Source: a virus
Virus record (IMG/VR): IMGVR_UViG_3300035698_018280
Location: 99,888 to 163,887 of that record
Reading direction: 5' to 3' (one strand)
Length of the DNA: 64,000 nucleotides
Both the position numbers and the translations under genes were made by a program. A model generated the notes under the pieces. The model saw only the letters and a list, made by a program, of their open reading frames with translations, made no database searches and was not told the origin of the DNA. Position 1 is the stretch's first letter. Each line of letters starts with the position of its first letter. Below, piece after piece: positions 1 through 64,000 of this stretch.

Positions 1-1533
1 ATTACTATCATCAATTTTTCTTTCTACCCAAATATAAACTACTTCTCCAGGATGAAGATTGCTTCCATTGAGTCTAGCACCGCTGACATCTATATCTACT
101 CCATTTTGCGTAAACGTTGCAGAAGAAAAATCACTGATTGTAAACGGTGCCGTATCTGGCAACGACATTCCCGTTATTGGTGGGATTTTACCAGATGGTA
201 TCAACTGAGCAGGAGCGGTATCAACTGTGTATTCATGACCAGAACTGATATCAAATGGCCATGGTTCTCCAAAGAAGAAAGTACCTGTAGCTCCATCATA
301 GCTTGATACAATCCTAGTTTGAGACTCATTTGGACCGCTATCAAAAGTTAGAGCAGCCGTCTTGAAATGGTCATCTACATGAACGCCGGCAAGCGTGGAC
401 TCAACAAGGTAAGTAGTCGATCCATCATTAGCAACAGACTGAAGTCGTTCGCTGCGAGGGATTTCGATAGCAAATCGAGGATTCGACAAACTATTTCTAC
501 TGGCAAGTTTGAAAAATACCTTCACGCTTCTAGCTATTTCTGTTTCATGATCATTTCTGATAGCAAAACATCTGTACTGGCTGTTACTATCGCTAAAAAC
601 AGCATTAAAGACATCGTTACTAACAAGACCAATAATCTTTATGCCATCAGGATGAAATCTAATCGGAGTTCCAAAAGCATTTCTCTCAGAAATAGTAGCA
701 ACAGAATCATTCCATTCTGAAATTCTTATAATCTCATCACCGATCTGAATTATGCTGAATTCCGTAAGTTCTTCATCCTCAGTCTCAAGTACCAAATCAT
801 AAAAAGAAACCGAACCTCTAAGAGTTGATTCTTTATAGATCCGTGTAGGGCTAGTATACCCGCCAATTGACTGGCTAGGATTTGCCTGAGCTAATCCTGG
901 TTCAACAGTAGTGTAATAATAGCGAATAGCGTCTTTAAGACCCTCGTTAGGCGTTGGGGCCTCGCAATCATCTCTTTTGAAAAAATACGCCCAACGCTCA
1001 GTCGCATCAAGAACAGGGCTTTCCTTCAAACAACGTACATCAAGAAACTGAGAACCATTTAAAACCTGCGCCTGTACGCCATTATACCTCTGTAGCGCTA
1101 GGGCTAATGATCTAAGAGGTTGTCCAGTAAGATGTTGTCGAATAATGTTTGCAACCTCACCATCATCAGTCTCAAAAATACCAGATAATGTAGATATGTC
1201 GTTAGTATCATCAGAAGCTCCCTGTATAAACATGCGAGCGTTTATATACGGCAGATAAGGATCAACCTTTGAAAATGAAATTCTAAGAACAGCATCAGTT
1301 AAATCATTTTCACTAAGATATGCTGCTACGTCTCCATTATCAATACCAACAATAACAGTATCGCTATCGCCTGTTCCAGAAGGCAAAGAAGGCTTGAGCT
1401 TGTCGATGTCTTTACCAACAACCTCTGCACCGCCGCCCGCAAAGCCATCATCAAATCCCGGTAAGCCCTTGCTTCCTTCAGTAACTTTGCTTGCTGAACT
1501 GAATATAGATGTTTTTTTAGTAATGTCTGCCAT
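1..1533 (-). CDS. Tail tip/adhesin-region protein, 3' end cut by window
   Basis: The frame opens at ATG 1533 and stays free of stops to base 1, giving at least 511 codons with the C-terminus outside the window. The start overlaps the upstream stop as TAATG, so translation is probably coupled to the 477-residue gene. A Gly-rich stretch lies near residues 25-40. The rest is rich in Asp, Ser, Thr and beta-type alternation, with no Cys clusters and no catalytic motif I recognise. It is the last visible member of the run of giant tail-tip proteins behind the tape measure, so a tail-fibre, baseplate or adhesin role is inferred from position only. Confidence 0.75.
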   Translation of the reverse strand, partial: MADITKKTSIFSSASKVTEGSKGLPGFDDGFAGGGAEVVGKDIDKLKPSLPSGTGDSDTVIVGIDNGDVAAYLSENDLTDAVLRISFSKVDPYLPYINARMFIQGASDDTNDISTLSGIFETDDGEVANIIRQHLTGQPLRSLALALQRYNGVQAQVLNGSQFLDVRCLKESPVLDATERWAYFFKRDDCEAPTPNEGLKDAIRYYYTTVEPGLAQANPSQSIGGYTSPTRIYKESTLRGSVSFYDLVLETEDEELTEFSIIQIGDEIIRISEWNDSVATISERNAFGTPIRFHPDGIKIIGLVSNDVFNAVFSDSNSQYRCFAIRNDHETEIARSVKVFFKLASRNSLSNPRFAIEIPRSERLQSVANDGSTTYLVESTLAGVHVDDHFKTAALTFDSGPNESQTRIVSSYDGATGTFFFGEPWPFDISSGHEYTVDTAPAQLIPSGKIPPITGMSLPDTAPFTISDFSSATFTQNGVDIDVSGARLNGSNLHPGEVVYIWVERKIDDSN

Positions 1534-2966
1534 TATACTTCTACCTCAACAAAGGCTATACCGTCATATATGAAAATAGATGAAGAGTTTCTAAGCAAAA
1601 CATATAGCAGAGACCCATCTGAATAAAGACGCTCTACTGGCGCATTGAAAGTATTCAAAAGGTTAACGGCTGTTTCATCATAAACGTACAACCCTCCTCC
1701 TAGCGATCCTAGATATAGTTTTCCTTTATAAGAATTCATCGACAGTATCTCTGAAGACGGATCAGTCAGGCTAATAACCTCGCTAGCTTCTGATCCAGTA
1801 TATCTGAAAATTCTAGCAGTATCATCTTCTGTTTGAACCGCAATATATACAACAGAGTTCAAAATTGCCAATGCATTGATGGGGTCATTTAACTTTGCCG
1901 CAAAACTTGTTCCCTCTTCAATCTTATATAAAGCGGGCTCTTCTCCATTGTAAGCTAACCAAATCGTATCATTAGAAGCCTGATAAATAACATCAGCAAC
2001 ATCCTTGTTATCAACATCAAAGAAGACTCTAAAACTTTTCTGTATATCAGTTGTTCTATTGCCTCCGTAGTCTTGGAAAAGAATTTTGAGAGTCTTAGTC
2101 CCATCTTCTTCTGTTAACTTGACATATTTTACATTAACAAAACCTTCTGCAGAACCTACTTCTTCGCCTTCTTGGAACTGCATTGAATGAGTTCCTGTTA
2201 TTTCATCAAACGAAAACAACTTGACTGAAACATCTCTTTCTCTAGTATACTCGTCTCCCTCGTTGATCTGTAAAAATCCCGCAGGAGGCTTAGTATCAAT
2301 TAGGAAGAAACCTTCATTGATAACCTGTATATCTCGAACATTGATTTCAGATGACTTGTTGCCTTTATCATCAGAAAGATATACGGTCAGAACATAATCA
2401 TCAGAAGGCTTCAATGTTGAAATATCCCAAACAATCGGACCTGACCCAACTGGTATTTTCTGAGCGATTGGGGACAGAGGTATATCAGCCTTGTCTGAAC
2501 TGAAGAAGATGTAATACTTAGCTCGTTGACCAAAAGTCCCTCTAACCGCATTATCATCAAGAACGATTTCTATAGTTCTGCCATAACGTCCTTGCGGAAC
2601 AGGATTAATAACCGCAGGCGTTGGAGGAGAAGCCCTTCGAACAGTAAACTCGCTTGCAGAGATAGACCAATCGCTACGTTCGCCGCGAGCATTGACCGCA
2701 GCTATAGCAACTCGAACTTTTTCGCTACTAAGATAGTTTCCAATCTCCCATAGATAAGACTTATTACCAGAAGGTATCGAAGCTATCATCTTCCAATCAG
2801 GCTCATCGAGTTGGTCATAGAATTCAGAATAATATATCTGATACCATACGGCCAGGCCATCATTAGAAGGAGGTATAATCTCTTCCCAACTGATCTCAAT
2901 AGCTCGCGTAAGAATATCTTCGCCGCCATTAGGAAATATAAGAGTTGGTTTGTTTGGTTGAGCCAT
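1533..2966 (-). CDS. Tail tip protein with FN3/Ig-like domains and a beta-propeller-like C-terminus
   Basis: The 477-residue product starts at ATG 2966 behind AGGAT. Residues about 5-105 look like a fibronectin-III/Ig-like domain: a PNGGE turn, then ISWEE, then a YYSE strand typical of sugar- or surface-binding modules. A second Ig-like domain covers about 110-225. From about 325 the sequence turns into short repeats of an I/V-Y-hydrophobic strand followed by an acidic turn (DTIWLAYNG, GKLYLGSLGGGLYVYDE, SLLYVLLRNSSSIFIYDG). That pattern fits the blades of a small beta-propeller. No signal peptide or membrane segment is seen. A receptor-binding or tip-decorating role is inferred from domain type and neighbours. 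Confidence 0.7.
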   Translation of the reverse strand: MAQPNKPTLIFPNGGEDILTRAIEISWEEIIPPSNDGLAVWYQIYYSEFYDQLDEPDWKMIASIPSGNKSYLWEIGNYLSSEKVRVAIAAVNARGERSDWSISASEFTVRRASPPTPAVINPVPQGRYGRTIEIVLDDNAVRGTFGQRAKYYIFFSSDKADIPLSPIAQKIPVGSGPIVWDISTLKPSDDYVLTVYLSDDKGNKSSEINVRDIQVINEGFFLIDTKPPAGFLQINEGDEYTRERDVSVKLFSFDEITGTHSMQFQEGEEVGSAEGFVNVKYVKLTEEDGTKTLKILFQDYGGNRTTDIQKSFRVFFDVDNKDVADVIYQASNDTIWLAYNGEEPALYKIEEGTSFAAKLNDPINALAILNSVVYIAVQTEDDTARIFRYTGSEASEVISLTDPSSEILSMNSYKGKLYLGSLGGGLYVYDETAVNLLNTFNAPVERLYSDGSLLYVLLRNSSSIFIYDGIAFVEVEV

Positions 2967-2975
2967 TCGTTATCC

Positions 2976-5900
2976 TTATGATTCTCCTGTAGTGTTACCG
3001 CCGCCGCCATCGTCGCCGCCGTCGCCGCCAGGAAGCGTAAAACCGCCATCGCTCGGAGGCGGAGGAGCAGGGACAGAAGCCGATCCGCCTGATGCGCCAG
3101 TAATCGGACCATCTCCGCCGCCAGACCAACCATCGCTAGCACCCTTTGCATTCCGACCATCAGTACCAAAATTCCTAGTCTTGTAGTAATTAGGATCTCC
3201 GAATGATCCTCTTATATCATCCTGCGTATAAGTATCAACAAAAGTTGTCAAATTATTGAAGACCGATATTTTTTGCTCAAGAGGAGCATTGCTGTCATCC
3301 GTATTTAGTCTCTCCATTGCCTCTTCGAGTGTAAACGGATTACAATTTCCAGGTACATTTACGATTATAACAGCCAAACCATCTCTATTTACAACAGTAT
3401 CATCGTCTTCAACTCGGAAAGCTCCGCCATAAACTCCAGGTCCAAAAACTGCATCATCCATTAGAGTCAATGAAAGATTTAACTGGTCATTCAGTCCTTG
3501 CTGAAAAACGCTCATAGTTAGATCGCCCAAGTAATCAAAGCGGCCAAGCTGTCGTAACCGTTCTAGAAGATCAAGTCTTTCAATATCTCTAAATGTAATC
3601 TTGACATAAATTTCGCTTACATCTTCAGTTTCTTCAGTAATTGATACAAGATTATCATCTGTAATAGGAGTCACTGTTTTGCTTGTGCTGGCAACTGGGA
3701 GGCTTCCAAACTTAGGTATCGGCTGCATAAGCTCAGCATCAAAGAAGAAATCAACTTCATAATCAAGCTCTTTATAAGTAGCCTGAATATCAAGACAAAA
3801 CTGCTGAGTCTTACCAAAGAATGTTAGAATTTCGCAACAAACTCTCTTAACTCCGTCAGTAGGAGATAGAACCCAGGGAGCAGTAAATCTGTCTTTACCA
3901 GTAAACTTAGCCTTAAAGAACTCTCGCTCTGTTTCAGTTGTTGTAGAATCCGTATCTTGCGATGGCAAATCAGGGCCTACAGGTATCCATTCAGTATACT
4001 CTTCATCCTCATCATTTTTCAAACGATAAGCATAGGTGCCTGGGACGCCGATGATATCAAGTTCTACAAAACAATCGTTAACAACAACGATAGGCGTTGT
4101 TAAATCAAGATATGTAGAATACGCAATGTAGTCTTTCTTGACCCTCATCTTCATATACTGATCGATATCTCTTTCAGGAAAATCACCAACCGTGTAAAAA
4201 CCGTCATCCGTACCATCTGTAAACTGACACGGACGAATAGCCTCGTTGAATGCTTCAAGAGGGCAGCCTGTGCTGCAGGCTCTTGAGTACATTTTTGAAC
4301 CATCATGGAAAGCTACATTTATATTTTGGAATGGATCGATAAAGACATCAGCGTCATAAAGAACCTGCCCTCCTTCATCTCCGAAGTACGTTACTCTTCT
4401 ATCAAAGTCCCCCTGACCGCTAGAAATCAATTCGTTGTTTTCTGCGTCCCAAACTCCAAAGAAGTAATCAGGAGACAAGCCAGGCTGATCTGCAAGTATG
4501 CGAGTATATCTATAATCTTCCCAAAGTATGTAGAAGATGTTATTTTCTGCTGCTGCAACATTTGGTTTCAGCGCATTGTCAGATGTCTCTGAAACACGGA
4601 AATCAGAGCCGCCTTGTCCGCTGCATGACCAATTTTTAGCATCTTTGTTCTCTCTCCATATAGAAGCATCGTCATAGAAGCAAGGACAATTCAATATGAT
4701 TGTCTGAAGCTCGCTAAGAACACCATTAATAAACGTCTCAATCTTGACCGTATACGGGACTCCGCAGAGAAGAGAACGGAATGCCTTTTGCTCGTCTGTA
4801 GGCTGAAGAGATATCGTAAACTCAGACATGAAGACGTTATCTTCAGACAGAGTATAATAGTCTGCAGGAATTTTTATAGCGTCAAGTTTTCTTAGAACTG
4901 ATTTTATGTCTTCATTAGTAGCAACGCCTGAGCTACCTCCAACAGGAGTAAATAACCAAACTCCTTCAGCAGCATTTTTATCAAACGTAAAGCTAAGCGA
5001 CGTATAATCGGTGCTTCTATCAGGAATAAGAACTGGAGTTATTGGAACAAATGTAAGCAAACCATTCGGTCCATCAAAGAATAAAATAACAGTATGATCC
5101 GAGCCGCCAGCAGTAATAGTCGTGTCAAGACGCTGCTTGTATGTCACTGTTCCGCCAAAAAAGTTCTCTTTATTACCGAGGAACTTGGAAGGAGCCCAAA
5201 AATATTTATCATGTGTGGTGGTTAGATCATTAAGTTTTATAGAGCCGTTACCATTATCAGAAACCCATGTTGCATCCGCTGTTATATCATTCGGCGAACC
5301 CTCTTTCCACCCGTCATTATTAACATCAAATCTACTTGATACAGCAAACGAAAATGGCATATTGGTCTGAGAATCCCATTCTGTAAACGGCAAGAAGTTA
5401 GGCGAATATACAACGCTTGCAACTTCTCCTGCAGGAACAGTTATGCCGTTAATTGGGAACGAAGTATAATCAGAAGTCCAATTGTCGGTGTCAATAAACG
5501 TTGCAGCCGAATAGACCAATACATCCTGTTCTGTATCAGCATAAAAACTAAGTTTAAAGTTTACATCTTTATCCAAAGTAGTATCGTTACTATAGAGAAT
5601 ATCAACATCACATCTACGAGACTGATCTGCAGGACAATAGAATACAAAGTCAGAAGTACCAGAAATGTCTCCAAAGGGAGTAAGTATTACCCGAAAAGCA
5701 TCCATAAATCCTGCGCTAACAAAAGTATTTAAGGTAAGACTTTTCCTATCCTCTGATATGGTAAAGAAATCTCCATCTGATTGCGGTTCTATTCCTCTTG
5801 AAGAAACAGATCCGTAAACAACAAGATCATGACCTAGTAACGAATCAGTATCATCAAGATCATTTGAATCAAATATTATTGCTGATATTGCCATATTGAA

Positions 5901-8900
5901 GTCAATAGTAGCAGTAATATTATTGGAACCAGATGTAGAAACAGAATCATGTTTGAAGTAAACAGATGTTATAGGATCGCCAGCAACAATGCCAGGCAAT
6001 TCTGTTAATCCCGTTGGAAAGCTAATTCCGACTCCTTGACCTGTATTGAAATCTTCCGAATCTTGTGAATCGATAGTTGTTGGCGCAGCCCCTTGAAACT
6101 CAACAACGCCTGTAAGGTTTGAATCGCTTTCATTAGCTCCATTACTCATATCAACAGATCCCGTGATATCAATAATATTGACATTGTTGCTTGTTGATGT
6201 ATTTACAGCGTCTATAGGATTATCAAAATCAACAGTTTCAAACTCAACAGTTACATAATAGACAATCCCTGCTAAGTCGTCTTCATCTGAAACATTATAT
6301 GTAATAACTGAAGCTTCGCCTTCAAGTAAGACAAACCCATCATAAGCCATTTGAAGATCATTGACTCTCCATCCGGCAATTCCGGTCTTTGAATTAACAA
6401 TCTTGAATAGGTCTGTCTTATCTCTATCTGAAAAAAACGACAAACGAAAATGGAATTGTCCAGAAACCGATGGGATAAAATCAAATGAAACTTGACAAGA
6501 AAGCGTGTCTGTCTCGCCTCCATAAGGATCATATGGATCAATATCAAGATTTGTCGTGTAGACATATTCATCAGCTTCATCTACGGAACACTGATCAAAA
6601 TACATATCATCAATCTCATCAGATGTCGCCGCATAAACCTGCCAGTCTACATTACGGTTATCCTGCCATGCAATCAATCTTCTACCTTTAGGGTCCGCAG
6701 AAATCGATGGATTTATACTCTGGCTTTTAGAATCAGTGATACGAGTATCAAAGCGGAATGGAGTAGATTTGTTACGAGCACCAGAATAATAAATTTCCCA
6801 ATAATCATCGCGGCTAGACTGAAAGGCGACATGAGGCTTGTTCATCTGATCCACATGTAAATCAGGGTTACGGTTCTGATGGTTATCAGATAACGTTATA
6901 GGAACTTGAGACATAATCTCGTTATCTAATGAAAAATTGAAATTGAACTCTTCTACCGAAAGTTGCAAAGCATCCCAAGCAGTATCAGAAGATAATTCAT
7001 CAAGAATATCATCAACTCCATAAACCCTTATGTCATCAAGGAGCCCGCCCAATACATGAACAGTTGTGCTTCCGTCACTGTTATATGAAGTCGGAGTTGT
7101 ATTTTCAAACCTGATTGTACTTGTTGTACTAGAAGCGGTGAACTTCATAAAATGGTCTTCATAGATAGTAACACCGCTATTTGCTGCCTTAGATGTTAGA
7201 GTAAAGGTCTTAGTGGTTGCTGCGGCAGATATTTCGATTCTTCTTCTAGTGCCTGCCCCGAAAATAGTATTGATTGATGGGTGAGGAGCAGCCCTTAAAA
7301 GAACAATGTAATCTTTGCCTATGACGGTTTGAATATCTTGTTCAATATAAGCAAGGGTGGAAGAGCTAGTACCAGAAAGCTCAATAAACCGGCTACCCTT
7401 TGCAGGATTGATAAATTGAGCATCTCCGCCTGGATCAAACCAATAAAGTACGCCCTGATTAGCAGTCCAGTTTTGAACTACTGTTTCTTCATTATCGATA
7501 CGAATAAATGTGTCATTCGGAGCAAGAGTTAGTTCAAAATCTCCATTATTTAGAATATTGTTTGCAGCAGTACCTATAATAGACATCGCCGTAGTATCTC
7601 TGTCGTTGAAACTTAATCTAGAATATCTCTCATTAGGAAAAATTGTTACAGGGCCAATACTAATATCATTAAATTCCAATGAAACAATAGCATTGTCATA
7701 TTTGTTTCCATTATAGGGTAAGAACTCATTTGTAAAGAACTGAGAATCTGCAGGGAATCCAAAACCAATATCATACTGACGATACTGATCGCTAAAATCT
7801 GCAACGAACGACTGAGCAATTGCTGGCTCGTTATCTACAATAACAGTAATATCACCGTGGAATCGATAGTCTTGCTCAGATCCGTATTTATCTATTTCTA
7901 ACAAATTATCTATATGAGTCGAGTTTGCCTTAGAATAATGAACAACTATCTTGAAGTTATGACTTATGTCTACACCAACATCTGTCTTGAAGGTCATAAA
8001 ATCGCCGAACTGTCGTACTATATGGTGGCGTTTTCTAGAGACTTGGCCTGTTGATTCATCTTCGCTCGTTGCGACAATAAGAACCATCTTATATCGCCCT
8101 GTATAATGAACCTCTTCAATCTCTTTAAGATAACCCTCACAAGAGCCTAGACTAATTTCATTGCGTTCGCAATATTCAAAAAGAGGTTCCTGATTAGATG
8201 CCTTGAAACGAATTTTTTCAGGCATAAGAGCTAGCATAAAGTGTCTAACATTGGCCGGGTGGGCTAAGTCAGCAGGATCCATAAAAGGAACATATTCGAC
8301 ATCGACTCCATGAGAAAAACCAGGAGCATCAGTTCCGCCCGAGATAAGAGAAGTTCTAAGATTTTCAAATTTGTAACACCCATTTATAGGTATTAGAGTG
8401 TCAAAGAACGGATCAAACTTATCGATACTCATTCTGTTTCCTTGGAATTCATATCTATTATCATCAGTTGGGGTAAATTGCGCCTTCCATTCAGAATAAG
8501 TCTTGTTCTGCTCTCTCTCAGATAGAGGTACATTTTGCAGTCCAGATAGATTCATATCAAAATTTATCTGGTAACTTTGCTGTGTATGCAATCCGTCAAA
8601 AGCTTCAGCATCCTCATTCGCCGTCAGTGGAAATACAGCCAATGCCCCATCATCGCTTGGGTTGCCATGGCACGCTACATGCTGGCTGTTGACAATAGAG
8701 ACGCCGCCATTGTTATCAAGAGCCCTTGTCCAGTCAACGCCAGTAATATGTATAGGATCTTCTCTAAGCGTCAGAATAGATTCAGAGATATCCGATTCTA
8801 TTTCTTTCTCTATAGCAGACATTAGGACTTGATTCATGATAATATTAGAGCTAGGCCCTAATACGCCGTAGTAAACTTGCGATGGGCCTGCCCTGTCAGA

Positions 8901-10877
8901 CTCCCAGGCGATATGAAGATTACCAACATAATCGACTTGAATACGGGCGTTCTTATTTTCTCCATCAAATGTTAATTGACGCCAATCAATATTTCCCTTT
9001 TCGGTATCATCTCCAAGTTTAAACGAGTAATAGAATAATTGATATGATCCGTTATCGATAGGAGCCTGGCATACAACATAGACATATGTCTCATCATCGA
9101 TATAATCTTTACGAGAGGCAACTACGGGATAAACAGATGGTATCTCTCGCTGAAAAATATCCCTAACATGAGGCAACGGTAAAACTTCTGGTAGATTCTC
9201 GTTCGAAGGATCTGTTCCTGAAGCAATAACAACAAACTTTTGGCAGTATTGATTTGCTGTGATCGTTGGGCCGAAATTATTATTGACGCCCTCTGGCACA
9301 GTAAATCGAATCAGCCTATCGCTTCTTGACAAAATATCGTAAGTTCTTGCGCCGAGAGTCGGTTCCAAGAAAACTACTTTATTACCTGAGTCAGAAGTAG
9401 CCTGAGTAGTTGTTAGTATTTCAATTGTTCTATTGCTATCTAAGCATGTTTCAAAATCGCTTGTTCCATCAACCTTATTTAGAGTTCTAATAGAAAAACG
9501 ATTCTCAGAGAACACATCAACTTCATTAGTTCTTTGTATTGCTTTAATACTCGCCGCTTGAGCATCTGCATTATCATTAATGGCAATAACAAACAATGCA
9601 GCAGTAGCAGGAGAATCTGATGTAGCCGTAACCTGTATTTCAAATAGCGCTCCACCCTCAAGACGGAACTCAATGCCAAGAAGCTCTCCTGCTGTAGCAG
9701 ATTCGAGAATCGCCGTATGGTAAAAATCAGAAGGCTTGAGCAGAGTTCCGTTGCGAGTTGGATTTCCTTCTGACTTGAGAGACGTAGGAACATGCGAAAG
9801 AAAAACCCTGCTAGCAAGGGTTAGTTCTTTATTGACTTCTACCTGCGTAAGCTCTTCGACAGAAGGATCGTACTGAGACGAAAACGCAATAAGGGCCGTG
9901 CCGTTTGGGAGGACGGTTGAAGATGTTGAATTATAGATACGGCATACGCCTTCTATCTTCGACGGAGATATACTGGCCTCATTGATAGGCCCGCAAAAGC
10001 CTGCTCTTGAATTGAAATAATCGCTCTCGCTATCATCTTTATCAAAAATACTCTCAGGCCCTACAACCGATCCATCAAAACAAAAATCATCTAATTTGCG
10101 TAGTCGAAGACCTGGCCCTGGCTCTAAGTCAAAGATAGCGCAATCAGGAGCATCAGGCAGATCGCTTGTAGCGGCTGATTGTAAGACTTTCATCTCTGCA
10201 GGTAAGTAATGGATAAAACTTCCTGAGTCATAGATTTCCTCATAGTTTTCTTGCTTGCGCGAAAAACTAATGGGGAACTGTTGCATAGCAGAGCCGCCCA
10301 TGGTTGAACCGCTAAGGACATCAATTCCTCGGAAAGTAAATGTGGCTTGGCCGTTGAAATTTGCCTTGGCTATAAATCGTCTACCGTTTATAAAGACATG
10401 AAAGACATTATAGGGTTCAGTTTCAATCTGAATACGAGCCTTCTCTTCAGGACCAATGAACGGAGGATAGACGCCAAGCCTGTCAGTTGTTGTCTTTCCA
10501 ACTGGGTTCTCAATCTGAAACGCAAAGGCCGAAATATCGGAAAGACGCCATTCTCCGCCGATCTCCTCTTCAACATTAGCAAAAATAGTTATGACGCTGC
10601 TCTCGACCTCTTCTGTGACGTTCAAATCGAGAACACCTCTCAAAGGGCCTCTGTCAGCGGGGGATGTAAGAGGAACGTCTATCCTCTCACAAGGAAACTC
10701 ATTGTCCAGCGGATCTTCGGTATCAATCGATAGAATTTGAGCGTTGACGCCAAGTGTGGCGTTTTCGAAGCGGACTCTCTGCTTTGTTCCCCACTTGATA
10801 CCGTGGAGTTCAAACTCAACCTTGCGTGTTTGGTTAAGCGTTCCGCTGAAGGGTTTTATTTTGAGCGTTACGGGCAC
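2976..10877 (-). CDS. Giant (2633 aa) tail adhesin with CBM-like, laminin-B-like and propeller-type repeats
   Basis: The largest gene in the window. It begins at GTG 10877, 10 nt after GGAG, inside the end of the glycosyltransferase gene. Propeller-type motifs of the form A-W/F-x-D/S-x-R occur near residues 662 (AWESDRAG), 1357 (AFQSSRDDYWEIYY), 1409 (AWQDNRNVDWQVY) and 2123 (LWEDYRY). Residues about 1115-1285 resemble a CBM4/9- or DUF642-type carbohydrate-binding module (NGDFE start, IELSG, DDIRVYG end). Residues about 1850-2005 match the laminin B (laminin IV) pattern: APSKFLG, FGG, a VILFFDGPNG strand, then a VLRKLDAIKI helix. The C-terminal 50 residues are Gly/Pro-rich. Function is inferred as host-surface binding at the tail tip. 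Domain calls are by eye. Confidence 0.75.
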   Translation of the reverse strand: MPVTLKIKPFSGTLNQTRKVEFELHGIKWGTKQRVRFENATLGVNAQILSIDTEDPLDNEFPCERIDVPLTSPADRGPLRGVLDLNVTEEVESSVITIFANVEEEIGGEWRLSDISAFAFQIENPVGKTTTDRLGVYPPFIGPEEKARIQIETEPYNVFHVFINGRRFIAKANFNGQATFTFRGIDVLSGSTMGGSAMQQFPISFSRKQENYEEIYDSGSFIHYLPAEMKVLQSAATSDLPDAPDCAIFDLEPGPGLRLRKLDDFCFDGSVVGPESIFDKDDSESDYFNSRAGFCGPINEASISPSKIEGVCRIYNSTSSTVLPNGTALIAFSSQYDPSVEELTQVEVNKELTLASRVFLSHVPTSLKSEGNPTRNGTLLKPSDFYHTAILESATAGELLGIEFRLEGGALFEIQVTATSDSPATAALFVIAINDNADAQAASIKAIQRTNEVDVFSENRFSIRTLNKVDGTSDFETCLDSNRTIEILTTTQATSDSGNKVVFLEPTLGARTYDILSRSDRLIRFTVPEGVNNNFGPTITANQYCQKFVVIASGTDPSNENLPEVLPLPHVRDIFQREIPSVYPVVASRKDYIDDETYVYVVCQAPIDNGSYQLFYYSFKLGDDTEKGNIDWRQLTFDGENKNARIQVDYVGNLHIAWESDRAGPSQVYYGVLGPSSNIIMNQVLMSAIEKEIESDISESILTLREDPIHITGVDWTRALDNNGGVSIVNSQHVACHGNPSDDGALAVFPLTANEDAEAFDGLHTQQSYQINFDMNLSGLQNVPLSEREQNKTYSEWKAQFTPTDDNRYEFQGNRMSIDKFDPFFDTLIPINGCYKFENLRTSLISGGTDAPGFSHGVDVEYVPFMDPADLAHPANVRHFMLALMPEKIRFKASNQEPLFEYCERNEISLGSCEGYLKEIEEVHYTGRYKMVLIVATSEDESTGQVSRKRHHIVRQFGDFMTFKTDVGVDISHNFKIVVHYSKANSTHIDNLLEIDKYGSEQDYRFHGDITVIVDNEPAIAQSFVADFSDQYRQYDIGFGFPADSQFFTNEFLPYNGNKYDNAIVSLEFNDISIGPVTIFPNERYSRLSFNDRDTTAMSIIGTAANNILNNGDFELTLAPNDTFIRIDNEETVVQNWTANQGVLYWFDPGGDAQFINPAKGSRFIELSGTSSSTLAYIEQDIQTVIGKDYIVLLRAAPHPSINTIFGAGTRRRIEISAAATTKTFTLTSKAANSGVTIYEDHFMKFTASSTTSTIRFENTTPTSYNSDGSTTVHVLGGLLDDIRVYGVDDILDELSSDTAWDALQLSVEEFNFNFSLDNEIMSQVPITLSDNHQNRNPDLHVDQMNKPHVAFQSSRDDYWEIYYSGARNKSTPFRFDTRITDSKSQSINPSISADPKGRRLIAWQDNRNVDWQVYAATSDEIDDMYFDQCSVDEADEYVYTTNLDIDPYDPYGGETDTLSCQVSFDFIPSVSGQFHFRLSFFSDRDKTDLFKIVNSKTGIAGWRVNDLQMAYDGFVLLEGEASVITYNVSDEDDLAGIVYYVTVEFETVDFDNPIDAVNTSTSNNVNIIDITGSVDMSNGANESDSNLTGVVEFQGAAPTTIDSQDSEDFNTGQGVGISFPTGLTELPGIVAGDPITSVYFKHDSVSTSGSNNITATIDFNMAISAIIFDSNDLDDTDSLLGHDLVVYGSVSSRGIEPQSDGDFFTISEDRKSLTLNTFVSAGFMDAFRVILTPFGDISGTSDFVFYCPADQSRRCDVDILYSNDTTLDKDVNFKLSFYADTEQDVLVYSAATFIDTDNWTSDYTSFPINGITVPAGEVASVVYSPNFLPFTEWDSQTNMPFSFAVSSRFDVNNDGWKEGSPNDITADATWVSDNGNGSIKLNDLTTTHDKYFWAPSKFLGNKENFFGGTVTYKQRLDTTITAGGSDHTVILFFDGPNGLLTFVPITPVLIPDRSTDYTSLSFTFDKNAAEGVWLFTPVGGSSGVATNEDIKSVLRKLDAIKIPADYYTLSEDNVFMSEFTISLQPTDEQKAFRSLLCGVPYTVKIETFINGVLSELQTIILNCPCFYDDASIWRENKDAKNWSCSGQGGSDFRVSETSDNALKPNVAAAENNIFYILWEDYRYTRILADQPGLSPDYFFGVWDAENNELISSGQGDFDRRVTYFGDEGGQVLYDADVFIDPFQNINVAFHDGSKMYSRACSTGCPLEAFNEAIRPCQFTDGTDDGFYTVGDFPERDIDQYMKMRVKKDYIAYSTYLDLTTPIVVVNDCFVELDIIGVPGTYAYRLKNDEDEEYTEWIPVGPDLPSQDTDSTTTETEREFFKAKFTGKDRFTAPWVLSPTDGVKRVCCEILTFFGKTQQFCLDIQATYKELDYEVDFFFDAELMQPIPKFGSLPVASTSKTVTPITDDNLVSITEETEDVSEIYVKITFRDIERLDLLERLRQLGRFDYLGDLTMSVFQQGLNDQLNLSLTLMDDAVFGPGVYGGAFRVEDDDTVVNRDGLAVIIVNVPGNCNPFTLEEAMERLNTDDSNAPLEQKISVFNNLTTFVDTYTQDDIRGSFGDPNYYKTRNFGTDGRNAKGASDGWSGGGDGPITGASGGSASVPAPPPPSDGGFTLPGGDGGDDGGGGNTTGES

Positions 10878-11985
10878 CGTAGACGTTCTCCATCATCTCT
10901 GTAAACTTGGAAGCAAATACTTCGTAACCATAATTATTCTGAACTAACTCATATGCTTTATCGGATTTATTCTGTGCTTCTTGATAGTTCTGCGAAACTT
11001 GCCTCATTGCCTTCTGTATGTCTGAGACTTTGACTCTCGGCCATTTTTTAAGCTTAAATTGAGGGGAAGGATCCAGACAATCATGAACCATATATCCGGA
11101 TGGCTCAAGAAGCATGCAGTTACCGCTATCGGCATAGTCTTTGCATCCTGCAAAGTTTGTTACTATGACAGGTACTTTGATTGCCATTGCCTGTATAGGC
11201 GGCAATCCAAAGCCTTCGCCAAGAGTAGGGGAAATGAGACAGTCCGCTGACTTCATAAAGCGGGCCATATCCTGTTCTTTGAATACTTCTCTTTCGAAAG
11301 AAACATGGGCTGTTTCCTTCTTTCCCCAGTTCTTCTTAATTTGCTCATACGATTGACGAGCTTTATCCGCTGAATCAGTTTTGATAATAAGACGAACATT
11401 CTCATCTGAGTCAAATTCCCTGATCCATGATTCTAAAAGAAGTTGACCTCCTTTTCGGGGCCTCCAAGTTCCTATAAACAAAAATGTAAACTGGGGCTGA
11501 TCATGCATGGGAGTTACTTTGTCATTCCAAATACCGAGATCCAAAACGTGCGGAATATGAAACATCGGACGCTTTACGCCTGCACGGGAAAAAGTACGAA
11601 AATTGAACTCTGATGGGACAAAGACGCAATCGCATCTATTTAACAAAGTTACCCATTCAGACGGCGGATTGAATGTCTCAAAAGTCGCAAAGGCTATTTT
11701 CTTCTTTAGACTCTGTACTCTTCTATGCTGAGAAGGTATAAGATGAAGAACCTGATATGCGTCAGTATTGATTGGCTTTTCTCTCATCTCCATGAGAATA
11801 TCGAACTGTTCTTTAGTATATGCTTCTTTAGAAGGCCTACTATTAACCGCTTGAATACGGATATCAAATAATCCTGTTTGGTGTAGCGCAAAAACATTCG
11901 ACGATGCAGCCTGTCCATAACCAGTCTGATTGAAAAAACCGCAATAATCTATTGGTATTTTAGGTAGAGATGACGACATGCCCAT
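10834..11985 (-). CDS. GT4-type glycosyltransferase with Gln in the EX7E motif
   Basis: A 383-residue GT-B fold enzyme expected to move a sugar from a nucleotide-sugar donor to an unknown acceptor. N-terminal domain: FNQTGYGQAASSNVF near residues 18-32. C-terminal domain: FIGTWRPRKGG at 170-180 and GEGFGLPPIQAMA at 256-268. In GT4 enzymes the last motif is E-x7-E. Here the first Glu is E257, but the second position is Gln265, a conservative change that could alter donor binding or turnover. No membrane segment is present. The gene overlaps the stop of the 1174-residue tail gene by 26 bases and the start of the 2633-residue adhesin by 44 bases. It is therefore co-transcribed with tail-tip genes and may glycosylate them, which is an inference. 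Confidence 0.85.
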   Translation of the reverse strand: MGMSSSLPKIPIDYCGFFNQTGYGQAASSNVFALHQTGLFDIRIQAVNSRPSKEAYTKEQFDILMEMREKPINTDAYQVLHLIPSQHRRVQSLKKKIAFATFETFNPPSEWVTLLNRCDCVFVPSEFNFRTFSRAGVKRPMFHIPHVLDLGIWNDKVTPMHDQPQFTFLFIGTWRPRKGGQLLLESWIREFDSDENVRLIIKTDSADKARQSYEQIKKNWGKKETAHVSFEREVFKEQDMARFMKSADCLISPTLGEGFGLPPIQAMAIKVPVIVTNFAGCKDYADSGNCMLLEPSGYMVHDCLDPSPQFKLKKWPRVKVSDIQKAMRQVSQNYQEAQNKSDKAYELVQNNYGYEVFASKFTEMMENVYGARNAQNKTLQRNA

Positions 11986-14900
11986 TGTTCAATGCCCTAA
12001 CATCATTAATCTTGCTGAACAGTCCGCCGCCAATCTGGAATACAACGTTTCCGAATGAGTCAAGCTTGACAACTCTTCCTGAATTAGAAACAAAACTCGT
12101 CTCCGCAACAACGTAATTACCGTTATCATCAACAACCGCATCGGAAGCATATGACCCATCTGGCGTATCGTACTGAAAGCTAATCGCCTTTGTAGTCCTA
12201 TCGACCACAATGACCTTCCCTCTAAACTGCCGCAATTTACGAGCCGCCTGCTCTTCAAACGTCTCTTCGCCTTCGCCGCCTTCGGGCTCTGTAAGCGTAT
12301 CATCATTCTGTATAATACCTGCAATCAATAAATTGTCATCATCGATTTCGTAAACAGAACCGAGACTGAAATCAGAAAATTTGATAGCATCGTAATTGAA
12401 TCCAATTTCCTCGGTCTCATGATTGACCTCAATAATACTCGCTTGTTCGGTGCTATCATCGCCCTCGCCAGTATCTCCTTCAGCCAAAATAACCAAAAGT
12501 AATTGATTTTGAGTGCTAGAAATAACTTCTTGAGTATTGATATCTCTGTATTCTGCAATAAATGTCAGAATCCATTCTCCAACAACATCTTCTGCTGGTG
12601 AAGAAATATTGATTGTTGCCTGGTTGCCTGGCGGTGGAGCAGAAAAAGAAACATACTGCTGAACTTGCGTAGGAACCTGAGATTGCCATTGAACAAAGAA
12701 GCCATCATCAGGAGCGTCTACTTCAACTTGGATGCTCGCATCAGAACCAACATTGACTTCTAGTCTTGTTTGTGATCCCGTCTCGCTTCCTTCATCTAAG
12801 AAAATACTAGAGTTGCCAATAATCCAATTGCCATTATCAAGGAAGTTTCCAAAAACTGGTCTCTGTATACCATCAATGAAAACAAAATCTCCTATAAAGA
12901 CTTCTAGCCCCTGTATCCCTGTAAGCTCTTGGGCGCTCTGCGTAAGACTGAACTCCGCAGGGAATGAACCAGGACGATACTGAATAGTCACATCGCTCTG
13001 CGTATCTCTTAATTGAGCAATCTTATCCGTCGAAAGCTTGATTTCAAGAATTCTCTTAGTCTTCGTTGGCTCAAGAACTTCATCATTCGCTCCTAAATCA
13101 ACTGCGGAACCGCCGATCCATAAACGAACATTCCCTATCTGTAAATCATCGCCATCAACTTCTTGAGAGAATGTTGTAGAAAGAATACCTGTTCTAGGAT
13201 TATAAACAGAAGTTAAAGGATAGAAGAAGTTCTCATCTGATATATTGTGGCTTCCTATTCCCTTGATCAATGTTCCATCTGGATTGACTTCAAACAATCT
13301 ATCATTGTCTAAATCTGCGATAACAAAACTGCGATCTTCCTGCCTGTAGGCTGAGAATGCAAATTTGAATCCCCTCTGTCCTTGGTTAGGAAAGAAATTG
13401 AATGCCTGCTTTGGAGATAAAAGGAAGCTTGGCCCCTGAAAGCCGACCACTGCAACGTTGTCAGTATCAATCTCGGTTATAACATTCTTGAATGAGTAAT
13501 AGATATTGCCAACTGGTACCGGATCTGATATAGAAAGAAATGATGTCAAAGCATTGTCATCGAACTTGCGAGTTGTATTTATATAGCTGCCTCTATCAAA
13601 TGTTTCTGCATCAGATATCGTAAATCCAACTTCTTCAGAGTCTATGATAAGTTGAAGCTCTAAAAAATCCAAAACAGGAGTCGCATTTCTTGCCTCATTA
13701 GAAAAGAACATAACATCTATTTCAATGTCCGAACCGTCTATCGAGAAAACATCCCCCGAGTTAAGAGGTGAACTGAAAACAGATCTATTCAATAGACCAG
13801 GAGAATTTGCTATTCTTGTACGAATTCTGAGATCGGTACCGTCCGGTATCTCAGCATCAAATATAATAGAATTGAAATTGACATTTACCGCGCTAGAATA
13901 TCTAAAACGTATAAAACCTTCCGGAGGATACAATGCCTGACTACGAAGAAAAATATTATCAATAAAGAATGTATGCTTAGTAACAACGTCATCCGTATAA
14001 AAAACAAGCGTCTTTATATTATTTCTTGCTGCGCCATCAATCGAAAAAGCTCTTCGCTCAAATCCATTAACATCTGGATCCGGGTTGGTCGTAATCTCAT
14101 CAGGACCAAGCAGTAAAAAATCCTGAGACTTTGTTTCTGTTCCATCTTCTTCCTCATTAATAAAGTACATGAAGACCGAACCATGCGAGATCGAAAGGCT
14201 CTTAACATCAACTATCAATTCATCGAATAAAGACCAATCTCTGTTGACATTGATTGTTTTTGTATAGACAGCCCTAAAACTTCTATCTGTTAGAAACTCT
14301 CCGCCATAAAAACCTTCGGTTCGAAAAGAATCAGCATCATTGGAGATTACTTTAAGATTATCAGAAATAACTTGCGTTTCAGTAACGAAGCCAGGAATGT
14401 TTTGACCGCCCGCTGTCACTGACTCAAAGTTTTCAATAAACTGACTATCAGCGCCGCCTCTTGCAAGAGTAACCTGATCATTAGCAATAGTTACAAGATT
14501 TCTATCATAGGCTGTCAGGAAAGCTGTTGTTGTTTCCCAGATGATGGAGCGAATTTTTCCAATACTGGTTGGCTTTCCAGAGATACACTTGCTAACAAGA
14601 TCTATATGAGACGTAGACGCATCAAAATCAATGAAGCGATTATCTGTTATTCCTGGTATAATAGTTACACCGTTAATAAATCCGTCTTCAACTAATGGAT
14701 TCTCATACTTCCATGCAGTTGTCAACTTCATAAGGTTGACAGATCCGATTTCTCCGAGAAGCTCTCTGTTGCCTGCTGTGATCGTTCTAACAAACGAATC
14801 AAGGGCAGCATGGGTTAACAGACCGTTATTGCCCAGATCGTTATGATCGAGCTTAGGAATACGTTCTGTATCAAATCGACCGCTGATAATCTTTGCCGCA

Positions 14901-15484
14901 TCAAAGTCTTCCATGCGAGCGCCGGGAAGCTGATTGCGAGTTTCTTTTTGAAGATCAATCTTAGTAGGCGAACCTCTGTGCTTATGTTTGGCAATCTCTT
15001 CTTTGATAAGTTCAATAAAACCAATCTCATCTCGGAATGAACTATCGATATTAACTATTTCATTAGAGCCAGTAGAAACTCGTCCTAATCTGACAGACCC
15101 TTCGCCAGGATTAGTTCTACTCCAAATAAATTCAACGTCTCTATCGTTTGCTGTTCCGCCTGTGAGAATAGCATAAATATCGACAGTATCATTTGAAGGA
15201 ATATCCTGAACAAGTTCGGGAAGATCTGTCTCGGTTGCAAGAAGACTAATAATACCCAATCCAGGTTCTACTGTAATTGATATAGAACTTAGAGAAATGG
15301 AATCATTTGGTTCTGTTAGATTCCATCCTCTAACAACTCCGTTTCCAAATATTGTATAAAGACCGTATAGCTGCTTGTCAATAAGCAGAAATCTCTCGAT
15401 CTCTTTGCGCACGTTAATAGGGAGATCCAGACGATCCCTAAAATCGAAGAAAGCCATACCGAAAAATGGTGTCTGTCCAGCCAT
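11960..15484 (-). CDS. Baseplate/tail-tip protein with NHL-like beta-propeller segments (1174 aa)
   Basis: Residues 1-120 contain a beta-rich start with VRGWNLTEP and a VEPGLGIISLL strand, the kind of N-terminus seen in phage baseplate and fibre-network proteins. Residues about 700-760 contain FVIADLDNDRLFEVNPDGT, and residues about 1040-1174 contain GNYVVAETSFVSNSGRVVKLD. Both follow the NHL/PQQ blade pattern (strand, D-x-x-N-x-R-V/L, strand, D-x-G). A Gly/Glu-rich spacer (EPEGGEGEETFEEQ) lies near residue 1075. I infer a structural or adhesive protein of the tail tip. It could equally be a wedge component if the tail is more complex than assumed. Confidence 0.7.
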   Translation of the reverse strand: MAGQTPFFGMAFFDFRDRLDLPINVRKEIERFLLIDKQLYGLYTIFGNGVVRGWNLTEPNDSISLSSISITVEPGLGIISLLATETDLPELVQDIPSNDTVDIYAILTGGTANDRDVEFIWSRTNPGEGSVRLGRVSTGSNEIVNIDSSFRDEIGFIELIKEEIAKHKHRGSPTKIDLQKETRNQLPGARMEDFDAAKIISGRFDTERIPKLDHNDLGNNGLLTHAALDSFVRTITAGNRELLGEIGSVNLMKLTTAWKYENPLVEDGFINGVTIIPGITDNRFIDFDASTSHIDLVSKCISGKPTSIGKIRSIIWETTTAFLTAYDRNLVTIANDQVTLARGGADSQFIENFESVTAGGQNIPGFVTETQVISDNLKVISNDADSFRTEGFYGGEFLTDRSFRAVYTKTINVNRDWSLFDELIVDVKSLSISHGSVFMYFINEEEDGTETKSQDFLLLGPDEITTNPDPDVNGFERRAFSIDGAARNNIKTLVFYTDDVVTKHTFFIDNIFLRSQALYPPEGFIRFRYSSAVNVNFNSIIFDAEIPDGTDLRIRTRIANSPGLLNRSVFSSPLNSGDVFSIDGSDIEIDVMFFSNEARNATPVLDFLELQLIIDSEEVGFTISDAETFDRGSYINTTRKFDDNALTSFLSISDPVPVGNIYYSFKNVITEIDTDNVAVVGFQGPSFLLSPKQAFNFFPNQGQRGFKFAFSAYRQEDRSFVIADLDNDRLFEVNPDGTLIKGIGSHNISDENFFYPLTSVYNPRTGILSTTFSQEVDGDDLQIGNVRLWIGGSAVDLGANDEVLEPTKTKRILEIKLSTDKIAQLRDTQSDVTIQYRPGSFPAEFSLTQSAQELTGIQGLEVFIGDFVFIDGIQRPVFGNFLDNGNWIIGNSSIFLDEGSETGSQTRLEVNVGSDASIQVEVDAPDDGFFVQWQSQVPTQVQQYVSFSAPPPGNQATINISSPAEDVVGEWILTFIAEYRDINTQEVISSTQNQLLLVILAEGDTGEGDDSTEQASIIEVNHETEEIGFNYDAIKFSDFSLGSVYEIDDDNLLIAGIIQNDDTLTEPEGGEGEETFEEQAARKLRQFRGKVIVVDRTTKAISFQYDTPDGSYASDAVVDDNGNYVVAETSFVSNSGRVVKLDSFGNVVFQIGGGLFSKINDVRALNNGHVVIST

Positions 15485-15492
15485 ACCTTACC

Positions 15493-15708
15493 TTATCGAC
15501 CTGCTACAGGAGGACCGCCAATATCAATAACATGGACACCCTGAGCGCTATATAGTTTTTTCATTTGAAAAGCGCCAAAACCTCGAAAGCCCTGTCTGCT
15601 CTCTCGAATGCTTGAACTTACTTCGACAACGGACATAGTTTGCTTAACTTTATCCTGTATTTTTACACCGGCCCCATGAGCCTTCTGTCTGTTATTAGCA
15701 ATACCCAT
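15493..15708 (-). CDS. Small hypothetical protein between tail genes (71 aa)
   Basis: ATG 15708 is preceded by a good AAGGAGATATT ribosome-binding site, and the gene fits without overlap between two giant tail genes, so it is probably real. The product is basic and glycine-containing (SRQGFRGFGAFQMKKLYSAQGV) and has no Cys pair, membrane segment or known motif. A small tail-tip accessory or assembly factor is possible, but nothing in the sequence shows it. Confidence 0.6.
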   Translation of the reverse strand: MGIANNRQKAHGAGVKIQDKVKQTMSVVEVSSSIRESRQGFRGFGAFQMKKLYSAQGVHVIDIGGPPVAGR

Positions 15709-15741
15709 AATATCTCCTTATGATAAAACTTATAAAATCCT

Positions 15742-18700
15742 CTATGTTCCGCCAAGGGTATCAGGCCCAATCCCGATTTCCGTTGGTGAACCCCAATCAA
15801 TATTCTGTGAAGGGAAGATCCAATAGCAAGAGAATGTCTGCCACCACTGATTTGTGGCTGGATCAATTTCATTCTCTATCTCTCCTATAATCAAAACCTG
15901 CTTATCCCTCCATCCGAGACCTTGAAAAGTAACGATATCTAATGCCTTAAGAAGGTTGTGGCCAATAGCTTTGAATTGTATTTTGACAGGAGGCAAGAAT
16001 AGTTTAGTATAGTGCTTGACTATCCATTTGACATTTAACTCATCCCCATATATACCGTCCATAAGCAACAGCGTTTTAGGGTACCCAATAAAACCAGGCT
16101 TCTCATTATCAAACAACGAATCAAAGTTCGTATGTCCAGCTAAAAGCAAAGTACCATCAGGAGTGTTTGAGATAACCCTGATTTGGTTAATAACACTATC
16201 CATATCTCTAGTAACTGTATAGTCTCCAAAGACCTGTCTATGAATTTCAGAACCCTCACTACGGCTAAAGTCTTTTGGCGATGCAAAAAAATCAACCTTA
16301 CTCAAAGCTTCCCATTTTCTGATATTCAAATCGGGGCCAGAACCTTCTTGTCCTCCAAACAACTCTTGATCATAAGGAAGCTTCTCGTAATGAAAAACCC
16401 CCAAACGATCGAAGTAAATAATCTTACCTGCTATCTGCGCTATTTTGCGAACACCGCTCCACATATTTTCGCCATCCTTGAAACGGAACATAGGCTCATG
16501 TAGTATGTTGTAGGATCCTGGCAAAGCATATTCTGAGTTATATATGTTGTCTCCATTATGGGGAATATGAAACCATCCTGACTTGTCCGAAGAAGCCAAT
16601 CTAGCAATCAATGAAGCAGGCTGAGAATTATCTACAGAGCTAATATCTCCGTTGAGTCCTCCAATATCTTTTTCTCGGTCTACACCGTCTCTAAGACCAG
16701 ACATTTGAATAATTTCATTGATCGCATTAAAATCTCTCATCTTGTCAAAAAACGGAGAATTCAAAAATACTTGTTCTTCAAGAACCTTAGTGTAATCATT
16801 GAGATCGCAAGTCATCGTATGCTTGTTGTTCTCAATATTGATAGATGTATTAGTACATATTCCAGTGAATATAATACGATCTCGTTCGAGAGAAGGAGTT
16901 GGCATAATAGGCCTGCCCTCAACATTCGTATATCTGCTATTTTCAAATCCTATTTCGCCAGTTCTAGTAGAAGCAGGAGGACCATCTACGTTCTCACCCC
17001 ACCAAACAGCTATCTGTATAAAGAAGTTTTTATCAGCCAAGCTTCTCAAATAATTAGAATGATTAGGTCTTCCATCTTTAAAGCGACTGTCCATTCCGTC
17101 ATTTACAAGAAACGTAATTCTCCCGCCATGAGAGATATTAAGCATGTCATTTTCAGACCAACTTGTCTGTAACTTCATTATATGATGACCAACCTCAATG
17201 GCATTTGTATCAAATGCCGGTAGTTTTGGCGGGACGAATAAGCGAAAGCCCGTCATGATTGGAGTTATGCAATCATTTAATTTCCATTGTAATTGATCAT
17301 CTTCAGAACCCTCTGCATCAGGAGAAACAAACGTGTAATCACCAGGAATCATAGATATGCTGGTTTCAATGACTTTGGCAAATGGCGCGCTAGATCCTAG
17401 TCGTTTAGAACAATCTTTAGCCGCAATAGTTATAGCAGATGCACCGTCTTTGATTTTTCTTCTTCGACGATGCTGATCCGGCGCTTTTCCAAAATCAAGA
17501 ACCTGCTGAGGCATAACCTCGATCGCATGAGTCGTTTCAAACTTATCTTCTATCCATTCTTTATATAGTTCTGCCTCTTGTGTAAATTGAACTTTTTTGC
17601 GACGAGTTCCTATCAGAGGGTTCTTTGATACTCCTTTGTCTCGAAGAAGAAGCTGTATTTCTTCCATATCAACAGGCCCTTCAATGCTGAGCCTCTGAGG
17701 TAATGAAACACTCTCAATAGTTTTATACTGCAAAGGAGCCATATGTAATGCGACCTTAACATTCCCGCCCATAATAGCTATAGACTTAGCAGGGATTACC
17801 ATAGGAACCTGCTCTTGAATAAAATTCTCTTCGCTTTCAGGCTCGTCTGTTGGTTCAGGAACTTCAGTTAGATCAGTACGAGAAATTACCCATGGAAAAT
17901 CTTCATAACCACTAAAAGTAACAATAAAGCGGCCCAAGTGTTGGCGAACAGTAACTCGTAAAAATCCAGGTTCCATAAGTTTTTGAGATGAAACAAATGG
18001 ATAGGTACTTAGGCGACGAAGGATCTTGCTTTTAGACTGAACAATACGAGATGAACTACCGCCGGACTTATCTCCGCTATCATCATTATCATTGCCTCCG
18101 CCTGCAGATTCAGAAACACAATCTTCTTCACCATCATCTGTTATAGCCGTAGCAGTTGTCTCGCTCTCGTCTTCGCCGCCCTGCTGCGATTCTTCTTGCT
18201 GATTAGGTTCTCTAATAAAAACTTTGCCAGCATGACAAAAAATAGGATTGTTTCTTTCAGAAAGAATAATATAGTAATTATGAAAGGCATCTTCTACGCC
18301 TATCTCTATCATGTAATAAGCCTGATCGCTAAAATCAAACTGCTTCTTTGACTCTTCGATTTTTTCGGCATCTTTACCAACTTCTACAATAGCAGTATTC
18401 TGAACCTCTCCATCTATAGTAGATTGAGAATTGGTATCAAGAAACTCAAACCCAGTTCTCATACGAAACTTAGAACCTTTAGTAATAGAAATATCAGTTT
18501 CTAAAGCCATCTTCCTGAATTCAATCCAGAAATCTTCGCCCTGAAAAAGATTTGTTCTTTTCTTGACTCTCCAATGTATACCTGGATTTACATTCTTGTA
18601 GCTATTATCAGAACCAACGTTAAACTCTTCATCGCTATCCAGTCCCTTTAGTTCAAGGAACTTAACAGGATCTCCTGGCGATGTTTTATTTTGCAAAAGA

Positions 18701-19362
18701 AAATGTCGGAAATTATCATTTGTTCTTGTAGAAACAGTTCCTTCGCCAGGAACTCCCTCGGGACGAACGTTTGGAAATGCATATTCCCAACGAGGGTAGA
18801 ACAATCGTTTGAAATCTTCTTTACTATCAGCAGGAGCTTCTTTGAGTCTGGTCTGAGAGAATGTCTCGCTAATATACAGACTGCCATCATCAATCCACAT
18901 ATGCTGAGCAGCCTCAGCCGAAGCAAAAGCATTAGGAATAGGGTCTCCGTTGGCATCTTTGCGAAGAAAAGCTGCAACTGCATTTTCGTTATATAAATCA
19001 ATAAACTCAAGACGACTAAGCGGAATAACTCCAGTTTCTTCTTCCAACAATCTGGCTGTATTCTTTTCTTCTTCATCATTAGACTCAGGCTTAACAGTAG
19101 CAAGAAAATTGTGACGATACTTGTATTCTGTCTTCAAGTACAAACCATCATGCCTTTGTATAGACTCAACCTTGTCGCTATAATCGCTGGGTAAAGTAGC
19201 AACTGTTTCTGGCGCAAAGACAAATGTCTCATCCTGAAGCTTTCGCTTATAGATAGGAGCATTGTGCCAAATAGTAGCTTCGCAGTTGAGTACCCCAGGA
19301 AATCCAGGAGAACCCTTTTGAAACTTACCAGTTGTAGTTACTTTTGTTCCCTTACTACCCAT
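15742..19362 (-). CDS. Probable tail hub / tail-associated protein (1206 aa)
   Basis: Starts at ATG 19362, sharing one base with the upstream stop (TAATG). The C-terminal half has features of phage tail-hub (gp27/gpD-like) proteins: a strand-rich stretch FTGICTNTSINIENNKHTM, a helix-rich linker after DLNDYTKVLEEQ, and a late beta domain with KALDIVTFQGLGWRDK and a WKIVKHYTKL-like segment (VKWIVKHYTKLFLPP). Residues about 375-440 are a low-complexity Glu/Gln/Gly/Asp linker containing HAGKVFIREPNQQEE. The third gene behind the tape measure is where siphoviruses usually encode distal-tail and hub proteins, which supports the call. No peptidase or lytic motif was seen. Confidence 0.65.
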   Translation of the reverse strand: MGSKGTKVTTTGKFQKGSPGFPGVLNCEATIWHNAPIYKRKLQDETFVFAPETVATLPSDYSDKVESIQRHDGLYLKTEYKYRHNFLATVKPESNDEEEKNTARLLEEETGVIPLSRLEFIDLYNENAVAAFLRKDANGDPIPNAFASAEAAQHMWIDDGSLYISETFSQTRLKEAPADSKEDFKRLFYPRWEYAFPNVRPEGVPGEGTVSTRTNDNFRHFLLQNKTSPGDPVKFLELKGLDSDEEFNVGSDNSYKNVNPGIHWRVKKRTNLFQGEDFWIEFRKMALETDISITKGSKFRMRTGFEFLDTNSQSTIDGEVQNTAIVEVGKDAEKIEESKKQFDFSDQAYYMIEIGVEDAFHNYYIILSERNNPIFCHAGKVFIREPNQQEESQQGGEDESETTATAITDDGEEDCVSESAGGGNDNDDSGDKSGGSSSRIVQSKSKILRRLSTYPFVSSQKLMEPGFLRVTVRQHLGRFIVTFSGYEDFPWVISRTDLTEVPEPTDEPESEENFIQEQVPMVIPAKSIAIMGGNVKVALHMAPLQYKTIESVSLPQRLSIEGPVDMEEIQLLLRDKGVSKNPLIGTRRKKVQFTQEAELYKEWIEDKFETTHAIEVMPQQVLDFGKAPDQHRRRRKIKDGASAITIAAKDCSKRLGSSAPFAKVIETSISMIPGDYTFVSPDAEGSEDDQLQWKLNDCITPIMTGFRLFVPPKLPAFDTNAIEVGHHIMKLQTSWSENDMLNISHGGRITFLVNDGMDSRFKDGRPNHSNYLRSLADKNFFIQIAVWWGENVDGPPASTRTGEIGFENSRYTNVEGRPIMPTPSLERDRIIFTGICTNTSINIENNKHTMTCDLNDYTKVLEEQVFLNSPFFDKMRDFNAINEIIQMSGLRDGVDREKDIGGLNGDISSVDNSQPASLIARLASSDKSGWFHIPHNGDNIYNSEYALPGSYNILHEPMFRFKDGENMWSGVRKIAQIAGKIIYFDRLGVFHYEKLPYDQELFGGQEGSGPDLNIRKWEALSKVDFFASPKDFSRSEGSEIHRQVFGDYTVTRDMDSVINQIRVISNTPDGTLLLAGHTNFDSLFDNEKPGFIGYPKTLLLMDGIYGDELNVKWIVKHYTKLFLPPVKIQFKAIGHNLLKALDIVTFQGLGWRDKQVLIIGEIENEIDPATNQWWQTFSCYWIFPSQNIDWGSPTEIGIGPDTLGGT

Positions 19363-22300
19363 TATCTAATCCTCGCCTTGGCATCTAACAAAGGCTCATT
19401 GGTTGAATAAGAAAACCCTCTAAGATCACCGTTGCTGTCCTGATAAAACATCCTCGCTAAACCGCTCGCTCCGACATACCCTCTAGCTGCAACCTGCGAA
19501 ATAGACATTGTATCATCAAAAAGAGGCAAAGAATCAGAAACATATGGAAATACTATTTGAGATGTTTTGGATAATATTGAACTTTGTATCTCTGAAGGAA
19601 TAGATCCAACAATAAATACTGGTCTAGTTGTGTCATCGTCAGGATCTACTTTTTTATGTATAATATCCTGTCCCTCCGAAAACAAAGTTGCATTGAAACT
19701 TCTAATAAACATCATTCCATCTACTATATAGCTAAGATTCAATCTATCATTTTCATCATCTAAAGCAAAACCAAGATTGGCTATGAAACGAGGTTCTTGC
19801 ACATCTATGTTTCTGTGGAAAAATACACCATCTTCAAAGACATCTCTCCAACCCTTACCAGTTGAATCACTAACTCTTGCGAACAGCTTACCATTCTCAA
19901 CATAAAGAATCCTAATAGCTCGTTTTCGATCAAAGAAAGCAATAAAATCAGTTAGAGGAAATCCTTCAGAAAAGCTCTTGAAATCGCCCGAAACGGCAAA
20001 CCTAGTTGCTTTTGGCATTGAAGAGCTACTAAGATCCTGATTCTCTCTCCTAATATCGCTAGCTATTTTAAGCTGCTGTGAAAGAAAACCGCTCTCATCT
20101 TCTAAATTACCAATAATAACATCGTTTTCCTTCTTTCTAAGCTGCCTTCCTTCAATCGAGAAATGCGATAATCCGAAGTTTGCTGGCGTATCTTTTGAAT
20201 ATACCGCCGGACGACGCCACGCTTTATATGCATCCTCTGATCTAAATAACTGAGGATTAATAGTTTTGTGCATCAAGCTATCATTAAGAACATAAAATAA
20301 ATGAATCGTATTAGACAAATGATCTGAAATAGCAAACGGATTACGAATGGTCTCGTCGCCAGTAGTATAAACTACACCTTTATGATCAAACCATGTATCC
20401 CCCATGTCATTCGATATCATACAGGAAATCTCAGTCATACTGCTATCAAGAGTTTCTCCACCGGACTCTGCTTGGTCCCCATAGATTCCTACATTGGCAG
20501 AACTATCTTCATAAAAAACAAAAGATTCTCCCGCAGAAGAAAAACAAATCGCTGGCGTTCCTGTATCTATTCTATTTTCTTCATACTTCTCTTCAATAAT
20601 GGATGTAAATTCAATTTTTGTAACAGAAGTATATTTCAAAATATCACCAGATATTCTTATCGTATCATCAAAATAATAACGACAATCAATACCGACATAC
20701 TGCTCTTGATCAACAGGCCCTCCAAAATAAGGAAGAGTTATGTTGTCAATAATAAATCTACTACTAGGAAATATAAACGAAACGTATCTTGAAGGTTGAG
20801 AAGAAAAACCAGATTTTACCTTAAAAAACAATTTGATAAACTTGAGCTTCTTACCCTGAAGACCATTGATTGTTACTTCGCCTGTCTCTTCATTTTGAAC
20901 GAATGTTGTCGAACCGAGCCCGACAGATGTAAATGTTTCGTATATGTCTTCTGCGTTTTCAATGTTAAGAGCTATCTTGCCGCTCTCTTTTGTTATTTCA
21001 AGGCCCTTACTATAGCCCGGCTGATTGCCAATAATTTTATCAAATCCAATTACATCAATGTCAGACTGAGATATGGTATCTAGTTGCTGAGTGCTATGAT
21101 TAAGATCAGCGTTCGAATTATCATAAGCAAGCTTGCCTTTCTGTATATTAGATGACCAATCTTTTAGTCTATGAAAGTTTAGAGTTTCATCTTTATTGAA
21201 TACCAAAAATGATTCATGGCTTAGAGGATGGCTCTCGCAAGCAATGCCCGCTCCGAACGTAGGACGAGTCGTAACCCATACCCCCCCGTCCCTCTCAAGA
21301 GGAAGCTGAGGACTAAATCTCTCAACATAAACCCTGGTCTTTCTCCCTAAGTCCTCAAAGAAAATAGGTGTTCTAATAAACATGTCTGCCTGCAAGGTTC
21401 CAAAAGTACAAAAACCCTGATCATAAGTAAATATTTTATTACAATCTCTAACAAAATATGCTCCTCCCTCAATAGACGACATACGATATGGCTCAAACTT
21501 AGCGCTGCTAAGATCAAAGTTATTCCTTTTAGGTAATCCTCGTCTTTCAAGATCAAGATTAGGAACGCCTACTCCTGTTCCTTCTATATCAGGATTAAAT
21601 GGGCTAACGCTTTGTAATGCAATAGCTAGATCTCTCTGATATCCATATTTATCATTATCATAACAAGTAGAATTGACATGATCGCTAACATCAAAAACAA
21701 AGCCTCTCAATTTACGATTGGCTCTTACAAGATCAGTTGTGTCAAGATGGCCTTCATCAGTAAAACCTGGTCCATTTTCAACAAACGTTGCTATGAAATT
21801 CTGCCACCACACCTGATCCCTAATATCATCAGCAGCTATCAATAACTCTTCAGGAATTAAAATATCCGTTGTATCGAGCGATAATATCCCTCTTGTATCT
21901 GCGAAATATATTCCTCTTATATAAGGAACGGACGCTTGAGTATCATTGATACACTCAACAATTCTCTGTCCTTCTATTAGCTCTAATCGTTGTTTATCTT
22001 TTCGTTCCTCCGGCGTTAGCTCTGGGTTACTAAGAACAGAAACGTCATTAAGCCAATCATTGATATCTGCTTGATCTTCTATATCTGGAAAATTGGATAC
22101 CCCCTGGCTCTTCTTGACCTTGAAAGTATAGGGACGGAAACTCCAGGCCCTTATTCGTTCTCCGCTAATTCTTTCAACCTGGAAACCTGGAAACAAAAAG
22201 AAAAAACTTCTAATTTCAATTGCATGTCTAATATTTCTTTTTGTCGCAGGCACATAGCTAATGTACAGGGGGTCGCCAACGGCAAGCGGCAAAATTTCGT

Positions 22301-23087
22301 CATCTCCCGTAGGAGGAGGATCAGTACCGTCAGTTAACTCAAAACCTGGTAATGTAAACATAATCTTGTTGTCTACAAGATCGTCTTCGCCAGCATTTAG
22401 AAAAGCATTATCTGCTCCGCTTTGACTGATATTTCTATCAGCGCGATAAAGCATTTTGCGTTTATCTCTGAATATCTTGATAAACACATTTTCTTCATCC
22501 TCGTATTTGAAGCCTTCAAATTCTGCCTCAATTTGCCCGTCGCTTGAAATTCTCCAACCTCGTTGAGTCGATCGACTATCAGCCCCTATTGATTCAAGCT
22601 CTTCATCTGTAATAATAATTGGATCTCTTGATACAGAAAGAACCCCCAACGGATACTCTCTAAAAAACGTATGACTAGCAATCCCTTCGTTCGCAGTTGC
22701 CTCGTCAATCATCGACTGAGTAACAGTTATTACTCTATTGATACGAGTTTCTGATTCGCAAACATTGATAATAAAACGAGATGTTGTTGGCTCGATGTCA
22801 CCTAGAAGACTACATCCGAGCGCTGCTCCGATTCTAAAACCAGCGCCGCCACCCAAACCTCCAAGGAGAAACCCACAGTTGCCGCCAGGGCAAAGATCAT
22901 TCAGGCTAGTGCCTGTAACCCCTGATTGAATACTATACTGTAATTCAACAGTAATGCGACTTGAGGGCAATTGTTGGACTTCGCTACCAGAACGATCTTC
23001 ATCAAGCTCATTGATAAATCCATTTGGTACGAGGTCAATGTTGTTATACGCTAGAATACCCTGCGTAGAGCTTGAACATCTGCTCAC
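19362..23087 (-). CDS. Large distal-tail-region protein with Asp-box, sialidase-like propeller (1241 aa)
   Basis: First gene after the tape measure; ATG 23087 follows GGGAG. A Cys/Gly-rich patch occupies residues about 60-95 (LCPGGNCGFLLGGLGGGAGF). Near residue 896 there is a clear Asp-box, SNDMGDTWFD (S-x-D-x-G-x-T-W), and a degenerate copy, SDSTGKGWRD, near 1077. Between and around them are blade-like strands (TIHLFYVLNDSLMHK, DRLNLSYIVDGMMFI). Asp-boxes mark six-bladed sialidase/BNR propellers, which can bind or cut sugars. I see no Arg triad that would prove sialidase activity. By position it should sit at the tail tip, while the propeller suggests glycan contact. Confidence 0.7.
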   Translation of the reverse strand: MSRCSSSTQGILAYNNIDLVPNGFINELDEDRSGSEVQQLPSSRITVELQYSIQSGVTGTSLNDLCPGGNCGFLLGGLGGGAGFRIGAALGCSLLGDIEPTTSRFIINVCESETRINRVITVTQSMIDEATANEGIASHTFFREYPLGVLSVSRDPIIITDEELESIGADSRSTQRGWRISSDGQIEAEFEGFKYEDEENVFIKIFRDKRKMLYRADRNISQSGADNAFLNAGEDDLVDNKIMFTLPGFELTDGTDPPPTGDDEILPLAVGDPLYISYVPATKRNIRHAIEIRSFFFLFPGFQVERISGERIRAWSFRPYTFKVKKSQGVSNFPDIEDQADINDWLNDVSVLSNPELTPEERKDKQRLELIEGQRIVECINDTQASVPYIRGIYFADTRGILSLDTTDILIPEELLIAADDIRDQVWWQNFIATFVENGPGFTDEGHLDTTDLVRANRKLRGFVFDVSDHVNSTCYDNDKYGYQRDLAIALQSVSPFNPDIEGTGVGVPNLDLERRGLPKRNNFDLSSAKFEPYRMSSIEGGAYFVRDCNKIFTYDQGFCTFGTLQADMFIRTPIFFEDLGRKTRVYVERFSPQLPLERDGGVWVTTRPTFGAGIACESHPLSHESFLVFNKDETLNFHRLKDWSSNIQKGKLAYDNSNADLNHSTQQLDTISQSDIDVIGFDKIIGNQPGYSKGLEITKESGKIALNIENAEDIYETFTSVGLGSTTFVQNEETGEVTINGLQGKKLKFIKLFFKVKSGFSSQPSRYVSFIFPSSRFIIDNITLPYFGGPVDQEQYVGIDCRYYFDDTIRISGDILKYTSVTKIEFTSIIEEKYEENRIDTGTPAICFSSAGESFVFYEDSSANVGIYGDQAESGGETLDSSMTEISCMISNDMGDTWFDHKGVVYTTGDETIRNPFAISDHLSNTIHLFYVLNDSLMHKTINPQLFRSEDAYKAWRRPAVYSKDTPANFGLSHFSIEGRQLRKKENDVIIGNLEDESGFLSQQLKIASDIRRENQDLSSSSMPKATRFAVSGDFKSFSEGFPLTDFIAFFDRKRAIRILYVENGKLFARVSDSTGKGWRDVFEDGVFFHRNIDVQEPRFIANLGFALDDENDRLNLSYIVDGMMFIRSFNATLFSEGQDIIHKKVDPDDDTTRPVFIVGSIPSEIQSSILSKTSQIVFPYVSDSLPLFDDTMSISQVAARGYVGASGLARMFYQDSNGDLRGFSYSTNEPLLDAKARIR

Positions 23088-23089
23088 AC

Positions 23090-26000
23090 TTAGGCTCCCT
23101 TATGGATATCTGATATGACTTTTGTCATTGCGGCCTCAGCAACGCCCTTCATTGCGGCTGTCATTTCTTTGACAAGACCATCTTTGAGATTAGACATCTG
23201 TCTTTGACTAAGCTCAATCTGTATCTTCTGCGGGCCGCCTGATGCTGCACCTAACCCGTCAACAGTTCTATTGACGTTTCCTACAACGCCTCCCATTGCA
23301 TCAATCACGCCCTGCCTTGTACCGTCTCGAACAGGAACAGTAATTGTTTTCATTGCGCCATTCTTGATTTCGCTCGTAAGACCGCTTGCTCCAAACGGAG
23401 TCCCTCCGGCTGCCGCCGCTGCCGTACTGGCATTCTGCCCAACAAGCTCTTGCCACAGGCTAAAACCGCGAGACATGCCGCCAACGCCGCCTTGGGCAAA
23501 TGGATTCATGCCGCCGGATACTCCAAGAGGCATTCTTCTATCAATAGCCGCAGCCCATTCGTCGCTTCCTGCTCCAAACGCTCTACCAGCATTATCTGAA
23601 TTTGTAAGCATACCTGGCCCCAAAGCCGAGTATCTTACAGAACCTTCCTGCCCTCTACCTGCAAAACCTGTACGAAGCCCAACAACAGGATTCGGCGCAT
23701 TAGACATCAATGTCCCGACTCTTGTATCCTGATCAATTTTTATTTTAGTGAACATGCCAACGCCATTATTCATAGCATTGATCGCTCCTACCCAACCGTC
23801 TCTAAGAACTCTTGTCATCTGAGCTTGCTTGTTGATATTTTGCAAAATATCAGTTTGCGTTTTATTACGATCAATTTCAAGCATATTCAATTTTGCCGCT
23901 TGGTCTCGTTGACCCTGCAAAGAAGAATGCTCTTCAGCAGCTATTTTTGATATCTGATCGTTTATGAGAGTTATCTTGCCCCTTTGTTCTACAATAACAT
24001 CGCCCAAAGCTCGAACAGACTGCATTCTCATTTCTGCAGAAGCAGCAACACCCATAGCAAAATTATCAGCTAACTGAATATGAGCCTCAAGAAGGCTTGA
24101 TTCAGTTTGTTGTTTCTGTATTCGTGTATCAGAAAGAGCAGAAAAGCCAGTTTCAAGAGCTATTATTTCCTTAGATTTCGATAAAATCTGATCTTTTATA
24201 GACAGTATCGCTGTATCTGCCTCTAAGCTGCCCCGAACATCTGCTCCTGCATTTTCTAGAATATCTCGTCTAGCTTCTTCTGTAGGAGCATTCTCTAAAT
24301 CAATTCTAAGTTTCGTCATTCTATTTCGCTGCTCTTCAGCAGTCATTTGTAGACCTGATAATTCGTAGTTTCGCTCTTGTATAGCCAGCGAATTTTCAAG
24401 TAATGAAACCTGCGATCTAATACTACCAGTCATTTGATTTAGCTGATCAACTGATTGAACATATGAACCAGAAAGACTGGCTCCACCCATTTTTATAATA
24501 TCAAAAGTCGTAGAATAAATAGACATCTGAGATTGTAGCAACTTACTTCTTGATTCGACAATACTATTCAAAACAAGATTTTGCTGATGTAGTGCCAGAA
24601 TTCTATTCGTGGCCTCTTCTTGTAGCTTTTTCTGCTTTTCAAGTTCTGCTGTCTTCTTCTCTTCTTCTTGTCTAGCTTTTTCTAGCTGTCCAAAATGGCC
24701 GCTGTCAGCAGCCGATGATCTTGTTGTTTCAAGCTTCTTTCTCGCTTCTTCAGCTTTCTTTTCTAGCTCCTTAATATCTCCACCGCCAGCGCCAACAAGT
24801 CTATACCAAAAACCAGATTTAGCTTTAATAACATCCTCATCTAGTTTCATCATTTCTTGACGAGCAGTCTCTATTTCTACTTTCCACTTGCTTCCAGATT
24901 CCGTTGCAAGAGACATGCTCTCTTTCATTAAAACATTAGTATGCTCAAGAACTTTGTCCATTTCTTTGACGACTTTTTGACCTTCAGCAAATACGTCATA
25001 AGATTCTTTGGCTCCGCCAGCAGCCGCGCCTATTCCTGCGCCAACAGCAGTTCCTATAACCGGAACAAAAGAGCCAATAGCAGCGCCAGCAAGAGCGCCT
25101 CCTACAACCGCTCCGACTCCTCGACCAGCCATACCAGCAGTAGTATTTTGTGCGCCTTTGCCAAATACAGCATCAGTACCCATCCCAACGCCGCCTGCGC
25201 CGAGATCGCCGCCAGCGGCACCCGCAAGGACGACTTGGCCTAGAGCTAATGTTCCGCCAAGAGCAAGCCCCCCTATGCCTGCTGCTCGACCGCCCATCGC
25301 CAACGCTCTACCGCCGCTGCCGAGGCCTCGACCGCCAGGAGCGCCGGGTGCGAGAAGACCGCCTCGGCCTGCTCCTTTAATTGCACCAATTCTTGCGCCT
25401 CGGCCTGCTCCTCTTCCAAGAGCCCTTCCGCCTGCTCCCCTTCCGCCTGCTCCCCTTCCGCCGCCCATACCTCCGCCAAAGCCAGGATTCATTACCCAAA
25501 CCTTTTGGATACCGCCCATAGCTTCTACTGCTCGACCGGATCCGCCAGCGCCACGTCCTCGTCCCATACCTCCGAGTTTTCCAACCATGCCGACTTTGCT
25601 TATTGAAGTAACAAGCCTAAGCATATGTCCCAGATTCATAACAGCAGAACCAAGAATAGCTAGTCCGCCAAGAGCAGCAATCGTAGGAACAGCAACCTTA
25701 GAAATCGAAATAATCAAATCTTTATGCTTGCCAAGCCATCCGCCAGCATCCGCTAGCCACGGTACAAGTTTTTCGCCTACTGCGATTTGTATATCATCAA
25801 ACAGAATTTTTACTTTTTGCTGAGCAAGTACAAGAGCGCGAGCTTTATCAGCAGCAGCTTCTTGTTCTTTGGTAAGTCCCTTAGCAAGACTTCTCATACC
25901 AGCAAGAGCAGCAGAAGCTTCTTTAAACTGATCAGTAGACATTCTCCCGGTTATAAGGGAAATATCTAGAGTTTTCTGATATTTTATAGCCGCCGCTGCT

Positions 26001-26662
26001 GCTGCTTCGGTTCCGCCTGCAAAATCGTTACGAGAAAACTTCTCAAACTCAGGAAATACTTGAGAAATCCCTTTGAGGGTTCCCATGTACTTTTGCATCT
26101 CAGTCGTATTTACACCAGTAATTTTAGCTATGTTACTAAACAAGCCCTCCATCTTAGAAAAATCAGGGCCGACAAGAGATGAAGCAAAAATCTTTCTTAG
26201 CTCAAGCGATTCGTTACGAGTAACGCTTATCGCTTTTCCAAAACTTATAACATCTTTACTGGTAGATGAAAAACTTTTTCCGTATATAAGGAACGTTCTA
26301 TGACTCGCAAGAAGTTCTTTATTCCAATTTACGGTGTGTCTAATAGCTGCAACAAGACCTATATTGGCTCCAACTCCAAGAGTGGAACCAAACACGCCAA
26401 TCGCATGAGTAGCAGCGCCAACAACGCCAGTAAAACCTCTAAAAGACTGAGTAGCTTGTCTTATGCTACTTGAGCCAGCGCCAGTAGTTTTAGCTACTTT
26501 TCTATTGGCATCAGCATATTTGCCCATCCCGCGAGTACCATCAGCAGCAACCTTCGCCGCTCTAGTGATAGCTTGCTTGAGATTTTGTATTTCGCGTCCA
26601 GCAGCGGCAGCGCCTTCAGACGTTGCACGGATTACTACATTTCTTACAATGGGATCTGACAT
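23090..26662 (-). CDS. Tail tape measure protein (1190 aa)
   Basis: Sets tail length and fills the tail tube before DNA ejection. The N-terminus has SDPIVRNVVIRATSEGAAAAGREIQ followed by long Ala/Lys-rich helices, typical of tape measures. Hydrophobic stretches occur near residues 75-105, 320-350 and 505-535. A Gly/Arg/Ala-rich segment at about 385-480 is partly built from a tandem 15-base repeat. Long coiled coils with Glu/Lys runs lie at about 590-710. A rough 0.15 nm per residue would give a tail near 180 nm, stated only as the general rule. It follows the chaperone genes, as in most long-tailed phages, although two small genes intervene. ATG 26662 has only a weak ribosome-binding site (CAGGTAATTT). 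Confidence 0.9.
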   Translation of the reverse strand: MSDPIVRNVVIRATSEGAAAAGREIQNLKQAITRAAKVAADGTRGMGKYADANRKVAKTTGAGSSSIRQATQSFRGFTGVVGAATHAIGVFGSTLGVGANIGLVAAIRHTVNWNKELLASHRTFLIYGKSFSSTSKDVISFGKAISVTRNESLELRKIFASSLVGPDFSKMEGLFSNIAKITGVNTTEMQKYMGTLKGISQVFPEFEKFSRNDFAGGTEAAAAAAIKYQKTLDISLITGRMSTDQFKEASAALAGMRSLAKGLTKEQEAAADKARALVLAQQKVKILFDDIQIAVGEKLVPWLADAGGWLGKHKDLIISISKVAVPTIAALGGLAILGSAVMNLGHMLRLVTSISKVGMVGKLGGMGRGRGAGGSGRAVEAMGGIQKVWVMNPGFGGGMGGGRGAGGRGAGGRALGRGAGRGARIGAIKGAGRGGLLAPGAPGGRGLGSGGRALAMGGRAAGIGGLALGGTLALGQVVLAGAAGGDLGAGGVGMGTDAVFGKGAQNTTAGMAGRGVGAVVGGALAGAAIGSFVPVIGTAVGAGIGAAAGGAKESYDVFAEGQKVVKEMDKVLEHTNVLMKESMSLATESGSKWKVEIETARQEMMKLDEDVIKAKSGFWYRLVGAGGGDIKELEKKAEEARKKLETTRSSAADSGHFGQLEKARQEEEKKTAELEKQKKLQEEATNRILALHQQNLVLNSIVESRSKLLQSQMSIYSTTFDIIKMGGASLSGSYVQSVDQLNQMTGSIRSQVSLLENSLAIQERNYELSGLQMTAEEQRNRMTKLRIDLENAPTEEARRDILENAGADVRGSLEADTAILSIKDQILSKSKEIIALETGFSALSDTRIQKQQTESSLLEAHIQLADNFAMGVAASAEMRMQSVRALGDVIVEQRGKITLINDQISKIAAEEHSSLQGQRDQAAKLNMLEIDRNKTQTDILQNINKQAQMTRVLRDGWVGAINAMNNGVGMFTKIKIDQDTRVGTLMSNAPNPVVGLRTGFAGRGQEGSVRYSALGPGMLTNSDNAGRAFGAGSDEWAAAIDRRMPLGVSGGMNPFAQGGVGGMSRGFSLWQELVGQNASTAAAAAGGTPFGASGLTSEIKNGAMKTITVPVRDGTRQGVIDAMGGVVGNVNRTVDGLGAASGGPQKIQIELSQRQMSNLKDGLVKEMTAAMKGVAEAAMTKVISDIHKGA
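25425..25454. repeat. Tandem 15-bp repeat in tape measure gene
   Basis: Two perfect copies of CTTCCGCCTGCTCCC lie side by side and are followed by a partial third copy. They encode part of the Gly/Ala/Arg-rich segment of the tape measure and are a plausible site for repeat-number change. Confidence 0.8.
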
Positions 26663-26792
26663 AAATTACCTGTATAGAATTAGACATATCTCATCAATTT
26701 GGATAAGATTGTTACTACTACAAGTATTTCGGCTATTTTAGGTTATAAACCTTTGCAGGTATTTCGGCTTTTACCACATCAGAATCAGGACG
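26663..26792. other. Intergenic spacer with repeated GTATTTCGGCT
   Basis: This 130-base gap lies between the small membrane protein gene and the tape measure. It contains two copies of GTATTTCGGCT (26724-26734 and 26759-26769), 35 bases apart, on either side of the inverted repeat AGGTTATAAACCT (26740-26752). A related AGGTATTT occurs at 27278-27285. No convincing promoter or terminator was seen. Confidence 0.5.
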
Positions 26793-27110
26793 TTACCCAG
26801 GGCCGTATATCGAAGTGGGAAAATTTGTCCAAAGGAAGATATTTTCTGCGATATAGGCTATGATGAAAAACAAACAAAACGCAGACTGGTTTCCAAATGA
26901 AATAAGACCAGCTACGATGCCAGCAATACCAACTCCAACAATATACACAGGAAGTGTAAAAATCGTAGCAACCATAACTGCCATCAGTCCAAATTGCGTT
27001 TCTGGATTTGATGGATCAAGAACAAGGCCTAAAGCCCATATAAAATGACTGACCAAGCCTGCTAGACAGGCAAATATAAATAGAAAACCAAGAGTAGGTT
27101 CGTCATCCAT
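26793..27110 (-). CDS. Small three-helix membrane protein (105 aa)
   Basis: The product has three strongly hydrophobic segments at about residues 8-29, 41-70 and 76-94, joined by very short polar loops, so it is very likely an integral membrane protein. The N-terminus begins MDDEP and has no cleavable signal peptide. ATG 27110 is preceded by AAAGGAT. It lies between the tail chaperone genes and the tape measure, an unusual place for a membrane protein. A holin-like or superinfection-exclusion role is conceivable, but no family was recognised. Repeat-bearing spacers flank it on both sides, unlike the tightly packed neighbours, so it may be a late insertion. Confidence 0.7.
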   Translation of the reverse strand: MDDEPTLGFLFIFACLAGLVSHFIWALGLVLDPSNPETQFGLMAVMVATIFTLPVYIVGVGIAGIVAGLISFGNQSAFCLFFIIAYIAENIFLWTNFPTSIYGPG

Positions 27111-27283
27111 AGCAAATCATCCTTTACCACAGTTTTAGCGAGTCAACCGTCAGTGGGAAATTGCTGAAATTAGTAGCTATCGAACATGTGAAATCGTTCG
27201 TCAGTGGGAAATGTGCAGGAAAATCATCCGTCAGTGGAAATACTGATACTTCACAGTAAAAATCACAGAATAACTACAGGTAT
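27111..27283. repeat. Spacer with three CGTCAGTGGGAAAT motifs
   Basis: The longest non-coding gap in the window (173 bases). It contains CGTCAGTGGGAAAT at 27148-27161 and 27199-27212 and a one-base-shorter copy, CGTCAGTGGAAAT, at 27229-27241. Read on the coding strand the motif is ATTTCCCACTGACG. It precedes the membrane-protein gene. It could be an operator, a repeat-type recombination scar or part of a structured RNA, and no promoter hexamers were convincing. Confidence 0.6.
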
Positions 27284-27721
27284 TTACTCAGGAGTATTTT
27301 CAGCATCTTCACCATCGTCAATCCCCTCAAGAATTCCAAGTGCATTCTCAAGAGCCGTAGCGATGGTAAAAGCAACAACCGGATTTAGACTATCGATTTC
27401 GTCAGAACCAGTAATAACAGCCTTATCGCTATCGTCCTTCAGATCCCATCTCTTCAACAGCCGCTTTACTCGACCCATCCTTACCTTTGCGATCCCAACG
27501 GCATACTCGCCGTCCTGTGTCAACGTCATGGCCTTATCAGCAAGTTCTGAAACATCTCGGTAGTTTGGTTCTCGGAAAGCGATGTTATACTCCGAATATT
27601 CAACGTCGTCAATCCTTCCCTCTTCATCGATTGCGCCAACGAGTTCATCTTTATTGACGCCAATCCATATTTTAACTTTGATTTCATCTTTTGGGTTTAC
27701 AAATAAGCTAGTTTTTGACAT
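27284..27721 (-). CDS. Tail assembly chaperone-like protein (145 aa)
   Basis: ATG 27721 follows AGGAGG, which lies inside the end of the frameshifted chaperone reading frame, so translation is probably coupled. The protein has a beta-type start (EIKVKIWIGV), then EPNYRDVSELADKAM, a KRLLKRWDLKDD helix-turn, then DSLNPVVAFTIATALENALG and an acidic tail. The order 'W-x-D/L-x-D-D ... L-x-P-x-V/I ... helix' is also seen in the neighbouring 148-residue G protein. I therefore suspect a second chaperone of the same fold that helps load tube subunits on the tape measure. Position between GT and the tape measure supports this, but the family match is by eye only. Confidence 0.55.
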   Translation of the reverse strand: MSKTSLFVNPKDEIKVKIWIGVNKDELVGAIDEEGRIDDVEYSEYNIAFREPNYRDVSELADKAMTLTQDGEYAVGIAKVRMGRVKRLLKRWDLKDDSDKAVITGSDEIDSLNPVVAFTIATALENALGILEGIDDGEDAENTPE

Positions 27722-27724
27722 CTA

Positions 27725-28419
27725 CTATCCTCCTGCTTTCGTCTTTAAGCTCTGCCTCATAGCGAGTTCTGTTGCTTTCTTCTCTTGAATCGACTTTTCT
27801 ATACGTTGCTTGACCATGCACATGCTTATATGGGCTTTGAACTTTGCAATTGGTATTTTATCGATGTATTCTATCGACCAACCATAATTTGTTGCCAAAA
27901 TATGTTCTAATACTTCAATGGGAATTTTTTCTTCATCGACGACTGCACCAGAATAAAAGTCTGCCGCAGCCTTTAGGATTTTCCCTGCTCTTCCTCATCT
28001 AACTGCATAATGCCATCGTATCTACGAATTAGCTCATTTACGATGTTTGCTGGTAGAAGACCGACTGTCTTAGGATTAACAGGAATCGGAGCCCCTTTAT
28101 CATCAACCATATCCCAATCTGTCATGCATTCCGAAATGATATTATCGCGATACTTCGTGAAATCAATATCCTGACTTCCAGTAGCTTGATTGTATGAAGT
28201 TGAATGTTTGAGTAAATGGTTATTCATTTGCCAGGTTTGTGGCTTCCATTTAGTATTAAGAACATCTACACCAGAATTTTCAACAGTCTGTTTTTTCTTA
28301 CCTTCATCCTCATCAAGGATAGCATAGTAGCGATGTCCATGCTTGTTTTTCTTCTCTTTGAAATAAATTGGTATATGGATAAGCGAATTTTCGCCGTCTA
28401 ACAACATCGATTTTGGCAT
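27725..28419 (-). CDS. Tail assembly chaperone GT, made by -1 frameshift (231 aa)
   Basis: I translated this by hand. After codon 147 (AAA at 27979-27981) a shift back by one base enters an open frame of 84 codons that runs to TAG at 27725-27727. The extension starts ILKAAADFYSG and ends in a basic helix rich in Lys and Glu (KQRIEKSIQEKKATELAMR). In lambda and many other long-tailed phages a G protein and its frameshifted GT form bind the tape measure and recruit tube subunits, and the T part contacts the tube. The extension has no start codon of its own, so it would be missed as a separate gene. Location between tail tube and tape measure is the expected one. Confidence 0.85.
27973..28419 (-). 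CDS. Tail assembly chaperone G (148 aa, unshifted product)
   Basis: ATG 28419 follows a strong GGAAGGAAAT site. The product is soluble, with a basic N-terminal third (FKEKKNKHGHRYYAI) and a C-terminal part with MTDWDMVDDKGAPIPVN followed by TVGLLPANIVNELIRRYD. That helical pattern is common in tail assembly chaperones. It ends EEEQGKS, two codons after the slippery site. The gene lies directly downstream of the tail tube. The unshifted protein is normally in excess of the fused form. The ratio here cannot be read from sequence. Confidence 0.75.
   Translation of the reverse strand: MPKSMLLDGENSLIHIPIYFKEKKNKHGHRYYAILDEDEGKKKQTVENSGVDVLNTKWKPQTWQMNNHLLKHSTSYNQATGSQDIDFTKYRDNIISECMTDWDMVDDKGAPIPVNPKTVGLLPANIVNELIRRYDGIMQLDEEEQGKS
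27979..27985 (-). promoter_or_regulatory. -1 ribosomal frameshift slippery heptamer G GGA AAA
   Basis: On the coding strand the heptamer reads G GGA AAA in the zero frame (CAG GGA AAA TCC TAA). It has the X XXY YYZ form and sits two codons before the G stop. This is the canonical form and place for the tail chaperone shift. Confidence 0.85.
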
Positions 28420-28546
28420 CGTGATTTCCTTCCGGTACTTATAGTAACAGTGGCATAACTCCTAACTTAGGCAGCAAGGAGATATGTACTTGAACTTATT
28501 TGAGATATCGTCATATTAGACTGGTTACAACCAATCTGCGAGAATA

Positions 28547-29620
28547 TTACTCGGGACGGAAGTTTGGGAACAGAGGAGAAGTCGCTCCGCCAAATGTGTT
28601 GCAAGACGGCGTGGTAGCTGGAAGATCTACGCCCGCTGCTCCAATCTCAGTTGCCTCATAGGAACATTCGCAGTCCGCAAGGGCATACCAAGGAATTCTG
28701 GTCTCAACAAGATCATTGGTAATAGCAATTTCTTCAATTTCGAAGATAACGCCATTTACTACTGTAGCAAAAACAGGAGTGCCAGAAGATCCAAGCTTGT
28801 AACCAAAAGCAATTTTTGAGTTCGATGTAAATCTCTGTTGGTTATTATATGCGAGTTCAGAAAGGTTCTTATTTCTACCCATCATAACGAGATTGCCTTC
28901 AATAGTTCTCTTACGAGCAGCAATATCCTGTGGGGCCAAACGGTTATTCAAAGTGTAGAATCGTTCAGCGTTGTTGTTAACTGTTGCCTCGAAAGATCTA
29001 ATCCAATCGCCAGAAACATCAGTCTGTTCATCTCCATAGATGCGAATAGCAAAGTCATTCCATGTAACGATACGAGCAGGGGCCAAGAAATCTAGATCTC
29101 CGCCGCCTGCCCATGGAGTACGAACATCATCTGTTGAGTTTGCTCCTGCAAGAATATCAACGCTCATATCAACTGAGCCTTCTTGGGCAACGGACATTGT
29201 TAGAGAGTTTACAAGGCCAGCAGGATAGATAAATGCCGTGTCATCTGTGTAACGTATTCGAACTTCCATAGCGTCATTTGTCAATCGACCGAACTGATCA
29301 CGCTGAGTAGCCAAGGCCCAAAAAAGCTGACCATGGTTGATTGTAGTTCCGCAATCTTTCGTTGTAACAACGTTCGAGCCTTCATGAACGAGAGGGAATG
29401 AGACATTCCCTTCAACGATACGAGGGCCAAGCTGATAGATAGTTCTGTCTAGGCGGCCATCAACGACATCTGGGAAACTAACTTCCTGAGACGCCCGAAT
29501 ATCTGCAGATGTAGCTCTAACAGTAACGTCTCCGTTAAAGTTAACTCCACCTGTGTTGACGACAATGTTACCAAAAGTAACAGAGCCTACAAAACCCATT
29601 GATGCACGTGGGACTGGCAT
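28547..29620 (-). CDS. Major tail tube protein (357 aa)
   Basis: Forms the hexameric rings of the tail tube. ATG 29620 has a strong GAGGAGAG site, as expected for an abundant protein. The sequence is almost entirely beta-type: GSVTFGNIVV near residue 11, WIRSFEATVNNNAERFYTLN near 208, and a later stretch RTIEGNLVMMGRNKNLSEL. The middle stretch and the 'DIAARKRTIEG' turn are typical of siphovirus tube proteins. It lies directly before the G/GT chaperones and the tape measure. No sheath gene precedes it. A double Cys (DCECSYEA) lies near the C-terminus. An 18-bp stem-loop lies just upstream. Confidence 0.7.
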   Translation of the reverse strand: MPVPRASMGFVGSVTFGNIVVNTGGVNFNGDVTVRATSADIRASQEVSFPDVVDGRLDRTIYQLGPRIVEGNVSFPLVHEGSNVVTTKDCGTTINHGQLFWALATQRDQFGRLTNDAMEVRIRYTDDTAFIYPAGLVNSLTMSVAQEGSVDMSVDILAGANSTDDVRTPWAGGGDLDFLAPARIVTWNDFAIRIYGDEQTDVSGDWIRSFEATVNNNAERFYTLNNRLAPQDIAARKRTIEGNLVMMGRNKNLSELAYNNQQRFTSNSKIAFGYKLGSSGTPVFATVVNGVIFEIEEIAITNDLVETRIPWYALADCECSYEATEIGAAGVDLPATTPSCNTFGGATSPLFPNFRPE

Positions 29621-29643
29621 TGAAATCTCTCCTCGCTCTAAGC

Positions 29644-29683
29644 GCTATAAACTAAATTTGGACAGCCTAAATTAGTTCATAGC
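29644..29683 (-). promoter_or_regulatory. Long stem-loop upstream of tail tube gene
   Basis: An inverted repeat with 18-base arms (29644-29661 and 29666-29683) and a 4-base loop. Fifteen of 18 positions match, and one of the three mismatches is a G-U pair in the coding-strand RNA. No U-run follows, so it is not a standard terminator. It ends about 24 bases before the tube start and could stabilise or process the tube mRNA. Confidence 0.6.
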
Positions 29684-29705
29684 AAAGCGAACCGTATAGA
29701 CTGAT

Positions 29706-30077
29706 TTATTCGATATTACCACTTTCAATCACAAAGCCTGCTGCAAGAGATAGCGTAGCCCATTGCTGAGGAACCAAAATGCCCTCATCAGTGATCCATG
29801 CATCTAGGCTTACAGCCGTTGATCGACTCAGAACGTGGTTATTCAGAGAACGAACTGCCGGCAAAAAGTTAACCGGCGACTTCAGGATATCGTTGTTGAT
29901 AAGATAACTATTGTAAAACTCAGTCAACAAGTCAACTTCAGGAATAAGCTCCTGAAGCAAAACAATTTGGTACACAGCCTCGAATAGATATGAGACTGCG
30001 GAAACAACGCTAGTACGCGCAGTTGAGTAGTTCGTTGCAACCGAGAGGTAGTCAGTTCCACTAATAACGTCCGCCAT
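29706..30077 (-). CDS. Hypothetical tail-module protein (123 aa)
   Basis: ATG 30077 follows TAGGAGATT. The product is helical (SAVSYLFEAVYQIVLLQELIPEVDLLTEFY) with no Cys and no membrane helix. It lies directly upstream of the tail tube gene in the same run. A tail-completion or connector role is possible by position, but I do not recognise the family. Confidence 0.55.
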   Translation of the reverse strand: MADVISGTDYLSVATNYSTARTSVVSAVSYLFEAVYQIVLLQELIPEVDLLTEFYNSYLINNDILKSPVNFLPAVRSLNNHVLSRSTAVSLDAWITDEGILVPQQWATLSLAAGFVIESGNIE

Positions 30078-30101
30078 TCCAGAATCTCCTAGCTGTTTCC
30101 T

Positions 30102-30121
30102 GATCTAAACTATATTAGATC
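30102..30121. other. Short inverted repeat GATCTAA/TTAGATC
   Basis: Seven-base arms with a 6-base AT loop lie in the 131-base gap between the glycosyltransferase gene and the 123-residue gene, just before the latter's ribosome-binding site. No U-run follows on the coding strand. It may be an operator or a weak hairpin. The rest of the gap shows nothing I can name. Confidence 0.35.
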
Positions 30122-30208
30122 GAAAAATTCTTCTTTATTAGTCCCACAAGCCTTCTGCGAGATACCTGATTACTCTACAAGATTCATTCTTAGAGTCCTT
30201 CTCTTTTT

Positions 30209-31405
30209 TCAGAATGACTCTAATGCTATTACCGTCTCTGAAGCAGCAGTTGTCTCAATGATCTGTGACAGCCTTTTAACGAAGGCTGTATTCGAGAAAC
30301 GAAACGCTACTTTTCGGGCTGCTTCAGATGCCATCTTCATACGTTCAGACTCTTCAAACATCCCATTTCTTACTTCTATGACCTTGTTTGCAAATCCTTC
30401 TACTGACACTACTGAATATTCTTCTTCTTTTCCTCCCACAAAGGCTTCGTGCGGCAGGAAAAATTGAAACTCTTCTGGCATTTGCGATATTATCTCTCCA
30501 ACCCTTCCCGCATTTGGCCCCATAGGTATTAGTCCAACCGCCATTCCCTCCAATAAACTAAGCGCTGTTGCAGACTTGACAGAAGTATCTACGATGAAAT
30601 CTCCCTGAGCATATTCTTCAAGCATTTCCTCATCCGAGATGCTGTCCTTAATGGAAACAAAATGTTCAGGAAGATCAACATTCGAAGCATTATAGCGATC
30701 GATTAATAGAGGAAGCTCATAATCACCTGGGTCATACAGGTTTGTATGAAGCTTGCAACGGACATCTGAGCCAGAATCAGCAACCAACCCCATCCCCTTT
30801 ATAAGAGCCCCTAAATTACTTGCCTGAGCATTCTTGGCACTACAAAAGATAGTGCAGCAATCGCCAGTTTTTTCCGTAGGATGGAACTTAGAATGATCTG
30901 GACCATATGACAAAAACTCTCCATCTATATTACATAGCTCATTAAGGTTGTTCCATCCAAACTCGCTCGTCGAGATAACATAATCTGCATATTCAATACG
31001 ATCCTTAAACTCTTCATTAACAGGCCAACAATCAACTGTCAAAACAGATATCCATTTGAAGAGATTGGGATACATGGCCTTGATCGCATAAATAAAGCTG
31101 ATCTCCTTGTAATCGCCTATAGAAATAACTATATCTGGTTGAACCTTCTTCATCATCTCATACAGCAAAGCCTCGGCCTGTTCGCTTTGAGGAAAAAATG
31201 GATATAATTCGCATATTTGATTGCCATCATCATCTTCAAAGTAATGAAGGCCTCCTTCATCAGGAAGGAAAAACCCTTCATCATGATGCCATACAGCGCT
31301 AGTTACATGGTGGCCCTGTCCCTTTAGCTGTTTTATAACATCGCCATTGATGCGGCCATTTCTAACCAATAAATAAGGCGAAGCGCCAACTGTTAAAATT
31401 CTCAT
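30209..31405 (-). CDS. Glycosyltransferase, GT4-like (398 aa)
   Basis: Start placed at ATG 31405 (MRILTVGASPYLL) because GGAG lies 6 bases before it; upstream ATG 31417 and TTG 31420 lack a good site. The N-terminus has the usual GT-B opening strand and RNGRINGDVIKQLKGQGH. The middle has ADYVISTSEFGWNNL and DGEFLSYGPDHSKF, a Cys-bearing GDCCTIFCSAKNAQ turn, and then DTSVKSATALSLLEGMAVGLIPMGP, the donor-binding region. The usual E-x7-E is degenerate: the first Glu is missing, while the Glu before GMAVG is kept. It sits among tail genes between the 228-residue gene and the 123-residue gene. The acceptor is unknown. Confidence 0.75.
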   Translation of the reverse strand: MRILTVGASPYLLVRNGRINGDVIKQLKGQGHHVTSAVWHHDEGFFLPDEGGLHYFEDDDGNQICELYPFFPQSEQAEALLYEMMKKVQPDIVISIGDYKEISFIYAIKAMYPNLFKWISVLTVDCWPVNEEFKDRIEYADYVISTSEFGWNNLNELCNIDGEFLSYGPDHSKFHPTEKTGDCCTIFCSAKNAQASNLGALIKGMGLVADSGSDVRCKLHTNLYDPGDYELPLLIDRYNASNVDLPEHFVSIKDSISDEEMLEEYAQGDFIVDTSVKSATALSLLEGMAVGLIPMGPNAGRVGEIISQMPEEFQFFLPHEAFVGGKEEEYSVVSVEGFANKVIEVRNGMFEESERMKMASEAARKVAFRFSNTAFVKRLSQIIETTAASETVIALESF

Positions 31406-31411
31406 CTTCTT

Positions 31412-31415
31412 CTCC
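31412..31415 (-). promoter_or_regulatory. Ribosome-binding site that decides the 31405 start
   Basis: GGAG on the coding strand, 6 bases before ATG 31405. Neither of the two in-frame starts further upstream has a comparable site. Confidence 0.6.
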
Positions 31416-31416
31416 A

Positions 31417-32103
31417 TCAAACGTAGTTTATTGCTTCAAATGATACTTCTACTCTGTCTAATCCATTCTTTATTTCTCTATGAGTTAACTTGAGATTAGT
31501 ATTGTCTATAAATAACAAGTCTTCGTAAAAATCAGAGATCTTGAATCCAAAACGAATTGAAAAGGCAATCTCGGCCTCTGTTGATTCTAAAAATGTCGGT
31601 CCCTCTTGATTTAAAGTTTTGTTATATGCCGAAATCGAGCCTGTCATAGCAGATTGTTTATATTTGCGATGAAACTCTGTCTTATAAATACTTCTAGGTA
31701 ATCTAACGCCAGTTGTTGAAACAATATCAATTTTGCAATCAGGACTTATTACAACTCTTGGAACAGGATCATCAGAACTAAATAATAGAGGATCGCATGT
31801 GTCCTCAAAATTACCTTCAATAATTACTTCTATATCAAAAGTATCTTGAACTTGTAACTGAAAACCAAGATCTTTAATGTAACATTTGGTATAACTCTCG
31901 CCAACGCCATCATCATGATAGAGTTTTATACCGAAGTAATCGCCATTGTCTATCGAGTGCAATAAAGCTTTGGCTATATTTTCATATTTTCCTGGTATAC
32001 ATTGCATAGCGAAAATGAGTTTCATCTCATCTTCTTTGCTATAAAACTCAGAAATTTGTATAGGATAGTCAGGAAGAAAATCGAAACATACTACAGTTAT
32101 CAT
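31417..32103 (-). CDS. Hypothetical tail-module protein (228 aa)
   Basis: A soluble, beta-rich protein (DEMKLIFAMQCIPG near residue 25; DTFDIEVIIEGNFEDT near 87; IAFSIRFGFKISD near 182; RVEVSFEAINYV at the end). The strand-rich layout would suit a tail tube or tail-completion relative, but no family was recognised. ATG 32103 follows TAGGTCTAGC. It lies between the probable tail terminator and the glycosyltransferase. Confidence 0.55.
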   Translation of the reverse strand: MITVVCFDFLPDYPIQISEFYSKEDEMKLIFAMQCIPGKYENIAKALLHSIDNGDYFGIKLYHDDGVGESYTKCYIKDLGFQLQVQDTFDIEVIIEGNFEDTCDPLLFSSDDPVPRVVISPDCKIDIVSTTGVRLPRSIYKTEFHRKYKQSAMTGSISAYNKTLNQEGPTFLESTEAEIAFSIRFGFKISDFYEDLLFIDNTNLKLTHREIKNGLDRVEVSFEAINYV

Positions 32104-32110
32104 GCTAGAC

Positions 32111-33022
32111 CTACGTTAGTTGCGGGTCGTCCCAACCGCCTCTTGTCTGCTGTTCGGTTTCCTTACCAAACCAGGAGATTGTAGAAGCATGTAGCAACGA
32201 TCCTTTGTGAATGTATCCATAGTCTATATCGGCAGGCCACGAGTTATAAACGAATCTATTCAGCCCAATGATTTTAGAATCTTCAGATACAAAGTAAGGG
32301 TTCGCTGGAGGAACGCAGACCTCGATAGTCTGCCCATCAATAATATTTAGTATTTCCAATTCTTCTGCTCGATGGATATTTTCAATAACAATCTTTTGCT
32401 CAGAAAACATATTGGTAGTGTCTGTGACTCTCAAAAAATTGTCGCCAATGACTACATCAGCCGCAACTGTATGAGTCGTATATGGACCAATCAAAGGAAA
32501 TATATTCTTTTTCAAACCCTCCTGAATAGCCTTAGTTACTTTTAACAAGAAACGATAACTGTCTTCTTGATTGTCTGCCTGGACGTAAGTTACGATCTTG
32601 ATATTATAGGTTTCAGTTGTAACGCCAAGGGTCAACCATTCTGAAGTTCTGTTACCTGGCATAATAGCGATCGATGGATAAACAGGTATAACCGCAGGAT
32701 CTCCTAGATAAATAGCCTGAATAAAATTACCATTCCATGCCTTGATAAGAAGAGAATCTTGACCAGGGCCGAATCCGTCAGTGGAACTAATAGGATTCAA
32801 AAGCTTCACAGTTTCACTGTCAATAATTTTTTCGATAGTAAGGTGAGGCTCGCCGAGGCCGGTACCAGGATCGAATAAAACTACTTCATCGCCTGCTCGG
32901 AATCGATGAGAAGTAGTAACGCTAATGATATCTTGACCCAAGCTAATATCAGCCGTCAATGGCGCTGATGTATTAGCCCAGCGATAAACAGTTCTACGAA
33001 TACTTTCAAGAATCTCTTCCAT
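32111..33022 (-). CDS. Probable tail terminator/completion protein with two flanking beta modules (303 aa)
   Basis: The central part (residues about 110-175, IMPGNRTSEWLTLG then YNIKIVTYV and LLKVTKAIQEGLKKNIFPL) follows the layout of tail terminator proteins that cap the tube. On each side is a short beta module of the same design: ISVTTSHRFRAGDEVVLFD near 32-50 and LRVTDTTNMFSEQKIVIEN near 192-212. Each is followed by an E-x-x-I-x-x-I-D strand. The same module occurs in the 243-residue connector gene nearby. Position before the tail tube supports a head-tail joining role. Confidence 0.5.
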   Translation of the reverse strand: MEEILESIRRTVYRWANTSAPLTADISLGQDIISVTTSHRFRAGDEVVLFDPGTGLGEPHLTIEKIIDSETVKLLNPISSTDGFGPGQDSLLIKAWNGNFIQAIYLGDPAVIPVYPSIAIMPGNRTSEWLTLGVTTETYNIKIVTYVQADNQEDSYRFLLKVTKAIQEGLKKNIFPLIGPYTTHTVAADVVIGDNFLRVTDTTNMFSEQKIVIENIHRAEELEILNIIDGQTIEVCVPPANPYFVSEDSKIIGLNRFVYNSWPADIDYGYIHKGSLLHASTISWFGKETEQQTRGGWDDPQLT

Positions 33023-33280
33023 TTAGAATAGCTTCTCTTTCAAAACATCATCAATATATCTATCGATACTATCTTCTAATTCTTCATCGGTAGGTTCGCC
33101 GTCTGGCTCATTAAAAGGACGATTCTGTTTAATAGCTTCTGCCCTACCTTGGGATACCGCATCTTCTGGCGTGCTGCTCAATTTAGAATCATTGCCAAAA
33201 ATAATACCAGAATTCATGCTATCGATAACTTCTCCATCAATCTTATCGATATTTTTGAATAGCTCGTTTAATTCATCCAT
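33023..33280 (-). CDS. Small acidic hypothetical protein (85 aa)
   Basis: Starts at ATG 33280 sharing a base with the upstream stop (TAATG) and ends one base before the next gene, so it is clearly part of the operon. The product is acidic and helical (NELFKNIDKIDGEV at the start, EPTDEELEDSIDRYIDDVLKEKLF at the end). No known motif was found. By position it could be a connector accessory. Confidence 0.55.
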   Translation of the reverse strand: MDELNELFKNIDKIDGEVIDSMNSGIIFGNDSKLSSTPEDAVSQGRAEAIKQNRPFNEPDGEPTDEELEDSIDRYIDDVLKEKLF

Positions 33281-34011
33281 TATTTTATTTTCCCAATGTC
33301 TCTTGAAGTATCCTGATCAGCCTTCGTGCCTGGCAAACGATAGCGATCTCTAAGATATGGGTTAAGAAATCTATGACCGATTCTCTTCTGTCCCTGCAAG
33401 ACAGTTCTGCCGTTTAGTATGTTATTAAGGTCTCTAATAGCCATTCCTCGAAGAGTCTCTCCGTAGTCTGACATATTAGGAGCAACCTGAGCCGCAAAAT
33501 ACTTGTCGTAGATATTTGCTGCTGCTAATCTCGCAGAAGCCATAGGAATAGGCGGCGGGAACTTTACTCTTATTACTCTTGTTTCTGAAGAATCATATGA
33601 ACCAACGATTGTTTCGATCAAATCAACTGTTGTATTATTGGTTATAACATCGACAGTATGACGTTCTTCCTGTAGATCATCAAAAATTACTATAGTATCT
33701 CCAGGAACCAAGTTGACTGCTTTTGTTACCTGTAATTCATTATTGTACTCATTAATGTCAAATAACAGAATCATTTCAAAGTCGGCCTTTTCGCACAGAG
33801 GAGTGCGATACATCTCGCTCAACGCACCGTCAAGCTCTTCGTCAGACCATTGTATATATTGATTTACTATTTCATCAGAAATCTGGTTTTGATTCCTTAC
33901 ATTACCAAATGATACTAATGGAACTTTTGCACCATTAACAACGCTATTGGTAGCCGAGGTCAATGCTTGAGCGAGAATATTATCTACGAGTTGAGGAGTT
34001 GCATAGCCCAT
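33280..34011 (-). CDS. Probable head-tail connector protein (243 aa)
   Basis: An N-terminal helical half with VNQYIQWSDEELDGALSEMY (residues about 45-66) resembles the connector/adaptor family of phage proteins that dock beneath the portal. A central beta module reads LQVTKAVNLVPGDTIVIFD (about 92-110) and is shared with the 303-residue gene. The C-terminal part is helical (PMASARLAAANIYDKYFAAQ) with a basic tail. It follows the actin-like ATPase in an overlapping run (TAATG). The role in joining head and tail is inferred from these features and place. Confidence 0.55.
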   Translation of the reverse strand: MGYATPQLVDNILAQALTSATNSVVNGAKVPLVSFGNVRNQNQISDEIVNQYIQWSDEELDGALSEMYRTPLCEKADFEMILLFDINEYNNELQVTKAVNLVPGDTIVIFDDLQEERHTVDVITNNTTVDLIETIVGSYDSSETRVIRVKFPPPIPMASARLAAANIYDKYFAAQVAPNMSDYGETLRGMAIRDLNNILNGRTVLQGQKRIGHRFLNPYLRDRYRLPGTKADQDTSRDIGKIK

Positions 34012-35042
34012 TAGTCAGTTTTATCCGCCTTCTTCTTGGCAAGTTGCGATTGAATATACAGACCCTCGACAACTGCTGTACGAGGATTCTTAGCGTGACG
34101 AACTTCCTTGATATTGAAAGGCAAATCTAAACTTCTGACAATTTTTTCAAGCTTCTTACAGAAACCCTTTGGCATAGAAGTTCCGCCTGCCACAACAATA
34201 TCCATTGGCGCATCAAACTGACTTTTCTCCTTCTGGAACTTTTTAGCAAAGTGCCCGAAGACATATTTAATCATCTGCTCATAATAAGCATCTAGAGCAA
34301 AAATAACATCATCATCAAAGTCTATATTGTCGAAATCTAACTTCTTTTCCTTTATTGAAATAACCTGAGATATAGGCGTTCCGGTCTGCTCTGAGACCAA
34401 CTGGTCAATCCAGTCTCCGCTACGAGAGACAGACATTCCGATAACTTGAAGGCCTCGATATGACAATACGCAGTTGGCCCTGCCTGCCCCAAAGCTGACG
34501 CCAATACCGCTATAAGGAATTTCTCCTTCTTCCTCATACATAACAGGTTTAGCAGCAGTAACAACCGCATGTCCTTCCTCGATCACCTTTACGTTCCATC
34601 CTAGTCTTGAAACTAATGCCTCAAGGCGATTGCGATGAAATACAGAATCCTGAGAACCATCCACTGATTCAGAAGATACGCAGAGACAGCACCATGACTT
34701 ATCGTCAGGAGCCTCGCCAATTGCTGAATTCATCATCTCAGCAAGAACGACAAGCTTTTTATCTTCTTCTTTATTAAGAACTCCGCCTGCCATCGGGCGA
34801 CGAACCTCAACTTTGCCAGGAAAAATGTTAGCAACCTTCATTGCATCATCTCCTATGACAAAGTATTCTCCATCATCCTGAATATACTGCCATCCATTTC
34901 GCTTTAATGTTTCTTCAATATCATCTGTTTCATTTAGCTCAACGAAGCAATTACGGATGGTTTTGAATGATATCTCTTCGCCTTCTTTTTCGGCGGAGTG
35001 AAAAAACATAGTTCCTGGGTCTAGTCCTACAACTCTAGACAT
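34011..35042 (-). CDS. Actin-like ATPase (ParM/MreB/Hsp70 fold, 343 aa)
   Basis: All five actin-fold signatures are visible. Phosphate-1: VGLDPGT at residues 5-11. Connect-1: EEGHAVVTAA at 155-164. Phosphate-2: GIGVSFGAGRANC at 179-191. Adenosine: VVAGGTSMPKGF at 283-294. Connect-2: NPRTAVVEGLYI at 319-330. Such proteins bind ATP and may polymerise; plasmid and phage members move DNA or place replication sites. ATG 35042 follows AAGGAGATAT and overlaps the 65-residue gene. It lies amid connector genes, which is unusual for a cytoskeletal gene. A role in DNA or capsid positioning, or a non-polymerising role in assembly, is an inference. Confidence 0.85.
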   Translation of the reverse strand: MSRVVGLDPGTMFFHSAEKEGEEISFKTIRNCFVELNETDDIEETLKRNGWQYIQDDGEYFVIGDDAMKVANIFPGKVEVRRPMAGGVLNKEEDKKLVVLAEMMNSAIGEAPDDKSWCCLCVSSESVDGSQDSVFHRNRLEALVSRLGWNVKVIEEGHAVVTAAKPVMYEEEGEIPYSGIGVSFGAGRANCVLSYRGLQVIGMSVSRSGDWIDQLVSEQTGTPISQVISIKEKKLDFDNIDFDDDVIFALDAYYEQMIKYVFGHFAKKFQKEKSQFDAPMDIVVAGGTSMPKGFCKKLEKIVRSLDLPFNIKEVRHAKNPRTAVVEGLYIQSQLAKKKADKTD

Positions 35043-35232
35043 GAGATATCTCCTTACCTGTCTTTCCGTCGAAGAACTTACTCCACGAACAGTTGCACCA
35101 ATTTCCGTCTATTAATCTTTTTCCAAAATGAGTTTCTATTGTCATGTTGGGATTATCCTTACAAAACTTTGTGAGTTGCCTAGCTACATCTTGTATTTCT
35201 TCTTCAGTTGCTTGTACTTTAGATTTTGACAT
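35035..35232 (-). CDS. Small hypothetical protein before the actin-like gene (65 aa)
   Basis: ATG 35232 follows AAGGAGAAAAG, and the stop overlaps the actin-like start by eight bases, so the two are translationally linked. The protein has an N-terminal helix (EEEIQDVARQLTKFCKDN) and a compact GNWCNCSWSKFF turn with two close Cys. It is not a ribbon-helix-helix protein such as ParR. A partner for the ATPase is only a positional guess. Confidence 0.6.
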   Translation of the reverse strand: MSKSKVQATEEEIQDVARQLTKFCKDNPNMTIETHFGKRLIDGNWCNCSWSKFFDGKTGKEISHV

Positions 35233-35246
35233 GTGGTCTTTTCTCC

Positions 35247-35849
35247 TTATCCGAGCAAGTCTTCAAGCTCGTCAATATTGCTATCGACATTTGTTTTGCT
35301 TTTAGTTTTTTTGTGCTCAATGCTTCCCTTAGTATTTTTCGTTATTCGATCAACTGTTCTCTTTTGAATATCAACAGCCGTATCGTCTGGCATCACAAAT
35401 TCATCATCGACAGGAGCAGAAGCCCCTCCTCCGGTTGTTATACCCTGTAGCGCCTGTATGGCCTCCTGAAGCTGTCCCATAGCATTAGGGTCTAACGACC
35501 CCTGAGACTGTTGATCCTTTATAGCAGCTTGCTGAGCCCTTCCCATTTCTTGTTGACGATCAATAAGCTCTTTTCTCATATCCTTAAGCTCTTTCATGAC
35601 ATCTACGCTGCTATCTTTTTCAATAATCGTCGTAATATCCTGGGACTGAGTACCAGGAGGAACTCCTGCGGTATCCTTGCGAACAATCTTGACTAGATTT
35701 CGCTTAATAGCAATCTTCAGGCTTTTAGATCCTTCAGCAACATATCTAGAACATATCATATCAAGGTCTTGTTTCTGTCCCGGATTCAGCGATAACCGAA
35801 GATCTCCAAGGACCAGTTCTTGCGAACTTCTGTTCTTTATCAGAAACAT
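35247..35849 (-). CDS. Hypothetical protein with N-terminal beta module and coiled coil (200 aa)
   Basis: ATG 35849 follows CGGAGATAAAG. Residues 1-60 form a strand-rich module (FLIKNRSSQELVLGDLRLSL, ending LVKIVRKD). Its layout matches the N-terminus of the GT4 enzyme at 50139-51548. Residues about 80-135 are a coiled coil (VMKELKDMRKELIDRQQEM then Gln/Ala-rich helix). The tail is basic and then acidic (NIDELEDLLG). It could be a virion-bound adaptor. Function is not known. Confidence 0.6.
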   Translation of the reverse strand: MFLIKNRSSQELVLGDLRLSLNPGQKQDLDMICSRYVAEGSKSLKIAIKRNLVKIVRKDTAGVPPGTQSQDITTIIEKDSSVDVMKELKDMRKELIDRQQEMGRAQQAAIKDQQSQGSLDPNAMGQLQEAIQALQGITTGGGASAPVDDEFVMPDDTAVDIQKRTVDRITKNTKGSIEHKKTKSKTNVDSNIDELEDLLG

Positions 35850-35851
35850 CT

Positions 35852-36034
35852 TTATCTCCGTGTTCTGCTTTTTGGATATGGATCTGGTCCCGCAGTAGCA
35901 AGCGATAGTTCATTCATCTTTTTACATTCCGGACAATGCCAGTATACTTTTTGTTCTCTAAAATTGAATTCAACTCCAGTATCGTTTTCATGATGACCGC
36001 AGTGATTACAAACGCATATAATTTTAGTGTTCAT
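35852..36034 (-). CDS. Small zinc-ribbon protein (60 aa)
   Basis: Two Cys pairs, C9-x2-C12 and C34-x2-C37, are spaced 21 residues apart and flanked by strands, the layout of a zinc ribbon. The N-terminus reads MNTKIICVCNHCGHH and the second pair HCPECKKMNEL. The start overlaps the stop of the 774-residue gene (TAATG). Such ribbons bind nucleic acid or protein partners, and which applies here is unknown. Confidence 0.65.
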   Translation of the reverse strand: MNTKIICVCNHCGHHENDTGVEFNFREQKVYWHCPECKKMNELSLATAGPDPYPKSRTRR

Positions 36035-38358
36035 TACTTATTCAGCTTATCAAGATTTATATCTACATATTTTGAAATTACCAATGCCATCCCATCAAGA
36101 TGAGAAACAGATGTATAACGCATAAGTTTACTCTTGACATCTAGTATTTCAGCAATCTGGCTAGCAGCCTTAACGAGTATGTTGTAACGGGCCATAGCAA
36201 GCGAGTGACGCTTCTCATAATCCTCAATGTTTGTCCAGCCAGTTCCTTCTTCTGCATCTATATCTCGCATTTGACCCAAATAGTCAGCCATGCGTTTTCT
36301 GAAATCTCCATACGTCCTCAACTGCTTATATAAAGCAGCTAGAACTTCAGGATCGCTCAATGTATCTACTTCATCTACAGTAAATTCAGGTTTTTTGATA
36401 AGTTTTACAGGCTTTTTTGTTTTCTTGTTAATTTTATTCTCAACATCAATAAGACCTTCGTTGATCATCTCTTGTTGTTTATTATAACCTCTAGAAGACT
36501 TATCGTACCTACTCTTAAGCATCTCTCTTCTCTTTTCAGGAGGAACTTTAGAAGAAAGCAAATTGCCTATGGTTCTTGATTCAGGATGGGGTTTTAGCAT
36601 ATTGAAGAAGCCTAGAGCAGTCTCTTTATCGACATCACCAGCGCGCATCATTTCCAAAACTTCAGGTCCAACTATATCAAGAAGTTCCTGCGTTTTCATA
36701 TGCAAGTTTTGAGCCTGCAGCCTTCTGTACGATGGATCTGTTTCTAGCTTCTCTCTGTCTAATGGTTCTTTGTTCTTTCCTAGATATTTATTTGTTTTTT
36801 CTTTATCGTTACCAAACTCATCGTCAAGACGAAGTATCATCCTGTCTAGCATAGAATAATTATTTGAAACAAGGGCTCCGAAATCAAGATCCATCGCGCC
36901 AGTTTCTTGATTTGGCCTATATATTGAACTTCCAGAAGGAGTTACATCTTTGATGTATCCAAGATTTTTAATCGTTTTATCAATATCTTTTGATGACATT
37001 TTGCCGGAAGCAGCATTCTCCATAGTCAGTTCAAGAGCATTTCTCATAGAGGCTGTAAACTCATCAATAAAGAAACTATGCATCTTCATCTTTTCTTGTT
37101 TTGCTCTTTCTCGATCTGTTCTTGGTTCCATATCAACAACCTTACCCTGAAGAACTTCCCTAATCTTATCTCCTAGGGTTTCAATTTTTTCAGGTATGAC
37201 GAGAAGACCTTTTCTCATAACATCGTATTCTTCTTTAGAAATGCCTTCTCCTGCACCCTCGTCGAATTCATTGATACGGCCTGCAAGACCGGCGTCATCT
37301 GCAAAATCTATATTCTCGCCTTCATTGCCGACCATGCCGCCGCCGCGATTAGTATTAATGGCCTGATCAAATTTAGGATTAAGAGCCTTTCTAACGTAGT
37401 CGAATATATCTGGATCCTGAGACATCATACGACCTGTGAAATCAGATTCGAGTTCCGATACTATATCTGGGTTCTGAGCTATCCAACGAGCGCGTTCAGA
37501 CGCCCCTCTTCCCTGAACGTCAATTCCTAGTTCTTCAAGAGCAGCAGCGCCGCCCGTTTTAAATGATGCGTAGTAGCCTATGATGGGATCGTAACTTTGC
37601 CCCTCAGTATCACCGGCGCTTCGAAAGCCTTCTGGGATGCGATTAAACACGGAGTCAAGACGCTCGATCTGAGAGGCTCCTCGAAAGCCTTCTTCAGATA
37701 AGCTTTCAAAATACCCATCTCTTCCTTCTGCTTGCGGACCAAGAAATGATTGATAAAACATTTCGGCATATGGTTGCTGAAGGTTGACTGCATCGCCAAC
37801 TGGCAACTCAGTAGTTTCTGTTGCCGCCGCAGGATGAACAAGCAGTTCAGAAAGTATCTGGTAAAATGTCTCTCTATTGTTTTCGTTATTCTTAATTTCT
37901 GGCGGAAGAGCTTCAAATTCAGGATACTCAGTGTATCCTGCAGCCATCTGTTGAAGCTGTTCATAAGGAAGATCAGGCTGTTCTGCTGGCTCTACTGAAG
38001 TTGGAGCTTGTAACTCTGAATGAAATCTCTTCATAGCCTCAGACCAAAGATCTGGCATATCTCTCGCCCATTCTGGCGGTTGAATAATTTGCTGCATTAT
38101 GGCAAGGTCCATACCCGGCTCATACAAATTTTGAATATGTCGCACTAGCTTCATGATCCTAGCTTCGCTGCCAGCATCGTCCATTACAGGAGCAGTCTCA
38201 GGCTTTGGGGCGATTATGGGCTCAGGCATCTGTTGAGGCTGAAGCCTGAGCGGCTGAGGTGTAGGCGGGCCAACAACTGTCGGCTGTAGCTGCGGCAAGG
38301 CGCTCTTCCTAGTAAGGCGAGACGTTCTTTCAATGATTGCTAATAGCTTTTTCAGCAT
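36034..38358 (-). CDS. Large hypothetical virion-region protein (774 aa)
   Basis: ATG 38358 has a strong AGGAGTTAT site. Residues about 20-60 are Pro/Gln-rich (VVGPPTPQPLRLQPQQMPEP), then mostly helical and charged sequence with many Glu/Lys/Met residues. No membrane segment, Cys cluster or catalytic motif was found. It is one of three proteins here with a Pro/Gln-rich terminal tail (another is the 577-residue protein), a feature sometimes seen in internal head proteins. A structural or internal virion role is inferred from size and place only. Confidence 0.6.
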   Translation of the reverse strand: MLKKLLAIIERTSRLTRKSALPQLQPTVVGPPTPQPLRLQPQQMPEPIIAPKPETAPVMDDAGSEARIMKLVRHIQNLYEPGMDLAIMQQIIQPPEWARDMPDLWSEAMKRFHSELQAPTSVEPAEQPDLPYEQLQQMAAGYTEYPEFEALPPEIKNNENNRETFYQILSELLVHPAAATETTELPVGDAVNLQQPYAEMFYQSFLGPQAEGRDGYFESLSEEGFRGASQIERLDSVFNRIPEGFRSAGDTEGQSYDPIIGYYASFKTGGAAALEELGIDVQGRGASERARWIAQNPDIVSELESDFTGRMMSQDPDIFDYVRKALNPKFDQAINTNRGGGMVGNEGENIDFADDAGLAGRINEFDEGAGEGISKEEYDVMRKGLLVIPEKIETLGDKIREVLQGKVVDMEPRTDRERAKQEKMKMHSFFIDEFTASMRNALELTMENAASGKMSSKDIDKTIKNLGYIKDVTPSGSSIYRPNQETGAMDLDFGALVSNNYSMLDRMILRLDDEFGNDKEKTNKYLGKNKEPLDREKLETDPSYRRLQAQNLHMKTQELLDIVGPEVLEMMRAGDVDKETALGFFNMLKPHPESRTIGNLLSSKVPPEKRREMLKSRYDKSSRGYNKQQEMINEGLIDVENKINKKTKKPVKLIKKPEFTVDEVDTLSDPEVLAALYKQLRTYGDFRKRMADYLGQMRDIDAEEGTGWTNIEDYEKRHSLAMARYNILVKAASQIAEILDVKSKLMRYTSVSHLDGMALVISKYVDINLDKLNK

Positions 38359-38410
38359 AGCTGATAACTCCTAATTCTAGTCCTCCCTATATCTTCGTAT
38401 AAGAATGGAG

Positions 38411-38438
38411 AAAACCTCTCTCTATGTAGATAGAGAGG
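38411..38438 (-). terminator. Probable Rho-independent terminator after methyltransferase
   Basis: On the coding strand a stem pairs CCTCTCTAT with ATAGAGAGAGG (two-base bulge, short loop) and is followed by TTTT. The hairpin covers the methyltransferase stop codon, which is common in compact phage genomes. Confidence 0.55.
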
Positions 38439-39306
38439 ATACTCGCTTTTCGGCTTTTTTACAAGATTCCTCGCTGATATCGCAGGCAAGAAATCTGCAA
38501 CCCAGTTTTTTAGCAGCAACGATTGTCGTACCAGATCCCACAAATGGGTCAAGAACAATTCCGTCTTTTGGGCAGCCTCCCATAATAGGGATGCTTGCTA
38601 AATCTTCCGGATATGGAGCCTTATGTCCTGTTTTGCCATGGTGATCTGAATCAAGCTCCCAAACCGCTCTTCGTTCTTTTTTGTCAATCTCCGCAAAAAT
38701 ATCAGTCCCATTGTCTTCTACAATCCACTTAACCTGTTCAATATCAAAATCATATCTCGGAGATTGCGTAAATAAGAATACAGGTTCAAAATCTATCGTA
38801 AACCTATTTTTGGCTGCTGTTGGTTGAACAATTCTTTTTTTCCAAATAATAAGGTTACGGCAATGCCAATCGCCATCATCAATCATCTTGATCGCTAAAC
38901 GGTAAGGAATCATAAGAAGAGATCTTCGAGGATATGTCTTATCATATTTAGTTGTTTTGAGACGATGTTTACCTATATTAGGAGCATCATTATTGTCGTG
39001 CGCGAAATATCCACCTGAGTTCTCGTTATAACAATCGCCTACATTAATCCAAAGCGTACCTTTCTTTTTAAGTACACGTTTGACTTCTATAAAAAAGTTA
39101 AACATACGATCGATATACTGAGGCATTGTCTCTTCTAATCCGTACTGTCCGCTGACGCCATAATCTCTCTGTTGCCAATACGGAGGAGAAGTCACAACTA
39201 TGTCAACCGAATCATTTGGTAATTTGCGCAAAAACTCTATAGCATCTCCACAAACTATTTGATCGATAGCATCATCAATATTTTGCATGTCTTCTAATAG
39301 AAGCAT
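38422..39306 (-). CDS. Site-specific DNA methyltransferase, beta class (N4-cytosine or N6-adenine), 294 aa
   Basis: The catalytic motif TSPPYW is at residues 39-44, and the SAM-binding motif LDPFVGSGTT follows at 252-261. That order, catalytic first, is the beta class. TSPPYW is most often found in N4-cytosine enzymes, but the target base cannot be fixed by sequence. The product has no restriction partner in the window, so it is a solitary phage methylase that probably hides phage DNA from host restriction or marks it for regulation. It lies directly downstream of PhoH with a weak ribosome-binding site. An internal ATG at 39288 is an alternative start. Confidence 0.9.
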   Translation of the reverse strand: MLLLEDMQNIDDAIDQIVCGDAIEFLRKLPNDSVDIVVTSPPYWQQRDYGVSGQYGLEETMPQYIDRMFNFFIEVKRVLKKKGTLWINVGDCYNENSGGYFAHDNNDAPNIGKHRLKTTKYDKTYPRRSLLMIPYRLAIKMIDDGDWHCRNLIIWKKRIVQPTAAKNRFTIDFEPVFLFTQSPRYDFDIEQVKWIVEDNGTDIFAEIDKKERRAVWELDSDHHGKTGHKAPYPEDLASIPIMGGCPKDGIVLDPFVGSGTTIVAAKKLGCRFLACDISEESCKKAEKRVSSLST

Positions 39307-39323
39307 ACAATTATATCGTCATA

Positions 39324-40121
39324 TTAGTCCCAATCAATCTCATTTTCATAAGCATCAATCTCTACTTTTTTGTCCCAGCTAGGAAGGCTTACATCTGTTG
39401 AGCGATAACAAGCATCAATATCATTTACGATACTTTCTCTAACACATGAATTATACCCGAGTTCTACGAACCCAACACCCTCTACTTCTTTAAGTCGAGT
39501 AAGAGCATCCGCAAGACCATTATCGTCATGAGACCTAGACTTATGATAAACAAGATCAGACTGTTCAGTATCGCCTGTACAAACAACCTTAGATCCTTCT
39601 CCTATACGAGTTAGAAGAAGATGCATTTGTTCAACGCTTGCATTCTGCATTTCATCGCAAACAACATAAGCATTTTTAAATGTAACGCCTCTCATATAAG
39701 CAAGAGGAAGAACAACTATTTTCTTCTCGTCTACAAATTTAGCAAGCTCTGCGTTACTAAGATAATCGCTGACTACATCATACATGGGCATCATGTAAGG
39801 TGCAACTTTTGCCTCGGCAGAACCAGGCAGATAACCTAGCGATTCACCGGCCTCAACGACAGGTCTAGTAAATATTATTTGTTCATATTTTTTCTTCATA
39901 ACCATCTGTTGCAAACCCCATCCAACAGCGATATGAGTTTTACCTGTTCCTGGAACTCCAGAAAGTATAGTTACTTTGTTTTCGCTAATAGTGCGAAGCG
40001 CATCTTTTTGCCCTTTGTTTCTAGCTGAAACTGCTACAACTAATTTAGTTTCGCCTGTCTTAGTTGTTAGTGTATATCCGTCATTTACAGTCTTCTTATC
40101 CGTCTTTGTTCTTTTTGCCAT
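39324..40121 (-). CDS. phoH: PhoH-like ATPase (265 aa)
   Basis: Walker A is GVPGTGKT at residues 55-62, Walker B is CDEMQN at 155-160, and the PhoH signature GDTEQSD follows at 183-189. The family are P-loop ATPases/RNA helicase-like proteins found in many phages. The role in infection is unsettled; links to phosphate stress and RNA metabolism are reported for host forms. ATG 40121 follows CGGAGAGAAC inside the end of the upstream gene. No nuclease (PIN) domain is fused at the N-terminus, unlike the long bacterial PhoH2 form. Confidence 0.93.
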   Translation of the reverse strand: MAKRTKTDKKTVNDGYTLTTKTGETKLVVAVSARNKGQKDALRTISENKVTILSGVPGTGKTHIAVGWGLQQMVMKKKYEQIIFTRPVVEAGESLGYLPGSAEAKVAPYMMPMYDVVSDYLSNAELAKFVDEKKIVVLPLAYMRGVTFKNAYVVCDEMQNASVEQMHLLLTRIGEGSKVVCTGDTEQSDLVYHKSRSHDDNGLADALTRLKEVEGVGFVELGYNSCVRESIVNDIDACYRSTDVSLPSWDKKVEIDAYENEIDWD

Positions 40122-40524
40122 GTTCTCTCCGTTTTGATGGAACTAGTAAATACCAGTCTTCGTTATGTTCTTTTGCGATTACTCCTTCGAATACATGCCA
40201 CTTATGTCTTATGGAACAATCCGAGAATAAATCGGTAACATAATCCCAAAATGTTCGACGTATTTTAGTAATACGTCCTGACAATACTTGAATGCGAATA
40301 AGAACAAGGTCTTCATCAAAATCCTCCTTTACCTGGTCTAGTAAACTATCTATATGATTTCGTATCATAAGGTCATCCCAACCTTCTGCTTGCCGAGCAC
40401 GAGATAAACGCCTCCGTTCCGAAGAACTGAGGCTTTGCATTAACGTCTCACGTTGTATCTCACTGAGAGGTCTTGTCAACGAGTAGAACTCTTGATATGA
40501 TTCAAATATGCGTTCGCCGCGCAT
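40096..40524 (-). CDS. Hypothetical protein upstream of phoH (142 aa)
   Basis: ATG 40524 is chosen because AAGGA lies 7 bases before it; a GTG start at 40557 would add 11 residues but lacks a site. The product is basic and helical (SSSERRRLSRARQAEGWDD near residue 40) with a C-terminal strand part (HVFEGVIAKEHNEDWYLLV). It ends in a Lys-rich tail and overlaps phoH by 26 bases. It may bind nucleic acid, but no family was recognised. Confidence 0.6.
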   Translation of the reverse strand: MRGERIFESYQEFYSLTRPLSEIQRETLMQSLSSSERRRLSRARQAEGWDDLMIRNHIDSLLDQVKEDFDEDLVLIRIQVLSGRITKIRRTFWDYVTDLFSDCSIRHKWHVFEGVIAKEHNEDWYLLVPSKRREHGKKNKDG

Positions 40525-40598
40525 CGGGTGGTCCTTGATACAAGGATACAAGCTCACCTATAATACCGAAACAATGAATTAGAATCCTTCTTATAAAG

Positions 40599-41072
40599 TT
40601 AGTCTAACTCAAGGAAGTTTCTTCTCGTTGTTTCGTCTGGTCGTATAACCAGGTCGTTCATACCCGCAACTCTTATCTCTCCCATACTAAGTATATAAGA
40701 ATTACGATTATCTAAATTTCCTTCTAATTTTTTCAGAACAATCTTAGGATCTAGCCAGATGCCCTGCCCGTCCCCGCACATCAAGATAGCTTCTTTCATA
40801 AAATCAGGAAGAGCAATAACAAGGGGGTGTTCTCCCCTTGCAACAATATCTTTTAACCCGGCAAATGGTCTAAAGAAAAACGTTGCTCCGTCTTGAATTG
40901 CTTTATCAAACTTTTGCTTCTGCTCAATTGTAAGATTTGATTCCATTTCTTCCCGTTCTGAATATTCAATGCTAAACTCTTGTCCGGTCTCTAAAGGATT
41001 AGTAATCCGCAAAGCAGAAAAATCATCAGCATCCTCTGTCCATCCTCTCTGTATAGCAAGTTTTCTAGACAT
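40599..41072 (-). CDS. Hypothetical protein (157 aa)
   Basis: A soluble protein with no Cys-rich or membrane segment: TIEQKQKFDKAIQDGATFFF near residue 48, then LPDFMKEAILMCGDGQ near 88 and a strand-rich end (ILSMGEIRVAGMNDLVI). It lies between a 2H phosphoesterase and an unknown gene in a run of non-structural genes. The ribosome-binding site is weak. Function unknown. Confidence 0.55.
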   Translation of the reverse strand: MSRKLAIQRGWTEDADDFSALRITNPLETGQEFSIEYSEREEMESNLTIEQKQKFDKAIQDGATFFFRPFAGLKDIVARGEHPLVIALPDFMKEAILMCGDGQGIWLDPKIVLKKLEGNLDNRNSYILSMGEIRVAGMNDLVIRPDETTRRNFLELD

Positions 41073-41078
41073 AGATTT

Positions 41079-41612
41079 CTATCGACCAGATAAAATAATT
41101 TCAGTACGAAGATCTTCTTGACCGCTGTACTCTACCTTCTTGATAATATGATCATCGCCTTCGAAATGACTGTTTCCAATCAAATCCTTACAACGCCCTT
41201 TCTTGACATAAGCAAGCGTCAAATGAGGATTGTAATCCTTATGAGTCATTGTATGGGGAAGGTTCCTTAGAAGGTCATTGGCTTCAGACATGTCATCGCT
41301 CTTCACCTCTACTTTGATTACATCATATTCAGAATGAGTATCAAATGCAGATACTAATCCTAGCGTGATATTAAAAGGCGAAAGATTGCTCAAAATTTCT
41401 TCTGCTTCTTGAGGCTCATTTGAATGCAATCCATATAAAACAGTGATATGAGGTTCGTCTTCTCTACCATCATCTGCTAAATCATCTTCAGATATATTTG
41501 AACGACCAAACGCTAGAATTTCACTGCTAAGTTTATCATCCAAAACAGCCATAACACATGCATATTTGTGCGATTCTGCTATTACTAATTTTGTATACCA
41601 GTTTAAAGACAT
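41079..41612 (-). CDS. 2H phosphoesterase / RNA ligase-like protein (177 aa)
   Basis: Two H-x-T motifs, PHITVLYG (H55, T57) and PHLTLAYV (H130, T132), about 75 residues apart, define the 2H phosphoesterase superfamily (LigT/2'-5' RNA ligase and cyclic phosphodiesterases). ATG 41612 was preferred over TTG 41654, which lies inside the upstream gene. Members open 2',3'-cyclic phosphates or degrade 2'-5' oligonucleotides and cyclic signals. Phage members can counter nucleotide-signal immunity, but which reaction applies here cannot be told. It lies in a block with phoH and a methyltransferase. Confidence 0.8.
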   Translation of the reverse strand: MSLNWYTKLVIAESHKYACVMAVLDDKLSSEILAFGRSNISEDDLADDGREDEPHITVLYGLHSNEPQEAEEILSNLSPFNITLGLVSAFDTHSEYDVIKVEVKSDDMSEANDLLRNLPHTMTHKDYNPHLTLAYVKKGRCKDLIGNSHFEGDDHIIKKVEYSGQEDLRTEIILSGR

Positions 41613-41614
41613 GA

Positions 41615-42646
41615 TTATGAAAGGTTGAAGCCGCCGAGCATATAACGGAACCAACGAGAACGACCACCTGGAAGAGTAAACTCTGGCGTGCTGACGACCT
41701 TTGTGAGACCCTTGTATGGACCATACTTCTTTTGCTCAAGAAGATTCTCAAAACTCTTCTCATAGTTTTGTTTCAGCGTATCAAAAGCGCTTGCTGCATC
41801 TTTTGCAGCCTCGCTACCGCCAAAGACTTCCTTTGGCTCCTGGAACTGTAGACACAAAATCAACTGTCTTAGAGCGTCAATAGAAGCCCCATACAGTATA
41901 TGGGGAATAAAACGATCCTCAATAGTGACAAGAGATCTTCCTCCGACAGGCGGATAATTATTTACAATATGTAAAGCGTTGCTCAAAAATCTGTCAAGCT
42001 CTTCATCCTGGAACCAACGGAAATTATAATCCGCATTTATAGTATCATACTCTTCATGCAACGGCTCGTCAAAAACAACCGTTCCTTTGAAGTAGTTTAT
42101 GCTAACTCCCCCAGTTACAAGTTTCTGATTACGATAAATACGTGTCAAGTGATTCTGATTCCATCTTGGAAAATTGAACTTTACCGAACGATTGTCTTCG
42201 CAAATACGGCCTTGCTCATCATAGACTGGTATGCTTTGAGCACAGCTAATATGGTACTCAAGCGATTTTCTCATCAAACTTATTCGTTCAGAATAAGGAG
42301 AGTCCGCCCTGGTAGCAGTGCTATCTTCAATAACCATAACACCTTGTAGATTTTGGCAAGCTTCGCCATCAATTGTATATGACCACACAACCGAATGCGG
42401 TCCCGGATCAAATGTGTCATCAAAAACAAGCCAGTCATAGATGAAGAAACCATCAACTATTTTTTCAGGAGTCCCTGTCTCTAATTCGACATTGTTCTCA
42501 TCAAAAATAGCAATTGACACAGCCCCAGCCGCCAAAGAATCGCCCTTGAAATCAGAAAGCATCAACTGAAGAGTTGTTCGTTGATTCTGTTCGAACGTTC
42601 CTCTATAATCTGCAACTACTTGTATATTACTAGAACTGCCAGTCAT
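41615..42646 (-). CDS. Hypothetical structural protein with BppU-like N-terminus (343 aa)
   Basis: Residues about 5-110 are a beta sandwich-like domain (FEQNQRTTLQLMLSDFKGD then AVSIAIFDENN) with the look of phage baseplate BppU-type N-terminal domains. Residues about 115-343 are helix-rich, with LIRRKSLEYH-like (SLMRKSLEYHISCAQ) and RSRWFRYMLGG at the end. No catalytic motif. It sits at the boundary between fibre genes and the enzyme block. A fibre attachment or neck role is possible. Confidence 0.55.
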   Translation of the reverse strand: MTGSSSNIQVVADYRGTFEQNQRTTLQLMLSDFKGDSLAAGAVSIAIFDENNVELETGTPEKIVDGFFIYDWLVFDDTFDPGPHSVVWSYTIDGEACQNLQGVMVIEDSTATRADSPYSERISLMRKSLEYHISCAQSIPVYDEQGRICEDNRSVKFNFPRWNQNHLTRIYRNQKLVTGGVSINYFKGTVVFDEPLHEEYDTINADYNFRWFQDEELDRFLSNALHIVNNYPPVGGRSLVTIEDRFIPHILYGASIDALRQLILCLQFQEPKEVFGGSEAAKDAASAFDTLKQNYEKSFENLLEQKKYGPYKGLTKVVSTPEFTLPGGRSRWFRYMLGGFNLS

Positions 42647-42730
42647 TATATTCTCTCAACTCCATCGACAATTTTTGCTCAAACCGTCTTATTGTATTTC
42701 GAATTCCTGTAGGTTTTATCCTTTAGTATC

Positions 42731-43432
42731 TTATGTGTTGGTTCCGCCGAATGTAGGAGTATTTCCATCAGCACTAGAACCAGATTTCCCAAAACGAGGC
42801 GTCTGTGTATTAGGAAGACTTTTATCGCTAAATGATGTGTTTAGCTTATCTAAAATTTCCTGAAGAGTCTTTTCAATTGTGTCCAACTGTTCTGAATCAT
42901 CAGGACACCCAAATTCTTGCGTCAAAATCCTCTCTTCTCTCGTCCAGACTGCATCCGCAATAGAGCCCTCATCTACATCAACATTACCAGTAAGAGTCCT
43001 AGAAGCATTGTCCCAAATAACCTGAGTAATCTCTGTTAAATCATCAGAAGATATATCAATTTCTTTTTCGCCATTCCAATAAAATGCTTTACTTCCATAA
43101 AAAGAATCTGTTGAACGATCATATAAGTCAGAGTCATTTTCAACCGCCGTACTATCAGAATTGGCTTCAAGCGACTGAAATATTTCAACTAAATAAAACT
43201 GTCCAGTGGTAGTCGCTATAAGATCACTGACATTTGAAATTTCAGTAGAGTAATACCCCAGCCTCTCGTCGCTCTCTGGAAGCAATATGACAAAATCCGA
43301 CTGATCCGTAAGAGAAAAGGCCTCAAAGAGATTGGTTGATGGATTAAAAGCTTTCGTTTTATCAGAAGCATTAAATAAAAACGCATAAAACGCTAAGCCA
43401 GTATTACCATTAAAATCAATTGACAGAGGCAT
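42731..43432 (-). CDS. Tail fibre-associated protein with repeated VW...R-LT motif (233 aa)
   Basis: ATG 43432 follows AGGAGCAATT. A beta N-terminal part is followed by two copies of a V/I-W-x4-R-x-L-T motif (VIWDNASRTLTG near residue 138 and AVWTREERILTQ near 161), a motif often seen in phage fibre and tip proteins, then a coiled coil (LDTIEKTLQEILDKLN). The C-terminal 40 residues are Ser/Thr/Gly-rich. Likely a fibre tip or chaperone for the LamG and fibre proteins encoded upstream; inferred. Confidence 0.55.
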   Translation of the reverse strand: MPLSIDFNGNTGLAFYAFLFNASDKTKAFNPSTNLFEAFSLTDQSDFVILLPESDERLGYYSTEISNVSDLIATTTGQFYLVEIFQSLEANSDSTAVENDSDLYDRSTDSFYGSKAFYWNGEKEIDISSDDLTEITQVIWDNASRTLTGNVDVDEGSIADAVWTREERILTQEFGCPDDSEQLDTIEKTLQEILDKLNTSFSDKSLPNTQTPRFGKSGSSADGNTPTFGGTNT

Positions 43433-43488
43433 AATTGCTCCTACAGGGACTATCTAGATTACGAATAAAATTTGAAAAATCCTCTCAT

Positions 43489-44553
43489 TCAAAGTATATG
43501 AAATACTCTTCTGCTAACAGCGACAGAAACATTGCTCCAAGTTCCCCAAAAAGTCGATTGGCTATTTCCTTGCTCATATTCAAGATCGATTGCTTCTCTA
43601 GGGATAACTTCATCAGAGATAAAAACTTCACACATTCGCCCGTCAAAGAGTTTAGACGCTGATACACCGCCGCCTAACCCGTGGTTCTCCGACGTAACTG
43701 CTATGTCAGCAAGATTAGGAACCGCCCAATCACTCGGCGTGAGGCTATCGATGTGAAGATACATATGAGGGTCAGCAAACTCAGCTTGATTAAACCGACA
43801 ACAGACGTGGTGCCAAGTTCCTCGGGTTAGATTAGTATTGCTGTATTTTGGCGTGGAATACGTGCCGTCTGAGCCTGTTATAAGAAAAGCAAGCCTATCA
43901 GTAGCTCCGTTGTCATCGAACCACATACCCCAGGGCTTCTTTGAAGCGTGCTGCCCTGTCCACAGTAATCCACCGTCGCCCTCGCCACTATCAGCATTGA
44001 TCCACATCATAACCGTAGCTTTTGTTAAGCCACTCAGCACCTTCGGAATATTGATATAATCGTTTGAACCATCCCATTCTGTAGCAGCGCCAGTTTTGCC
44101 TGTCGCTCCGCCCGCCGTTATGCCCCCAGCTAAAAGAACAGCATCATTTCCATTTGAAGTCCTATCAATTCCGCCTGCATCTGGATAGTAAATTATAAAA
44201 TCAGAACTATAAGCATTGTCTGATCCGTATGTGGCAGCAGCAGCATTAGATGAATTAGCTGCAACTGGAGGATATATTCGTATCGTTTGAGTTCCAGAAG
44301 TAGCCAGAGTTCCTGACCACTTGACTCTTAGCCAACCAGTTTCTCCTGAATCATCAAAATCAATCCAGTCTGTAGCCAATTCTGTTTCATCGCTATCTTT
44401 AGCGGCCCGGCCTTTTGTCCCATCTGAAGTATCAACCGCAGCCCACCATGCGGCAGTCATACGAGAGAGATCAATAAGCAAAGTAAAATCTGTAAGAGCC
44501 GCATCGGGATTTGTTGTATTCGCCGTATCGTATGTTGTAGCAGGTAATGCCAT
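43489..44553 (-). CDS. LamG-type (concanavalin-like) tail adhesin (354 aa)
   Basis: N-terminal DUF2341-like part (residues about 1-130) with FTLLIDLSRMTAAWWAAVDT and TDWIDFDDSGETGWLRVK. The C-terminal part (about 140-330) is a LamG-type jelly roll: EWDGSNDYINIPKVL, TKATVMMWINA and RGTWHHVCCRFNQ. This pair is common in receptor-binding proteins of phages and bacteria. It follows the long fibre gene with three bases between, and is likely a sugar-binding subunit of the fibre. Confidence 0.8.
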   Translation of the reverse strand: MALPATTYDTANTTNPDAALTDFTLLIDLSRMTAAWWAAVDTSDGTKGRAAKDSDETELATDWIDFDDSGETGWLRVKWSGTLATSGTQTIRIYPPVAANSSNAAAATYGSDNAYSSDFIIYYPDAGGIDRTSNGNDAVLLAGGITAGGATGKTGAATEWDGSNDYINIPKVLSGLTKATVMMWINADSGEGDGGLLWTGQHASKKPWGMWFDDNGATDRLAFLITGSDGTYSTPKYSNTNLTRGTWHHVCCRFNQAEFADPHMYLHIDSLTPSDWAVPNLADIAVTSENHGLGGGVSASKLFDGRMCEVFISDEVIPREAIDLEYEQGNSQSTFWGTWSNVSVAVSRRVFHIL

Positions 44554-44556
44554 ATA

Positions 44557-47500
44557 TTAGTCTCTTGTATATTCTGTTGTTATGTTGATTTCAAGCACTG
44601 TTCCGCTTTGAGCAGTCGTTTCCATCCAAACCCATGATCCAGCAGGTATGGTCTCGTCATTAAACGAAGTTACTTCTGAACCAGTTGTTATACTTGTTGT
44701 TGTCGTTCCGCTTGTTACAACCTCTGTTCCAGCAGCGCTTCTATCAGAGCCATGACGAATAGTCCATGTTACTGAAGGAGTAGAAGATCCTCTTAGAACT
44801 GCATTTATTTGAGTTACGGTAATAGCATCTTCTGTGAAGAACAACGTTATGTCTTCAGAAGAAGTAGGGCTTTCAATTCCAACAGCCTTAATAAACGGAC
44901 CATTTCCAAATTGCCAACTCATAAAACCATTGCCATCAGTGGTCAATACCTGGCCTATCGATCCTACATTATCTGGTAAAACAAGATCAACTGCTCCAAT
45001 ACTACCATCTAGGGGAGAAGCTGGTGACCGCAGGGACACATACGAATCATCATTAGTATTCCATAACTGAATCTCATTTCCAAGACGAACACGTAAAGTC
45101 CCCCGAACAACTTCTACAGTTTTATCTGCATACACAGATAAAGCAGGTTGAGGGAAGCTTTCGTTAAGACCATTGCATGTGGAGAATATCCATTTACCAG
45201 GCAAAGATGTGCCTACAACATCGCCCAGAAGACCAAAGTCTTTATCGTAAAAAGCACCAAGCACGCATGAGTTTCGATAAGCAGAACCATCATATCCTTG
45301 CGCTTGAAAATACCCATAAGCCTGAGCCTGTCCTTTTCCATCTGAATCCTTATAGATATCAACAATTCCAGCAGCGTCCGCAATAGCGACTGGCGAATCA
45401 ATCGAACCAGCGAAGCCATATGACTGCCACCCAATAAATCCTCCAGATAATTCCTGAAGAAATGCGGAACCTAAATTAGTTCCTATTAAATTCCATCCTG
45501 CAACAGTCTCAGTGGCACCTAGTGTCCCTGAACCGCCTTGAGCGGTAGAAGGATCTCCAAAATGAGCTATACTAAGAGTTGTCGCAACATTTGAAGATTG
45601 CAATACGCCTGTTGTATCGTTGAAAGTAGCTATCGGGTTCTGATTAGAAACAGGGGTGACAGGAGATAAAATTTGAGCTATGTCAATAAAATCGGTAGTT
45701 GTACTAGTCCAGTCTATATGTTCATTAGCAACGAAGTTAGTAAGAGCATCGTGATCAATAGCAGCTTCATGCTGTGTCACATTACCTTCAGCAATTCTTG
45801 CGTTGTCAAATGTTCCTGAAGAAACATCGGAAGCAGCATGAGTATGAGACACCGCTGCTATACCTGCTTCTGATAAAGTTCTGTTTTGATATGCTAGCCC
45901 ATTCCACATTATAATCTCGCCAGAAGCAATAGAAGATATAGACGTATCAGTTAGGTTATTAAGCGTTGTTGAAGTAATGAATGAAGAAGTAGAATTATCA
46001 TAATTAGAAAGGTCATTGTCTACAACAAAATCTATAGTTCCATCCGAGTCTTCATACGTTACAGTTATCAATGTTTCAGTATTGCCAGTAACCATCGCTC
46101 CGGCAATGTCTTGAACTTGCTCATTAGTAAGCGTTGCTGTTATATAATTAGAGTCATTAGTCCACTGGCTTATGTTCGCAGAAGCAAATTCCGTTACAGT
46201 CAAACCAGTAACATTGAATGTTCTAGTTGCAGCAATTGTGCCTCCGCCAGAGAGACCAGTACCAGCAGTCATAGTTACTGAACTATGATCAATATGTTCA
46301 TTTGTTACAAAATTAGTAAGGGCATCGTGATCAATAATACCTTCGAAATTTGCAAATGTTATCTTACCAGAACCACTATCAGTTATGTCCACCATAGCGA
46401 TGAAATCACCAGCGGCGATAGATGTTTCTGTTGTTAACTCATTTAGATCTACAGTTAATGTTCTGTTAGTAGAAATGTCTCCACCGCCAGACAATCCGAC
46501 GCCCGCAGTAAGAGTTACTGATGTATGGTCTATATGTTCATTAGCAACGAAGTTAGTAAGAGCATCGTGATCAATAGCAGCTTCATGCTGAGTAACGCTA
46601 CCTTCTGATATAAACCCATTCGGGACTATATCCCAGGTTACTATATCAGAAAGATCATTTATCTCTCCTGAAGAAGAAGGCACCTGGCTTACCCATGAAT
46701 CTACAGAACCTCCAACATAAACAAGAATATCTCCATCCGTAGGATTTGTTGCAGATATATCGGCTATGTCATCAAGAGTTGGCGTTCTCCATTCTGCTCC
46801 GCCCTCGGTTCCTGTTGAAAACAAAATCTGCTCATCAATAGCAGTTATAGATGTTGCTAGAACGATATTACCAGTTGTGTCAGGGAATGATGCCGTATTA
46901 GTTCCTGCTGACAAAGATAAAATACGAGTATATGCAGATCCATCAGCATTATTACCAATTCTTATGCTTCCATCAGTTCTTAGATGAATAACGCCGTTAC
47001 CGCCAGTGTCTTCAATAACCAAAGCAGCATTTGTTGAAGATGATTCTACAATCGTTATACCTGCAAAATTGCCTGTAGGAGAGATAATATTTCTAGCTGC
47101 ATTTGTAGGAGCATTATGAATATACTGAGAATGGTCATCGTCGCTTAATCCGGTAAGGGCTCCATGATCAGCAACGCCGCCAATCGAATCGGAAGAAACT
47201 GCATGCCATTCATCTATAGAACCGCCAACATACTGAAGTATGTAGCCGTCCTGTGCCCCCGTCGTGTCTACATCTCCCAAAAGACTAATCTCTAAAAATG
47301 ATGCGACAGGATCCTGAGAAGAGCCAGCGCCTATCGCTATCTCTCCTGCTTCAAGAACAAGTTCGCTTAGAGTAGTTGTGTCTCCAAGAACAATACTTCC
47401 GTTAGTAAATGAAGTTCTATTAGTTCCCCCTCTAGAAACGTTAAGCTCTCCTGTCCACCCCATTGAAAAAGTATGAGTTGAACCCGATGAAGATATACCA

Positions 47501-47892
47501 AGAGTAACATTACTGTCATTTGAATTACCAAATAACTGAGTAGCAGTAGATAGTCCATTTAGACTTGCAATTCCTGTTCCAGACAACGCCATTGCTTGCC
47601 ATTCATTTACAGAACCTCCGACAAAAACAAGAACATCTCCGTCTACAGCAGAAACAGAGTTTACATCCAAAATATCATTAATAAATAAACTGTGAGGATT
47701 GTTTGTGTCGCTTATGTGTAATTGAGCAACGCTTCTAAAATCAGCTAATTCATCAAGAGCATTATCAACATTTCCTGGATCTCCTGGAGAATCCCAATTT
47801 AGACCTGTTACTGGCGTATATGTAACGTCAGAGGCATCAATAGGGCCACTAGCTCCATCTGAAGATTGTTTATTATTAGGTACATAAGGCAT
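44557..47892 (-). CDS. Long tail fibre protein with repeats (1111 aa)
   Basis: Repeat-rich fibre. Blocks of the type DHDALTNFVANEHIDHTSVT with SGGG and TRTL/TNRTL elements occur at least three times (about residues 440-560 and 700-725), as in many phage and prophage fibres. At the DNA level a 63-base segment is repeated exactly. The C-terminal part (about 1000-1111) ends with strand-rich LFFTEDAITVTQINAVL and GSWVWMETTAQ, a fibre-tip style. Several VFVGGSVNEWQAM-like blocks recur in the N-terminal half. It is likely the main host-binding fibre; the receptor is unknown. Confidence 0.85.
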   Translation of the reverse strand: MPYVPNNKQSSDGASGPIDASDVTYTPVTGLNWDSPGDPGNVDNALDELADFRSVAQLHISDTNNPHSLFINDILDVNSVSAVDGDVLVFVGGSVNEWQAMALSGTGIASLNGLSTATQLFGNSNDSNVTLGISSSGSTHTFSMGWTGELNVSRGGTNRTSFTNGSIVLGDTTTLSELVLEAGEIAIGAGSSQDPVASFLEISLLGDVDTTGAQDGYILQYVGGSIDEWHAVSSDSIGGVADHGALTGLSDDDHSQYIHNAPTNAARNIISPTGNFAGITIVESSSTNAALVIEDTGGNGVIHLRTDGSIRIGNNADGSAYTRILSLSAGTNTASFPDTTGNIVLATSITAIDEQILFSTGTEGGAEWRTPTLDDIADISATNPTDGDILVYVGGSVDSWVSQVPSSSGEINDLSDIVTWDIVPNGFISEGSVTQHEAAIDHDALTNFVANEHIDHTSVTLTAGVGLSGGGDISTNRTLTVDLNELTTETSIAAGDFIAMVDITDSGSGKITFANFEGIIDHDALTNFVTNEHIDHSSVTMTAGTGLSGGGTIAATRTFNVTGLTVTEFASANISQWTNDSNYITATLTNEQVQDIAGAMVTGNTETLITVTYEDSDGTIDFVVDNDLSNYDNSTSSFITSTTLNNLTDTSISSIASGEIIMWNGLAYQNRTLSEAGIAAVSHTHAASDVSSGTFDNARIAEGNVTQHEAAIDHDALTNFVANEHIDWTSTTTDFIDIAQILSPVTPVSNQNPIATFNDTTGVLQSSNVATTLSIAHFGDPSTAQGGSGTLGATETVAGWNLIGTNLGSAFLQELSGGFIGWQSYGFAGSIDSPVAIADAAGIVDIYKDSDGKGQAQAYGYFQAQGYDGSAYRNSCVLGAFYDKDFGLLGDVVGTSLPGKWIFSTCNGLNESFPQPALSVYADKTVEVVRGTLRVRLGNEIQLWNTNDDSYVSLRSPASPLDGSIGAVDLVLPDNVGSIGQVLTTDGNGFMSWQFGNGPFIKAVGIESPTSSEDITLFFTEDAITVTQINAVLRGSSTPSVTWTIRHGSDRSAAGTEVVTSGTTTTSITTGSEVTSFNDETIPAGSWVWMETTAQSGTVLEINITTEYTRD
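45712..45774. repeat. Exact 63-bp direct repeat in fibre gene, copy 1
   Basis: An identical 63-base copy lies at 46528-46590, 816 bases away and in the same frame. A diverged third copy lies near 46290-46350. It could allow recombination that changes fibre length. Confidence 0.85.
46528..46590. repeat. Exact 63-bp direct repeat in fibre gene, copy 2
   Basis: Pairs with 45712-45774. The spacing, 816 bases, is divisible by three, so a crossover would delete or duplicate 272 residues in frame. Confidence 0.85.
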
Positions 47893-47943
47893 AGTTTTGT
47901 TCCAAGCGTCTATTTCTTTTCACGCAAATAAACTATTTTTCCT

Positions 47944-48759
47944 CTACTTGCCTCGGCAGAGAGATATCAACTTGTCATAAATTTGTTGAGGGTTCAAAGG
48001 GCGACCCTGCTCGGATGAATTTTGCAAAAGAATTGCTCCTATTCCCGCTACCACAGGAGCCGCAATACTTGTCCCAGACATTTTAATAAATCGATCATCA
48101 GTATAAGCGGTATGAAGACTTTGAATCGGCAAATCTATATGAGGAGCACCGTTACTTCCGGCTTTTGGTAGTTTACCTGATATACATCCTACTGACATAA
48201 CTTCAGGAAATCTTGCAGGATAATCTGAGTCCGCAGTTGATCGACGAGACTGTCCCGCCGCAGCAAACATAGCAATTCCTTCTCGGTATGCTTTCTTTAC
48301 TACATCGTGCAAAACCGGGTGCCTGTTTTCTGCTCCAAACGACATAACGATTATATCTGCTCTCTTTACTATCGCATAGAGTAGGGCAGCTTGCACAGAG
48401 CCGTGAGAGCCTTCTCCGCTATCTCCAATCCCTTTAGCATAGTAGATATCTGCATTAGGGACGATGCCTGTTACATTGGATCCAGTGGCCTTAAGGATAC
48501 CTCCAACACCTGTTGCATGACCATGCGTATCCAGGGCGGCATTCTTACTTTCTGAAAAATCAATAACATTACCTGGTCGAAACTGTATATTCTTATGTTT
48601 CGGGTAGCCAGTATCAATGATACAAATTTTTACGCCAGAACCATCCCCGCTTATACTTTTGAAGCCGAAGTAAGCAGGTGTGTAATTCGCCTTGGTGTTA
48701 ACTCTAGAAACGGCATATCTAGGGTTTGTCTTATTACATTTAAATGCGCCAGGAGTCAT
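47944..48759 (-). CDS. Subtilisin-like serine protease (S8 family, 271 aa)
   Basis: The catalytic triad is visible as Asp49 (IIDTGYPKH), His81 (DTHGHATGVGG) and Ser231 (SGTSIAAPVVAG). The oxyanion position, normally Asn in AAGN, is Gln170 (FAAAGQSRR), which is unusual. No signal peptide or prodomain is seen, so it acts in the cytoplasm or is carried in the virion. It lies directly upstream of the long tail fibre and downstream of sugar-transfer genes. It may mature a virion protein or cut host surface protein. It overlaps the GT9-like gene by 20 bases. Confidence 0.85.
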   Translation of the reverse strand: MTPGAFKCNKTNPRYAVSRVNTKANYTPAYFGFKSISGDGSGVKICIIDTGYPKHKNIQFRPGNVIDFSESKNAALDTHGHATGVGGILKATGSNVTGIVPNADIYYAKGIGDSGEGSHGSVQAALLYAIVKRADIIVMSFGAENRHPVLHDVVKKAYREGIAMFAAAGQSRRSTADSDYPARFPEVMSVGCISGKLPKAGSNGAPHIDLPIQSLHTAYTDDRFIKMSGTSIAAPVVAGIGAILLQNSSEQGRPLNPQQIYDKLISLCRGK

Positions 48760-49480
48760 TTTTTATCACGTGATGATGGCCTTTACCAAAAAATTCTATT
48801 GACATATTAAACTCATTCGTATCAAGAAACTCGACATGCTTTCTCATAGCTATTCCAGCATGAGCGCAAAATAAATCATCTGTTATTATGTGTTTGACTC
48901 TGTTGATTTCATCTACTCTCTTGAGCAGATCATGACGCATAGGAACATGCCAAGGGGCTGAGTAATTCAAAACAAGATTGTTTTTTACAAAAGTTCTCAA
49001 CCTGGGATCTGTAACTGCTACGCCAGTCTTCTTTTTCTTCATCTTGTTTCGAGGGTAATACGACAAATCATAACCGTCCCCTCTCCATGCCAGTTCGGCA
49101 ACCCGATAAAGCAATTGAAAATAATGCTTCTTGCTAATTTTTCTACCTGCCAAGATATCGATAACGCTTTCTGCTCCTTGGCTAACTGCTTCGGTAGATG
49201 ATAGAAATCCAAGCTTCTGTTCAGCGTCAACAGATTTAAGTATATCTCCTGCCTCATCGGTCGGCGTAAGATTTATTGCAAGATCAAATTTTTGATAAAG
49301 CTTAGTTTCTCCATCATATAATTCATCTATCCGATTGTTATACTGAAAAATACAACGGCTAACAGGTTTTGTTACCCAACTTAGCTTCATATCATCATGC
49401 TGACGATGAAGTCGTCTAATAAGAGAACTCGAAGCAAGAGCTTCCCAAGATTCGCCATATGATATTACAAGTATTTGCAT
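48740..49480 (-). CDS. GT9-like (heptosyltransferase-type) glycosyltransferase, short (246 aa)
   Basis: Starts MQILVISYGESWEAL and contains LSWVTKPVSRCIFQY, a DLAINLTPTDEAGD step and a late IITDDLFCAHAGIAMRKHVEFL. That last stretch matches the GT9 donor site (D-T/D-x-x-x-A-H-A/L-x-x-A). At 246 residues it is shorter than usual GT9 enzymes (about 320-350), so part of the fold may be missing or the relative diverged. It starts on the stop of the 220-residue gene (TAATG). A role in sugar transfer is likely but the acceptor is unknown. Confidence 0.6.
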   Translation of the reverse strand: MQILVISYGESWEALASSSLIRRLHRQHDDMKLSWVTKPVSRCIFQYNNRIDELYDGETKLYQKFDLAINLTPTDEAGDILKSVDAEQKLGFLSSTEAVSQGAESVIDILAGRKISKKHYFQLLYRVAELAWRGDGYDLSYYPRNKMKKKKTGVAVTDPRLRTFVKNNLVLNYSAPWHVPMRHDLLKRVDEINRVKHIITDDLFCAHAGIAMRKHVEFLDTNEFNMSIEFFGKGHHHVIKNDSWRI

Positions 49481-50142
49481 TAGTCCAACTCTATACCTAA
49501 ATCTTCTATATTACGAAAAACTTCCTGCTCAGATGATTTTATTTGATCCGTTGAAGAAATTGCAATTTCAGGAGCAAAATCATTATCTCCATCCGTACTT
49601 CCTTCGGCAATCTTCTCCGCAGCACCCGGTTTTGAATCATTTACTAAAATTCCACTTTGGGCTTTCAGTTTATCAATAGTCTTTCGTCTGTTTTTTACCT
49701 CAGCAATAACTATTAATCGTTTAGCATCATCAATAATTTCAACAAAACCAGCCTTCATGTATTGCCTCATTTGCTCGCCTTCCATAATATCGACAGGAAT
49801 ACTACCGAGCGGTCGAAAGTCATCAGCGCCCTTGAGAGTTAGCGGTTTACTATCGTCTCCATGAATAATGATGTCAGACATTTTTGTTGCATGAACATAC
49901 TTAGCTGTTGAAGCAATCGAGACAGGTTTCGAAGCCATCTCTGTAGGAAATACTCCAGTAGACTGAGAAACTAAAGCGACAACATCATTTCCTAAAACGC
50001 TTTCTGCTGATGTAACATAATATACTTCTCTACCTCCTATAGCAGCAGCTATACCATTTATATCTAACATCTGATATTTTGTTACAGATTTGTCGCAAAC
50101 TGTTACTGATCCTTCTTCTGCATCAATTAGAACAATCATCAT
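49480..50142 (-). CDS. Hypothetical protein between glycosyltransferase genes (220 aa)
   Basis: ATG 50142 follows AGGAGTAAG and overlaps the GT4 stop by four bases. The N-terminal part is strand-rich (IVLIDAEEGSVTVCD). The middle part (residues about 95-145, LTLKGADDFRPLGSIP then MRQYMKAGFVEIIDD) resembles the small module at the start of the neighbouring GT and of the 200-residue protein. The C-terminal part is acidic and disordered. Function unknown; it may attach or regulate the sugar enzymes. Confidence 0.6.
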   Translation of the reverse strand: MMIVLIDAEEGSVTVCDKSVTKYQMLDINGIAAAIGGREVYYVTSAESVLGNDVVALVSQSTGVFPTEMASKPVSIASTAKYVHATKMSDIIIHGDDSKPLTLKGADDFRPLGSIPVDIMEGEQMRQYMKAGFVEIIDDAKRLIVIAEVKNRRKTIDKLKAQSGILVNDSKPGAAEKIAEGSTDGDNDFAPEIAISSTDQIKSSEQEVFRNIEDLGIELD

Positions 50143-51548
50143 TTTTTCTTACTCCTTATCGTCTTCCATATCTCATCGATACGGTCTTTCATTTTCTTTG
50201 CTGAAGCCTTAACGCTGTAATTATTTTGCAAATCAGCTTGCAGCAATTTATTTCTTTCAAGTGCTTCATCATAAAAATCAACGGAATCTCTCATCGCCTC
50301 GCCAAAATCTTTGCAAAAACCATCCGACTTCAGTGAGGGAAATAATTGTTCATCCCAGTAATGGATATTAGTTGTACCTCGTGGAATCTTTTCGATTCTA
50401 TCAACATCTACTAATATGGAATTTTCTTCCTTGAGAAACATTGTGTGGCCGCTATGATTTGTAGCTATGCAAGGCAATCCGCAAAGAGATGCTTCGCAAT
50501 ACGGTAAACCAAAACCTTCACCGCGAGAAGGCAGCACAAAAACATTACAAGCCCTATAGACTTTTGGAAGTTCATGTTCAGGTATAACTCTGCTACAGCG
50601 AACGATGTGAGCGGGATTATCTCCGCCATATTTTTTGATAGCAGCATCGACTTCTTTTTTGATTTTCTCGCCTCCATTGCCAGAAAATTGATGACGAGCA
50701 ATCAATAATAAAGATACATCATCATCTCCGCTAAACTCAGTTAGATAGGATTTCAATAAAGCATCCCATCCTTTACGATATTGCCACTGTCCTAGAGAGC
50801 AGAACACAAAATTTTTGAGAGAAGGCCTAAATTCATGAGGCTCATGGTCTTCTTTGAACAATTTTGTATTTATACCAGGAGGCATAACTAATACATTGGG
50901 ACGAACTCCAGCTTTATCTAATATATCTTTGCAAAAATCAGACGTAACCCATATCTCATGATATTGATTGCAGACATCCACAACTTGTTTTCTAATTGAC
51001 GCCGCTTCAATAGTCGTATAAAGAATTCTATGAGATGTAGAACTACTTACTTCGGAAAAACTAGGAATAATACTATCTATTCTGATAGCATCTCTGCCAA
51101 GCCTGTTTTTGAAGTTAGCAAGAGCCCTTACCTCTAGTTCGTTGAGGTCATTTCTTCTTATAGATAAGGGATTTATTTCGACATTGGCACCGAGACTTGC
51201 AAGGCCATACGCTAGGTTTCGATTTACCTTAGCATATCCGCCAGCCTCATAGAAATGTCCCTTAATAACTACTTCAGGCGTATCGCTGCTTGGCATTCTT
51301 GGTTCCTCTTCTTCAGACTTCTCTGCTGCGTTTAATCGTTCTTTGGTAAAATGAACAAGATTCTTCTCAAGACGGCTATCGCCATAATCTATAACATCAA
51401 GTGCTCCAAGAACAACAAGGTTTTGAAACGACTGACTTTTCTTTATTAGCTCAAGATCGATATCATATATTTCTTCTTCATCAAATGAAATGTAATGATC
51501 GATGTCTTCAATATAAATTGAATTGGCAGTTGTGTTTTTGAACTTCAT
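50139..51548 (-). CDS. GT4-type glycosyltransferase with extra N-terminal module (469 aa)
   Basis: Start placed at ATG 51548 (MKFKNTTANS). A GTG at 51566 would add six residues right next to the terminator hairpin. Residues 1-60 are a strand-rich module not typical of the family, followed by an acidic linker. The GT-B enzyme follows: FYEAGGYAKVNRNLAY near residue 100, FCSLGQWQYRKGWDALLKSY near 250-270 and the intact E-x7-E motif EGFGLPYCE (E344, E352). It is the first of three sugar-linked genes in a row. The added module could dock the enzyme on a virion part, which is an inference. Confidence 0.85.
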   Translation of the reverse strand: MKFKNTTANSIYIEDIDHYISFDEEEIYDIDLELIKKSQSFQNLVVLGALDVIDYGDSRLEKNLVHFTKERLNAAEKSEEEEPRMPSSDTPEVVIKGHFYEAGGYAKVNRNLAYGLASLGANVEINPLSIRRNDLNELEVRALANFKNRLGRDAIRIDSIIPSFSEVSSSTSHRILYTTIEAASIRKQVVDVCNQYHEIWVTSDFCKDILDKAGVRPNVLVMPPGINTKLFKEDHEPHEFRPSLKNFVFCSLGQWQYRKGWDALLKSYLTEFSGDDDVSLLLIARHQFSGNGGEKIKKEVDAAIKKYGGDNPAHIVRCSRVIPEHELPKVYRACNVFVLPSRGEGFGLPYCEASLCGLPCIATNHSGHTMFLKEENSILVDVDRIEKIPRGTTNIHYWDEQLFPSLKSDGFCKDFGEAMRDSVDFYDEALERNKLLQADLQNNYSVKASAKKMKDRIDEIWKTIRSKKK

Positions 51549-51570
51549 ATATTCTCTATCGACCACAGTT

Positions 51571-51597
51571 GCAAAAACCCCTGCCGAAACAGGGGTT
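51571..51597 (-). terminator. Rho-independent terminator before GT gene
   Basis: Stem AACCCCTG/CAGGGGTT with a six-base loop (51576-51597), followed on the coding strand by TTTTT. It sits 23 bases upstream of the glycosyltransferase start, so that gene needs its own promoter or read-through. Confidence 0.85.
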
Positions 51598-51642
51598 GGG
51601 ATTAGAAAATTGGAATCATTAGAAGATTAAGCTACTATTTGC

Positions 51643-51966
51643 TCAGTCATCTGTTTTCTTGTCTTTCTTGTCTTTTTCTCGATTGATATCAAAGATTTGA
51701 GTAAACGATTTAGGTTCATCATCCTTATCTTTAGTTTTCGATGCATTAATTGGAGGGCGAGGATTTTGCATTATTTGTAATTCATCATCTTCAACATACA
51801 TATCTCGACTAGGATCGTAATACTTACCTTGTTTTGTGTCATAATAAAGAACATGACCGCTTTGCTGCCGAAATGGACCTTCAAGGCCTTGATTTTCCCT
51901 GTTAGGGTACTTCTCTTTATCGATCATATCAAGCGTTCTATGTCCCGCCGTTTTAATTATCCGCAT
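51643..51966 (-). CDS. Hypothetical small protein (107 aa)
   Basis: ATG 51966 follows GCAGGAGCAT. A polar protein with a Tyr/Asp-rich middle (SGHVLYYDTKQGKYYDPSRD) and an end rich in Lys/Asp (KDKKDKKTDD). No known domain. It lies after the capsid terminator and before the next one, with the 147-residue gene. Confidence 0.55.
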   Translation of the reverse strand: MRIIKTAGHRTLDMIDKEKYPNRENQGLEGPFRQQSGHVLYYDTKQGKYYDPSRDMYVEDDELQIMQNPRPPINASKTKDKDDEPKSFTQIFDINREKDKKDKKTDD

Positions 51967-51967
51967 C

Positions 51968-52411
51968 TTATGCTCCTGCTATTACAGTCTCTACCTGTGT
52001 CTCCTCTTCAGCAGCAGCATCATCTGTTCCTTCTTCATCTTCACTCAGGTCATCGACAAAGAACTTGTCTAACCAAGCCATATCAGCTATAGTAACTGTC
52101 GAGTCATTTAGTAATGAAATAGGCATGGGTTCAAAGCTTAGATCAATCTTTTCAGAAAGAAGATCCTCAACTTCTTTATAAAAGTTTTGTAGATTCTCGG
52201 GTTTAACCTGAATATTCCCGTCCTCTTGAGTTTCTCCATGTTTTGTGTACAACGCATTTCTATGGGTTCGAAGGTCGGCTAGTTCGCTTTGTAGCTGTTT
52301 GGCAACTTTTCCAAAACGGAAAGCGTACTTTGCTGGCATGGGAACTTTCACCAAATTATTTAGAGATTCTACTACGCTATTGAGTTCAGCGAGTGTTACT
52401 TCGATTTTCAT
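51968..52411 (-). CDS. Hypothetical helical protein, DUF1617-like pattern (147 aa)
   Basis: ATG 52411 (MKIEVTLAELNS) is chosen because AAGGAG lies 6 bases before it; an earlier start at 52456 would add 15 residues. The protein is helical: SLNNLVKVPMPAKYAFRFGKV then ELADLRTHRNALYTKHGE then a helix EDLLSEKIDLSFEP, with an acidic C-terminus (EDEEGTDDAAAEEE). The pattern resembles small phage proteins of the DUF1617 type; I hold this loosely. It is the first gene after the capsid terminator. Confidence 0.55.
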   Translation of the reverse strand: MKIEVTLAELNSVVESLNNLVKVPMPAKYAFRFGKVAKQLQSELADLRTHRNALYTKHGETQEDGNIQVKPENLQNFYKEVEDLLSEKIDLSFEPMPISLLNDSTVTIADMAWLDKFFVDDLSEDEEGTDDAAAEEETQVETVIAGA

Positions 52412-52417
52412 TCTTAA

Positions 52418-52423
52418 CTCCTT
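52418..52423 (-). promoter_or_regulatory. Ribosome-binding site that decides the 52411 start
   Basis: AAGGAG on the coding strand, 6 bases before ATG 52411. It fixes the start of the 147-residue gene over the longer frame. Confidence 0.7.
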
Positions 52424-52497
52424 TTTGCATACAGGTCTATCGTTCATACGAGACAACTGCTGTAATCTTTCACTATCTTTATCGACTATATGCCATT

Positions 52498-52532
52498 AAA
52501 TAAAGAGGGCGGCCCTCGAAAGGACCGCCCTT
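52498..52532 (-). terminator. Rho-independent terminator after major capsid gene
   Basis: Stem GGGCGG/CCGCCC (52507-52512 with 52525-52530), extended inside the loop by a second short stem, followed on the coding strand by TTTATTTA. It lies 30 bases after the capsid stop and is the strongest terminator in the window. Confidence 0.9.
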
Positions 52533-52562
52533 ATAAAGCTTATTAGCTTATGCTATATAAGA

Positions 52563-53444
52563 TTAGCTAGTTTCGGAAACAGTTATCTTAGCGATGGCAT
52601 AATCATTTATGATTGCAATGCCGACCTCTTCGTAGATAACCCAACCGAGACGAAGCTTCTTAGGATCATCCGCTGGAAGAACCGTAATATCCTGACGGAT
52701 AGGGAAGGCTCCAACGGTGTCTGGGGAAGCGACAACGAGGATGGTGTTCTGAGGCATACGGGACGAGACATGGATGTCTGCGGTCCAGAGGTGCCCATAA
52801 AGACCTGTCGTGAGGATCTCACGAGTGGTGGCTTCATCATAGAAATCCTTACCAAAGGTACGGATATCTGCGTAACGCCAAGCGTTAAGAACAATCTTCG
52901 TAGCAACGAGGTCATGCTTCTCGATGTGACGGAAGGCGCTGTTCAACGATGTAGTGCTGAGCGAGCCCATGTCAACAACGATCTGCGAATCGCCAGCCGC
53001 GTCGCGAGCGTCAGCAGCAGCAATAAGAGCGTTGAAAATCTGAGTGTCCTCTTCCTTCTGAATCGCTTCCTTAGCCTTGATCTGCGCACGGTCTACAATG
53101 TAGAAACGGCGAGCCTTGATTTCGGAAAGACGAATCGTCGGGTTAGCGGCGATTTCCCAGGTTGGGACGAGAATTTCTTCGCCTTCCTGGATCTGGTCGG
53201 GGACTGCGCCTCGACGGGAAACAACGTGGGCGATGGCTGCAACATCTCGCTCATATCGAGCAAGCGCGCCCTGGGGAAGCTCGTCAACCATGAGGAGCTT
53301 GCGACCAACAGCTTGATACTCAAGACTTCTACGAATGGGCTCGACCATAGCTTGCGCTAGTGCGGTGCGACCTTCATCAGTTTCTAGAGCCTGAGCAATG
53401 ACAGCTTCTTTCATATCGTCTGTCAAGTTTTTTGTAAAAGACAT
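52563..53444 (-). CDS. Major capsid protein, HK97-fold (293 aa)
   Basis: Forms the icosahedral head shell. ATG 53444 follows GAAGGAGAG. The N-terminal part is helical (KEAVIAQALETDEGRTALAQ). Then come MVDELPQGALARYE and IAANPTIRLSEIKARRFYIV, a long helix IQKEEDTQIFNALIAAADA, and a strand-rich C-terminal part (KLRLGWVIYEEVGIAIIND). The order helix, strand, spine helix, P-domain and A-domain fits HK97-type capsid proteins of large siphoviruses. The codon choice looks more GC-rich than that of neighbours, as expected for a highly made protein. Confidence 0.88.
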   Translation of the reverse strand: MSFTKNLTDDMKEAVIAQALETDEGRTALAQAMVEPIRRSLEYQAVGRKLLMVDELPQGALARYERDVAAIAHVVSRRGAVPDQIQEGEEILVPTWEIAANPTIRLSEIKARRFYIVDRAQIKAKEAIQKEEDTQIFNALIAAADARDAAGDSQIVVDMGSLSTTSLNSAFRHIEKHDLVATKIVLNAWRYADIRTFGKDFYDEATTREILTTGLYGHLWTADIHVSSRMPQNTILVVASPDTVGAFPIRQDITVLPADDPKKLRLGWVIYEEVGIAIINDYAIAKITVSETS

Positions 53445-53542
53445 AATTACTCTCCTTCGAGTATGATCTGTGTTCTGTACCCTTCATTAGGCCAGAAATA
53501 CAAACCTTAGTTTCTTTTTAACTCTTGCCTTAACTCGGGCTA

Positions 53543-54103
53543 TTAGAGTTCGAGCTTGAATCGAGCGAACGATCCCAAGCTAAGGCTCTGATCAACAGAA
53601 CCGCTTCCTACGCTAGGAACGCCACTTGGATAGTTCTTCGGACCCTCAAGCAAACGACCAACTACTCTTGATGAGCCAGCATCCTGCTCATCAAGAAGAC
53701 CTGCAGCATTGCAGAAAAGATTACGACCGACAGTTGCGTTGAATCCAACAGCATACTGATCAGTCCAAAACTCGCCACCGGAGTGGTAAACAGTCATCGT
53801 ACCGGATCCTGAAGTCTCGTTAAAGAAGTCAGAAACACGGTTGGAAGTCGAACGAGTGACGCCTGCGCCGCTGATCACAAGATCAGACGCATATGGTGTG
53901 TACCCTGAAGCGTTTGCCAACGAGTCTCCAGCAATGCCAAGTGCATCGGTAGCGGCTGCTGCGCCGTTTGCGATGGCAACAAAGCCATTGGAGTCAAGTG
54001 TAACAAACATACCCATCTTGATTTCGCCGCTGACAGAAATGTCATAATCGGGATCAACTGAGTAGAACGAGGGGACAACGTGGTAAACAGGAATAAGTGC
54101 CAT
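53543..54103 (-). CDS. Capsid decoration-like protein (186 aa)
   Basis: A small beta protein between the protease/scaffold and the capsid gene, where many phages keep the head decoration protein. It starts MALIPVYHVVPSFYS and has GMFVTLDSNGFVAIANG and then GAAAATDALGIAGDS, a layout like the DUF2190 or decoration group. ATG 54103 follows TAGGAGAATT. It would bind the outside of the mature shell and stabilise it. The call is mainly by place and fold type. Confidence 0.65.
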   Translation of the reverse strand: MALIPVYHVVPSFYSVDPDYDISVSGEIKMGMFVTLDSNGFVAIANGAAAATDALGIAGDSLANASGYTPYASDLVISGAGVTRSTSNRVSDFFNETSGSGTMTVYHSGGEFWTDQYAVGFNATVGRNLFCNAAGLLDEQDAGSSRVVGRLLEGPKNYPSGVPSVGSGSVDQSLSLGSFARFKLEL

Positions 54104-54126
54104 AGTTAATTCTCCTAAACTATATT

Positions 54127-57100
54127 TTAGTGCCTGTGCTTACGAAGTTGCGCATCTTCGCTATCATCTGCGAGGCGATTTCGCTGGTCCAAACTAAACA
54201 TCTGCTGTAGCTGACTTTGTAGTTCGGTTGCTGGATCGCGCTCGTTGCTAGAAGCATTGATAACGAGTGGGGTTTGCGCACCCTGTGCTACGGTGTTGAG
54301 CCCTTTCCTAGTAGCCTCGCTAAAGATACTCTTCTCTAAGTCAGAAATCTGTTCAACCTGGTATCGTTCAAGTTCTGAAGACTTGACGAACAAGTCTTCT
54401 GCCTGAATGAGACCAGCCTGCAACATTTTGCCTGCTAGAGTTTGAGCAGCTTTTTTGCGTGCTACAAGGGACTCCTCATCGCCACTAGCGATGACCGTGC
54501 CTTTATCTTTCTCCTGTTTCTCAGGAGCAAATCTTTCATTCTTATCATATTTCGGGTTCTGTCCGCCGCCTGCGGGGAACTCGGGATGATGTTCTGGGCT
54601 CTTAGGAACGTCGCCAATCGACTCTTCCTCATGACCCATGAAACTTGCGTTGCCTTGTTCAGGAACATCAGGTCCGTCTTCGCCGTCGCGAGGGGTAATA
54701 GTCGAGCCCTCTGGCGTATCTGGGTGATCCTTGTTGTCTTGAACTGGTTTGATATCCTCGTCATCTTCGTGCGGTGCTGGGGGAGCAAGCTTCTTCTCTT
54801 CAGCAGTACGAACGATTGACTCTACAAGGTTATCAACCATGTCGGATGTAGTTATGCTCTGATGAGCATTGGCCGTAGCCTTTGATGAACCAGCGCCGTC
54901 TTCGCCGCCGGTATGCTGATCACCCTTCTCAGCGGTATAGCCTTGATCGGACTCATGCCCCATCTCGCCGCCGCCGTTAGGAACGTCAATAGATTCTTTG
55001 CCTATAGTTGCGCCAGTTCCAGCGCAAGGAACATCAGGATCTTCAAGAGCTAGTTTTTCTTCATGCCCCATCTGCGATTTTGCAGTATCAGATGTTGGCT
55101 GAATATCAGAATCATCTTGAACATTCTTCTGAACAAGATTACTCTGAGCTTCCTTACTCAAGGTTGAGAACATGCCATCTAGGTCAAGACTAATCTTACC
55201 AGTTGGCGTAATACGCCCTCTCTTAAGGTTGTTGCCCAAATCAGAAGCCTCTCGCATGATTAATTCCTCTTCAGAATCCGCTTCTACAGTATTTGAATTT
55301 TGCGAAGCATTTTCCTTCTTATTTTCCTGACTTTCTGCAAAGATTGGAGCATCATGCTTCTTATGTTCTCTATGCTTGTCATGATTATGCTCTGTTTCAT
55401 CGCCGGCGTCCGAGTCGTCATCGATGTTGATCTCGCCGCCAATATCATCAACTGCATCTACTGCAGTATCAAGAACATCGCCAGCCGCATCGCCAAGCTC
55501 GTCGCCAAGCTCTCCTCCGAGGTCGCCGCCAAGCTCAATCTCAACTTCGCCGCCGTCGTCGCCGAGACCCATGTCATCGCCAGCCATTGGATCGCCTTCT
55601 AGACCCATTTCATCGCCAATAGCGACATCAAGAGCTTGGCTAACCTGTTCTAGAACATCAATAGGAAGTTCAACTGAAACAAATCCAGCCTCGCCCGCAG
55701 AGTCATCAAATGGACTTATATCCTCATCAAAAATGCTTCCGTCGTCATCGAAACCATCGTCAAGACCAGTATCAAGACCCCCGTCATCTCCTCCGAATGG
55801 ATCGTTGCCGTCTTCGGCTCCTACATCCAACTCATCAGAGAACAGATCAACTGCTTGAGCAAATATCTGCTTCATACCTTCGCATACAAGCGAAGAGTCT
55901 TCGGCGGAGAAACCTGCTCGAATATGATCTTCAAGGCAATCAATGCATCCGTCTCGCTCGGCCCAAAGACCAGCAACCTTGATAGCAAGGTTATTACTGT
56001 AGACGCCAGCATTCTTAAGACTGTTGCAAACGCAATCAGCCAAATTGCTACCGTGACATGGACCGCTGAGAGCAATCGCATCATCGCCAAAGCGACGAGC
56101 CAGCTTTTCTCTGCAAGATTCTGTTGGGAACTTGTCTCCAGGACCGAAAGCATAAATTTCTTTGAACGCTTCAGTAACAGACGCACTCTTAGATGCAGTC
56201 TTAACTCTCTTGAAGAGACCGTTATCATTCATAGCAAGAATCAGCTTGCCTCGATCCTTACGACTCAGGGCCATAAATTTATTGAGATCAAGGCCATTAT
56301 TATCTAGTGATTTAGCAAAGAGCTTGCGAACTCTGCTGCAGGATGGACATGGTTCGCTAAAGCGAGGAGCCCATTCCCAACGAGCAAAAACAGCCTTCTT
56401 ATCATTTTGAGCGCTTCTTACAAGGTATCGCTGACCGCTATCATGGCAAAGGAACTCACTAGCTCCATCATTAGTCTTGCCAACATAACGAGTATCAGTT
56501 CCGCCGCTGTAAGGGCTTACGCTACCAAGCTGAATATTTGCTTCGGACATCTTCTTCAAAGCAAATTCAGTCAAACGAGTTTCAGCAGCAACGGGGACGC
56601 TCTCTTCAAGGCCTTCGCCTTCAGGTAGAGCAAAGCCTTCGCCTTCTTCTCCAGCTTCGCCGCCGAGCATTTCATCATCCATGCCCATTGGTCCCATATC
56701 CTCGCCGCCCTGATCATCATTCAAGCCAGACCATTTTGTTACTTCAAGAGCAACCTTGATGAGGAATTCGGAACCGCAGTTCGAACATTTTGCTTTACCA
56801 GAAACGACATCAACGTCATCAGAGGTACAAACGGGGCAATGAGAACCAGGAGGCTTAGGAAGAAGATCTTCATCAAAACCGCCGTCCATACCATCGCCAG
56901 GTCCGCCATCATCGAATGATTGAACAGGGCCAGCATCCATACCAGGAGCAGGTGGCAGAGAGGCTCCGCCGCCTCCGCCATCGCCTAAGTCTGTTGGCAT
57001 CTGACCGCCCATCATCTGTGCTTCTCTAATCATTTGCTGACGATTGCTAGAACGTGCTTCTTTTTCTTCAGAATGAAGAATTGCATCAGTATCTTTGTCA

Positions 57101-59982
57101 TCATCTTTGTCATCATCTTTATCTTTATCTTTATCTTTATCTTTATCGTCAGAATCGTCATCAGATTTACCGAATGGCTTGGCCTTGTTGTCTCCAAAGT
57201 TACCAATATTAGCTGCTTTGAAGTTGGAAATTTCTTTTTCAGTAGCGGCCTCTGTGTCCTTTAGAACCGCTTCGAATGTTCCTTGCTCAGGATCAATTTC
57301 AATAGAATAAAGAATCGCATCGCTATCTACATGAGTCTGTGCGAAAGTAAAAATCTTCTTAGTGATCTCAGCATGACTAGCTTCCTTCGTAGTTCCGGCC
57401 TCTTCAAGAGAACCGCAAACCTTTGTAAGAGCTTCATCGCTGAGGAACTTGTTTAGTGCATTTGAGAAATCGTCATTAACGTTTTCTTGCGATGCTGTCT
57501 TTGTCTCAGATTGCTTGATTGCCAAACGAGCACTTCGCTCAGCCCTGGCGAAGGCAGTCTTGTCAGAAACGATACGACGAACCGTATCAAGAAGCTTATC
57601 TGCATTCAAATCTGTTATGTTATCAGCCATAGACGAAAGAAGGCCATCAATCTTATCGAAACCGCTAGCTCTTCGCTCAGCAACTCGTTCGAAGTAATTA
57701 CGACGCGCTCTTTCTGCTGATCTAGCCTCGATCTTACGAGGAGCAGCATTAATAAGAGTTAGACGAGCAGCCTTCATTTGAGAATGAGGATTCGCAGAGA
57801 TGGCGTTTACTGCGTTAGAAACATCTACTGGCGATAGTCCATAATTAGAGATCGCATTAGAAACAGAAGAGGTTGCTGCCTTAATGAGGGACATAGCATC
57901 ATCTTGCGATGCGCCCTTCCAACGAGCAGTCTGATCGCCATGCGGCATAGTTGCTCCTTGCTCATCAAGCTGTCCCTGCGTAACAACGCCAGGATATTCC
58001 CAACGGTGGTTGTCTCTTAAATTAAGCAATTGAGCCTGTCCAATCTCCTCTGTCCAGTCATCTGGTAGGACAGCATCAACTGTTCGACTCATTTCATCCC
58101 ATTGCTTCTCGGTAATAACTTCTGGGAAGCTCTTCCAACGAGCAAGATAACCATTGTTAATCTCATCAAGCTGGGCTTGAGTAATAACATCATAGGAACC
58201 GCTTCGAGTCTGCGGGCTATCAGTCGTTACATCATTATGACGGTCTGAGCCGCCAAGTTGTTCATTGCCTTCGGTGACTGTTTCATAAAAACCGCCATCC
58301 CAACGCTTTGTATATTCAGGAAGGGTAGCTTTGTCAAGCTGCTTCTGAGTAATGACTTCGTTTTGATCTTCAGAAACGCCTGTACCTGCAGCCGTTTTCT
58401 GACTCTCATTCTTATTACTGTTACTACCATCTGTTTTCATGGCAAGAATCCTCCGAGCAGCTTCAGCAGGCTGTTCCGCAATTAAAGTTCTCAATTCATT
58501 GTCCAAAGCCTCAACAGCAACCATTCTTACTAGTTGATCGCCTTTGAATTCCGCGACGTGCGATTCACCATTCTCGTTTTGAGCAATGATAATTTTACTA
58601 TCGCCATTTTGAGCCGAATAAGTTTCGTCTGACTTGAACACGGATTCTCTCCTGGAAGCTAAATGTTGACGATCGGTGTCTACGCCGCTATGTAATCGGC
58701 ATAGATCTTCCTTCATTTTCTCTGCAACCTTTAGAAATTCCTTCTCAGAATTTGAAAAAGTCGGCTTTGTTACTGTTGCAATGCCATCTCCTGCAGGAGA
58801 AGTTGATATGCCGCTAGGCATTCCGCCTCCCATTTGCTGCTGTCCACCCTGCATTGCGTTTGGATCTGAAACCTGTTCTGCTCCGCCTTCTGTAGGGGAA
58901 GCTTGAGCATCGTTTCCGAAAATTACTTCTGCATCTGGCGGCGATTGGAGTTGAGCGTATCCCATCTCAACAAGTTCATCGGTTGTTCCCTGAAGGGAGG
59001 CCATTTGTTCAACAATATCAGAAACGTACTCCATCGATACCATTTGTTTTTGAGCCATCATTGATCGAGTAACGCCTTCCATGAGGGTCATAGCCTCATT
59101 TAGAGCGTTTACTTCTTTCAAACCTGAACTCTTCTCAATCTTCCCGCTAGAAATGGCATCAGTAATAACTGAAGCTGCCTTACGAAGTTTTTCTATACTT
59201 TCGCTTGATGTTTTCTCAATAGCAGGTACATTTAAAACTTCGCATACAAGACAATTATGACAAGCAGGGTTTACTACAAAGCTATCTTCAATAAATTTGA
59301 TATCATAGTTCCACTCGAATGTCTGCGCCTCTTTATGCTCAATATCATTAGACTCGCCCTGCTTGCATCTACAAACGGGACAATTTTCGCTAGGAGTGCC
59401 AGAACTCTTATGAAAATTGCACTTATGAGAGCCGCTAAACTTCTTTCCCTTACGTTCTTTGATATGACTGCAGAACTCGTCAGCTACCGAAGCCTTGTTA
59501 TGACAGACCGAACAAACCGAGTAGCCGACCTGAGCGCCCATCGAAGTTCCAATGATATAACCTTCTTCAATACCTCTGGCTAATTGAGGATATGCATCTC
59601 TATCAACCATATTGATAACATAGATACCCTGCTCGTCATCGTCCCACCATGAATGAGCGACCTTGCCTCTAGCTTTTTCAATATCATCATTCTGATGATT
59701 TACGAAAACAGGAACGCCAATAAACGTTTCAGCAGCCTTTTTTAGTTCTTTAGCAGAAAAGGCATCGCCGTTATCATTAACTTCAGCAGCCTTGATAGCG
59801 AATGCCTTAACAAACAAATGATCCGGATGCTCATCAACTGCCGCTTCAAGATCGAAGCCGCCTAAATCAGTATCGATACTTTTATTAAGTCCTGCAGTTT
59901 TAAGATACTGCCATCCACCGTCCTTGGGGACGTGCAAGACTTCGGCCCTCATAGAACCAGATGCTCTTTTTGTAAAAGCCAT
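54127..59982 (-). CDS. Prohead protease with giant zinc-bearing scaffold-like tail (1951 aa)
   Basis: The N-terminus (residues about 55-155) has the S78/HK97-type prohead protease pattern: VFVNHQNDD with His96, GKVAHSWWDDDEQGIYVINM, and GTSMGAQVGYS with Ser147. Right after it lies a Cys/His cluster (C157, C160, C171, H173, H186, C188, H191, C201, C204, C206, C241, C244, C247). Downstream are VIT-x-x-Q-L-D repeats, helical and coiled parts, a KD-repeat, a zinc ribbon (HCPVCTSDD...CSNCGSE) near 1020 and further Cys pairs (SEPCPSC, DCVC, DGCIDC) near 1220-1370. The rest is very acidic and ends with EDAQLRKHRH. Protease plus scaffold fusions exist in phages, but this length is exceptional. No separate scaffold gene was seen. 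Confidence 0.8.
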   Translation of the reverse strand: MAFTKRASGSMRAEVLHVPKDGGWQYLKTAGLNKSIDTDLGGFDLEAAVDEHPDHLFVKAFAIKAAEVNDNGDAFSAKELKKAAETFIGVPVFVNHQNDDIEKARGKVAHSWWDDDEQGIYVINMVDRDAYPQLARGIEEGYIIGTSMGAQVGYSVCSVCHNKASVADEFCSHIKERKGKKFSGSHKCNFHKSSGTPSENCPVCRCKQGESNDIEHKEAQTFEWNYDIKFIEDSFVVNPACHNCLVCEVLNVPAIEKTSSESIEKLRKAASVITDAISSGKIEKSSGLKEVNALNEAMTLMEGVTRSMMAQKQMVSMEYVSDIVEQMASLQGTTDELVEMGYAQLQSPPDAEVIFGNDAQASPTEGGAEQVSDPNAMQGGQQQMGGGMPSGISTSPAGDGIATVTKPTFSNSEKEFLKVAEKMKEDLCRLHSGVDTDRQHLASRRESVFKSDETYSAQNGDSKIIIAQNENGESHVAEFKGDQLVRMVAVEALDNELRTLIAEQPAEAARRILAMKTDGSNSNKNESQKTAAGTGVSEDQNEVITQKQLDKATLPEYTKRWDGGFYETVTEGNEQLGGSDRHNDVTTDSPQTRSGSYDVITQAQLDEINNGYLARWKSFPEVITEKQWDEMSRTVDAVLPDDWTEEIGQAQLLNLRDNHRWEYPGVVTQGQLDEQGATMPHGDQTARWKGASQDDAMSLIKAATSSVSNAISNYGLSPVDVSNAVNAISANPHSQMKAARLTLINAAPRKIEARSAERARRNYFERVAERRASGFDKIDGLLSSMADNITDLNADKLLDTVRRIVSDKTAFARAERSARLAIKQSETKTASQENVNDDFSNALNKFLSDEALTKVCGSLEEAGTTKEASHAEITKKIFTFAQTHVDSDAILYSIEIDPEQGTFEAVLKDTEAATEKEISNFKAANIGNFGDNKAKPFGKSDDDSDDKDKDKDKDKDDDKDDDKDTDAILHSEEKEARSSNRQQMIREAQMMGGQMPTDLGDGGGGGASLPPAPGMDAGPVQSFDDGGPGDGMDGGFDEDLLPKPPGSHCPVCTSDDVDVVSGKAKCSNCGSEFLIKVALEVTKWSGLNDDQGGEDMGPMGMDDEMLGGEAGEEGEGFALPEGEGLEESVPVAAETRLTEFALKKMSEANIQLGSVSPYSGGTDTRYVGKTNDGASEFLCHDSGQRYLVRSAQNDKKAVFARWEWAPRFSEPCPSCSRVRKLFAKSLDNNGLDLNKFMALSRKDRGKLILAMNDNGLFKRVKTASKSASVTEAFKEIYAFGPGDKFPTESCREKLARRFGDDAIALSGPCHGSNLADCVCNSLKNAGVYSNNLAIKVAGLWAERDGCIDCLEDHIRAGFSAEDSSLVCEGMKQIFAQAVDLFSDELDVGAEDGNDPFGGDDGGLDTGLDDGFDDDGSIFDEDISPFDDSAGEAGFVSVELPIDVLEQVSQALDVAIGDEMGLEGDPMAGDDMGLGDDGGEVEIELGGDLGGELGDELGDAAGDVLDTAVDAVDDIGGEINIDDDSDAGDETEHNHDKHREHKKHDAPIFAESQENKKENASQNSNTVEADSEEELIMREASDLGNNLKRGRITPTGKISLDLDGMFSTLSKEAQSNLVQKNVQDDSDIQPTSDTAKSQMGHEEKLALEDPDVPCAGTGATIGKESIDVPNGGGEMGHESDQGYTAEKGDQHTGGEDGAGSSKATANAHQSITTSDMVDNLVESIVRTAEEKKLAPPAPHEDDEDIKPVQDNKDHPDTPEGSTITPRDGEDGPDVPEQGNASFMGHEEESIGDVPKSPEHHPEFPAGGGQNPKYDKNERFAPEKQEKDKGTVIASGDEESLVARKKAAQTLAGKMLQAGLIQAEDLFVKSSELERYQVEQISDLEKSIFSEATRKGLNTVAQGAQTPLVINASSNERDPATELQSQLQQMFSLDQRNRLADDSEDAQLRKHRH
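57115..57147. repeat. (ATCTTT)5.5 microsatellite in protease/scaffold gene
   Basis: Five and a half perfect copies of ATCTTT, encoding a Lys-Asp dipeptide run, with ATCTTTGTCATC-type repeats beside it. Changes in copy number would stay in frame. Confidence 0.85.
57915..58365 (-). repeat. Protein-level VIT-x-x-QLD repeat block
   Basis: At least four to five copies of a V/I-T-x-x-Q-L/W-D-E unit, each followed 6 to 20 residues later by R-W, lie in the protease/scaffold gene: VITQKQLDK, VITQAQLDE, VITEKQWDE, EIGQAQLLN and VVTQGQLDE. The units are about 25 to 35 residues apart and diverged at DNA level. Confidence 0.75.
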
Positions 59983-60055
59983 AGATATTACTCCGCGCGC
60001 ACAAACGCTGTTATTACAAGTTTACTATAAATACCTGAAAATCCTTCTTTTTTTA

Positions 60056-61789
60056 TCAATTGATACGACGAAGCATGCTTCTAAGAGCGTCTGATGATGT
60101 TCTATCAAAATTACCAACACCTTGTTGAGGCTGATTTGTTATCGGCGCAGGCGGTTGCAAAGCTACAGGAGGAAGCTGTACTTGCGGTTCCGCTTTTTGA
60201 GGTTGAGTCATTTGACCAGAAGGCATTTGAGATGATTGTTGTAATGCAAGCTCTGCTTGTCTCATTGATTCTGCTGTAGAACTTAGAACAGAACTATTGC
60301 CAGGAACATTGGAATCGACATAGTTGCCCATAACATATTCAACAGCTTCTTGAGGAGTGCTGAATGTTCGGCTTCTATCGCTCTTTCCTTGAACCCTTGT
60401 CCAAGGATTCATCTTATCCTGCATGTTGGGTCTAATTTCATTTGCTAAAACAGTCCATTGAACATCTCTTGTTACATCAACTGTATCTGTTTCTGAAAGT
60501 TCTTCGCCAGGAGAAGTTAAGTGAGTGGCAAATCCAGGCAAGCTAGTTGTCATTCCTTCACCCTGGTTATTGGGATTTGAGAAGACAGGCCCTATCATAA
60601 TAATCTTAAAGCCTTCATACGGAGCGTGCATGCTTCCTCCATACTTGTCGTCATGAGACTGGTCAGCATGGTCTCTTAGGGATCTAAGTGCCTGAAAACC
60701 TATAGGACCGTCAGTGGTTTCGAGATGCTGTTGCAACTCATCGGTCATTCGCCACTGACCCTCTCGAATGCTATCAACTGGTTCGCCTTTTTGAGGCTTA
60801 ACAAGAAATGGCTGCCCAATTTGAGCAGGATTGACAATACTTGTTACCTGTTGTTCGCTAAGATAAATATTTTCGTCAGTGGTAACATTTGTAGCATAGA
60901 TACCGCCTTCAGTATCAAAGTCTAATCTGTAAGCAGTTTCGTTTGCAACCGCATTATTATAGATTTCAAGACGACGTTGCTGTTCTTCGACCATCTGCGG
61001 ATTATTTCTATCAGAACGACGAAGATTAATTCTACGAGCAGACTCTATTCTTCCTTGCGGTCCTTCTGGCATAGAAACTAAAGAAGCGCCCATTCGTAAG
61101 TTGTCTACAAAAAACTTCTCCATATTAGAAGAAGCTTGTCCTCTAAGAACAGGCTCCATACCTTGCTCTGCATCCAAAAATAAGCCATATCCATTTGCGG
61201 TCTGACTAATAGCGAGATTTCCCCAAGGCATTTTTAGCTGATCTGCTTTTCCTCGCTGTCCCTTCGATCGAATAGGAACGATCGATTCGGGACTCATCTT
61301 GCCAGCGTCGGTAATTTGACCAGGGAATAACTCATTATAAGCATGGGCATTATAAGAAATCCAAAAAGGCGTACCGATTGATTTGTCTGTACCGTTAGGA
61401 ATCATACGAACATGATTGTTTTGAACAAATTCAACTGTATCCGCCAACTCTGGCGGTAGCGATTCTGTAACATGAGATGCAGCGATGGAATCTTGAGCAT
61501 AAATAGCAAAGATCATTCCTCGAAACTTCGTAAGAACTTCATTGGTTTTAGGATTCATACGAAACTGCGAAAAGTTTTCTTTGAATCCAGACATCATGTT
61601 TTCTATAGTGCCAGCAGCTTCAGGAGGAAGACTACCTTCGCCCTGAAATTGTCCGGGAGTAAAACGATGCCAGCGAAGACCTTCTCGGCTACCGTAATCA
61701 ACCTCACCGGGATTGAGAGCCATGTCCGCTGATCTCATTAGGCCAGCGTTTTTACTAAGTCTTTGTATTAGTTGTTTCATTTCTCTCAT
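60056..61789 (-). CDS. Hypothetical head-region protein (577 aa)
   Basis: Lies between the portal and the protease/scaffold, where phages often carry minor capsid or internal proteins. The first 30 residues are helical and basic (MKQLIQRLSKNAGLMRS). The middle has mixed strands and helices, without Cys pairs or catalytic motifs that I can see. The C-terminal 80 residues are Gln/Pro-rich (QMTQPQKAEPQVQLPPVALQ) and end with SDALRSMLRRIN. ATG 61780 is an alternative start with GAGAGA before it. Role inferred as virion protein only. Confidence 0.6.
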   Translation of the reverse strand: MREMKQLIQRLSKNAGLMRSADMALNPGEVDYGSREGLRWHRFTPGQFQGEGSLPPEAAGTIENMMSGFKENFSQFRMNPKTNEVLTKFRGMIFAIYAQDSIAASHVTESLPPELADTVEFVQNNHVRMIPNGTDKSIGTPFWISYNAHAYNELFPGQITDAGKMSPESIVPIRSKGQRGKADQLKMPWGNLAISQTANGYGLFLDAEQGMEPVLRGQASSNMEKFFVDNLRMGASLVSMPEGPQGRIESARRINLRRSDRNNPQMVEEQQRRLEIYNNAVANETAYRLDFDTEGGIYATNVTTDENIYLSEQQVTSIVNPAQIGQPFLVKPQKGEPVDSIREGQWRMTDELQQHLETTDGPIGFQALRSLRDHADQSHDDKYGGSMHAPYEGFKIIMIGPVFSNPNNQGEGMTTSLPGFATHLTSPGEELSETDTVDVTRDVQWTVLANEIRPNMQDKMNPWTRVQGKSDRSRTFSTPQEAVEYVMGNYVDSNVPGNSSVLSSTAESMRQAELALQQSSQMPSGQMTQPQKAEPQVQLPPVALQPPAPITNQPQQGVGNFDRTSSDALRSMLRRIN

Positions 61790-61791
61790 AA

Positions 61792-62235
61792 TTATGCCTT
61801 AACGTGCTTTGGAATATCAACATTTACTAATTGCTCTTTGGTATACTGTTGCTGCCCTTTGGGGAAAATTATTGCCCACTTATCATTAGCATGAGCCAAC
61901 GCAGCTTTCATATTCGGAAAATACTCGCCATAGGGACTGTAAGATTTCTTTTTACCGCGCTCTACTTCGGGCGGTAACTTCTTTACCCCTGCAAAAAACA
62001 TCTTACCAACATCTTTTTGTATAGAAGGACCAACAACGACATAGTAATCAGAGTTAGTTGTTACATCATGTCCTTCCCAACGGTAATAAGCGCCAGGACC
62101 AACCTGCTGATCAAATCTCTTCTTCAAAGGAGCAGAACGCTCTTCATATCTTTCTTCCCACTTGATACCTCTCTCCTTGATAGGAGTTCTTCCGCCATGA
62201 CGTGCGACTTTGGTTAGATCAAAAATGCGTTCCAT
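61792..62235 (-). CDS. Hypothetical protein downstream of portal (147 aa)
   Basis: The start ATG 62235 directly follows the portal stop TAA, with an AGAGGG site in the portal coding end, so the two are translated together. The protein is basic and compact (HGGRTPIKERGIKWEERYEE near residue 13; DYYVVVGPSIQKDVGKMFF near 63; KAALAHANDKWAIIFPKG near 108). No motif recognised. A portal- or head-associated factor is possible. Confidence 0.55.
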   Translation of the reverse strand: MERIFDLTKVARHGGRTPIKERGIKWEERYEERSAPLKKRFDQQVGPGAYYRWEGHDVTTNSDYYVVVGPSIQKDVGKMFFAGVKKLPPEVERGKKKSYSPYGEYFPNMKAALAHANDKWAIIFPKGQQQYTKEQLVNVDIPKHVKA

Positions 62236-64000
62236 TTAGCCCTCTTTGATATTATCAACTATTTTGGGAATAGAGATAGATGTAAATCCGTTTGCAATAT
62301 CGTTTGCTGATGTTTCGTTACAATCGTATACAATTTTTGTCTTGACATTTCCTTGAACCGAAGCTGTCTTCATTTTTTTAGAATGCTTAACGATGTCTTG
62401 AATATTCTGAATCAAAACGCTTTCAACCTGATCAATGTTTTCATTCAATGCCGATTCAGAGAATCTAAGAACAGACCATCCCATATGAGCAAGGGTCATA
62501 TCTCGTTCTTGGTCACTTTTCTTATCCTCATCCTCAGAATGCCATTTTTCTCCATCTGCTTCAATATCTAAACGAAGTTCTGGAATAGCAAAATCCATAA
62601 CATACGGTTGCTGAGATCCTGGTTTGAACTGCTTAAATTGAGCATAAGTGGGATACGGAAGCCTCATAGACTTTATCATTCTCCACAATTTAGCTTCTGG
62701 GCCAGTTAATTGAACCGTTACAGATTGCATAGCTGCCATCTCTTTATCAGATGGTCCTTCCGCAGCCTTCGGAGCCTTGCCCTTCTTATAAACTTTGCCA
62801 GGAGCCTCTGGTTCTGCTCCTGCTGCCGCTCCCATACCGCCGCCCATCGGTGCTCCGCCTGGCATAGCTGCCCCAGGAGGGGCTCCCATTCCGCCTCCCA
62901 TTGGGTCTGCTCCCCCCATGCCTCCGCCCATCGGATCACCCATACCACCAGCGGCTCCTCCGCCAGGCGCACCCATGCCGCCCATACCTCCAGGTGCTCC
63001 GCCCATGCCGCCAGCCATTGGGTCGCCGCCGCCCATCAACTGTCCATCCTGCATAGCCATAGCTTGTTCTTCTCTAATTCTTTCTATCTCTTGGTCATAG
63101 TTAAGATCAAACTGCTCAAGCAAAGTACGATCAGAAATTTTTCCGTTCTGATTCAACTGAATATACATCTGCTGCAAGTTCGTATTGTCTCGCAGTCGCA
63201 TATCCTCCCATTTCAGTCGAGGATACAGATATACAACTTCTCCGCTTTCTTTTGTCTCAGATTCATCTATAAAGCCCTGCATTTGAGCAATAGGCAAAAA
63301 GATTCTCTTCTCAACCCATTCCTTTAGCTCGCTACGCCAGGTTTCAAGACGAACAATAAGCGACTCAGCGCCAATCTGGCCGCTGGCATAGCTTGTACCT
63401 TCACCATTCAAAAGCGCCTGGTTGAGCATAAGGCCGTCAAGGATTTCCTTGCCGATATACTCAAGTTCAGCATTGATGTTATGGATTTTACCAGTATTCC
63501 CTTGAACAGTAATGCGACCGTTACGGCGGGTTATGATCCACTTGTTAGGAACTTTTACGCAATAAACTTTACCATTATATTCTCCGCGAGAAATATGTTG
63601 TTTGCGAACTTCAAACGGAGTTTCTTTGCTATGCTCTGACCAATAAATTCTATAAAGGTCTCTGCATCTGTCATTCTTCGCTTTTTCAATCGAAGTCGAA
63701 GAGAAATAGCCAAGCTTCAACGCTAATTCTGAAAAAGCATCAGACAAACTATTCGAAGTTGTTGTGTATTTGTATCTAGGATGCAAAGTATCTTGTCTAA
63801 CATAACCGTCGCCAGCCATCATTGCATTATAAACAATCTGCAATTTATTTTTAGGTAAATCCCTAATCCATCTAGGAATCTTTTTCTCATTAGACCTTGA
63901 TCCAAATTCTTCTGCCAAATATCGAGCTATTTTAACATTATTAATTGTAAAATTACAGAATGTATCATTATATCTGTTGTCTTCTGTTTCTGAAAAATTA
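62236..64000 (-). CDS. Portal protein with intein and DUF559 nuclease-like domain, 5' end outside window
   Basis: The frame is open to base 64000 with no stop; a TTG at 63918 is not a credible start. From 64000 to 63496 lies the C-terminal part of an intein. The extein resumes at Thr (63493-63495) with GKIHNINAELEYIG, DGLMLNQALLNGEGTSYASG and WRSELKEWVEKRIFLPIAQ, typical of the portal stem and clip region. Next is a Gly/Met/Pro-rich linker (62815-63039) and a DUF559/Vsr-type restriction-fold domain (62374-62706; YVMDFAIPELRLDIEADGE, then ERDMTLAHMGWSVLRFSE). Portals form the DNA gate of the head. A nuclease-like domain on the end is very unusual and could be structural only. Confidence 0.8.
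   Translation of the reverse strand, partial: NFSETEDNRYNDTFCNFTINNVKIARYLAEEFGSRSNEKKIPRWIRDLPKNKLQIVYNAMMAGDGYVRQDTLHPRYKYTTTSNSLSDAFSELALKLGYFSSTSIEKAKNDRCRDLYRIYWSEHSKETPFEVRKQHISRGEYNGKVYCVKVPNKWIITRRNGRITVQGNTGKIHNINAELEYIGKEILDGLMLNQALLNGEGTSYASGQIGAESLIVRLETWRSELKEWVEKRIFLPIAQMQGFIDESETKESGEVVYLYPRLKWEDMRLRDNTNLQQMYIQLNQNGKISDRTLLEQFDLNYDQEIERIREEQAMAMQDGQLMGGGDPMAGGMGGAPGGMGGMGAPGGGAAGGMGDPMGGGMGGADPMGGGMGAPPGAAMPGGAPMGGGMGAAAGAEPEAPGKVYKKGKAPKAAEGPSDKEMAAMQSVTVQLTGPEAKLWRMIKSMRLPYPTYAQFKQFKPGSQQPYVMDFAIPELRLDIEADGEKWHSEDEDKKSDQERDMTLAHMGWSVLRFSESALNENIDQVESVLIQNIQDIVKHSKKMKTASVQGNVKTKIVYDCNETSANDIANGFTSISIPKIVDNIKEG
63496..64000 (-). other. Intein C-terminal part with LAGLIDADG endonuclease (partial)
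   Basis: In-frame inside the portal gene. A LAGLIDADG-type helix with acidic end, LQIVYNAMMAGDGYV, is followed by YTTTSNSLSDAFSELALKLGY, as in dodecapeptide homing endonucleases. The intein ends with VYCVKVPNKWIITRRNGRITVQGN followed by Thr, the usual block F and G order. The last Asn is at 63496-63498. The penultimate residue is Gly, not the common His. The N-terminal splice block is outside the window. Confidence 0.85.

What the first reader, a model, noticed from the sequence alone, without database searches (positions are those of the whole stretch)
62374..62706. DUF559/Vsr-type nuclease-like domain fused to the portal C-terminus
After a Gly/Met-rich linker the portal carries a restriction-endonuclease-like domain with D in MDFAI, E-x-D in IEADGE and the RD...GW-x-V-L-R-F pattern. 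A DNA-cutting domain at the DNA gate could trim or sense packaged DNA, or act on host DNA at ejection. I know of no standard portal with this architecture.
Basis: partly seen in the sequence, partly recalled or inferred. Interest (0 to 1): 0.75.

Follow-up and report, generated by a model that had tools for sequence, protein, structure and literature searches.

The report
Phage portal with built-in DNA nuclease
In a large family of giant bacterial viruses, every copy of the ring protein through which the viral DNA enters and leaves the head carries its own DNA-cutting domain on a flexible leash; this arrangement is found in no isolated phage in the collection searched, and it raises the question of what viruses cut at that gate.

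Summary
The window's portal ORF ends in a complete DUF559/Vsr-like endonuclease domain (PF04480, E 6e-14, 52.2 bits against a cut-off of 20.6), joined in one open frame to the portal body by a ~118-aa Gly/Met/Pro linker. It is neither an assembly error nor a one-off. In 72 of 72 single-frame, 3'-complete portals of this family in IMG/VR the domain is in the same ORF, and these portals form one clade. Eleven phage-G-type portals and four other relatives outside that clade lack it. The catalytic D, E and H are invariant in 61 of 61 distinct proteins, and dN/dS is about 0.01-0.1. AlphaFold gives a restriction-endonuclease fold (pLDDT 91); the best solved match is the I-Bth0305I catalytic domain. 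In at least six contigs an intein sits inside the nuclease active-site motif (E|C-D-G). The C-terminal end of a portal normally faces the capsid lumen, so the likely picture is about 12 leashed, active nucleases at the inner mouth of the portal. What they cut is inferred: most likely DNA being packaged. The nuclease does not replace the terminase nuclease, which has intact motifs. A K-x-A-[S/Q] motif, a probable prohead-protease site, follows the nuclease but is not conserved in the leash. No INPHARED isolate has this portal.

The parts
62239..63495 (-). portal protein, C-terminal extein part (portal body, linker, DUF559 nuclease, tail); the N-terminal half lies beyond the contig end
   Evidence: phrog_16240 portal E 6.6e-13 on residues 154-250; 65% identity to the complete portal L002 over query 532-1078
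63496..63999 (-). C-terminal part of a LAGLIDADG intein inside the portal (ITVQGN|TGKIHN)
   Evidence: LAGLIDADG_3 E 5.8e-4, 20.5 bits, just under its cut-off of 22.5; absent from intein-free relatives that read YEWYGA-TGRIHN (L003)
62710..63063 (-). ~118-aa Gly/Met/Pro-rich flexible linker ending in a conserved basic motif
   Evidence: median linker length 119 aa in 46 relatives, Gly 28%, Met 11%, Pro 10%
62767..62796 (-). conserved basic peptide KVYKKGKAPK next to the nuclease
   Evidence: [KR][KR]G[KR] in 36 of 46 linkers against 0.45 expected in shuffles
62377..62709 (-). DUF559/Vsr-like PD-(D/E)XK-fold endonuclease domain
   Evidence: PF04480 E 6.4e-14; AlphaFold pLDDT 90.9; Foldseek best 3r3p and 3hrl
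62593..62595 (-). predicted catalytic Asp (MDFAI)
   Evidence: D in 61 of 61 distinct proteins
62539..62562 (-). predicted active-site motif E-x-D-G-x-x-W-H
   Evidence: E and H in 61 of 61; second Asp D in 59, E in 2; intein insertion site E|C-D-G in at least 6 other contigs
62500..62514 (-). conserved D-x-x-R-D motif
   Evidence: invariant in 61 proteins apart from intein-derived rows
62359..62370 (-). K-T-A-S in the tail just after the nuclease; probable prohead-protease site
   Evidence: [KR]-x-[AS]-[ASQN] in 53 of 56 tails against 14.8 +/- 3.2 in shuffles; motif enriched in capsid-module proteins
54127..59982 (-). prohead protease fused to a long acidic scaffold-like region (1951 aa); source of the presumed processing activity
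   Evidence: phrog_18299 head maturation protease E 1.3e-11; 14 [KR]-x-A-[SQ] sites

Best explanation
SHOWN: a DUF559/Vsr-type endonuclease domain entered the C-terminus of the portal gene once, in the ancestor of a large clade of big tailed phages, between a low-complexity linker and a short tail. It has been kept in every member seen, with its active-site residues intact and under strong purifying selection. FOLLOWS FROM GENERAL PORTAL KNOWLEDGE: portals are 12-mers whose C-terminal crown end faces the capsid lumen. About 12 nuclease domains should therefore hang on ~120-residue leashes around the inner mouth of the DNA channel. INFERRED: they are active, metal-dependent DNA nicking or cutting enzymes that work on DNA at that mouth while the head is being filled. 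They could clear abnormal structures or ends, or make limited nicks, and probably act only after head maturation, when the C-terminal tail is clipped at K-x-A|S by the prohead protease. The nuclease does not replace the terminase cut.
For: Same-ORF fusion in 72 of 72 single-frame, 3'-complete portals. Monophyly of domain-bearing portals, support 0.83, or 0.95 without the deep member L180. Portal and domain distances co-vary: Mantel r 0.57 against at most 0.26 in 2000 permutations. Invariant D/E/H/D/R/D. dN/dS 0.01-0.10 wherever dS could be computed. Restriction-endonuclease fold. Inteins inside the active-site motif. Exactly one DUF559 per record, always the portal, 13 of 13. Portal_Mu over its cut-off on L011 residues 248-426, and a weak SPP1_portal match of L025 residues 425-484 to the C-terminal end of that model (358-413 of 416) just before the linker. 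Crown and wing face DNA inside the head in T4 (PMC9958956). A portal-associated nuclease that helps packaging is known in T4: endonuclease VII binds gp20 and frees stalled branched DNA (PMC10893049). Known resolvases are mostly missing: RuvC 0 of 13, RusA 0 of 13, Endo VII 1 of 13 over cut-off. Tail site in 53 of 56, no enriched site in the leash.
Against: No activity is measured. A lumen-facing nuclease is badly placed to debranch DNA stalled outside the channel. A nuclease among packaged DNA must be held in check by something not identified here. The 12-mer and the lumen position are not shown for this portal: the full-length AlphaFold model is poor and a profile comparison with T4 gp20 found nothing. 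Records are metagenomic and may be incomplete, so the missing resolvases are weak evidence.
Confidence: 0.45

Rival explanations
1. Head-borne effector: the nuclease is packaged via the portal, cut free by the prohead protease and ejected with the DNA to attack host DNA or mobile elements, as capsid-carried MuF toxins or T4 internal proteins are proposed or known to be delivered.
For: K-x-A-[S/Q] motifs are enriched in capsid proteins (z 5-15); one lies after the domain in nearly all members, and in one subclade K-T-A-Q or K-V-A-Q also lies in the leash. Large phages with many ejected head proteins exist (PMC10052503 abstract).
Against: The leash motif occurs in 9 of 46 linkers against 5.2 +/- 2.2 in shuffles, so release is not a conserved feature. 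The same conserved domain is kept everywhere, unlike the swapped toxin domains of MuF proteins.
Confidence: 0.17
2. Head-internal restriction: the nuclease cuts unmodified DNA (host, satellite or rival phage) that enters the head, while the phage's own DNA is protected by its methylases.
For: The window's phage has at least 4 N6/N4 DNA methylase genes, and its relatives G001-G004 have several each. The fold is shared with the modification-dependent PvuRts1I.
Against: Several contigs with the domain show none of the three methylase families searched, though they may be fragments. PvuRts1I cuts modified, not unmodified, DNA.
Confidence: 0.12
3. Domesticated or still mobile homing-type nuclease (EDxHD family) that rides in the portal gene and cuts portal genes lacking it.
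For: The closest solved fold is the I-Bth0305I homing endonuclease catalytic domain, and these portal genes are intein hotspots.
Against: Present in 100% of one clade and in none of the sister portals, single acquisition, no decay, strong purifying selection, no attached DNA-binding modules. Mobile endonucleases are normally sporadic and decaying (general knowledge).
Confidence: 0.12
4. Catalysis is irrelevant: the domain only binds DNA and anchors the genome end, or serves portal assembly.
For: A basic peptide next to it is conserved. The SPP1 portal-bound protein gp7, located in the head and with no toxin domain, is a precedent for a portal-bound DNA-binding protein (PMC5576092).
Against: The full predicted catalytic set is invariant in 61 of 61; a pure binding domain would be expected to lose it.
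Confidence: 0.1

Closest known systems
DUF559 / PF04480 (Vsr-like, restriction-endonuclease fold)
   Same: Fold, motif order D...E-x-D-G...H...D-x-x-R-D...G-W...R, score above the Pfam cut-off
   Different: Known phage DUF559 proteins found here are separate enzymes or helicase fusions; here it is part of the portal
I-Bth0305I, EDxHD homing endonuclease (PDB 3r3p)
   Same: Best Foldseek match (E 7e-5, TM 0.68/0.76) and sequence-profile match E 2.6e-7
   Different: No DNA-targeting modules and no sporadic distribution; fixed in a structural protein
Portals of Bacillus phage G and actinophage I3/Phabba/Stormageddon
   Same: Homologous portal body; Gly/Pro-rich C-terminal extension, with a K-x-A-S-type motif in phage G, I3 and Stormageddon
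   Different: No nuclease domain
T4 endonuclease VII bound to portal gp20
   Same: Nuclease physically associated with the portal; role in packaging branched DNA (PMC10893049)
   Different: Separate protein of another fold (PF02945), not fused
MuF-domain polymorphic toxins of temperate phages
   Same: Head-associated protein carrying a C-terminal enzymatic domain, often a nuclease (PMC5576092)
   Different: Different carrier protein, variable toxin domain; here one conserved domain on the portal

Membership tests
DUF559 (PF04480) | Profile score above Pfam's cut-off | tested here: met
   52.2 bits against 20.6; also over cut-off in 13 of 13 records
DUF559 (PF04480) | Restriction-endonuclease fold with conserved D, E-x-D, H | tested here: met
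   AlphaFold pLDDT 90.9, matches 3hrl and 3r3p; residues invariant
DUF559 (PF04480) | DNA cleavage activity | not testable with these tools
   needs biochemistry
Vsr mismatch endonuclease (PF03852) | Profile score above Pfam's cut-off | tested here: not met
   13.2 bits against 27
Phage portal protein | Sequence homology to portal families | tested here: met
   phrog_16240 E 9e-38; Portal_Mu 33.1 bits against 23.9 on L011
Phage portal protein | Ring of 12 subunits, crown inside the head | not testable with these tools
   full-length model poor; inferred from the family
EDxHD homing endonuclease | Catalytic core fold | tested here: met
   3r3p best match
EDxHD homing endonuclease | Attached DNA-targeting modules and sporadic, mobile distribution | tested here: not met
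   no other DNA-binding Pfam domain in intein-free portals; present in a whole clade, absent from sisters
T4 endonuclease VII type resolvase (PF02945) | Endonuclease_7 profile match | tested here: not met
   no match in the window's record; the portal matches DUF559 only
MuF polymorphic toxin | MuF domain with exchangeable C-terminal toxin | tested here: not met
   no MuF domain reported; one constant domain in 61 proteins

The most novel reading that the evidence does not exclude
A restriction system inside the virus head: portal-leashed nucleases destroy DNA that lacks the phage's own methylation as it enters the capsid, keeping host DNA and satellite parasites out of infectious particles.
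Probability: 0.12. Interest if true: 0.9.

Novelty: new variant of a known kind. Interest (0 to 1): 0.72.

Why it matters
The portal is among the most conserved machines of tailed phages and is normally a passive DNA channel. A whole clade of very large phages has kept an apparently intact nuclease on it, with every active-site residue preserved. That implies a step in DNA packaging, head maturation or genome protection that model phages do not show. It can be tested directly by active-site mutation, and it identifies a portal type that could be used to study what happens to DNA at the inner portal mouth.

Tried and rejected
Sequencing error or chance ORF: rejected by the 72 same-frame relatives. 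Substitute for a dead terminase nuclease: TerL of the relative G002 keeps its nuclease D motifs (HLDPA, YDHFNS, DDIVDA, read), and the first two are also seen in G001 TerL. Conserved release by cleavage in the leash: not supported. Full-length portal AlphaFold model: too poor to use (pLDDT 48). T4 gp20 profile comparison: no signal. PDB search with the portal body: only weak (YonE E 0.02). Host identification through GTDB genomes: no hits. Single-sequence scan with the window domain alone: no relatives, solved by using an alignment. Pfam terminase families: no hits, terminase found with PHROGs instead.

Full report
WHAT IS THERE. The window lies at the end of a 163,887-base virus record. The ORF at 62239-63999 (-) is open at the contig end. 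Its first ~168 residues are the C-terminal part of a LAGLIDADG intein, ending ITVQGN|TGKIHN. The portal body follows, then a ~118-aa Gly/Met/Pro linker with a basic peptide KVYKKGKAPK, then the nuclease domain, then a ~46-aa tail. The portal N-half is not on this contig. PF04480 DUF559 matches at E 6.4e-14, well above its cut-off.

NOT AN ARTEFACT. A profile of four nuclease domains found 35 loci in IMG/VR. In nearly all, the domain is the C-terminus of a portal ORF after a Gly-rich linker. Starting instead from the portal (80 loci), every portal that is in one frame and complete at its 3' end has the domain in the same ORF: 72 of 72. Seven loci end before the domain could be reached, and one (L094) is broken over several frames. 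Contigs reach 548 kb, so many are jumbo phages. Thirteen of the larger records each contain exactly one DUF559 match at this threshold, and it is always in the portal (L094's record carries it in a broken frame).

ORIGIN. Portals with and without the domain separate cleanly. All domain-bearing portals form one clade (support 0.83, or 0.95 without the deep member L180). Eleven phage-G-type portals and those of I3, Phabba, Stormageddon and Tunturi_5 lie outside and lack it. Domain and portal-body distances correlate (Mantel r 0.57, maximum of 2000 permutations 0.26), so the two have travelled together since one fusion. Several relatives without the nuclease (phage G, I3, Stormageddon) already have a Gly/Pro-rich extension followed by a K-x-A-S-type motif, which suggests that the nuclease was inserted between an existing leash and an existing tail. 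That last step is inference.

IS IT A WORKING NUCLEASE. Catalytic-type residues are invariant in 61 distinct proteins: D of DFA, E of E-x-D-G, H of W-H, and D-x-x-R-D. The second Asp is Glu in two. Domain dN/dS is 0.012-0.105 in the pairs where dS was not saturated, close to the portal body. AlphaFold gives the alpha-beta-beta-beta-alpha-beta-alpha core at pLDDT 91. Solved matches are I-Bth0305I (3r3p), the Neisseria protein 3hrl and PvuRts1I. In L083, L091, L105, L111, L151 and L158 an intein is inserted exactly between the catalytic Glu and C-D-G. Inteins persist at conserved sites of essential proteins (general knowledge), so this points to strong selection on the active site. Cleavage itself is not shown.

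WHERE IT SITS. The L011 portal body matches Portal_Mu above its cut-off. Residues 425-484 of L025, just before the linker, weakly match the C-terminal end of the SPP1 portal model. In known portals that end is the crown, inside the capsid and touching DNA (T4: PMC9958956). About 12 nuclease domains should therefore hang on ~120-residue leashes at the inner mouth of the channel. The full-length model was too poor to test this.

PROCESSING. A K-x-A-[S/Q] motif is strongly enriched in the capsid-module proteins of the window and of the relatives tested, phage G among them (z about 5-15), while the reversed motif is not. One stretch beyond the capsid genes of a relative (L181) shows a weaker enrichment (z 3.9) and another (L182) none. 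In portals it is conserved near the N-terminus (58 of 60) and just after the nuclease (53 of 56 with the broad form, 14.8 expected), but not in the leash (9 of 46, 5.2 expected). A prohead protease fused to a giant scaffold-like region is encoded nearby (54127-59982). I read the motif as its cleavage site. The head protease would then trim the portal's two ends and leave the nuclease attached. This is a prediction, not a measured site.

WHAT IT MAY DO. The terminase of the relative G002 keeps its own nuclease motifs and G001 keeps at least the first two, so the portal nuclease is an addition. RuvC and RusA were not found in 13 records and endonuclease VII in one, but records may be incomplete. 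T4 shows that a nuclease on the portal can serve packaging (PMC10893049). I therefore favour packaging-linked DNA processing at the lumen side (0.45), ahead of a released effector (0.17), head-internal restriction (0.12), a homing remnant (0.12) or a non-catalytic anchor (0.10). The main weakness of the favoured view is that a lumen nuclease cannot reach branches stalled outside, so its substrate would have to be ends, nicks, mismatches or misloaded DNA inside.

NOVELTY. Neither the annotated phage records searched nor the open-access papers searched contain a portal with this domain. Both domains are known; the fusion, its complete retention in a clade and its siting are new. I class it as a new variant of a known kind.

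Noticed in passing
window 63496-63999: C-terminal part of a LAGLIDADG intein in the portal; portals of this clade are intein hotspots, with up to three inteins in one gene (L004/L040)
   Followed up: partly
L083, L091, L105, L111, L151, L158 (portal ORFs): Intein inserted inside the nuclease active-site motif, between Glu and Cys-Asp-Gly
   Followed up: partly
window 54127-59982: Prohead protease domain fused to a ~1,700-aa acidic, low-complexity scaffold-like region rich in K-x-A-[S/Q]; the motif is a candidate cleavage signature shared with phage G
   Followed up: partly
window 38446-39207; record positions 53883-54581, 54945-55610, 36319-37167: At least four N6/N4 DNA methyltransferases in one phage record, several more in relatives G001-G004
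   Followed up: no
window 61792-62235: Conserved ~147-aa protein of no known family directly downstream of the portal in this window and in L002, L003 and L004
   Followed up: no
L044, L045, L077 and other portal tails: Many portals of the clade end in a conserved peptide LG-x-x-(Y/L)-IG(T/N) after the presumed protease site; possibly a scaffold-binding tail that is removed
   Followed up: no
L181:9169-12189 (-) and L183:3540-6554 (+): Terminase large subunits of relatives; that of L181 clearly carries an intein near its start and the L183 ORF is of the same length; no Pfam terminase family recognised them
   Followed up: partly
L094: Portal gene spread over several frames in a 187-kb contig, with the nuclease in a separate frame: broken assembly or further intervening elements
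   Followed up: no
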